Part shown: positions 1 to 38,164 of the stretch, piece after piece
Numbering within the stretch: position 1 is the first letter of the stretch
Layout: every line of letters begins with the position of its first letter
Assembly (NCBI GenBank): GCA_028867145.1
Contig: JAGWGX010000006.1
Coordinates: 1 to 38,164 of the forward strand
Direction: 5' to 3'
DNA length: 38,164 nucleotides
DNA from: Microcaldota archaeon
Lineage (GTDB): Archaea; Micrarchaeota; Micrarchaeia; Micrarchaeales; CABMGC01
The notes under the pieces: model-generated
What the model saw: the letters and a program-made list of their open reading frames with translations, nothing else
Database searches by the model: none
What the model was told of the DNA's origin: nothing
Position numbers and translations under genes: made by a program

Positions 1-246
1 CTTTACCTCGCTTGCGTTGTGAAGGGGAACCACGCAGCTTCCGTTGAGCGAGCCGTATGCGCAGCTCTGAGTTGAATTCACAGGGCCTGCGCCCCCGGAA
101 GTGGAGGAGACAACGAGCAAAAGCGCAACCAAAAGCACGACAAGCCCGATCAGGGCCACGTGTATGTTGTCAAGCCCGCCCATTTTGCCCAGCGGCCTGA
201 CCACTATTCCTGCTTCCTTTGCTGCTTTCTTTTGCTTTGCTTGCAT
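1..246 (-). CDS. N-terminal part of a single-TM protein, truncated by the window edge
   Basis: Manual minus-strand translation from ATG at 246: MQAKQKKAAKEAGIVVRPLGKMGGLDNIHVALIGLVVLLVALLLVVSSTSGGAGPVNSTQSCAYGSLNGSCVVPLHNASEVK..., open to base 1. Lys/Ala-rich N-terminus then one hydrophobic helix. Confidence 0.6.
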   Translation of the reverse strand, partial: MQAKQKKAAKEAGIVVRPLGKMGGLDNIHVALIGLVVLLVALLLVVSSTSGGAGPVNSTQSCAYGSLNGSCVVPLHNASEVK

Positions 247-257
247 ATGAAACACTA

Positions 258-345
258 CGGGCTCGACGGGATTTTCACAATTGTTTTGAACCCGTGACCT
301 TTGCCTTAGGACGGCATCGCTCTATCCAAGCTGAGCTACGAGCCC
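258..345 (-). tRNA. tRNA-Arg (CCU anticodon) with an apparent 13-nt intron in the T-loop
   Basis: Reverse complement folds as a cloverleaf: GGGCTCG acceptor / CGAGCCC, D-arm GCTC-AGCTTGGATA-GAGC, anticodon arm ATGCC-GTCCTAA-GGCAA (CCT), T-stem ACGGG/CCCGT. T-loop is 20 nt (TTCAAAACAATTGTGAAAAT) instead of 7 (TTCAAAT). Confidence 0.88.
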
Positions 346-399
346 AAACTTACTTTTGCTATAGATTATTTATAACCCTATCGGCACAAAATAGGCTTT

Positions 400-1716
400 A
401 TGACATCCGTACTCGTAGCCAAGTCTACTCTCTCAGGGGAGACGAGCAGCCACCCCAGCAAGAGCTACACTCACAGGGACATAATAATTGCGGCTCTGGC
501 AAAAGGAAGGAGCACGATAATAAACCCTCTTGTGTCAAGGGACACCGAGGCCTCAAGGCTTGCTGCGCAGTGCCTTGGCGCGATGGTCGAGAATGGGGTA
601 AACTCAGTAGAGGTTACAGGCACAGGAAAGGTGGAATTCCTTGACAGCCTCTTCTGCGCTGGAAATTCCGGAACAACGCTTAGGATAATGACCGCGCTTG
701 CGGCGCTTGATAGCAGGAGAATAGAGCTTTACGGGGACAAGAGCCTTAACAAGAGGCCAATGGATCACCTGACCTCCGCTCTTGATGCAGTTGGGGCCCA
801 CACGAAGCTTACAAAAACGCGCAGATGGACAGGAAAGAAGTATGTGACGGAGAGCACAGCGCCCGTTTTCGTGGAGGGGCCGGTGAAAGGGAGGGAGATA
901 GTGATAAACGGATCCCAATCAAGCCAGTATGTTTCCGCACTCCTTGTTGCAGCCCCGCTTGCAAAAAGCGGAATGGACATTGAGATAGAGGGAGGCGCAG
1001 TCTCAAAGCCTTACATGGACATAACCGTCACCACCATGAAGAAGTTTGGAATAAGGTTTGACATTGAAATCCCGCACAAAAGATACGCGATACAAAAGCA
1101 GGACTACAAGCCTGCGACGGTAACGGTGCCTACCGACTACTCGGGTATGGCATTCCCGATGGCTGCAGGAATACTGAGCGGCAGAGGTGTCACAATAAAC
1201 GCGCTTGAGGACGATCTTCCGCAAGGTGACAAGGAGATAATAGGAATCCTTGAGAGGCTTGGAGCAAAGATAAAGACAGGAGAGGGAAAGATTGAGGTCC
1301 ATCACTCAAAAATGCTTGAGGGCGGGGAGTTTGACCTTTCGAGCACGCCGGACCTCGTGATACCTGTCGGGATACTTGGAGTAATCTCCAAAAAGCCGCT
1401 TACAATAAGCAATGTCGCGCATGCGAGGAGAAAGGAGACTGACAGAATAAAGGCTCTTGCACTTGAGCTAAGAAAGGTCGGGATGAGGACAGATCAGTTC
1501 TATGACGGACTCACAATAGAGCGCTACAACGGTATCCATGGCGCCGTGCTGGAGTCATATGACGACCACAGGATGTTCATGGGCATGACAGTGGTTGGGA
1601 TGTACGCAGGAAACACCCAGGTGAACGGAATGGAATCCGTTAACGTCTCATTTCCCGGATTTGTAAAGGAGATGCAAAAGCTAGGTGCCAATATCAAAGT
1701 GCTTGCAAGAGGCTAA
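400..1716 (+). CDS. aroA: 3-phosphoshikimate 1-carboxyvinyltransferase (EPSP synthase)
   Basis: 438 aa; SKSYTHRDIIIAALA, GNSGTTLRIMTALAAL, KRPMDHL, GSQSSQYVSALLVAAPLA, RRKETDRIKALALELRKVG, YDDHRMFMGM motifs of AroA. Confidence 0.95.
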   Translation: MTSVLVAKSTLSGETSSHPSKSYTHRDIIIAALAKGRSTIINPLVSRDTEASRLAAQCLGAMVENGVNSVEVTGTGKVEFLDSLFCAGNSGTTLRIMTALAALDSRRIELYGDKSLNKRPMDHLTSALDAVGAHTKLTKTRRWTGKKYVTESTAPVFVEGPVKGREIVINGSQSSQYVSALLVAAPLAKSGMDIEIEGGAVSKPYMDITVTTMKKFGIRFDIEIPHKRYAIQKQDYKPATVTVPTDYSGMAFPMAAGILSGRGVTINALEDDLPQGDKEIIGILERLGAKIKTGEGKIEVHHSKMLEGGEFDLSSTPDLVIPVGILGVISKKPLTISNVAHARRKETDRIKALALELRKVGMRTDQFYDGLTIERYNGIHGAVLESYDDHRMFMGMTVVGMYAGNTQVNGMESVNVSFPGFVKEMQKLGANIKVLARG

Positions 1717-1719
1717 ATT

Positions 1720-3639
1720 TCACATCCTCTCTATTGGCTCTATTCCAAGCAGCCTTAGCGCATTTCCCATCGTCTGCCTAACGCAGCTTGTTATCTGCAA
1801 GCGCGTCTCCTTCGCATCTCCGCCATTTATGATTGGCATTTTTTCGTAGAACTTTCCAAATAGCGATGAGAGCATGATCACATAATCGGTGATTAGGTTT
1901 GGCCTGTACTCCTCTCCCACCTTCTCAACAAGTGATGGGAACTCCCCGATATGCTTTATTATTTCAAAGTCCTCTCCGCGGCTTATCGCCTTCGGATCTG
2001 GAGACCTGTTTTTGTATTCGCCCTTTTCCAGAACCCTTGTTGCCCTTGCGTATGTGTAGAGGCATGATGGCCCCGAGTCTCCTTCAAAGTTGAGCGCTTT
2101 CTCCCATGAGAAGGTTATCTCAGTTTCGGGGGCAAACTTTAGGAACTCGAACTTTATTGCTGAGAGCGCAACAGCATTTGCAATCATCTCAAAGGAGCTT
2201 TTGTCGGTTATTTTCTCGCTCTGCGAGACTATTTTGTATGCCGCATCTTTAACCTCCCTTAGCAGGTCATCGCCAGTGTAGTTCTTGCCGTCCCCCATCC
2301 ATGTGCCCTTTCTCGTGCTAAGCCCAGTCCCTGCAACAGTAACTCTTCCGTATGCAAGGTGTATCAGGTTCTTTGCGGCCTCCTCATGGCCCACAAGCGC
2401 AAACATCGCACGCATCACCTGCTGCTCGTACTTTTGCGAGGCATCTATTATGTTGACTGCCTTCTTGACGTTTCCAAAGTTGCGCTCCTCCCCAGAGCTT
2501 GAGGTGGTATAGAGGCTTTTTGAGTTCTGTTGCTTCTCTATGAATTTTTGGTACCTAAAGCCCGCTTCGATTATCCCGAATTTCCAGAGGTGGAAAGCAA
2601 AGTCCTTTGCGATGTATGTTGCGGCGCCGTTGCTCCTGACGATTATCTTTGCCTCTTCCTCGTTTCCTGCAAACTCCTTGTCGTATCTTGCGAGCCTGCC
2701 CATCTTGACAATGAGGGATCCCTTGTACTTTGTCTCATCGCTCGCCTTTTCCATCACTCCCTTCCTTGTAGCAAGCTCAAGCGCCTTCTCAAGCAGCTTT
2801 GCGCGCAGTATGTCGCTCTCCCAGATCATGACGTCATGGTAGATCTGGTAAGCGGATGCAGTCTCGCGCTGGGCGAGCATGCACCTTTGTGCCATCTCGC
2901 GCACCATCCTTGACTCCTCCGAGTTTAGGTCCTCAAGGCTTTTTAGCATCAAATCCATCTCATGCTTTAGGTCTGGCTGCGCTGCAAGCCTCTTGTTCAC
3001 CTCAACGTACTGCTCGCCAAGCCACTGGTCGTATTTTTTGTCGGGTTTTGCATCTAGGTTCTTTAGGCCCCAGAGGCTCTCGGCCATCTGCAGCCCAAGG
3101 TCATCAATGTAGTCCTCTCGCTCCACGAGGTAGGAATTAAATGAAAGTATGTTTGAGATCGCATTTCCAAGCACCGCATTCCTCACATGACCAACATGCC
3201 ATGGCTTGTTTGGGTTAACACTTGGGAACTCCACTATCACCTTCTCTTGTTTTCCAATCTCCGATGCACCGTACCTTTCCTTTTCACTATTAACAGCATC
3301 CATCACGAGCCTCGAGTACGCAACTCGGTCAAATGTTGCATTCACGTACCCGTTTAGCTCCGAAATCGTGAGTATAAGTTTTGTGGGCCTTGCTTCGGAT
3401 GCGACTCTTTGCGCTATCTCCCTTGGGCTTTTCTTGAACTCCTTTGCGAGCCTAAAGCAAATCGAGGTGCTAAGGTCCGCAATCTCGTTTTTTGGGGTGC
3501 TAAGTGTCGGGCTTAGCTCCTCCTCCCTGAGATCTATCCCAAAGGAGCCCTTTATGGACGCCTTGACTAGCCCTATGAACTCCGCCCTTACCTGCGCGGC
3601 AGGATTTGAGTGCATTTTATCACTTACCCTTCGAGTCAA
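1720..3639 (-). CDS. argS: arginyl-tRNA synthetase (start possibly at internal Met, MHSNPAAQVRAEF, about 3615)
   Basis: 639 aa; VEFPSVNPNKPWHVGHVRNAVLGNAISN (class I HIGH-type motif), VTVAGTGLSTRKGTWMGD, C-terminal anticodon-binding domain ending in ALRLLGIEPIERM. Confidence 0.94.
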   Translation of the reverse strand: MTRRVSDKMHSNPAAQVRAEFIGLVKASIKGSFGIDLREEELSPTLSTPKNEIADLSTSICFRLAKEFKKSPREIAQRVASEARPTKLILTISELNGYVNATFDRVAYSRLVMDAVNSEKERYGASEIGKQEKVIVEFPSVNPNKPWHVGHVRNAVLGNAISNILSFNSYLVEREDYIDDLGLQMAESLWGLKNLDAKPDKKYDQWLGEQYVEVNKRLAAQPDLKHEMDLMLKSLEDLNSEESRMVREMAQRCMLAQRETASAYQIYHDVMIWESDILRAKLLEKALELATRKGVMEKASDETKYKGSLIVKMGRLARYDKEFAGNEEEAKIIVRSNGAATYIAKDFAFHLWKFGIIEAGFRYQKFIEKQQNSKSLYTTSSSGEERNFGNVKKAVNIIDASQKYEQQVMRAMFALVGHEEAAKNLIHLAYGRVTVAGTGLSTRKGTWMGDGKNYTGDDLLREVKDAAYKIVSQSEKITDKSSFEMIANAVALSAIKFEFLKFAPETEITFSWEKALNFEGDSGPSCLYTYARATRVLEKGEYKNRSPDPKAISRGEDFEIIKHIGEFPSLVEKVGEEYRPNLITDYVIMLSSLFGKFYEKMPIINGGDAKETRLQITSCVRQTMGNALRLLGIEPIERM

Positions 3640-3764
3640 ATTCTTTTATAGCCTTTGGTGGCTTGTGGCGGTGGGAGCATCCAACTTTTGCTTTTTTTAG
3701 CTTAAGCCTTTTAGATTTTCCATGCCCATCTAAAAACGGGGCATTTCTCCCTTAAAGTGTTCAA

Positions 3765-4646
3765 ATGGTCAAGGTCTACAAGAGCAAGGAGAAGCTGGTG
3801 ATATACGTCCCATTTGAGGTAAGCACGGGGCTTAGCCTAAAGGAGGGGGACGAGGTCGATTTCTTCAAATACAACCAGAATGCGTTCATCTTCGCAAAGA
3901 AATCCGACATCACCGAGATGATAGTAGGGAAAAGGTCGCAGGGAGCAGAGCCGCAGACATCAGAGCAGGCTGACTCCGCAGGAGAGATTTCGGCTGAGGA
4001 TGTGAGCGTGCTAAAGAAGCTCGACACGCTGAAGTACGGCATGAGGACAAAGGAAAACGTCGTGAAAATGCTCACAAAGGAGGAGAGGATCACACTAAAG
4101 GGGCTTATGAAAAAGAAGGCGGTATCGCTTTTTGCAAAGGACAAGAGCAAGGAGCCGCTCTTTAGCATCTCGAAAGGAATTTACGATAAGTACCTGATGA
4201 GAAAGAAGGCAGGGGAGGCTTTGCAGCCCGTAAAAAACATGCAGCAAGTGGCAAGGGCCCCTGAGAGTAGAACAGGTTATCAAAGGCAGGATAACTCAAT
4301 GGGAATTGAAAATGAGAATGTCAAGATACTTGAGAAGAACGGATTCATTGTGCTTCCCTACGAGGCGGAGGCCTCCGCGCTCTCGCTTGCACTTGAGCAG
4401 AGCATCAGGAGGGGAATGGTCCTTGGGACAAGGTCGTTTAACAAGAAATTCTACATAATACTCAGGTCCTATTTTGACAGGCACGGCGCAAAGATACTAA
4501 AGGCGCTAAAGGACGGGGAGATGAAGGTCACGCAGATAGCAAGGGAGGTCGAGATAGACGAGGATGGGGCAAGGGCGATCCTTTATTTGCTTGCTGAGAG
4601 CGGGGATGTGAGCGAGAAGAAAAAGGATGTCTTCACGATTGCCTGA
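3765..4646 (+). CDS. putative DNA-binding regulator: AbrB-like N-terminus and winged-helix-like C-terminus
   Basis: N-term MVKVYKSKEKLVIYVPFEVSTGLSLKEGDEVDFFKYNQNAFIFAKK resembles SpoVT/AbrB swapped-hairpin; C-term AKILKALKDGEMKVTQIAREVEIDEDGARAILYLLAESGDVSEKKKDVFTIA resembles wHTH. Confidence 0.55.
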   Translation: MVKVYKSKEKLVIYVPFEVSTGLSLKEGDEVDFFKYNQNAFIFAKKSDITEMIVGKRSQGAEPQTSEQADSAGEISAEDVSVLKKLDTLKYGMRTKENVVKMLTKEERITLKGLMKKKAVSLFAKDKSKEPLFSISKGIYDKYLMRKKAGEALQPVKNMQQVARAPESRTGYQRQDNSMGIENENVKILEKNGFIVLPYEAEASALSLALEQSIRRGMVLGTRSFNKKFYIILRSYFDRHGAKILKALKDGEMKVTQIAREVEIDEDGARAILYLLAESGDVSEKKKDVFTIA

Positions 4647-4648
4647 TT

Positions 4649-4804
4649 TTATATTGTGGCAAAGTGGTCAAGCAGAAGGATCACAACCGCAAAGAGCGCA
4701 ATCACAATAAGTACCAGCTTTGCGTTCATGAGCGGCCCTTTTGATGGTGCATCGTACATGCTCATCACTCCTGCCTGGTTCTGCGGTGTTGATATTCCTG
4801 CCAT
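4649..4804 (-). CDS. secG: preprotein translocase subunit Sec61-beta / SecG (51 aa; not in supplied ORF track)
   Basis: Manual translation: MAGISTPQNQAGVMSMYDAPSKGPLMNAKLVLIVIALFAVVILLLDHFATI*. N-terminal 'QAG.M..YDA..KGP' then a single C-terminal TM helix is the archaeal Sec61-beta pattern. Confidence 0.85.
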   Translation of the reverse strand: MAGISTPQNQAGVMSMYDAPSKGPLMNAKLVLIVIALFAVVILLLDHFATI

Positions 4805-4841
4805 GTAAACACTCCTAATTCTCTAAAAGATTATTTAAACC

Positions 4842-6566
4842 TTAGTTAGCTCCTGAAACTTTTGTTTCATTCTCTACCTTTATTTTTTCTATGAACTCCT
4901 CCACTTTAACCCCAAACTTCTGTCCGCCGCTCCTTGTCCTCACCGCAATCGTCTGTGCATCCATCTCCTTTTGGCCCACAATTAGCATGTATGGCACCTT
5001 CATGAGCTGCGCCTCCCTTATCTTGTACTCAAGCGTCTTGTCCGAGACGTCTATCTCGACCCTCATTCCAGAATCTTTGAGCTCGTGGTATACCTTGCTT
5101 GCATAATCGTTTGCCCCCTCCGAAATTGAGATTACCTTTGCCTGGACTGGCGAGAGCCATGTCGGGAACTTTCCCTGGTAGTGCTCGATTAGTATGCCGA
5201 TGAATCTCTCAAGCGAGCCGTATATTGCCCTGTGAATAACCACAGGGGTGTGCTCCTTTCCATCCTCCGCGACGTATGAGAGCCTGAAACGCTTTGGCAT
5301 CTGCATGTCAAGCTGTATCGTTCCGCACTGCCACTCCCTCCCAATAGAGTCCTTTATGTCAATGTCAATCTTCGGTCCGTAAAACGAGCCTTCTTTCTCC
5401 TTTATCTCATACTTGAGGCCTTTTGCCTTTATTGCATTTTCAAGTATGCCTGTCGCAATCTTCCACTCCTCCTCGCTTCCCATATGGCTATCAGGCATTG
5501 TGGAGAGCTTTATCTTGTGGGTGAGCCCAAACACCCTGTACATCCTCTCAAGAAGCTCGAGCAGCTCGGTTATCGTCTCCCCCGCCTTTTCAGGTGTCGT
5601 GAATATATGTGCGTCGTCTTGGGTTAGTATCTTTACCCTAAAGAGCCCGCTTGCTACCCCGCTCAGCTCATTTCGATACAGAGGGTCGAAGTCGGACATC
5701 TTCACGGGAAGGTCGCGATAGCTCCACTTCCTTGACCTGTAGACAAGGAAGGTTGAGGGGCAGTTCATCGGCTTTAGCCCAAACTCCTCATCGCCAAGCT
5801 TTGTGAGGAACATGTCCTCCATGTAATGGTCGGAGTGCCCGCTCACTCCCCAGAGCACGGTGTTTGCAAGCGCAGGGGTGCTCACCTCAAGGTAGTTTTG
5901 CTTTGCAAGCTCTTCCCTGATGAAGCTTTTGAGTGTGTTGAAAAGTATGACCCCGTTGTTGTGCCAGTAGACCATCCCTGGCGAGACCTCCTGGAAGGAG
6001 AAGAGGTCGAGTTTCTCCCCGATTATCCTATGGTCTGTTTCAGGAAGCCCTGCAAAGTCGCTCTTCCTAATTCGCGCGAACATCTCATCCTCGCTTGCCT
6101 TCCTTGTCTCCTTGATTGCCTTCTTGTCAATAATAATCTGAGCAACATTCTTGGCCGCATTTGAGTAGTTCCTCGACTGCTCCGCAAGCGGATGCCCCTT
6201 GATCTTTAGCGAGTACTGCTTTGACCACCCAAACGGCGCCCTGAAAACTTCTATGCCCTCTTTTTTCGCCTCATCTTCCATCACTCCAAGCAGCCTTAGC
6301 GCATCGGACGGGCTTGAGAGGTTGCTGCTAAGGTGGGCGTACGGGTAGAGAAGGAGCTTGTTTATCCCCAGCTTTCTCAAGAACTCTTTTGCCTCGCTTA
6401 TAGCCTTAATCGCAATCTGCTCATCGTCGCCCTTCTCCACGGTGGTGAAGAGCACAAGCGTGTTTTCGTACCTGGACTTTATCTTCTGTGCCTCCTCGGC
6501 TAGCGCTATCTCCTTTTTTATCGGCTCGAACTCGATAAACTCGACGTGCTGCTGGAGGATCCTCAT
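4842..6566 (-). CDS. thrS: threonyl-tRNA synthetase (archaeal form with N-terminal editing-like domain)
   Basis: 574 aa; class II motifs (GLKPMNCPSTFLVYRSRKWSYRDLPVKMSDFDPLYRNELSG, REWQCGTIQLDMQMPKRF, HRAIYGSLERFIGILIEHYQGKFPTWLSPVQ). Confidence 0.94.
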   Translation of the reverse strand: MRILQQHVEFIEFEPIKKEIALAEEAQKIKSRYENTLVLFTTVEKGDDEQIAIKAISEAKEFLRKLGINKLLLYPYAHLSSNLSSPSDALRLLGVMEDEAKKEGIEVFRAPFGWSKQYSLKIKGHPLAEQSRNYSNAAKNVAQIIIDKKAIKETRKASEDEMFARIRKSDFAGLPETDHRIIGEKLDLFSFQEVSPGMVYWHNNGVILFNTLKSFIREELAKQNYLEVSTPALANTVLWGVSGHSDHYMEDMFLTKLGDEEFGLKPMNCPSTFLVYRSRKWSYRDLPVKMSDFDPLYRNELSGVASGLFRVKILTQDDAHIFTTPEKAGETITELLELLERMYRVFGLTHKIKLSTMPDSHMGSEEEWKIATGILENAIKAKGLKYEIKEKEGSFYGPKIDIDIKDSIGREWQCGTIQLDMQMPKRFRLSYVAEDGKEHTPVVIHRAIYGSLERFIGILIEHYQGKFPTWLSPVQAKVISISEGANDYASKVYHELKDSGMRVEIDVSDKTLEYKIREAQLMKVPYMLIVGQKEMDAQTIAVRTRSGGQKFGVKVEEFIEKIKVENETKVSGAN

Positions 6567-6635
6567 TTTGATACCTTTATTTTCTTTATGAATACAGGTA
6601 TAAATAATTATATAACCGCATAGAAGCTGAGTTAG

Positions 6636-7103
6636 ATGAATAGTTCGGCACCCATTATAATAGGGGTAATTTCCACGGTGCTGCTCATTGCGATAATCTA
6701 TTCTTTAACAACCCAAACAAAAACGGCAAGCTACTCCCAGTTTGGCATCGGGGGAAAGAACTTCACGCTGACTTATGTTGCGACAAACCAGGCTAGCTGG
6801 GAGCATGGGCTGATGAATACGACTATAACAAACGCGACAACGATGCTCTTTGTCTTCCCAACCCCTGCGAATTACCCCTTTTGGATGCTTGACACATACT
6901 CAAACCTGGACATGATCTGGATAAACGGAAGCACCTCATCTGGAAAAATAGTTTACATTGCGGCAAACGCGACAAGCTGCTTCAACCCAAACTTGTGCAC
7001 AATCTACAACCCCAACAGGCTTGCAAATTTTGTCATTGAGGCAAAGGCAGGATTTGTGAAAAGAAACAATGTGAGCCTCGGACAGGTAGTCTTGCTAAGA
7101 TAA
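6636..7103 (+). CDS. DUF192-family protein with N-terminal TM anchor
   Basis: 155 aa; TM helix IIIGVISTVLLIAIIYSL then EHGLMNTTITNATTMLFVFPTPANYPFWMLDTYSNLDMIWINGSGKIVYI, typical of the DUF192 core (GLM...MLFVF...FWM.NT...LD..FI). Confidence 0.75.
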   Translation: MNSSAPIIIGVISTVLLIAIIYSLTTQTKTASYSQFGIGGKNFTLTYVATNQASWEHGLMNTTITNATTMLFVFPTPANYPFWMLDTYSNLDMIWINGSTSSGKIVYIAANATSCFNPNLCTIYNPNRLANFVIEAKAGFVKRNNVSLGQVVLLR

Positions 7104-7127
7104 TTGGTGTTTCAAGATTGCCTGTTA

Positions 7128-9413
7128 TTACGGGTGAACCCAGAGGTTGCTTGTTATTACAGACCCGCCGCCACCTCCGCCTCCGCCCCCAGAACCTCCG
7201 GTTCCCGGATTGCTCACCGCTCCGGTGCCGCCTCCGCCTCCGTGAGTTCCCGAACCAGCCGATCCAAACGTTGTGCAGCAATAGCCCCCGGTGTTGCCCC
7301 CGGCCCCAACGCCACCAGAAGATCCGGCACCCACACTCGTGCTTCCAATAGTAAGGGTCGTAGTGTAGCCTACGAAAATAGTGCCTCCGCTACCTCCCGT
7401 GCCACCTCCGCCTCCTCCGCCTCCTGCGCCGATGCAATTGGCGCCCGCATTGCCGCCCGCCAAACCGCTCGTGGCGCTAGAGCCCGAAACGGTCAGCGTG
7501 CCGGAATTTATAAAGTTGGTGCCGTAGAGCTCAACTATTCCACCGCCCGCGCCTCCGGCGCCGCCATTTGATCCTGTGCCCCCGATATAACCGCCGCATT
7601 GTGAGCCGCTGCCGTCGCCGCCCGCGCCTCCGCCTCCTCCTCCGGCGCCAGTGCTTAGCGTGGTGGAGAGGTAGTGGCTTGTTCTAGTGGTAGCAGAGCC
7701 GCCTGCTCCCCCGTTTCCTCCGCTGCGGGCTTGACCGTAAGGAACAGAAGCGCAGCAAGTGCCAGCTGCGCCCGCTGCGCCACCGGCAGGTGCAGTAATA
7801 ACCCCGTTGTTGGTGAAGGTGTTGTCAGCCTCCATATAATAGCCATTCTCATTGATTGTAACCCCGGAATTAACCGTTATCGAGCCCGTGGCAGCCACGC
7901 TGCACGTCAAGGTTACGGAGCTTGAGTAGGTTACATCGCCAACATAGCTTCCGCACGTAGGGCTTGCGGGAATTGTTGTGCTAGTCGAGCTGGTTGAAGT
8001 TGAGGTTGTTGAGGTAGATGAAGTTGAAGTTGTGGAGGTTGAGGTGGTTGAAGTGGTCGAGGTAGATGAAGTTGAAGTTGTGGAGGTTGAGGTGGTTGAA
8101 GTAGTTGAGGTCGATGTGGTAGAGGTCGTGGAGGTTGTAGTTGAGGTGAATGAGCCTGTCTCTGTTATCGGGTTGTTTAGCGTAATCGAAGGGGTAGTCG
8201 AGGCTCCGGTGTAGCTGCCCGAACCGGTTCCCGTCCATCCATTGAACGCGTATCCTGCGCTTGGGGTCTCTCCAAGGGTTGCGCCGCTGCCTGAGTTGTA
8301 CCATCCGCTAACCGGCGTCACGCTTCCGCCGATTCCTGGGGAGGCGGAGGTCGTGAGGTAGTACTGGGTTATGTAGTTCCCGGTGAGCGTGCAGTTTGCA
8401 ACCCCTGAAAGTGTTCCCGACTGCGTTGTTGCGCCGCAGCCTGTCACAAAGCTATAAACGTACTGAGTGTTAGCAGCTCCTGCGACCGTTGTCTGGAAGG
8501 CATATGAGTGTGAGACCCCCTGCCCGTAGCAGAGCGTCTGTGGAAGCACGGTGTATCCGACCCCGTCAAGCAGGAGTATGTTTCCCGTCGCGCCAGAAAT
8601 CGATGGTGCGGAGATGGTGTAGCAAACCGGAGCTGTGAATGCAACCACCACGTTTGCAACAATGTTTGCAAAAGAGGCGGTGACAAACACGTTCCCTGTG
8701 GCGGAGCTTGAGATATACGAGAACGCATTCCCGTTCCCATCAGTTGTTGTGACAAGCGGATTGACGGGAGCACTAATCGAGTTTGAAGTGAAGTTGACCG
8801 TTGCACCGGACACAGGGGTGCCAAGAAGCCTAACGTTTGCAGTAAGTTTGTCAAAGGAAGTTGACAAAGCAACCTGCGAAGAGTTTTGAGCACTTAAGGA
8901 AACAGTGATCGTGGTTGGAGAGAGAAGCTGGGAGGAGTGGGTGCTGAAGGTGCCAGCGAAGTTCTGCCTCTGATTATTTGAACATGATAGAACGTTGCCG
9001 CCAGGGCAGGGGGTATAGCTTAAAATGAACTTCCCTGATGCAAGCGCGCCCTGGGAAAGTGCAGGAGTTATAGTGGCATTGCAGATTATAGCACCGCCAG
9101 GATAGACAAAATTCGGCCTGCATGAGGCGATTATCGGATTGTATCCAGTTAGGTTCACGTTAAGGAGCGGATTTAGTATAGGGAACGGGTTTGTGTTTGT
9201 CAAAAGAAGCGCAATCTTGGAGAGAGTGTTTGAGGAGCCAAGGACTATGTCCTGGCAGTAGGGACCGGAGTAAAAGGAGCATGAGGACTGAGTGATTGTG
9301 GAGGGAGCAAAGACAAAAAGGTAGAGCGAAGCGGTCACAATGGCCGCAATCAGAAATGCCCATCCATAAGTTAGGATGTACTCTGTCGCAGATTGGACCT
9401 TTTTGCCCGCCAT
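7128..9413 (-). CDS. class III signal-peptide surface protein, chassis A + T/S linker + Gly-rich module type 1
   Basis: N-term MAGKKVQSATEYILTYGWAFLIAAIVTASLYLFVFAPS; Big/Ig-like segment (LLGTPVSGATVNFTSNSISAPVNPLVTTTDGNGNAFSYISSSATGNVFVTASF); InlB-like repeat (YYLTTSASPGIGGSVTPVSGWYNSGSGATLGETPSAGYAFNGWTGTGSGSYTG...); STTSTST linker; C-term CGSYVGDVTYSSSVTLTC... Gly-rich. ATG at 9411-9413 preferred over the GTG at 9416. Confidence 0.85.
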   Translation of the reverse strand: MAGKKVQSATEYILTYGWAFLIAAIVTASLYLFVFAPSTITQSSCSFYSGPYCQDIVLGSSNTLSKIALLLTNTNPFPILNPLLNVNLTGYNPIIASCRPNFVYPGGAIICNATITPALSQGALASGKFILSYTPCPGGNVLSCSNNQRQNFAGTFSTHSSQLLSPTTITVSLSAQNSSQVALSTSFDKLTANVRLLGTPVSGATVNFTSNSISAPVNPLVTTTDGNGNAFSYISSSATGNVFVTASFANIVANVVVAFTAPVCYTISAPSISGATGNILLLDGVGYTVLPQTLCYGQGVSHSYAFQTTVAGAANTQYVYSFVTGCGATTQSGTLSGVANCTLTGNYITQYYLTTSASPGIGGSVTPVSGWYNSGSGATLGETPSAGYAFNGWTGTGSGSYTGASTTPSITLNNPITETGSFTSTTTSTTSTTSTSTTSTTSTSTTSTSSTSTTSTTSTSTTSTSSTSTTSTSTSSTSTTIPASPTCGSYVGDVTYSSSVTLTCSVAATGSITVNSGVTINENGYYMEADNTFTNNGVITAPAGGAAGAAGTCCASVPYGQARSGGNGGAGGSATTRTSHYLSTTLSTGAGGGGGGAGGDGSGSQCGGYIGGTGSNGGAGGAGGGIVELYGTNFINSGTLTVSGSSATSGLAGGNAGANCIGAGGGGGGGGTGGSGGTIFVGYTTTLTIGSTSVGAGSSGGVGAGGNTGGYCCTTFGSAGSGTHGGGGGTGAVSNPGTGGSGGGGGGGGGSVITSNLWVHP
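8011..8106. repeat. two copies of a 48-bp tandem repeat (with a degenerate third to about 8150) encoding the Thr/Ser linker
   Basis: gaggtagatgaagttgaagttgtggaggttgaggtggttgaagt(ggtc) at 8011 and again at 8059, near-identical; in frame (16 aa). Confidence 0.85.
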
Positions 9414-9440
9414 CACATCGTGATTACTTGCAATAATATG

Positions 9441-9450
9441 CTTAAATTAC
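9441..9450 (-). promoter_or_regulatory. candidate TATA element of the 7128-9413 gene (GTAATTTAAG)
   Basis: Located 28-37 nt upstream of the ATG; similar element (GTGATTTAAG, GTTATTTAAG, GGGATTTAAA) lies 20-35 nt upstream of the other three chassis A genes. Confidence 0.45.
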
Positions 9451-9538
9451 TTTCTGAATGCAGACAAGCTAGTGCAATATCAAAAATAGGATAACACCCC
9501 TATAATTTGGGGCAAAAACAAAAAAGTAGAGGCCAACC

Positions 9539-10687
9539 TTAGAGGTTGACATCTATGTTTAGCTCCTGCTTGAGTTCGCGGTACCTGTTTCGAATCGTGA
9601 CCTCTGTCACTCCCGCAACATCCGCAACCTCCTTCTGGGTCCTTCTCTCGCCAACTAGCGCGCCTGCAATGTAGACCGCAGCCGCAGACACTCCTGTCGG
9701 GGATCTTCCGCTGACAAGTCCCTTCTTCATTGCCTGCTTGAGCAGGGCGACAGCCTTTTCCTGGGCCTCGCCGCTAAGCTTTAGCGCAGCGACGTACCTT
9801 GGAACGTAGCTTGATGGATCCGTAAGCGGAATCTTGAGGTTTAGCTCGTGGGAGACTACCCTATATGCCCTTCCGATCTCCTTCTTTGGAACTCCGGAAA
9901 TCTGCGCAATCTCGTCAAGCGTTCTCGGCATTCCCGCATTCCTGCAGGTCGCGTAGAGCGCCGCATTGACGACTGTCTCTATTGGACGACCCCTAATTAG
10001 GTTGTTCTTGACGCACTGCCTGTAGAGAAGCGCCGCGCTTTCCCTTATGTTGTCTGGGAGTCCCAGATAGGATGCAACTCTGTTGAGCTCTGGAAGCGCA
10101 ATCAGGTAGTTTCGCTCGCTAGATGATGCGATGCTCGCCCTCTTGTGCCACTTTCGCATCCTGTATAGCTGAGCCTGCCTCTTTGACGGCAGCCTTGCTC
10201 CACGGATGTCCCTGTTATACATATCAATCTCTGTGACAAGTCCCTTGTTTGGCTTCATGTACTTTATCGGAGCCCCAGTCCTTGCCCTCGAGTTTCTCTG
10301 GTCGGCGTCGAATGCTCTCCACTCCGGCCCTGTGTCTGTTACGTTGTCTTCGATCACAAGTCCGCATGAATTGCAGACCAGCTCCCCCTTCTCGGAGTCA
10401 TAGATCACATCAGAGCTTCCGCAGCTAGGGCACCTTGAGGTCTTTCCCGCGACCTTCGAGCCGTGTCCCTCTCTCACCAGCTTAACCTCTTGCTGAACTG
10501 AGGCGTCAAGCTCGTCTTGGGGCGCAAATGGAAGGTTTGAGTTCTGTGACTTTATCGCCTCCACCATCATAGAGGATGCTGATGCAGCCTTCGGTTTGGT
10601 GATGGGCGCCGCCTTTGACTTTGCGGGTGCCTTCTTTGAAGCAGCCTTTGATTTAGGTTTGTCTTTTTTCGTTGCCATGTGAACCAC
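9539..10687 (-). CDS. tfb: transcription initiation factor TFB with a long Lys/Ala-rich N-terminal extension
   Basis: 382 aa; zinc ribbon CPSCGSSDVIYDSEKGELVCNSCGLVIEDN, B-reader/linker PEWRAFDADQRNSRARTGAP, two cyclin folds and C-terminal HTH (TQKEVADVAGVTEVTIRNRYRELKQEL). Confidence 0.95.
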   Translation of the reverse strand: MVHMATKKDKPKSKAASKKAPAKSKAAPITKPKAASASSMMVEAIKSQNSNLPFAPQDELDASVQQEVKLVREGHGSKVAGKTSRCPSCGSSDVIYDSEKGELVCNSCGLVIEDNVTDTGPEWRAFDADQRNSRARTGAPIKYMKPNKGLVTEIDMYNRDIRGARLPSKRQAQLYRMRKWHKRASIASSSERNYLIALPELNRVASYLGLPDNIRESAALLYRQCVKNNLIRGRPIETVVNAALYATCRNAGMPRTLDEIAQISGVPKKEIGRAYRVVSHELNLKIPLTDPSSYVPRYVAALKLSGEAQEKAVALLKQAMKKGLVSGRSPTGVSAAAVYIAGALVGERRTQKEVADVAGVTEVTIRNRYRELKQELNIDVNL

Positions 10688-10827
10688 TTGAATATGAGTC
10701 TTGAAGGTTTCTTTCGTCGATGACTTAGAGTTAACCTTTTAAATATTACTAAAATGAGTAATGTAATAATGAAGAATTAGATATATAAACCTTTCGGTAA
10801 GAAAATCGCCAAAACGCAAAAATAGGC

Positions 10828-11028
10828 CTAATTTCTCTTAATTTTAAGTTCTTTTTTTGAGCTATCTTGACTCTCAGTTTTTATGCTAAATACCTTGCTG
10901 GGCTTCTCGATTGGCATTATCTCTCTTTCCGACCATTTTGGTATAGGACGCCTTTCCTGGACATAATCGTAAGCTGCACCGTAAGCATCCGTAAACTCAT
11001 TTTTTGCGCGCTCTTTAACTTCCAACAT
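10828..11028 (-). CDS. hypothetical small basic protein (66 aa)
   Basis: MLEVKERAKNEFTDAYGAAYDYVQERRPIPKWSEREIMPIEKPSKVFSIKTESQDSSKKELKIKRN; internal Met chosen because the 11172 start overlaps valS. Confidence 0.35.
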   Translation of the reverse strand: MLEVKERAKNEFTDAYGAAYDYVQERRPIPKWSEREIMPIEKPSKVFSIKTESQDSSKKELKIKRN

Positions 11029-11150
11029 TTTAATCCGAGCTATTAGGAATTTTATACTATTTATAGCCAGCCTATTGTTCCGTTTGTCAAAAAGGGATAA
11101 TAATATATTTAACCAACTGTAAATAGCAGATACGTTTCTTAGTGAAGTAG

Positions 11151-13532
11151 ATGGAAAGCCGTTACGATCCAAACATTGTTGAGGGAAAGATAAGGAAGTT
11201 CTGGGAGGAGAACCAGATATACAAGTTTGAGATAGAGGGCAAGAAAGAGATCTTTTCTATTGACACTCCGCCCCCAACGGTATCTGGGGAGCTTCACCTT
11301 GGCCACGCCTTTTCCTACTCACAGGCGGAGTTCATAGCAAGATACAAGAGAATGCGGGGATACAGCGTCTTCTACCCGTTCGGGCTCGACAACAACGGGC
11401 TTCCGACCGAGATGCTAATCGAGAAGAAGTTTGACACGACCGCTGAGAAGCTTGGAAGGGAGAAGTTTGTCGAGCTTGTCAGGAGGGAGATTGCGGTATA
11501 TAATGAGAGATACATCGAGCTTTGGAAGAAGATGGGGGTCTCGGTTGATTGGTCGCTTTTATATCAAACAATAAGTCCGGATGTCCAGAAAATTTCTCAG
11601 AAGTCCTTCCTTGAATTAAACAAGATGGGAAGGGCGTACAGGAAGGAGGCTCCGGCGCTCTTTTGCCCAAAGGACAGGACCACCGTCTCGCAGATGGAGC
11701 TCAAGGACAAGATGCTAAAAAGCAAGATAATTTACCTGAAATTTTCGGACGATGTCACAATTGCGACAACAAGACCAGAGCTGCTTCCCGCATGTGTCGC
11801 AATCTTTGTTGGGCTTGACGACCCAAAGCATAAGCACCTTGTGGGAAAAGAGATAGCAGTTCCAATCTTTGGGAACAAGGTAAAGGTAATTGCGGACAGG
11901 AGGGTCGACCCTGAATTTGGAACCGGAGTGGTGATGTGCTGCACCTTTGGGGACCAGACAGACATTGAGTGGTACAAGCAGTACAACCTTGAGCTAAAGA
12001 TGATAATTGATGAGAAGGGGCGAATGGATCATCCCTACTATAACGGAATAAAGATCAAAGAGGCAAGGGAGAAGATAATCAAGGACCTAAGCGAAAAGGG
12101 CTTCCTTGTGAGCGAGGAGGAGATTGAGCATAATGTGAACGTCCACGACAGGTGTGGAACGGAAATTGAGTTCATAGTAAAGAAGCAGTGGTACATAAGG
12201 TACCTGGACTTAAAGCCAAAGTTCCTTGAACTCGGATCAGAGGTGAAGTGGCATCCATCGCACATGAAAGTGAGATACGACAATTGGGTGAATGCGCTTG
12301 CATGGGACTGGAGCATTTCAAGGCAGAGGTTCTTTGGGGTCTTCTTCCCGATGTGGTACTGCAAGAAGTGCGATGAGCCTCACTTCGCGGAGGAAAAAGA
12401 CCTTCCGATAAATCCATTCATCGACAAGCCAAAGGGAAAGTGCACCAAGTGCGAATCTGAGGAGTTTGAACCGGAGACTGACGTAATGGACACTTGGGCA
12501 ACCTCATCTCTAACGCCCTTGATAAACGCAAGATGGGGAATTGATGACAAGTACAAGAAGATACTTCCGATGAGCCTGAGAGCACAGGCACACGACATAA
12601 TCTCATTTTGGGCATTCAACACGATAGTCAAATCGTATTTCCACATGGGGACAATTCCGTGGAGGGAGATAATAATCTCGGGACATGGGCTTGACTCAAA
12701 GGGGCAGCCGATGCACAAGAGCGCCGGAAATGTGGTGAGCCCTGAGCAGTACCTTCCAAAGTACGGGGCGGATCCGATAAGGTACTGGGCAAGCTCTTCG
12801 GTTTTGGGAGAGGACAACTCTTTCCAGGAAAAAGAGGTGATAACAGGCTCAAGGCTCATCAACAAGCTCTGGAACGTGACAAGGTTTGTGGAGATGACAT
12901 CGCAGGAGTTTGAGAGATCCCAAAGCCCAAGCCTTCTGGATAAGTGGATTCTGCACAGGCTTGAGGAGACGGTGACCAAGGCAACCGAAGAGTTTGACAA
13001 CTACGACTATTTCAAGGCGAGAAGCACGATAGAGGCGCTCTTCTGGGAGTTCTCAAACGACTACATGGAGTTTGTGAAGGACAGGGTGTATGCGAAGGAC
13101 AAGAAGGTTGCATATGTGCTGAACATAGTCCTGGTCGATCTTGTCAAGATGTTTGCGCCATTCATACCGTTTGTCACAGAGGAAATCTACCAGAGCGTTC
13201 TGCTCTCAGGCGGCACAATTGAAAGGCTCGGCTGGGAAAAGGCAAAGTCGATACACCTTGAGAGCTGGCCAAAGTCTCATGGCAAAAAGGAGAAGGAGAT
13301 CGAGGATGCGCTGCTTCTCGTGAGGATAATATTATTTGTGAGAAAGTGGAAGCACGACAACAGGCTTGCGCTTAACTCAGAAATTGGCGAGGTAGTACTT
13401 TCAAAGGAGATTGAAAAGAGGCTGGGGCGCTATGTTGATGAGCTAAAGAGCGCGATGAAGATAAAGGAGGTAAAGTTCGGAGAGGGGGAGCTTGAGCTTG
13501 AGGAGGGCGTGAGGCTTTCCATCAAGGCGTGA
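11151..13532 (+). CDS. valS: valyl-tRNA synthetase (archaeal type)
   Basis: 793 aa; PPPTVSGELHLGHAFSYSQAEFIARYKRMRGYSVFYPFGLDNNGLPTE, WDWSISRQRFFGVFFPMWYC, GQPMHKSAGNVVSPEQ (KMSKS-like). Confidence 0.93.
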   Translation: MESRYDPNIVEGKIRKFWEENQIYKFEIEGKKEIFSIDTPPPTVSGELHLGHAFSYSQAEFIARYKRMRGYSVFYPFGLDNNGLPTEMLIEKKFDTTAEKLGREKFVELVRREIAVYNERYIELWKKMGVSVDWSLLYQTISPDVQKISQKSFLELNKMGRAYRKEAPALFCPKDRTTVSQMELKDKMLKSKIIYLKFSDDVTIATTRPELLPACVAIFVGLDDPKHKHLVGKEIAVPIFGNKVKVIADRRVDPEFGTGVVMCCTFGDQTDIEWYKQYNLELKMIIDEKGRMDHPYYNGIKIKEAREKIIKDLSEKGFLVSEEEIEHNVNVHDRCGTEIEFIVKKQWYIRYLDLKPKFLELGSEVKWHPSHMKVRYDNWVNALAWDWSISRQRFFGVFFPMWYCKKCDEPHFAEEKDLPINPFIDKPKGKCTKCESEEFEPETDVMDTWATSSLTPLINARWGIDDKYKKILPMSLRAQAHDIISFWAFNTIVKSYFHMGTIPWREIIISGHGLDSKGQPMHKSAGNVVSPEQYLPKYGADPIRYWASSSVLGEDNSFQEKEVITGSRLINKLWNVTRFVEMTSQEFERSQSPSLLDKWILHRLEETVTKATEEFDNYDYFKARSTIEALFWEFSNDYMEFVKDRVYAKDKKVAYVLNIVLVDLVKMFAPFIPFVTEEIYQSVLLSGGTIERLGWEKAKSIHLESWPKSHGKKEKEIEDALLLVRIILFVRKWKHDNRLALNSEIGEVVLSKEIEKRLGRYVDELKSAMKIKEVKFGEGELELEEGVRLSIKA

Positions 13533-13658
13533 GCTTTAAGGAAAATACTTATAAATGTTCTTGGTGAATACATATCCATAGATAGGATTGAGTTTAAGGT
13601 AAAATTTATTTCTGTCCTATCTTGAAATTTAATGACTTAGACGAACTTATGTGATATC

Positions 13659-14126
13659 ATGGCGCGAATGCACACCGGCGGACACGGAAAGGCAAAGTCA
13701 AGGAAGCCTGAGGTGGAGCTGGGCGTGATGCCAGAGGATGTCACAATCACAAAGGCGCAGATCGAGGACGTAATTGTCGACTACGCAAAGCAGAACATGC
13801 ACCAGGCGCAAATAGGGCAGGCGCTAAAGGAGAAGCACGGTATAAAATATATTAAGCAAATTTTCGGCAAGAGGCTTGGGGAGATACTGGGGGAGAAGAA
13901 GGTTGCAAACGCATACCCTCAGGACTTTTTGGACCTGATCAAGAAGGCGGTGGTGATGAGAAGCCACCTTGCAAAGAACCACAGGGACGTTTACGGCGCA
14001 ACCAGGCTAAAGAGGGTTGAGTCAAAGATCTGGAGGCTCACAAAGTACTACAAGAGCACCGGAGTTATCCCTCAGGACTGGAAGTACGAGCCGGAGAAGG
14101 CAGCGCTGCTCGTTAAGGGAAGATAA
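13659..14126 (+). CDS. rps15: 30S ribosomal protein S15 (S13e family)
   Basis: 155 aa; MARMHTGGHGKAKSRKP... and LIKKAVVMRSHLAKNHRDVYGATRLKRVESKIWRLTKYYKSTGVIPQDWKYEPEKAALLVK. Confidence 0.94.
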   Translation: MARMHTGGHGKAKSRKPEVELGVMPEDVTITKAQIEDVIVDYAKQNMHQAQIGQALKEKHGIKYIKQIFGKRLGEILGEKKVANAYPQDFLDLIKKAVVMRSHLAKNHRDVYGATRLKRVESKIWRLTKYYKSTGVIPQDWKYEPEKAALLVKGR

Positions 14127-14128
14127 TC

Positions 14129-14695
14129 ATGGCAACTACAACCAAGTCAATAGAGAAGTGGAAGACCAAGCAGTGGTTCAATGTCCACACGCCAAAGATC
14201 CTTGGAGAGTCGATTATCGGCGAGATACCGGCGCAGGACGAGAAGGCGGTGCTTGGCAGGATAATCAAGGTCAGCCTTTCGTGGGTCACAAAGAACCCAG
14301 CGCACTCGTTCATGACAATTGGCCTTAGGGTGACGGGCGCAAACGGCGACGCAGCCCAGACAGAGCTTGACAATCTAGAGTTAATCTACAGCTACACCCA
14401 CTCGCTGGTGCGAAGGGGACAGAGCGTGGTCTATACAATCTCAAAGATGGCAGACAAGAACGGAAAGCCGGTTGTCCTAAAGCTCATCGGGATTAGCAGG
14501 TACAAGATCAACACGCCAAAGAAGGCAGGAATAAGGAAGATACTAATTGACTACGCAAAGGAGTACATGGCCGCAAAGTCCACAGAGGAGTTTGTGAAGG
14601 CGGTAATCGACGGCTCATTCCAGATTGAGGCAATCAAGAAGGCAAACTCGATCGCCCCAATTGCAAAGCTTGAAGTAAAGAAGATAGAGCTCTAA
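14129..14695 (+). CDS. rps3ae: 30S ribosomal protein S3Ae (eS1)
   Basis: 188 aa; KWKTKQWFNVHTPKILGESIIGEIPAQDEKAVLGRIIKVSLSWVT... matches the S3Ae/eS1 N-terminal pattern; directly after rps15. Confidence 0.88.
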   Translation: MATTTKSIEKWKTKQWFNVHTPKILGESIIGEIPAQDEKAVLGRIIKVSLSWVTKNPAHSFMTIGLRVTGANGDAAQTELDNLELIYSYTHSLVRRGQSVVYTISKMADKNGKPVVLKLIGISRYKINTPKKAGIRKILIDYAKEYMAAKSTEEFVKAVIDGSFQIEAIKKANSIAPIAKLEVKKIEL

Positions 14696-14736
14696 CCCTA
14701 AAAGGAAGATAGGTATTTAGCATTTTAACCACCTAG

Positions 14737-14751
14737 TATAACTCAGTTATA
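14737..14751. promoter_or_regulatory. palindromic candidate operator TATAAC-TCA-GTTATA upstream of the 14761 regulator
   Basis: Perfect 6-3-6 inverted repeat ending 10 nt before the ATG; imperfectly spaced outer arms ACCAC (14728) and GTGGT (14753). Confidence 0.45.
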
Positions 14752-14760
14752 AGTGGTGTA

Positions 14761-15096
14761 ATGTCATCGGTCTACGAAACTGCTGCGAACGAGACAATTC
14801 CAGCCGTGCGCTCATACATGGCGAAGGAGCTGGTGAACACCCACAACCTGAGCGAGGAGAAGGTCGGGGAGCTGCTTGACGTTGCGCAGGCGGCAATTAG
14901 CAAGTACGTAAACGGCAAGTCCTCAGAAAAAGTCAAGGCGGTTGAAAAGAATCTTGATAAAAAACTAATTGACAAATATGTTGAGAAAATCGCTCAGGGA
15001 GACAAAAGGTATGTTAGCGCGTGCATCTGCACAGTTTGCAGGACAATAAGCAAGTGCGAATGCGCATTTTCGAAGGCAAAGACGGTTAAGATTTAG
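14761..15096 (+). CDS. HTH transcriptional regulator with C-terminal Cys cluster
   Basis: 111 aa; [30 protein letters not shown]-term [20 protein letters not shown] (CxCx2Cx5CxC); 11 nt upstream of sufB. Confidence 0.75.
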
Positions 15097-15107
15097 CTTG
15101 TGGTAGA

Positions 15108-16526
15108 ATGTCTGAAACAATAAAGGAGCAGCTGGTTGAAAGGGATGAGAGCTACAAGGCAAACTATGGATTCCATGACGATTTTGAGTACAAGTTCAAG
15201 ACAAGAAAGGGGCTTGATGAGGAGATAGTAAGAGAAATCTCAACGATGAAAAATGAGCCGGAATGGATGTTAGAAAAAAGATTACAGGCGTATAAAATAT
15301 TCCTTTCAAAGCCAACTCCGACGTGGGGTGCAGATCTTAGCAAGATTGATTACAATGAAATTTATTATTACCTTAAGGCCACCGATAAAAAGGGGAGCAA
15401 ATGGGAAGACGTCCCAGATGAAATAAAAAAGACCTTTGATAAATTAGGAATACCCGAGGCGGAACAGAAGTTTTTTGCAGGAGCGGAAGCACAATACGAT
15501 TCTGAAGTGGTTTACAGTCACATCAGAAAGGATCTTGAGGAACAAGGAGTCATCTTCACAGACACTGACAATGCACTTAGGAAATACCCGGATATTTTTA
15601 AAAAATATTTTGGAACAGTGATACCCCCATCTGACAACAAATTTGCGGCACTTAATACGGCTGTTTGGTCAGGGGGATCTTTTATTTATGTACCAAAGGG
15701 AGTAAAAGTGAAGATGCCTTTGCAAGCATATTTCAGAATAAACTCTGATAAGGCAGGACAATTTGAACGAACTCTTATTATCGCTGATGAAGGAAGTGAG
15801 GTGGTTTATCTCGAAGGCTGCACTGCGCCCATATTTATGGCATCTGCACTTCATTCAGCAATAGTTGAAATTGTGGTTCATAAAAATGCACATGTAAGAT
15901 ATGTAACGATACAAAATTGGTCAAAAAATGTTTATAATTTAGTGACACAGAGAGCTTTCGTTTACGAAAACGGATACATGGAATGGATTGATGCAAATAT
16001 TGGTAGTAAAATTAATATGAAGTACCCGAGCGCATTTCTAAAAGAAAGGGGTGCAAAGGGAGAAATACTTTCTATTGCTGTCGCAGGTAAAGACCAAGTA
16101 CAGGACTCGGGAGGTAAAATTTATCACTTGGCACCAGATACCACATCTAGAATTATTTCAAAATCTGTTTCAAGAGGCAATGGAATTACATCATATCGTG
16201 GTTTATTACATATTGGCGCAAATGCACTACGCGCAAGGTCAACGGTCAGATGCGATGCGCTGCTGCTTGACGAGCACGCAAGGACAAACACTTACCCATA
16301 TATGCAAATCTCAACCGATGACGCGGACATAAGCCACGAGGCAAGCGTCGGAAAGATAGGGGAGGAGCAGCTATTCTACTTAATGTCAAGGGGTCTCACT
16401 GAAGAGGAGGCAATAGCGACCATAGTCCTGGGATTCATCAAGCCGCTTGCGGACGTGCTTCCTTTGGAGTATTCCCTTGAACTAAAGAGGCTGATAAATC
16501 TGGACATGACCAATTCGGTCGGATGA
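15108..16526 (+). CDS. sufB: Fe-S cluster assembly protein SufB
   Basis: 472 aa; [106 protein letters not shown]. Confidence 0.96.
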
Positions 16527-16535
16527 GGTTTCAAA

Positions 16536-17825
16536 ATGGAGTACGCAGCATTTGTTTCGCAGGCACTTGAGCAGTTCAAAACATTACCTGAGGAGACCGA
16601 CGAGCTATACAAGAGATACTTTGTCGCAATGCCGCTTGAGGCGATGGGGAAGGCGATAATGGAGCAAAAGCCCGCGCAGATGAGCACCCAAAACCAGATA
16701 AAAGAAGTCATTGAAAGCCTTGAGAGAAAGTTTGAGGCAATTATCTGGAGCAATGGTGAGATGGTTGAATCAAAGAACATTAGGGTGATTAGATCACGGG
16801 AGCTTGGTTCAAATCTGATTGAGGGACTTATGACAAAAAGCTCCGAAGACAAAATTGCAGCTTTCTTGCAAGCGCATTCAAGCAGGACAATAATGATAGA
16901 TGTGCCGAAAGGAGAAACGGCAAGGCTGAATGTTCTCCTAGTAAATACGACTTCGCCGCTTCCGGTGCAGATACTTGTGAGTGTTGAAGAGGGGGCAACG
17001 CTCAACTTGTTTGAGTACTATACCTCAAGCACAAGCGAGCAGTCGCTGCTTGGATCCTTGCATGAGATAAGATCGGGAAAGCATTCAAGTGCAGAGATAA
17101 ATGTTGTGCATAACGAGGATAAGAACACGCTCTCACTTGGATGGTTGAAGGCAGAGGGGGAAGAGAGGTGCAATCTCAAAATCAACTTTGTCTACAATGG
17201 GGGAACCTTTACAAGGTCTAGAAACAAGGTCGATGTGGCGGGCTTTGAGGCAAATACAGAAGTCAATGAACTAATCTTGAGCGCAGGAGATCAAAAGATG
17301 GATATCTCAACAAACATAACCAACACAGCAAAGAACTCGAATGCAGTCCTTGAATCAAAGGCGGTTCTGATGGACAGATCGATTTGCCTCCTCAAGGGAT
17401 ACGCCTCAATAATGAAAAACGCGGCAGGATCAAGGTCTTATGTTAACGAGAGGGGGATAGTGCTCGACAAAACCGCGCACCTTGACTCGATACCGAGCAT
17501 GAGCATCGGGAACAGCGACGTGAAGGCAACCCACTCTTCAGCAACCGCGCCGATGGACGAGGAATCGATTTTCTATCTTATGTCAAGAGGCGCAAGCGAG
17601 ATAGAGGCAAAGAAGATGGTAATCAACGGATTCATCTCGGGGATAATAGGCAAGATAGATGATGTGATAGTAAGGGAGATTGTTGCGAGCATAATCAACG
17701 AGAAGGTAACAACAAAAGGATTTGGAACAGTTCCGAAAGTTACAACGGAGAGCCTCTGGCTTGCAGGAACGGCACAAAAGAGCTCAAGCATATTCAAAGG
17801 TCATTACAAATACAGAGGAGAATAG
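16536..17825 (+). CDS. sufD: Fe-S cluster assembly protein SufD
   Basis: 429 aa; HLDSIPSMSIGNSDVKATHSSATAPMDEESIFYLMSRGASEIEAKKMVINGFI, SufB/D family core. Confidence 0.9.
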   Translation: MEYAAFVSQALEQFKTLPEETDELYKRYFVAMPLEAMGKAIMEQKPAQMSTQNQIKEVIESLERKFEAIIWSNGEMVESKNIRVIRSRELGSNLIEGLMTKSSEDKIAAFLQAHSSRTIMIDVPKGETARLNVLLVNTTSPLPVQILVSVEEGATLNLFEYYTSSTSEQSLLGSLHEIRSGKHSSAEINVVHNEDKNTLSLGWLKAEGEERCNLKINFVYNGGTFTRSRNKVDVAGFEANTEVNELILSAGDQKMDISTNITNTAKNSNAVLESKAVLMDRSICLLKGYASIMKNAAGSRSYVNERGIVLDKTAHLDSIPSMSIGNSDVKATHSSATAPMDEESIFYLMSRGASEIEAKKMVINGFISGIIGKIDDVIVREIVASIINEKVTTKGFGTVPKVTTESLWLAGTAQKSSSIFKGHYKYRGE

Positions 17826-17826
17826 G

Positions 17827-18567
17827 ATGGAACTAGAAATAAAAGAGTTGCATGTAAGCATAGATGAGAAGGAGATAGTCAAGGGGGTTAATCTCAAGGT
17901 CCGCAGCGGGGAATTTCATGTTATAATGGGGCCAAACGGGTCGGGGAAGAGCACGCTTGCAAAGTCGATAATGGGCCACCCAAAGCTTAAGGTAACGCAG
18001 GGGGAAATCCTTGCGGACGGAGAGAGCGTCATTGGAATGTCTGCGGACAAGAGGGCGAAGATGGGAATCTTCCTGCAGTTCCAAAACCCGATCGAGATAG
18101 AGGGAGTGGGGTTTGTGAATTTCCTCCACACAGCAAAGAGATCGGTGGTGCAGGGGGATGTGGACGTGAACCAGTTCATGGGAGAGATAAAGCAGCTCAC
18201 CGAAAAACTCAAGATAACAAACGGAATCGTGGGAAGGTCGCTAAACCAGGGCTTCTCGGGTGGAGAGAAGAAGAAGGCGGAGATACTCCAGCTTGCTGTG
18301 ATGAAGCCAAAGCTTGCGATACTAGACGAGCCTGACTCGGGGCTTGACATTGATGCGATAAAGACGGTCGCAGAGAACATAAACGAGATTGCGGCAAAGC
18401 ACCAGATGTCGATACTGATAATTACCCACTACAGCAGGGTGCTCTCATACATGAAGCCCCAGTTTGTGCACGTGATGGCAAACGGTAGGATAGTGGCGGA
18501 GGGATCGACGGAGCTAATAGAAAAGCTTGAAAAGGACGGATACGAATCTTTCACTAATAAAGGATGA
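17827..18567 (+). CDS. sufC: Fe-S assembly ATPase SufC
   Basis: ATG at 17827 (MELEIKELHVSIDEKEIVKGVNLKV); Walker A GPNGSGKSTLAKSIMGHP, signature FSGGEKKKAEILQLAVMKPKLAILDEPDSGLDID. Confidence 0.95.
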   Translation: MELEIKELHVSIDEKEIVKGVNLKVRSGEFHVIMGPNGSGKSTLAKSIMGHPKLKVTQGEILADGESVIGMSADKRAKMGIFLQFQNPIEIEGVGFVNFLHTAKRSVVQGDVDVNQFMGEIKQLTEKLKITNGIVGRSLNQGFSGGEKKKAEILQLAVMKPKLAILDEPDSGLDIDAIKTVAENINEIAAKHQMSILIITHYSRVLSYMKPQFVHVMANGRIVAEGSTELIEKLEKDGYESFTNKG

Positions 18568-19814
18568 ACATGGCGGAGATTGATGTTGAAAGGATAAGGA
18601 AGGACTTTCCGATACTTAAGGTCCAGATGAATGGAAAGGAGCTGGCCTATCTTGACAGCGCAGCCACCTCCCAAAAGCCAAGGCAGGTAATCTCCAAGAT
18701 AGGCAAATTCTACAAAACCTACAACGCGAACATACACCGAGGTCTTTACAAAATTTCTGAGGAGGCGACAGAAGAGTACATCAAGTCGAAGGATGTGTGC
18801 GCAAAGTTCATTCATGCCGGCAAGAGCAATCAGATAATTTACGTAAAGAACACCACAGAGGCAATAAACCTTGTCGCGCTTAGCTGGGGCGATGCGAATA
18901 TCGGAGAAGGGGATAGAATTCTGATAAGCAAAATGGAGCACCACAGCAACATCGTGCCATGGCAGATGCTCGCAAAGCGCAAAAAGGCGGTTCTGGACTA
19001 CATAGAGATAACAGAAGGGATGCAGCTGGACATTTTGGACTACAAAAAGAAGCTTGAGAGGAAGCCAAAGCTGGTCGCGCTAACCCATGCATCAAACGTG
19101 CTTGGCACAATTAACGACGCAAAGAATCTCACTAGACTTGCGCACGAGGCGGAAGCGCTGGTTCTAATTGATGGGGCTCAGTCAACACCGCACATCCCAA
19201 TAAATCTCAGGGAGATAGACTGCGATTTCTTCGCATTCTCCTCCCACAAGATGCTCGGGCCATCCGGAATCGGGGTGCTTTATGCAAAGGAGGAGATGCT
19301 TGAGGCGATGAATCCGCTCTTTGGCGGAGGGGACATGATAAGGAGCGTGGATCTGCAGGAGAGCACCTGGAACGATCTGCCCTGGAAATTTGAGGCGGGA
19401 ACCCAGAACATTGAGGGTGCGATAGGGTTTGGCGCGGCAGTAAAGTACCTAAAAAAACTAGGAATGGAAAGCGTCCACAGCCATGAGAAGAAGCTTACAA
19501 AATACGCCCTGAAGAGGGTTGGCGAAATGGGGTATGTGAAGGTTTATGGACCGGGAATAGAGCACATTGACCAAAGGCTCGGCGTGATCTCATTTGCAAT
19601 AAAAGGAGTTCACCCGCACGATGCGGCCGCAGTGTTTGACAGCGAGGGGATAGCGATAAGGAGCGGCCATCACTGCGCCATGCCGCTCATGCGGGGAGTG
19701 CTTGGCGAGCCGGCGCTTTGCAGGATGAGCTTTTACATCTACAACAAGGAGGAGGAGATAGACAGGGCGATTGTGGCGATAGAAAAGGCAAGGAAGATGT
19801 TTTCAAGGGGATGA
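18564..19814 (+). CDS. sufS: cysteine desulfurase SufS
   Basis: 416 aa; YLDSAATSQKP, NIHRGLY, EHHSNIVPWQ, DGAQSTPH, FFAFSSHKMLGPSGIGVLY, AIRSGHHCAMPLM. Confidence 0.95.
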   Translation: MNMAEIDVERIRKDFPILKVQMNGKELAYLDSAATSQKPRQVISKIGKFYKTYNANIHRGLYKISEEATEEYIKSKDVCAKFIHAGKSNQIIYVKNTTEAINLVALSWGDANIGEGDRILISKMEHHSNIVPWQMLAKRKKAVLDYIEITEGMQLDILDYKKKLERKPKLVALTHASNVLGTINDAKNLTRLAHEAEALVLIDGAQSTPHIPINLREIDCDFFAFSSHKMLGPSGIGVLYAKEEMLEAMNPLFGGGDMIRSVDLQESTWNDLPWKFEAGTQNIEGAIGFGAAVKYLKKLGMESVHSHEKKLTKYALKRVGEMGYVKVYGPGIEHIDQRLGVISFAIKGVHPHDAAAVFDSEGIAIRSGHHCAMPLMRGVLGEPALCRMSFYIYNKEEEIDRAIVAIEKARKMFSRG

Positions 19815-20290
19815 TTGTGGCGCTAGGTGCAATCAGGAGAGAAGGCGATAAGCTCCAGCTAAAGCAGGTGATGCATGAGCTCAAGTTTGACAGAAGGCAG
19901 AGGAACTGGGTATACGCATTATCCTCCGAGAGGTTTGAAAATGCAAGAATGCTTGAGATGCTAGAGATATCAAGGGGTATTTACAGGGAGGTGAAGGGTG
20001 AGAGTGAGGAAAGCAGGGTAAAAGTGGTAAATGAGCTAATAGAGGATTACAATAGTAGGTACTTCTTGAATGGAGCCTCAGACGGAAAGGAACAAAGTAG
20101 CATAGCCGTCAAAATAAACTCGGATCTCGCAGAGGCATACCTAACTCCAGAAGAAAGATTCACTGTCATCAAGATGCTCACGGATATCGTGATGAACGAC
20201 ATTCAGACCATTGAGGGTTTCAAGATTGAGAGAAAGGGGAGCACCAGAGATGATCCAGGATTCATCATGAAAAGAGAGATTAGGAAATAG
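19811..20290 (+). CDS. hypothetical protein overlapping sufS (ATGA coupling)
   Basis: 159 aa from ATG 19811: MIVALGAIRREGDKLQLKQVMHELKFDRRQRNWVYALSSERFENARMLEM...; start codon overlaps sufS stop. Confidence 0.65.
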   Translation: MIVALGAIRREGDKLQLKQVMHELKFDRRQRNWVYALSSERFENARMLEMLEISRGIYREVKGESEESRVKVVNELIEDYNSRYFLNGASDGKEQSSIAVKINSDLAEAYLTPEERFTVIKMLTDIVMNDIQTIEGFKIERKGSTRDDPGFIMKREIRK

Positions 20291-20639
20291 CAGTTCTCAC
20301 AAACTCCGCAAGCGCGACAGCGTTGTTGTGCTCCACATCCTTTGCTGCGAATACAAATGTGACATCCGATTCCTTGAGGGTCTTGAGCAGCTCCAAAAAG
20401 GGCTTCGTGCCTACAATCTCTTTTTTGTACCTTTCCTTGAACTCCTCCCACCTCTCGGGCTCGTGAGAGAACCACTTCCTAAGCTCATCGCTTGGCGCGA
20501 TCTCCTTTAGCCATACATCGATGTTCGAGGTGCTCTTCTTCACGCCCCTTGGCCAGAGCCGATCGACCAGCATTCGCTGCCCGTCCGTTACCTCGGGCTT
20601 GTCATATATCCGCTTTATTCCGATGAGCATCACTGGCAC
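20280..20639 (-). CDS. DUF488-family protein
   Basis: 119 aa; IKRIYDKPEVTDGQRMLVDRLWPRGVKKSTSNIDVWLKEIAPSDELRKWFSHEPERWEEFKERYKKEI matches the DUF488 (YeaO-like) pattern. Confidence 0.85.
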   Translation of the reverse strand: MPVMLIGIKRIYDKPEVTDGQRMLVDRLWPRGVKKSTSNIDVWLKEIAPSDELRKWFSHEPERWEEFKERYKKEIVGTKPFLELLKTLKESDVTFVFAAKDVEHNNAVALAEFVRTAIS

Positions 20640-20690
20640 CGAGTAAGAATTGCTCTTTTGGTTTAAATACCTTGCTGAAAATAGCCTACG

Positions 20691-23456
20691 TTAAGAGGGG
20701 AAGACGTAAACTGCGGCCGCAACCTGGGGGGCCGCACCGTTGTGGCAGGTGTTGACAGTTATTGTGTAGTGCCCAGGCTGCTGTGCGCTGCAAACCGCAA
20801 GATAGGAACCCGAGTAGTCGCCTGCGCTAGTTACAATTGAGCACCCTGATGGAAGATAGATGTTGTCTAGCCAGAAGTACCCTACCCCCATCGCAGTTAT
20901 GACAAATGCGCCAGGAGTAACAACATTATAGCTAAATGAAAAAGCTGGGCAAGTTCCTATTGGACCGCTTACCGCACCGGATGCAAGGAACTTTGTAAAT
21001 CCAGAGCTTGGGGTGAATCCTATTCCCGCAGTGCCTCCGGTGGTGCCAGAACCCCAGAATCCGTATGAACACAGATTGCTTGAGGAAAATCCAACCGCTC
21101 CAGAGGAATATGCAATTCCATTGGTCCATGGATTGACATTTCCTCCATTCTGGTTCATGCTACCTGCACAGATTGTATCTGCACCGGAGGAAACAGAACA
21201 GCGCAGAGAGCTGCCTTCAGGGGGGGTGTCTGAAGAGGCGCAAGTATAGTAGGGTATTGTCGAAGTTGAAGTAGTGGAGGTTGTAGTTGAGGTGGTGGAT
21301 GTTGTTGAGGTGGAAGTGGTTGTGGACTGAAGCCCATTTAGGCTGATTATAACAATTCCCGATCCGCCGTTTCCGCCTCCATTATCTGCAGCCCCTCCGC
21401 CCCCGCCGCCTCCGGTGTTTGGAGTCGCCGAGGAACCAGGGCCATATCCGCCTCCGTTTCCGCCACCGCCAATCCCGCCCTGCCCGATTACTTCACATCC
21501 GCAGCCTCCACTTTCACCACCTCCACCGCCGCCAGCATAATAAGTGAGAGTTCCGGAAATACTGCTTGGAAGGCCTGCACCACCAGGGCCGCCATAGTGC
21601 ACAGGACCATAGTAACCTAAGCCACCTACTGCTCCAGCCCCTCCGCCCCCGCCACCAGTTCTCAGATCCCCACTTGCTCCACCGCCATTTCCCTGCCCTG
21701 CGGTTCCTGCGCATGCGCCATCCCAATTTGAAGCGCCACCTCCCGAACCGCCTGACGAGCAAACAGCTCCAGGGCCTCCGCTTCCGCCACCTCCGCCTAG
21801 AGCAACTAGAGTACCAAATGAGCTGCTTGATCCAGACATGCCGGCTGAAGGGTTGGGCTCTCCTGCACCCCCTGCGCCCACCGTAACTGAATAGGTATTA
21901 GGATTTATCGTGAACGCCCCAGCATAGACGAATCCGCCTGCACCTCCCCCTCCGGCTGCGGATGTGCCGCCGCCTCCTCCTCCTCCGCCCACTACGAGCA
22001 CTGAAGCGCTGCAGCTAGAGCCGGAATAGGTGAAGGTCCCGCTCGAAGTAAAGGTGTGTATCTCATTTCCGCTCGAATAAGTAACTGTACCGCCTGTCGC
22101 AGAGCCCCCAAAAGTGCCAGAACAAAGCACTGTGGTTGTGGTCGAAGTTGTGGAGGTGCTTGTGGTTGATGAGCTAGTTGAGGTGAACGAGCCAGTCTCA
22201 GTTATCGGATTGTTTAGTGTGATCAAAGGTGCAGTGTTTGATCCGGTGTAGCTGCCAGACCCGCTCCCTGTCCATCCGTTGAACGCGTATCCTGCTGATG
22301 GCGTCTCTCCAAGGGTTGCACTGTTGCCTGAGTTGTACCATCCGCTTGGAGGAGTCACACTCCCTCCGATTCCTGGAGAGGCGGAGGTTGTAAGATAGTA
22401 CTGGGTTAGGTAATTGCCACTGAGCGTGCAGTTTGCGACTCCGGAGAGTGTTCCGGACTGGGTCGTTGCACCGCAGCCAGAGACTGAGTTAAACAGGTAC
22501 TGTACTCCTGCGGCACCTGCAATGGTCGTCTGGAAGGAGTAAGAATGGGAAGTGCCCTGACCATAGCAGAGCTGCCTTGGGAAAGAGGAGTATCCTACCC
22601 CATCAACTGTAAGTGCGTTGGAGGTTGAGCCGAAAAGGCCGGGAACTGAAATTGTAAAGCACACGGGAGGGGTGAAAGCGATTATCGCATTTGCAACTGT
22701 GTTTGCAAACGAGGCGGTTACAAACACATTTCCGGACATGGAGCTTGAAATGTAGGAGGCCGCATTTCCAGATCCATCGGTCGTTATTACAAGAGGCGCA
22801 ACTGGCGCACTAATTGAGTTTGAGGTGAAGTTGACCGTCGCGCCTGATAAAGGAGTACCAAGCAGCCTCACGGTTGCGGTCAGTTTGTCAAGGGAAGATG
22901 AGAGCGCGACCTGCGATGTGTTTTGAGGGGTAAGTGTAATTGTTATTGTCGTCGGAGAAAGAAGAGGTGAGGAATGGGTGTTGAAAGAGCCAAGGTAGCT
23001 CTGCCTTGCATTATTTTGGCACTGCACAACGCTTCCGCCCGGGCAGGGCGTGTAGCTGAATATGAAGCGCCCCGAGGCAAGAGCGCCCTGCGAGAGCGCA
23101 GGTGTTATCGTGGTGTTGCATATGACTGCCCCTCCGGGAAGTATGAAGTTTGGCACGCATGCTCCCTGGATCGGAGCAGTCCCGCTTAGATTAAGAATTA
23201 TCTTTGGGTTGATTATGGGATAAGGATTTGAGTTTGTTAGAAGCATTGCCATCTTCGAAAGTGTCGCAGATGAGCCAAGGATTAAGTCCTGGCAGTAGAC
23301 TCCGGAAGTGAAGGTGCAGCTTGATGGGGCAATTGCCGATGGGGCAAAAATAAAGAGGTACAGGGACGCGACCACAATTACGGCAATCAAGAATGCCCAG
23401 CCGTAGGTTAGAAGGTACTCTGTTGCAGACTGTAACCTGAACTTAATTCCTACCAT
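20691..23456 (-). CDS. class III signal-peptide surface protein, chassis A + linker + Gly-rich module type 2 + second linker + Cys-containing terminal domain
   Basis: 921 aa; KFRLQSATEYLLTYGWAFLIAVIVVASLYLFIFAPS; same A ectodomain; then HTFTSSGTFTYSGSSCSASVLVVGGGGGGGG...GGSGIVIISLNGLQ; second STT linker; YYTCASSDTPPEGSSLRC... domain. Confidence 0.85.
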   Translation of the reverse strand: MVGIKFRLQSATEYLLTYGWAFLIAVIVVASLYLFIFAPSAIAPSSCTFTSGVYCQDLILGSSATLSKMAMLLTNSNPYPIINPKIILNLSGTAPIQGACVPNFILPGGAVICNTTITPALSQGALASGRFIFSYTPCPGGSVVQCQNNARQSYLGSFNTHSSPLLSPTTITITLTPQNTSQVALSSSLDKLTATVRLLGTPLSGATVNFTSNSISAPVAPLVITTDGSGNAASYISSSMSGNVFVTASFANTVANAIIAFTPPVCFTISVPGLFGSTSNALTVDGVGYSSFPRQLCYGQGTSHSYSFQTTIAGAAGVQYLFNSVSGCGATTQSGTLSGVANCTLSGNYLTQYYLTTSASPGIGGSVTPPSGWYNSGNSATLGETPSAGYAFNGWTGSGSGSYTGSNTAPLITLNNPITETGSFTSTSSSTTSTSTTSTTTTVLCSGTFGGSATGGTVTYSSGNEIHTFTSSGTFTYSGSSCSASVLVVGGGGGGGGTSAAGGGGAGGFVYAGAFTINPNTYSVTVGAGGAGEPNPSAGMSGSSSSFGTLVALGGGGGSGGPGAVCSSGGSGGGASNWDGACAGTAGQGNGGGASGDLRTGGGGGGAGAVGGLGYYGPVHYGGPGGAGLPSSISGTLTYYAGGGGGGESGGCGCEVIGQGGIGGGGNGGGYGPGSSATPNTGGGGGGGAADNGGGNGGSGIVIISLNGLQSTTTSTSTTSTTSTTTSTTSTSTIPYYTCASSDTPPEGSSLRCSVSSGADTICAGSMNQNGGNVNPWTNGIAYSSGAVGFSSSNLCSYGFWGSGTTGGTAGIGFTPSSGFTKFLASGAVSGPIGTCPAFSFSYNVVTPGAFVITAMGVGYFWLDNIYLPSGCSIVTSAGDYSGSYLAVCSAQQPGHYTITVNTCHNGAAPQVAAAVYVFPS

Positions 23457-23539
23457 GAGGAACCTTTTCCATAAAAGCTTAAATCACTTTTCTTAAGCCC
23501 CAACTGAAAAACTAAATATGTAGGACGCTTAATAGCGCT

Positions 23540-25657
23540 ATGAAGCTCTCCGAACTAAAGGGGCTTGTTCCAAACGAGCTGCTTGAATCAGTTTTGGAAA
23601 GGGGAATAAAGGAGCTAACTCCACCACAAGCACTTGCAATTGAGGGTGGGCTTGCAAAGGGAGCAAATCTTGTGATAGCCTCGCCAACCGCGAGCGGAAA
23701 GACGCTGATTGCTGAGATGGCAATTCTTCGGTCTGTGATCGGAAAGGGAAAGAAGGCAATCTACGTTGCGCCGATGAGGGCGCTAGTCAGTGAGAAGTAT
23801 GAGGAGTTCAAGGCGGCCTATCCTTATCTTAAAATTGCAATGTCAATTGGTGACCTTGACTCGCTGGACCCATGGCTTTCCAAGTATGATATTGTCTTTG
23901 CCTCAACAGAGAAGCTAGACAGCCTGATCAGGCACGGGCTTAACTGGCTGGAGGGCGTGGGGTGCATAGTCTTTGACGAGGTACACATGATCGGAGAGTC
24001 GGGAAGGGGACCCACGCTTGAGATTCTAATAACAAAATTAAAGCGCCTTTGCAAGGAGACGCAGTTTGTCGCGCTTAGCGCAACGATTGGGAACGCGGAT
24101 GAGATCGCAAAGTGGCTGGGAGCGAGCCTAGTTGAGAGCGAGTACCGCCCCATCAAGCTCGAGAAGGGGATAGCACTTGAGGAGAAGGCGTACTATCGCG
24201 ACATGGAGGAGAGCCTCGCGGGGAGCAGCAAGCTAACCGAGATTAGAATAGTAGAGGACACGCTTGCAAAGGGCAAGCAGATAATAATATTTTATTCCAC
24301 CAAGCGAAACGCAGAGGCGGGCGCTGAGAAGATGCAGAGGGTTGTGAAGGAGCACCTAAAACAGATTGAAAAAGAGAGACTCGGAGAGGTGAGCAAGAAG
24401 GTGCTAAACTCTCTTAGCAAGCCAACCGCGCAGTGCGAGAAGCTATCCAGGACAATCGAGAATGGCGCAGCGTTCCATCACAGCGGCCTTGTGAATAATC
24501 AGAGAAAGGAGGTCGAGAACGCGTTCAAGAACAATCTGATAAAGGTCGTCTGTTCGACGACAACTCTGGGGCTTGGTGTTAACCTACCCGCGCACACGGT
24601 CCTAGTTCGAGACACAAGCAGGTACGGCGACTCGGGGCCCGAGAAGATAAGCGTAAACGAGGTGACGCAGCTCTTTGGAAGGGCGGGGAGGCCAAAGTAC
24701 GACACTGAAGGGAGGGCACTTCTGATTGCGAGGGTGAGGGGAGAGATTCGCGACCTCTACGAAAGATACATTGACGCGGAGCTAGAGCCTATTGACTCAA
24801 GCCTTGGAATGCTGCCCGTTCTTAGGACCCACGTGCTTGCGTTCATCGCAACCGAGTTCCTAAGGAGCGAGGGGTCGATAGCAAACTTCTTCTCCGAGAC
24901 CTTCTACGGCTACCAGTACTCCTCCAGCATGGTCCTAATAAACCGAAACATCCGCAAGGTGCTAGACGAGCTTGCTGGATGGGGATTCATCGAGAAAAAG
25001 GGTAGCAACTTTGCGGCGACGCGGCTTGGCGCAAGGGTTAGCGAGCTCTACATCGACCCTCTCTCCGCCAAGAAGATAATGAACATGCTGCTCAAGGAGC
25101 GAGACGAGATCGGGAGCCTTTTCATGATCGCAAACACGATCGAGATGAAGCCGCACATGAAGGTGACGCAGGAGGCAGAGGAAAAATTCGTCTACTACAG
25201 TGGACTTCTTGCCTCAAACATCGAGGGGGATGAGATTGAGGACTTTTATTTCTCACCTGAAAAGCCGTTTAGCACCGCGATGATGATCAAGGACTGGATA
25301 GATGAGAAGGGCGAGCCAGAGCTTGTTAAAAAATACGGCACGACCCCGGGCGCGGTGTTCACAAAGATGACAAAAGCAGACTGGATGCTCTACTCCGCTG
25401 CTGAGATTGCAAAGATAATGAGGATAAGCGCGATTGATCTAATCGAGCTAAGGGTTCGCGTTAGGTATGGGATTAAAAAAGAGCTGCTTGATCTTGTCCA
25501 GCTAGAGCAGGTCGGACGTGTTAGGGCAAGAATACTTCACGCAAACGGAATAAAGCGGGTCGCAGATCTTCGTGCACCGGGTATGGACAAGACTTTGGAG
25601 AGGCTCTTTGGAACTGAGATTGCAAGAAAAATAATGCTTCAGGTAAGGTTTGAGTGA
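23540..25657 (+). CDS. Ski2-like superfamily 2 DNA helicase, Hel308-like
   Basis: 705 aa; ASPTASGKTLIAEMAIL (motif I), FDEVHMIGE (II), LSATIGN (III), FHHSGLVNNQRKEVE, STTTLGLGVNLPAHTVLVRD, QLFGRAGRPKYD (VI). Confidence 0.88.
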   Translation: MKLSELKGLVPNELLESVLERGIKELTPPQALAIEGGLAKGANLVIASPTASGKTLIAEMAILRSVIGKGKKAIYVAPMRALVSEKYEEFKAAYPYLKIAMSIGDLDSLDPWLSKYDIVFASTEKLDSLIRHGLNWLEGVGCIVFDEVHMIGESGRGPTLEILITKLKRLCKETQFVALSATIGNADEIAKWLGASLVESEYRPIKLEKGIALEEKAYYRDMEESLAGSSKLTEIRIVEDTLAKGKQIIIFYSTKRNAEAGAEKMQRVVKEHLKQIEKERLGEVSKKVLNSLSKPTAQCEKLSRTIENGAAFHHSGLVNNQRKEVENAFKNNLIKVVCSTTTLGLGVNLPAHTVLVRDTSRYGDSGPEKISVNEVTQLFGRAGRPKYDTEGRALLIARVRGEIRDLYERYIDAELEPIDSSLGMLPVLRTHVLAFIATEFLRSEGSIANFFSETFYGYQYSSSMVLINRNIRKVLDELAGWGFIEKKGSNFAATRLGARVSELYIDPLSAKKIMNMLLKERDEIGSLFMIANTIEMKPHMKVTQEAEEKFVYYSGLLASNIEGDEIEDFYFSPEKPFSTAMMIKDWIDEKGEPELVKKYGTTPGAVFTKMTKADWMLYSAAEIAKIMRISAIDLIELRVRVRYGIKKELLDLVQLEQVGRVRARILHANGIKRVADLRAPGMDKTLERLFGTEIARKIMLQVRFE

Positions 25658-25732
25658 TTTAAAGATTGTCCCTCTTAATTTTATATTTTGAAAAAGGCAT
25701 AAACAAAATGCTTTAGAGCATTGAGGACAAAA

Positions 25733-27142
25733 TCACACAGGTGCATAATAGGTGCTACTCACCCTAGCAGGAGTGTTTCCCCCAACGCAGTATATGTAAC
25801 CGCCATTTGAAATACAACTAGAGGTCTGAATGTTCAAAGGATATCCGGTTGTTGAAGACCAAGGAGTAAGTGCGGAGGAAACGAGATGTGAATAATAGAT
25901 GTTGTTTAGAAGGTTGCTTCCATTGCTGCCCGCTATGCAGTAGATGTAGCCTGAAATTGTCACACATAACTCGGTGTCTATACCCGCGGGATAAGAGGAT
26001 ACTGCTGTCCATGAACCTATTCCTGAAGAGGAAATTGGAGCAGTATATACTTCCGAATGTATTCCAACTCCACCTTCATAGCCACCCACGCAGACAACAT
26101 TTGAACCTATGACAACACAGCTAAGTTGATCGAGAGAAATTGGATAAGATGTTGTTTGAGTCCAGGCTCCAATTCCGCTACCCGATATAGGCGCGTAATA
26201 GGCCGCAGGATAGACAGCGCCTAAATTGTTGTAGTTAGTAACACAGTACACATAGCTTGAGGAGGTAAAACAACTTGAATACATTATGTTGCTTGGATAG
26301 CTTGTTGTTGCAGTCCAAGCTCCAACACCAGCGGAGGAGACTGTGGCATAGTAAGTATTCTGGAGTATGGTTCCAAAAAGATTCTCACCTCCAATACAAT
26401 AAAGATAGCCAGAACTTGTGACACATTGGCTGAGAGCCAAATTAAATGGATAGGAGGTAGTTGCGGTCCAGGCGCCTATTCCATTTGATGATATTGGAGC
26501 ATAATAAACATCAGCTCTTATGTTTGCAGGCCCGATTCCCCCAACGCAGTAGATGTAGCCTCCCGAGGTGGTGCAGCTGGTTCCTGCAATGACCTCGGGG
26601 TAGGAGATAGTTGAGTTCCAAGAGGAGATTGCGGCATTGAAGCTTGATGCGCTTCCAATCCCTCCAAGGGAAAGGGTCACATTTCCTGCGGTTGTGACTT
26701 TTGAGGTTACCACCGCAAATCTATCCAGTACTCCTGATTGAGTCGGAGTTGAATAGGTAAGCCATAGATAGCCCTTGAAGGGAGTGCCGAATTTGCTAGA
26801 TGTTAAAGGGCAGCTAAACTGCAAAACAGTTGTGGCGCCCGAGGCCATCTGGATATTGACGCTCTGCATTGTGGGGGCTGTCGCATTTGGGCTGCAGCCA
26901 AGCGCAGTTATTGAAATGGTGCTGATTCCTATCTCTCCAAACTTCACGCCCAGATAACCGGTAGTGTTCAGGATTGGGGTTTGACAAAGGAAGCCTGTTG
27001 TTGAAAGGCAAGCGGAGGCAAGAGAGTTTGTAGAGGTGCCAAATATCCCTAGCTGATAAAGCGCTCCAAGCACAACCGCAATGACAAGGATTGCCCATCC
27101 GTAGGTCATCAGGTACTCCATTGCACTTTGAAGCTTTGCCAT
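25733..27142 (-). CDS. class III signal-peptide surface protein, chassis B + kelch-like repeat module
   Basis: 469 aa; MAKLQSAMEYLMTYGWAILVIAVVLGALYQLGIF; then repeated 'SSGYIYCVGG...YYAPISSSGIGAWTATTSYP' units of about 50 aa. Confidence 0.85.
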   Translation of the reverse strand: MAKLQSAMEYLMTYGWAILVIAVVLGALYQLGIFGTSTNSLASACLSTTGFLCQTPILNTTGYLGVKFGEIGISTISITALGCSPNATAPTMQSVNIQMASGATTVLQFSCPLTSSKFGTPFKGYLWLTYSTPTQSGVLDRFAVVTSKVTTAGNVTLSLGGIGSASSFNAAISSWNSTISYPEVIAGTSCTTSGGYIYCVGGIGPANIRADVYYAPISSNGIGAWTATTSYPFNLALSQCVTSSGYLYCIGGENLFGTILQNTYYATVSSAGVGAWTATTSYPSNIMYSSCFTSSSYVYCVTNYNNLGAVYPAAYYAPISGSGIGAWTQTTSYPISLDQLSCVVIGSNVVCVGGYEGGVGIHSEVYTAPISSSGIGSWTAVSSYPAGIDTELCVTISGYIYCIAGSNGSNLLNNIYYSHLVSSALTPWSSTTGYPLNIQTSSCISNGGYIYCVGGNTPARVSSTYYAPV

Positions 27143-27169
27143 TAAATCAAACTATTGAAATATGTAAAA

Positions 27170-30151
27170 TTACGGCCAGGTCCTTGTTACTATCTGGCCA
27201 GATGACGAAGTGGACCCGCCACTGCATCCATTTCCTGCAGTGCGAGAAGTTGTGGTGGAGCCGTGTCCGCCGCATGCGCCAGCGTATCCGGAATATCCTG
27301 CACTGCCGCTCCAAGTGCAGCCATAGTAAACGTTAGGATCAGCCCCTCCTCCTGCACCACCGCCGCCTCCTCCGTTGCTGCCGCCAACGCCGCCGGCTGC
27401 TGATCCCACGTATCCTCCTGCGTTATTGCAGTAGAAAGTTGTAGGGGCATAGTAACCTCCTGCACCGCCGCTCCCTGCATTCACTGCAATATTGCCCTGT
27501 GTTAGCGCAGTCGAGTATGCGAGAAGCACTGTTCCGCCGCTGCCTCCTGCGCCGCCTCCGCCTCCGCCGCCCCAACCTGCGTAGTTAAACGAGCCTATCA
27601 CGTGGCTGGCCCCTGCGTCCCATCCTTTTTGCCCATTGCTTCCGCTTGCATTTATCAGGCCTGAATTTATTATGTTTCCGGCATAAATCTCAATTATCCC
27701 TCCTCCAGCGCCACCGCTGCCTCCCCATCCCCCGGCGCCATTGCTGTAGGGATCAGCTGTGGGTCCCCCAGCGCCTCCGCTCCCGCCGCCTGCGCCGCCA
27801 GATAAAGCAACATTTAGGTACTTGCTAGTTCTTGAAGCTCCTGCTGAGCCTGATACTCCTGCAACTGAGCTTCCTGCGCCCCCGCCTCCCCCTGAAAAGC
27901 TGTCCGTAACAACACCCGAATTTGTGAAGGTTTTATTTGCCTGCATATAATGCCCGTTTTCATCCACGGTTACTCCCGAATTTATGGTTATCGACCCGGA
28001 TGCGACCACATTGCAGGTCAATTTCACAGGGACCGAGTAGCTCACATCTCCGACATAGCTGCCGCAGTCCGGATTTGACGAGCTTGTCGTGGTTGTGGTT
28101 GACGCAACCCCAATTACCGCTATCCCCATTCCGCCTTGGGACCATTGAACCATCGCATTAGCGCCATTTTGGTGCGTGTAGACCAGGGAGTATGCATCTG
28201 CATACTGAGCCTGGGTTGGATAGCTATCAAGCGCAGTAAGCCCAGTCCAGATTGGTTGCCATGCGGAACTTAGGTGGCATGTGCTGCCCATTCCAATAAG
28301 TAGATCGTTTGGGATGCTTGTGGAGTACGTTGTTCGCACTTCGTATCCCGGATAATCTGGTGTACCCGAATCGGATCTTGTGGCCACGGATGGCAGGGAA
28401 ACGTTGGGGTCAAAAACCTTCCCGTTCGTTACACCAAGAACAAATAGCGCATCGTAGTAGCCTCCTGAGCCAGCAAATGTCGTGCTAACCGCGTCATTGC
28501 TGACCGCGCGCCCGGGCAGGGCGTAATAGACCCATTCTGCGGAGCATGCCCCAGGAAGAGTGGTGTACTCAAGAGTCCAGGTCAGGCCAGCCGTGTCTGA
28601 GAAGCTGTTAGGCCCCGAGCCACAACCAGCATTACAAAAAGCGAGCGCCACGAGCATATCATTTGGATTTGAGGTGGTGAACGTAGGGGAGGTGACAGTG
28701 CCTGATGTCGAATAGCCGGCAACATGGAAATCAAGTGATACGGGGGCTATCGTACTCGTAGTTGAGGTAGAGGTAGTGGTGGAGGAAGTGGTGGTGGAGG
28801 TCGAGGAAGTGGAAGATGTAGAGGTTGTGCTTGTCGTTGATGTAGAAGTTGTTGAGGTGGTGGAGGTAGAGGTGGACGTAAATGCTCCCGTCTCAGTTAT
28901 CGGGTTGTTTAGCGTTACCGATGGAGAGGTTGATGCCCCAGTGTAGCTGCCAGAACCAGTCCCGGTAAATCCGTTGAAAGCATATCCCGCGCTTGGAGTC
29001 TCACCAAGAGTTGCGCCGCTGCCAGCATTGTACCATCCGCTAACCGGAGTCAGACTTCCTCCAATTCCAGGAGAGGCAGATGTTGTCAGGAAATACTGCG
29101 TTATATAGTTTCCGTTGAGCGTGCAGTTTGCGACTCCGGATAATGTTCCGGACTGTGTTGTTGCCCCGCATCCGGAGACAAAGTTAAACAGGTACTGTAT
29201 CCCGGCGGCGCCCGCAACAGTCGTTGCAAATGAGTACGAATGAGATGTTCCCTGCCCATAGCAGAGTTGTTGCGGGAAGGATGAATACCCGACCCCATCG
29301 ACTGTCACCGCATTTGACGAGGCACCCGAAAGAGATGAAATCGAAATGGTGTAGCAAACTGGTGGCGTGAAGCTAATTATCGCATTTGCTATTTGGTTTG
29401 CAAAAGATGCTGTCACAAGCACGTTTCCAGAAACGGAGCTTGAGATATAGGAGACTGCATTTCCTGATCCGTCTGTAGTTGTTATGAGTGGATTGAGAGG
29501 GGCATTTACAGAGTTGGAAGTGAAGTTTACTGTTGCTCCGGAGAGTGGAGTACCAAGAAGCCTCACGTTTGCAGTAAGTTTGTCAAGGGAGGCTGAGAGC
29601 GCGACTTGAGAGGTGTTTTGGGGAGTTAAGGTAATGGTTATTGTTGTTGGGGAAAGAAGCGGAGATGCATGCGTGTTGAAAGAGCCAAGATAGCTTTGCC
29701 TTGCATTGTTCTGGCACTGCGAGACGCTGCCTCCAGGGCATGGGGTGTAGCTGAAGATGAATTTCCCGGAGGCAAGAGCACCTTGTGAGATTGTAGGGGT
29801 TATTGTCGCATTGCAAATTATTGCGCCACCAGGAAGGACAAAGTTTGGAATGCATGTTCCTGAAATTGAGGACATCCCACTCAGATTAAGCGTTATCCTT
29901 GGATTGATTATCGGATATGGATTTGAGTTTGTGAGGAGCATGGCCATTTTTGAGAGCATTGAGGAGGAACCCAGAATCAGATCCTGGCAGAAAACCCCTG
30001 AGGTAAAGGCGCAGGTTGAAGGGCTCAGCGTTGATGGTGCAAAGACAAACAGATAAAGAGACGCAACCACGATTACCGCGATCAAGAACGCCCATCCGTA
30101 GGTAAGAAGGTACTCCGTTGCTGACTGGATTTTTATTTTCGAGGTGCCCAC
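27170..30151 (-). CDS. class III signal-peptide surface protein, chassis A + linker + beta-rich domain + Gly-rich module type 1 (GTG start)
   Basis: 993 aa; KIKIQSATEYLLTYGWAFLIAVIVVASLYLFVFAPS; linker; SLDFHVAGYSTSGTVTSPTFTTSNPNDMLVALAFC... domain; then CGSYVGDVSYSVPVKLTCNVVASGSITINSGVTVDENGHYMQANKTFTNSGVV, homologous to the 7128-9413 C-terminus. Confidence 0.85.
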   Translation of the reverse strand: MGTSKIKIQSATEYLLTYGWAFLIAVIVVASLYLFVFAPSTLSPSTCAFTSGVFCQDLILGSSSMLSKMAMLLTNSNPYPIINPRITLNLSGMSSISGTCIPNFVLPGGAIICNATITPTISQGALASGKFIFSYTPCPGGSVSQCQNNARQSYLGSFNTHASPLLSPTTITITLTPQNTSQVALSASLDKLTANVRLLGTPLSGATVNFTSNSVNAPLNPLITTTDGSGNAVSYISSSVSGNVLVTASFANQIANAIISFTPPVCYTISISSLSGASSNAVTVDGVGYSSFPQQLCYGQGTSHSYSFATTVAGAAGIQYLFNFVSGCGATTQSGTLSGVANCTLNGNYITQYFLTTSASPGIGGSLTPVSGWYNAGSGATLGETPSAGYAFNGFTGTGSGSYTGASTSPSVTLNNPITETGAFTSTSTSTTSTTSTSTTSTTSTSSTSSTSTTTSSTTTSTSTTSTIAPVSLDFHVAGYSTSGTVTSPTFTTSNPNDMLVALAFCNAGCGSGPNSFSDTAGLTWTLEYTTLPGACSAEWVYYALPGRAVSNDAVSTTFAGSGGYYDALFVLGVTNGKVFDPNVSLPSVATRSDSGTPDYPGYEVRTTYSTSIPNDLLIGMGSTCHLSSAWQPIWTGLTALDSYPTQAQYADAYSLVYTHQNGANAMVQWSQGGMGIAVIGVASTTTTTSSSNPDCGSYVGDVSYSVPVKLTCNVVASGSITINSGVTVDENGHYMQANKTFTNSGVVTDSFSGGGGGAGSSVAGVSGSAGASRTSKYLNVALSGGAGGGSGGAGGPTADPYSNGAGGWGGSGGAGGGIIEIYAGNIINSGLINASGSNGQKGWDAGASHVIGSFNYAGWGGGGGGGAGGSGGTVLLAYSTALTQGNIAVNAGSGGAGGYYAPTTFYCNNAGGYVGSAAGGVGGSNGGGGGGAGGGADPNVYYGCTWSGSAGYSGYAGACGGHGSTTTSRTAGNGCSGGSTSSSGQIVTRTWP
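28753..28881. repeat. Thr/Ser-linker low-complexity tandem repeat inside the 27170-30151 gene
   Basis: Degenerate gttgaggt/ggaggtagaggt trinucleotide-based repeats encoding STTSTTSTSTTST. Confidence 0.7.
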
Positions 30152-30170
30152 AGATTGCTATTGAGGAGAG

Positions 30171-30184
30171 GGGATTTAAATCCC
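30171..30184. promoter_or_regulatory. perfect palindrome GGGATTTAAATCCC, candidate TATA/operator of the 27170-30151 gene
   Basis: 14-bp perfect palindrome 20-33 nt upstream of the GTG start, where the other chassis A genes carry ATTTAAG. Confidence 0.45.
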
Positions 30185-30207
30185 TTTTCCTTATTGAGAC
30201 AAAAATG

Positions 30208-30247
30208 TTTTCGGCATGGCCCAAAACTATCGTTTTTGGGCCGAAAA
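30208..30247. other. strong intergenic inverted repeat/hairpin
   Basis: TTTTCGG-CATGG-CCCAAAA ctatcgt TTTTGGGCCGAAAA: 14-bp stem with a 5-nt bulge, or 9-bp perfect GGCCCAAAA/TTTTGGGCC. Confidence 0.6.
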
Positions 30248-30338
30248 TGGGTATTTTCCGTCAAGGCACAGAGGGAAAGTCTTTAAATAATTTACTTTTC
30301 ATATTGTAGTGACCGTTTTAGCGGCGACCGTGAACAAA

Positions 30339-30713
30339 ATGGGAATTTTTGACAAACTAGGACAAGCATTTGGAGTTTCTAAGGAGCTCAGCATAGAGGA
30401 ATACATGGGATCAGCAGAGATGGAGAACGTTGACATACTCAACGAGCCAGCCGACATGTACATAAAGCCGGTTTCGATAACAAGCGAGGCGGACGTGAAG
30501 CTAATTCAGGACGAGCTAGCAAAGAAGAACATCATCCTACTAAACATCGATGAGATCAACAAGAGACCAAACACAAGGAACACGATCGTCACAAACCTTA
30601 AGGCGTACATCACAAAGATCAATGGGGACATTGCCCAGATCGATGAGTCGAGGATAATCCTCACGCCTACAAAGGTAAAGATAATCAAGAAAAGAAAGGC
30701 CTCAAAGGAGTAA
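30339..30713 (+). CDS. sepF: SepF-like cell-division protein (FtsZ membrane anchor)
   Basis: MGIFDKLGQAFGVSKELSIEEYMGSAEMENVDILNEPADMYIKPVSITSEADVKLIQDELAKKNIILLNIDEINKRPN...DIAQIDESRIILTPTKVKIIKKR; N-terminal amphipathic helix plus DUF552 core. Confidence 0.8.
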   Translation: MGIFDKLGQAFGVSKELSIEEYMGSAEMENVDILNEPADMYIKPVSITSEADVKLIQDELAKKNIILLNIDEINKRPNTRNTIVTNLKAYITKINGDIAQIDESRIILTPTKVKIIKKRKASKE

Positions 30714-31406
30714 TCACTCCTTTAGGGCGGTAATTAGCGCATGCACCTCACGAAGCGTGGGCTGTGCAAGCGCTATGATTCTTCTGAAAGTTGTCTTCAC
30801 GGTTTTCCTGTTTCTAATTCTTTTCTTTTCAATTACCCTATCGAAGACCTTGAAGAGCGCCTCGACCTCATTCTTGTTTGGGCGGTTCTGGTCATCTAGC
30901 GCAAAGTTCTGGCTTAGCTTTTTGTCAGTTAAAACGTAGAGCATTATCCCAAGGGCGTGAGAGACATTTAGCACTGGATACTCCGGATTTGTTGAGATGA
31001 AGGTCAAAAAGTCGCACATCTCCATCTCCTCCTTGGAGAGACCTGTGTCGTCCCTTCCGATTGCAAGCGCAACCTTTGTTCTCTTCCCTGCGATTTTTTT
31101 GAGTTGTGATACGAGCTGGTCAGGAAGATAGACCTTTCTGAAATCAGATTTTGCCTTTAACATAACGCCAGTTGTTCCCACCACTATGTCACAATCCTTA
31201 ACCGCGCTCCTAAAATCCGGATATATTTTTGCTCCCTCGATTAACTCGTGAGCGTGTTTTGAGTACATTATCGCGTCCTTCCCGTTCAATTTTGCGCGCG
31301 GCTTTACGATGTGGAGTTGCCTTATACCGAAGTTCTTTGATACCCTTGCGATGTACCCAAGGTTATTTTGGTACTTAGGCGAGACGATTACAACTTTCAA
31401 AATCAT
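30714..31406 (-). CDS. SPOUT RNA 2'-O-methyltransferase, TrmJ-like
   Basis: 230 aa; VSPKYQNNLGYIARVSKNFGIRQLHIVKPR, LAIGRDDTGLSKEEMEMCDFLTFISTNPEYPVLNVSHALGIMLY (SpoU/TrmH motifs 2-3). Confidence 0.88.
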   Translation of the reverse strand: MILKVVIVSPKYQNNLGYIARVSKNFGIRQLHIVKPRAKLNGKDAIMYSKHAHELIEGAKIYPDFRSAVKDCDIVVGTTGVMLKAKSDFRKVYLPDQLVSQLKKIAGKRTKVALAIGRDDTGLSKEEMEMCDFLTFISTNPEYPVLNVSHALGIMLYVLTDKKLSQNFALDDQNRPNKNEVEALFKVFDRVIEKKRIRNRKTVKTTFRRIIALAQPTLREVHALITALKE

Positions 31407-32083
31407 TATATCATCGAGAAGGCAAAGATCGCAAGCGAGTTGAGCAGGACGTGCGCAATGATGGATGGATAGAGGGACTTGCTCTTCTTGAAGACATATC
31501 CTGCGATTATTCCAAATATTATCGCCGCGATTATTTCAATCCCAAATGTGGAGTCGTAGCTTGAGTGGAGCAATCCAAAGAAGATTGCGCTTAGCACTAT
31601 CCCAAATCGCGGCACCAAAACTCCCCTAAAGAAGATTTCCTCATTTACAGGTGCAATTATTGCAGTGAAAACATAGAACCATATCGGCGCCGACTGAAGC
31701 AGCAAATTCACATTCGTGTTTATCGTAACATTTGTTATTGTGCTTACAAGATTTACCATTAGCTCAAGCACAAAGAGTGCAAAGAAGATGAGAATCCCAA
31801 GGAATACGAACTTAATTGATAATTTGTCCCTGCTAAGACCAAGTTGATCTAGGATTTGTGAGATGTTCATTCCCTTGTTTGACAAGTAGGAGAGTCCCAC
31901 CAGTGGGAAGAAAAATGATAGTCCCGCGGTCAGATAGAAATTTGCCGTGTTTATGTCAACTTTGCCACTTTGGTAGAGTTCGTAGAGAATCAGCATTGAT
32001 GCAACTACTAGCAGTAGTGCAGTGTAGAAAAAGTGGCCGACCTGGCCAGATGCCTTCTTACTTCTTGTGCGCAGAGTGATCAA
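31406..32083 (-). CDS. CPBP-family intramembrane metalloprotease
   Basis: 225 aa; multiple TM segments; APVNEEIFFRGVLVPRFG (EExxxR) and FGLLHSSY, IIAHVLLN motifs. Confidence 0.85.
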   Translation of the reverse strand: MITLRTRSKKASGQVGHFFYTALLLVVASMLILYELYQSGKVDINTANFYLTAGLSFFFPLVGLSYLSNKGMNISQILDQLGLSRDKLSIKFVFLGILIFFALFVLELMVNLVSTITNVTINTNVNLLLQSAPIWFYVFTAIIAPVNEEIFFRGVLVPRFGIVLSAIFFGLLHSSYDSTFGIEIIAAIIFGIIAGYVFKKSKSLYPSIIAHVLLNSLAIFAFSMI

Positions 32084-32264
32084 CCTTCGGGGTCGCGCTC
32101 TTTAGCTCAGTGTAGCCGCACTTTCCGCAGGCGTTTCTGTTTGCGTGCTCGCCCATCCTTGAGCCGCACTTAGGGCAGGACTTTCCAGGCTTGTATGGCG
32201 CTGGCGCCTTCTTTGCCTTTTTTGGAGCCTCCTTTGGTGCTGCTTCTTTTTTTGCGTCTGCCAT
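32058..32264 (-). CDS. rps27ae: 30S ribosomal protein S27ae (eS31)
   Basis: MADAKKEAAPKEAPKKAKKAPAPYKPGKSCPKCGSRMGEHANRNACGKCGYTELKSATPK; C-x2-C...C-x2-C zinc ribbon; beside S24e. Confidence 0.88.
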   Translation of the reverse strand: MADAKKEAAPKEAPKKAKKAPAPYKPGKSCPKCGSRMGEHANRNACGKCGYTELKSATPKVDHSAHKK

Positions 32265-32279
32265 TTTAATCACTAATTA

Positions 32280-32594
32280 TTATGCTGGTGCAGCCTCTGC
32301 TGCCTTCGCGCCCTTTGCCGCCTTCTTTGCTACCCTCGCCGCAAGGTGCTTCTTCTCAACATTCATTGCCTCCTTTGTCGAGTAGGTGTGGACTAGTATC
32401 TCGCTCTCTGTGCTTCCGTAGATCGGGTTTATGTTCACGACCACAGTCAGGTCAGGGCTCAGATTTAGCTTCTTGCAAATCTGCTCCTTTGCCTCCTCGA
32501 CTGTCGGGGTCTTGCCCTTGTGAGACATCTTGAATGATATCTCCTTTCTGCCAAGCAGCTTGTTCTCGCTCTCTGTCCCTAGTTTCAAATCCAT
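32280..32594 (-). CDS. rps24e: 30S ribosomal protein S24e
   Basis: MDLKLGTESENKLLGRKEISFKMSHKGKTPTVEEAKEQICKKLNLSPDLTVVVNINPIYGSTESEILVHTYSTKEAM. Confidence 0.9.
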   Translation of the reverse strand: MDLKLGTESENKLLGRKEISFKMSHKGKTPTVEEAKEQICKKLNLSPDLTVVVNINPIYGSTESEILVHTYSTKEAMNVEKKHLAARVAKKAAKGAKAAEAAPA

Positions 32595-32595
32595 A

Positions 32596-33000
32596 TTAAA
32601 CACCGCCGACGATTCTTGTCATCGCCTTCTTGCTCATTGCCTCTATAACCTCAATCTCAACCCCTGCCTTAACCTGGCCCCTTAGCTCGACTGGAATCTC
32701 AAGATCGTACGTCTCATATGATTCCATGTCCATTAGCTGCGCGTTGTTTCCCGAAACGGAGACAACCTGCGCCTTTGTCTTTGCAATAACCGGAGCCTCC
32801 ACGTCAGAGTGGCTTGGCTTTAGAAGCGTCTTCTTTGAACCGTCAAACATCCCGATTGCAGTGATCCTCACCTTTGCCGACCCGTGCTTTCCAGGGGCAG
32901 AGGTCTCGATGTCGACCACCTTGCACGGTATCCCATCAATAAGTATAAACCTCCCTGACTTTAGGTCACCAACTGAAACATGCATTATTTCGTCTGCCAT
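32596..33000 (-). CDS. eif5A: translation initiation factor 5A
   Basis: 134 aa; FILIDGIPCKVVDIETSAPGKHGSAKVRITAIGMFDGSKKTLLKPSHSDVEAPVI, with the hypusination-loop lysine (PGKHGSAK). Confidence 0.95.
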   Translation of the reverse strand: MADEIMHVSVGDLKSGRFILIDGIPCKVVDIETSAPGKHGSAKVRITAIGMFDGSKKTLLKPSHSDVEAPVIAKTKAQVVSVSGNNAQLMDMESYETYDLEIPVELRGQVKAGVEIEVIEAMSKKAMTRIVGGV

Positions 33001-33158
33001 AATCTCATCCTTAGTAAAAGCATATTTACTTGTGCATAAAGAGTTTTTATACCTTTAGTTGGCACACAGCTCTATTTGCATAACCTTAGTTACATCCGTA
33101 ATTCAATGGAAAACGTTATCGCAGTTATTTTAGTTAATCATAAAAAAACAATTATCAG

Positions 33159-34481
33159 TTAAGGCGTTCCGTTGCCTAATGCATTGAATGAGATTATCAC
33201 AATTCCAGAGCCTCCTGCCGCACCTGAGGTTGAGGGGCCACCGCCTCCTCCTCCGCCAGTATTGGGCGTTCCAGAAACGACAGCAGAATACGGGCTTGCG
33301 GAACCGCCTGCGCCCCCTCCGCCAGAGCCGCCGGCGCTAGGGCCGGAATAACTAGAGCCGCCTCCTCCTCCGCCGTAATATAATGAGCTTCCGGTGATGG
33401 AGCTAGAAAGGCCACTTCCACCGTTTCCCCCGCGATCGATCGCACCGTTTCCATTTGCTCCAACAGACCCCGCGCCTCCGCCACCGCCGCCTGCCCCTCC
33501 TCCTGGCGCTGCTCCGTTGCCGCCGTTGTTGCCCTGGCCCATAGTTCCAGATCCGGGACCAATGGCTTGAGTTCCTCCGCCGCCGGAGCCCCCATTTTGA
33601 GCGGGCCCGCTGTAGCCTCCGCTGCCCCCTCCTCCGCCGCCCAATGAGGTTATTGTGCTAAATGTACTATTGCCTCCAGATATTCCGTTATAGTCAGGGG
33701 ATGCAGGACCCGGCGCGCCACCATTTCCAATCGTCACAGTATAGGTTCCAGGGGATACTGCAAAGTTGCCGAAATACTGGACGCCTCCGCCGCCTCCTCC
33801 GCCCGAATAACCATATCCTCCGCCTCCGCCGCCTCCTCCAACTACGAGTACAGCAACATTACCGCTGCCGCCAGTAGAGCTAAAGGTCCCGCTTGAAGTG
33901 AAAGTGCAGATATCGTTTCCAGCAACAACGGTGAGCGTACCGCCACAAGTTGCAGCAAATAGTGCTGGCCCTCCGGTACTTGGTCCTCCTCCAAGCACTG
34001 CGATGACGTTTCCTGTTGTCGAAACCTTTCCTGTGACAACGGCAATCCTATCTACAAGTCCGGACTGCGTCGGTGTGGTATACGTAAGCCAGAGGTATCC
34101 CTTGAATCCGGTTCCAATTGCATTTGAGCTTAGTGGACAACTGAATACAAGGATTGCAGTGGAACCTTGGACAAGCTTAAAATTAACCCCCTGTGTTGAA
34201 GTCGGCGCAGTTATATTTGTAGTGCATGCGGTGTTAGTTATGGTCAAAGAGCTAGTTCCGATAGCACCAAACTTTACCGCAAGCCACCCGGTTGTGTTCA
34301 GTATAGGATTCTGGCACAAAAAGCCTGAGGAGGCAAGACAGGAGGAAGAGAAGCCTAGCTGGTTGCTGTTGAATACGCCAAGCTGGTAGAGAGCACCAAG
34401 CACAACCGCAATAATCAGGATTGCCCATCCGTAGGTCATCAGGTATTCCATTGCGCTTTGAAGTTTTGTCATAAAAACCAA
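33159..34481 (-). CDS. class III signal-peptide surface protein, chassis B + Gly-rich module type 2
   Basis: 440 aa; MTKLQSAMEYLMTYGWAILIIAVVLGALYQLGVF; CTFTSSGTFSSTGGSGNVAVLVVGGGGGGGG...GGSGIVIISFNALGNGTP. Confidence 0.85.
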   Translation of the reverse strand: MVFMTKLQSAMEYLMTYGWAILIIAVVLGALYQLGVFNSNQLGFSSSCLASSGFLCQNPILNTTGWLAVKFGAIGTSSLTITNTACTTNITAPTSTQGVNFKLVQGSTAILVFSCPLSSNAIGTGFKGYLWLTYTTPTQSGLVDRIAVVTGKVSTTGNVIAVLGGGPSTGGPALFAATCGGTLTVVAGNDICTFTSSGTFSSTGGSGNVAVLVVGGGGGGGGYGYSGGGGGGGVQYFGNFAVSPGTYTVTIGNGGAPGPASPDYNGISGGNSTFSTITSLGGGGGGSGGYSGPAQNGGSGGGGTQAIGPGSGTMGQGNNGGNGAAPGGGAGGGGGGAGSVGANGNGAIDRGGNGGSGLSSSITGSSLYYGGGGGGSSYSGPSAGGSGGGGAGGSASPYSAVVSGTPNTGGGGGGGPSTSGAAGGSGIVIISFNALGNGTP

Positions 34482-34484
34482 TAG

Positions 34485-36782
34485 TTATGGGTATGTCGTA
34501 CAATAGGAGGGATTTGGAGTTGCTAGAATATCTTGTGTTGTTGAAATCCATTGCCCAACACCAGGATTTAGTTGAGCGTAACGCGTCTGATAACCCTCAG
34601 AAGTGATGCAGTAAATATCACCGTTGTGGGTAATACACTCTGCACCAGAGACATAGCTGTCAGGATAAGAAGTAGTCGCTGTCCAAGTTCCTATGCCCGA
34701 AGCTGAAATGGGTGCATAATAGACCAAAGAAGGCGAAGCCCCGCCACTTGGGGAGATGCAGTAGATGTAACTCGAATATGCAGCACAAGAACCACCACTT
34801 AAGCTCACTGGTGAGGAAGTTGTTGAACTCCATGTACCTATGCCAGAGCTTGAAATTGGCGCATAGTAACTGTTAAGAGTCGTGTATGGTCTGCTGATGG
34901 TGTCGCCACCCACGCAGTATATGTAGCCATTGTAGACAAGGCATTTAATTTGCACAGCTGGTATGGGGTAGGAAGTTGTAGTTCCCCATGAACCTACACC
35001 TGAAGCAGAAACAGGAGCATAATATACGTTAGTCGTATCTGATGCACCACTATTACTTCCAGCAATACAGTAGATATATCCATTAGATGATACGCAAGAA
35101 TTACCTTGTATGCCTGTAGGATAGGGAGTTGTTGTCGTCCAAGTTCCTATGCCCGTGGCTGAAAGTGGTGCATAGTAGACAAAAGGTGTATCGGTATTAC
35201 CATTTCCATAAGCATTACCATATCCTCCAACGCAGTAGATGTAATTATTGTATGAAGCACATATTGTTGGGGGCGATTCAAGCAGCTGAGGATATGTAGA
35301 GGTGGAATAATTCCATCCTCCTATACCCGAGTTTGAGATTTGAGCATATGAGTTGGCATTGTTGTTCCAGACGCTAACGCAGTAGACATATGCTATAGTT
35401 GTGGAGGTTGAAGTCGAGGTTGAGGTGGTGCTGGTCGTTGAGGTGGAAGTTGAAGAGGTAGAAGTTGTTGAGGTGGAGGAGGTTGTGGTTGTAGAGGTCG
35501 TGGTTGAGGTAAATGAACCCGTCTCGGTTATCGGGCTGTTTAGCGTAATTGCAGGTGAGGCCGAAGAACCACTGTAGCTGCCTGTCCCAGTCCCTGTCCA
35601 TCCATTGAACGCGTATCCGGCACTTGGTGTCTCACCAAGAGTTGCGCTGTTTCCTGAATTATACCATCCGCTTGGCGGGGTTACCGCTCCCCCGATTCCC
35701 GGCGAGGCTGAAGTTGTAAGATAGTATTGTGTTATGTAGTTCCCGTTGAGGGTGCAGTTTGCAACCCCCGAGAGGATTCCAGACTGGGTTGTTGCGCCGC
35801 AGCCTGAGACGGAGTTAAACAGGTACTGTATTCCCGTACCACCAGCAACCGTCGTCTGGAAGGAGTAAGAATGCGAGGTTCCTTTTCCGTAGCAGAGTTG
35901 CTGCGGGAATGAGGAGTATCCTACGCCGTCAATGGTGAGCGCGTTTGAGGTTGCGCCCGAAAGGCCGGGAACCGAAATTGTGAAGCACACAGGAGCGGTG
36001 AAGCTGATTATTGAATTTGCTATCTGGTTTGCAAAAGAGGCACTGATAAGGACGTTTCCAGTTGCGGAGCTTGAAATGTATGAGGACGCATTCCCTAATC
36101 CGTCCGTGGTGGTGACAAGCGGATTGATTGGGGCATTAATTGAGTTTGAGGTGAAGTTCACCGTTGCGCCGGAAAGGGGCGTGCCCAAGAGCCTCACGTT
36201 TGCGGTGAGTTTGTCAAGCGAGGATGAAATGGCAACTTGTGAAGTATTTTGGGGAGTTAGAGTTATTGAGATTGTTGTTTGGGAAAGTAGTGGCGAGGCA
36301 TGTGTGTTGAACGAGCCGGTGTAGCTCTGCTTTGGATTTGACTGGCACTGTATGACATTTCCACCAGGGCAGGGTGTATAACTTAGGATGAACCTGCCCG
36401 ATGCAAGAGCGCTCTGAGAGATCGCAGGTATTATTGTCGCGTTGCAGATTATCGCGCCTCCGGGAAGGATGAAGTTTGGGATGCATGTTCCCAATATTGG
36501 CGCAACCCCAGTCAGGTTAAGGGTCATTTTCGGATTTAGTATTGGATAGGGGTTTGAATTTGTGAGGAGCATTGCCATCTTTGAAAGAGTCGATGAGGAG
36601 CCAAGAACCAGGTCCTGGCAGTACACCCCTGAAGTGAATGTGCAGGTGGAAGCGGTAAGGGTCGATGGAGCAAAGACAAAGAGGTAGAGGGATGCCGCTG
36701 CAATTGCTATGATCAAAAATGCCCAGCCGTAGGTGAGAAGGTACTCCGTGGCGGACTGTATCTTAATTTGGGAATTTCCCAT
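34485..36782 (-). CDS. class III signal-peptide surface protein, chassis A + linker + kelch-like repeat module
   Basis: 765 aa; KIQSATEYLLTYGWAFLIIAIAAASLYLFVFAPS; A ectodomain; STT linker; repeated 'NGYIYCVGG...YYAPISSSGIGTWSSTTSSP' units. Confidence 0.85.
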   Translation of the reverse strand: MGNSQIKIQSATEYLLTYGWAFLIIAIAAASLYLFVFAPSTLTASTCTFTSGVYCQDLVLGSSSTLSKMAMLLTNSNPYPILNPKMTLNLTGVAPILGTCIPNFILPGGAIICNATIIPAISQSALASGRFILSYTPCPGGNVIQCQSNPKQSYTGSFNTHASPLLSQTTISITLTPQNTSQVAISSSLDKLTANVRLLGTPLSGATVNFTSNSINAPINPLVTTTDGLGNASSYISSSATGNVLISASFANQIANSIISFTAPVCFTISVPGLSGATSNALTIDGVGYSSFPQQLCYGKGTSHSYSFQTTVAGGTGIQYLFNSVSGCGATTQSGILSGVANCTLNGNYITQYYLTTSASPGIGGAVTPPSGWYNSGNSATLGETPSAGYAFNGWTGTGTGSYSGSSASPAITLNSPITETGSFTSTTTSTTTTSSTSTTSTSSTSTSTTSTTSTSTSTSTTIAYVYCVSVWNNNANSYAQISNSGIGGWNYSTSTYPQLLESPPTICASYNNYIYCVGGYGNAYGNGNTDTPFVYYAPLSATGIGTWTTTTPYPTGIQGNSCVSSNGYIYCIAGSNSGASDTTNVYYAPVSASGVGSWGTTTSYPIPAVQIKCLVYNGYIYCVGGDTISRPYTTLNSYYAPISSSGIGTWSSTTSSPVSLSGGSCAAYSSYIYCISPSGGASPSLVYYAPISASGIGTWTATTSYPDSYVSGAECITHNGDIYCITSEGYQTRYAQLNPGVGQWISTTQDILATPNPSYCTTYP
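35398..35511. repeat. Thr/Ser-linker low-complexity tandem repeat inside the 34485-36782 gene
   Basis: gtggaggttgaagtcgaggttgaggtggtg...: trinucleotide-based repeats as in the paralogs. Confidence 0.7.
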
Positions 36783-36869
36783 AAGTTGGTATTAAGAAGC
36801 CAAGACTTAAATAACTTTTTAAAGGCAAAGCTGGAGGGATAGAAAAATAAAAGAAAAAGAAATGGAGAA

Positions 36870-37892
36870 TTAGAAGTTCTCCAAAGAGTCTGTCTGAAGC
36901 ATTGAAGGTCCTTGCTTTATCTTGTTCTCAAAGAACTTCGCCTTTACGCCAGTAATGCAGGACATGACTCTGACGGTGTCACCCATCTCTGGGGCGAGCC
37001 TCGCTCCGAAGATGACGTTCGCATCATCCGCAAGTCCCTCTGTGACTCCGTTTCCAATCTTTGTAGCATCGCTAATCGATAGGCTTGTTCCTCCTGATAC
37101 GTGAACGAATCCTCCCTTTGCGCCCTCATAGTCGACTGTGAGCAATGGGTGTGCCCTTGTGTCCTTAATTGCCCTCTCCACTCTGTCGGCCCCTGAGCCT
37201 GTTCCAACGCTGATGACCGCCGTTCCTGTCCTGCTGACCACCGTCCTTAGGTCCGCAAAGTCTAGGTTGATTAGGCTTGGAATCATTATCGCATCAGAGA
37301 TTCCCTTAACCGCGTGAAGCGTCACGTTATCAACTACCTCAAATGCCTTCTCGATCTGAAGGTTTGGAGCATACTTGAGCAGCAGGTCGTTTTCTATGAC
37401 GATTGTGGTATCTGCGTGCTTGTTTAGCTGCTCGATTCCCCAGACTGCCTTCTGGGCTCTTGACCTTTCAAGTGCGAATGGGAATGTGACTGTTGCGATG
37501 ACCGTTGCGCCTCCCTCCTTAGCAATCCTTGCGACTCCTGGGGCGGAACCCGTTCCTGTTCCTCCTCCCATTCCTCCGCAGACAAAGACTAGGTCGTAGC
37601 CCTCAACGAGCTTCTCGATCTCCGCCTTGTCCATCTCTACGCACTTTGCGGCAACCTCAGGATATCCTCCTGCCCCAAGTCCCTGGGTGATTGCCTTGCC
37701 TAGAAGGTGCTTTTTGTGAGCGTGAACAATGTTCAAGTGGTTTGAATCAGTGTTAATAGCAATTGTGTCAGCGCTGGTTATCCCAGAGTTGTACAATCTG
37801 TTGACAAGGTTGCATCCCTGTCCTCCTAATCCGACAACTGCGATTCTCGGTGAGAATGAGTTGTAATCTATCTGGTTTTCAAAGGTCGCCAT
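36870..37892 (-). CDS. ftsZ: FtsZ-family cell division GTPase (start MATFENQ at 37892 preferred over 37991)
   Basis: IAVVGLGGQGCNLVNRL, VCGGMGGGTGTGSAPGVARIAKEGGATVIATVTFPFALERSRAQKA, T7 loop NLDFADLRTVV. Confidence 0.92.
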   Translation of the reverse strand: MATFENQIDYNSFSPRIAVVGLGGQGCNLVNRLYNSGITSADTIAINTDSNHLNIVHAHKKHLLGKAITQGLGAGGYPEVAAKCVEMDKAEIEKLVEGYDLVFVCGGMGGGTGTGSAPGVARIAKEGGATVIATVTFPFALERSRAQKAVWGIEQLNKHADTTIVIENDLLLKYAPNLQIEKAFEVVDNVTLHAVKGISDAIMIPSLINLDFADLRTVVSRTGTAVISVGTGSGADRVERAIKDTRAHPLLTVDYEGAKGGFVHVSGGTSLSISDATKIGNGVTEGLADDANVIFGARLAPEMGDTVRVMSCITGVKAKFFENKIKQGPSMLQTDSLENF

Positions 37893-38032
37893 TTTTATCC
37901 CATTTTTACTATTTTTTAGCACATCTGCAAGCAGTTTTTCCGTGACGACGGGTTCTCGGCCGACGCCACCTGCTTGCCTATGCACTCCCATGCCTGTAAA
38001 AGAAAAAAATAAAAGAAAAAATTAAACTGTTT

Positions 38033-38164
38033 CTATATCATCTCAATGCCGCTATATGAGGTGCTCTTTTCCTTGTCCATCATATGTCCGACAATGCTAG
38101 ATCCGCTAACTCCGGTCACGATCGCAACTATCTCTAGCTGTCCCTCGTATCCTGGAATGAGCCT
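38033..38164 (-). CDS. C-terminal fragment of a second FtsZ-like protein, truncated by the window edge
   Basis: Manual translation: ...RLIPGYEGQLEIVAIVTGVSGSSIVGHMMDKEKSTSYSGIEMI*; resembles the FtsZ C-terminal domain end (RL.P...G.L.V..I.TGV). Confidence 0.6.
   Translation of the reverse strand, partial: RLIPGYEGQLEIVAIVTGVSGSSIVGHMMDKEKSTSYSGIEMI

Follow-up and report, generated by a model that had tools for sequence, protein, structure and literature searches.

Organization of the locus

The window, i.e., the whole stretch of 38,164 nucleotides that was analysed, is contig C37 of a 681-kb assembly (G000) that is 82.8% complete. By sequence reading, a tRNA-Arg(CCU) gene of 88 nt was located at window 345..258 on the minus strand; the initial annotation had given its position correctly as 258-345, and the strand is now given as minus. 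The gene was found to have the layout of a standard class I tRNA with the anticodon CCT, reading GGGCTCG-TA-GCTC-AGCTTGGATA-GAGC-G-ATGCC-GTCCTAA-GGCAA from its start to the anticodon arm and AGGTC-ACGGG-TTCAAAACAATTGTGAAAAT-CCCGT-CGAGCCC-G in the remainder, with the T-arm between ACGGG and CCCGT. The acceptor, D and T stems were intact; in the anticodon stem, a single A-A mismatch occupied the outermost position. The T-loop (TTCAAAACAATTGTGAAAAT) was 20 nt long. The features of the locus are listed in Table 1.

Table 1. Features identified at the tRNA-Arg(CCU) locus (window coordinates)
Feature	Position	Strand	Basis
TATA-box-like sequence TTATAAATA, at roughly -30 to -22 relative to the start of the tRNA	367..375	-	By eye, upstream sequences of tRNA genes
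tRNA-Arg(CCU) 5' exon, positions 1-59, ending ...ACGGGTTCAAA, anticodon CCT	285..345	-	Sequence; ARAGORN after splicing
Predicted central helix, 5' strand, TTCA (T54 T55 C56 A57), exon	287..290	-	Comparative: A57 tRNAs with TGAA, G57 tRNAs with CGAA
Predicted T-loop intron ACAATTGTGAAAA, 13 nt, at position 59/60	272..284	-	Removal restores TTCAAAT and the full tRNA; absent in G006, G011, G013 and G027
Predicted central helix, 3' strand, TGAA, intronic, separated from the T-stem by the 3-nt bulge AAT (273..271)	274..277	-	Sequence
tRNA-Arg(CCU) 3' exon, T60 to discriminator G73, TCCCGTCGAGCCCG	258..271	-	Sequence
Next gene after the tRNA, cut off at the contig end; encodes the N-terminal portion of a membrane protein with one span	1..246	-	Conserved neighbour

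The membrane protein, which is about 350 aa long in a relative, is encoded 11 bp from the tRNA-Arg(CCU) gene in the window, an arrangement that suggests co-transcription of the two genes. An absence of RNase P, as suggested by a TATA box near the tRNA start, was rejected, since an archaeal RNase P RNA match was found in G000 and in 28/30 relatives. Further along the window, six large proteins, all encoded on the minus strand (7128-9416, 20691-23456, 25733-27142, 27170-30151, 33159-34481, and 34485-36782), showed common pilin-like N termini, QSA(T/M)EYL(L/M)TYGWA, and in most of them Thr/Ser linkers or glycine-rich regions come next. They are members of an expanded family on one contig, probably of surface proteins.

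Detection of the interrupted tRNA gene

ARAGORN reported no tRNA for the whole unspliced window, and no Rfam family reached its threshold there; under relaxed settings, the Rfam tRNA model gave 23.8 bits for the tRNA-Arg(CCU) gene compared to a threshold of 29 bits, and the T-arm was skipped. When 284..272 was deleted, ARAGORN called a clean tRNA-Arg(cct) with a full cloverleaf and a T-loop reading TTCAAAT, so that taking out the 13-nt insert restored a complete tRNA. A BLAST search with the spliced tRNA as query aligned query positions 1-61 to window 345..285. The initial claims of 13 extra nucleotides in a 20-nt T-loop, and of a normal TTCAAAT loop after their deletion, were thus borne out. 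A group I or group II self-splicing intron was ruled out, as the insert is 13 nt long compared to a catalytic core of hundreds of nucleotides and no Rfam family reached threshold. Judged from its sequence and that of its relatives, 345..258 is almost certainly a functional tRNA-Arg(CCU) gene that is interrupted by a 13-nt intron of the archaeal bulge-helix-bulge (BHB) type at position 59/60.

The initial annotation had called the intron very short. This did not hold, since archaeal tRNA introns span 11-129 nt with medians mostly of 12-25 nt, and position 59/60 is among those listed (review PMC4090602). T-loop introns have been described for archaeal pre-tRNAs generally, and non-canonical introns are cleaved by the ARMAN-2 epsilon2 enzyme (PMC6379350, PMC4033280, PMC12397907). 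Both the position and the length of the Arg(CCU) intron are already known for archaea, and it is less surprising than first thought. It resembles the known non-canonical 59/60 BHB introns (PMC4090602) in insertion site, in its 4-bp helix with 3-nt bulges and in a length within their range, but differs in that it belongs to an ARMAN-like lineage, that its inner helix is nearly absent and that such introns also occur here in class II tRNA-Ser, both in G000 and in relatives.

The tRNA set of G000 is intron-rich. Besides the Arg(CCU) gene, T-loop inserts with the TTCA/TGAA design were found in tRNA-Arg(TCT) (G000:C13) and tRNA-Ser(GGA) (G000:C22), and a related insert was found in tRNA-Leu(CAA). 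The Arg(TCT) and Ser(GGA) cases argue against a chance reading of the Arg(CCU) gene. The tRNA-Leu(CAA) inserts of G000 (L032, G000:C11; AGTTTTTGAACAAA) and of the relative G011 (L130; ACAATTGAACAAA) contain TTGAAC and a 5-nt 3' bulge, a relaxed geometry unlike that of the Arg and Ser introns. D-loop introns of approximately 18-20 nt appear to be present in tRNA-Gln(CTG) (L035, G000:C11) and tRNA-Leu(TAA) (L036, G000:C1), both of which are missed by ARAGORN. tRNAscan-SE 2.0 contains archaeal BHB models and might detect the tRNA-Arg(CCU) gene. As ARAGORN misses tRNA genes with T-loop introns, tRNA sets and completeness of ARMAN-like genomes can seem poorer than they are.

T-loop introns in related genomes

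A survey of 31 genomes (G000 and 30 relatives) with the pattern GGTTCAAA-N(2-30)-TGAA-N(1-2)-TCC gave about 80 matches in 25/31 genomes, compared to six for the reversed pattern used as control. Matches were spliced in silico and passed to ARAGORN, and G57 and wobble variants were added. In total, 81 genes in 27/31 genomes were recognized as tRNAs by ARAGORN only after splicing, with introns of 12-36 nt. They comprised Ser(GGA) (19), Arg(CCT) (17), Arg(TCT) (16), Ala(GGC) (12), Ser(CGA) (6), Arg(TCG) (6), and a small number of other tRNAs. For class II tRNAs, the isotype was read from the sequence, since several were mislabelled by ARAGORN. In many class II tRNAs of the survey, the anticodon arm held a further intron. 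When the sample was widened to 196 genomes, a match was found in 86/104 genomes of the same order and in 43/92 elsewhere in the class (split counted by hand), the latter being an upper bound, as some matches are probably due to chance.

The spliced tRNA was used as query for a BLAST census, which, combined with sequence reading, identified 28 Arg(CCU) orthologues, among which 23 carried a T-loop insert, four were intron-free and one was interrupted elsewhere; the gene was not identified by this census in 3/31 genomes. The T-loop reads TTCAAAT in all four intron-free copies (G006, G011, G013, and G027), and the copy from G011 was 92% identical to the window tRNA after splicing, along its full 75 nt. 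The T-loop inserts of G005 and G012 contain no perfect TGAA, and the G016 gene has an anticodon-arm insert in place of the T-loop insert. In most of the relatives examined, the membrane protein gene lies next after tRNA-Arg(CCU). As it is also found downstream of the intron-free genes of G013 and G027, copies with and without the intron occupy one orthologous locus.

Geometry of the T-loop introns

The initial annotation had suggested that TTCA/TGAA complementarity could form a relaxed BHB, and this was supported by the comparative data. In the Arg(CCU) gene, a 4-bp central helix (TTCA/TGAA) can join exon and intron, with 3-nt bulges on either side (AAA and AAT), and the design recurs in Arg(TCT) and Ser(GGA) of G000. 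The inner helix H' of a strict canonical BHB is reduced to a single C-G pair over AATT. As this helix has one pair only, the intron is classified from its sequence as a relaxed form of the bulge-helix-loop (BHL) type. In many introns of relatives, the inner helix has 3-7 bp.

TGAA or CGAA was found in the expected register in 70/81 T-loop inserts of G000 and relatives; most of these came from searches for TGAA, and because the survey patterns contained TGAA or GAA, the frequency of this motif is partly built in. The inner helix provided an independent test, because the search pattern fixed TGAA and not the rest of the intron. With a 3-nt 5' bulge, the first three inner-helix pairs were formed in 111/132 cells (84%; 69 introns in the 5' bulge register test), compared to 42% when strands were swapped between introns (sd 3.3%; highest value among 2000 trials, 52%). 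Sliding the register of one strand lowered pairing, to 0.20-0.51 for most slides, while joint shifts of both strands still scored high (0.62-0.75), since both strands then stay within one helix. At the pair that ends the central helix, A57 tRNAs had TGAA (65) or wobble TGGA (6), and G57 tRNAs had a compensating CGAA in 4/6 restored cases; the exon strand is nearly invariant, so that covariation in this helix rests on one pair in few sequences.

Splicing machinery and proposed mechanism

An epsilon2-type endonuclease gene, which the initial annotation had proposed to look for elsewhere in the genome, was found on contig C5. It encodes a single-chain splicing endonuclease (EndA) of 379 aa, whose frame runs off the end of the contig and which matched the ARMAN-2 EndA (PDB 4fz2/9w2k) with 467.8 bits and 60% identity over 333 positions. 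The chain was shown to consist of three units, with two catalytic-domain and two N-domain stretches by Pfam, and the catalytic triad Y236, H251 and K282 was kept. The ARMAN-specific loop (ASL) was conserved as GQYGTYK, with K161 aligned to K. From these features, the G000 EndA is assigned to the epsilon2 (ARMAN) type; it would presumably act as a homodimer. The EndA match, together with general background, is also the ground for calling the lineage ARMAN/Micrarchaeota-like. An EndA match of the same size class was present in 31/31 genomes.

The ARMAN-2 EndA cleaves both BHB and BHL pre-tRNAs, and its cleavage needs Y160 and K161 in addition to the catalytic triad; the substrates in these 2025 assays were ARMAN-2 pre-tRNA-Ile and pre-tRNA-Cys (PMC12397907). 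The G000 enzyme is thus like that of Ca. Micrarchaeum acidiphilum ARMAN-2 in its three-unit single chain, its identity, its catalytic residues and its ASL lysine, whereas the assayed substrates were those of ARMAN-2. The T-loop introns form a set of natural substrates for studying how far an ARMAN-type endonuclease works without an inner helix.

An RtcB ligase is also encoded in G000. Its gene (L150, G000:C3:120-2927) is one frame of 975 aa in which IGFDIN is followed by an intein of about 490 aa, and Pfam placed an Intein_splicing domain between two RtcB parts. To judge from this frame, the ligase required for the intron-bearing tRNAs must itself undergo protein splicing.

In the precursor, the 4-bp central helix is predicted to arise by pairing of the invariant T54-T55-C56-A57 of the T-loop with the TGAA of the intron, with A58-A59^A and A-A^T60 as the bulges on its two sides. 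Cuts by the three-unit EndA with its ARMAN-type lysine loop would then fall 3' of A59 and 5' of T60, and the exon ends would be joined by RtcB to give the T-loop TTCAAAT. Splicing would have to precede T-loop modification. For the Arg(CCU) precursor, cleavage, the exact cut sites and ligation are inferred.

Alternative explanations

That the insert is retained, and that the mature tRNA works with an enlarged 20-nt T-loop, has some precedent in organelle tRNAs with deviant arms. It would also agree with the minimum free-energy fold of the precursor, in which the TTCA/TGAA helix is absent and a large T-loop is left instead. Forcing the helix costs about 0.7 kcal/mol, and the free fold shows the central helix in only 22/70 introns; a thermodynamic proof of this helix was thus not obtained, the helix being marginal in energy. 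Against retention, however, the inserts of relatives differ in length (12 to 36 nt) and yet keep the BHB geometry, intron-free orthologues have a 7-nt loop, and an ARMAN-type splicing enzyme is encoded, which makes a retained insert very improbable. We give even less credence to a decayed pseudogene or an assembly error. The gene is missed by ARAGORN, and by Rfam at its cut-off, and its anticodon stem has the A-A mismatch, but the other stems are intact and the same locus carries a T-loop insert in independent genomes. Besides, it is the sole Arg(CCU) gene found: no other CCU tRNA was detected among the recognisable tRNA genes of the 82.8%-complete assembly, where the initial annotation had named another intact copy, combined with a lack of transcription of this one, as evidence against its claim. 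Its codon AGG is the most used arginine codon (143/242 in ten window genes), which a UCU tRNA could also read by wobble. Because of the level of completeness, a second Arg(CCU) gene could still lie in the missing part of the genome.

Splicing in another register, at 57/58 or 58/59, is unlikely, if less so than the two preceding explanations. Taken alone, the Arg(CCU) gene leaves the boundary ambiguous because of the A run beside it, and shifting both cuts would give an identical mature sequence here. By contrast, related introns that end in AAG or AAC (L052, L054, L106, L107, and L147) give the standard TTCAAAT only if cut at 59/60, which supports this splice site. The standard BHB cutting rule, between the second and third bulge nucleotide, also points to 59/60. 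A relaxed BHB intron, as first proposed, in the T-loop of a tRNA of an ARMAN-like archaeon is the best explanation, with an ARMAN-type EndA encoded in the same genome.

Similarity of introns within genomes

Intron cores from different tRNAs of one genome showed a similarity of 0.30, compared to 0.15 when genome labels were shuffled within isotypes (reached in 0/2000 shuffles), and the values for Arg only were 0.35 and 0.16, respectively. Among length-matched pairs, within-genome similarity was 0.49 compared to 0.36 for unrelated pairs. With Ser(GGA) included, this 0.49 was no higher than the 0.52 for the same tRNA across genomes, while without Ser(GGA) the within-genome value was 0.58 compared to 0.42 (same tRNA, other genomes) and 0.38 (unrelated). 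These statistics only partly control for genome relatedness and do not distinguish common origin from transfer. Arg(CCT) and Arg(TCT) introns were identical in G030, another case of alike introns in different tRNAs was found in G025, and in genus g2 three genomes shared the Arg(TCT) intron AGACCTTCTGAAAR and the Ser(CGA) intron AGATYTTCTGAAAA. The window Arg(CCU) intron showed no notable similarity to the Arg(TCT) intron of G000.

The likeness of introns across different tRNAs of one genome, class II tRNA-Ser included, suggests spread or homogenisation. Tentatively, 59/60 may be a preferred landing site in this order, as the invariant TTC(A/G) supplies half of the BHB, with short introns being spread or homogenised between tRNAs of one genome, including class I tRNA-Arg and class II tRNA-Ser; we regard this as possible rather than probable. 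As summarised in PMC4090602, the transposition of tRNA introns in Thermoproteales (Fujishima 2010) is similar in that introns of different tRNAs are alike within one genome, while the present case differs in concerning another phylum and a single examined position (59/60) and in including tRNA-Ser. The Ser introns are worth following, since PMC4390854 stated that class II tRNAs offered no instance of a translocatable intron. Movement of introns between tRNAs, class II included, thereby becomes testable in a lineage outside Thermoproteales.

The anticodon-arm insert in the tRNA-Arg(CCU) gene of G016 (L182, G016:C13, about 45369-45469) was found to hold a near copy of the anticodon arm, with GATGCCGTYCTAAGG occurring twice, and looks as if the intron arose by partial duplication.
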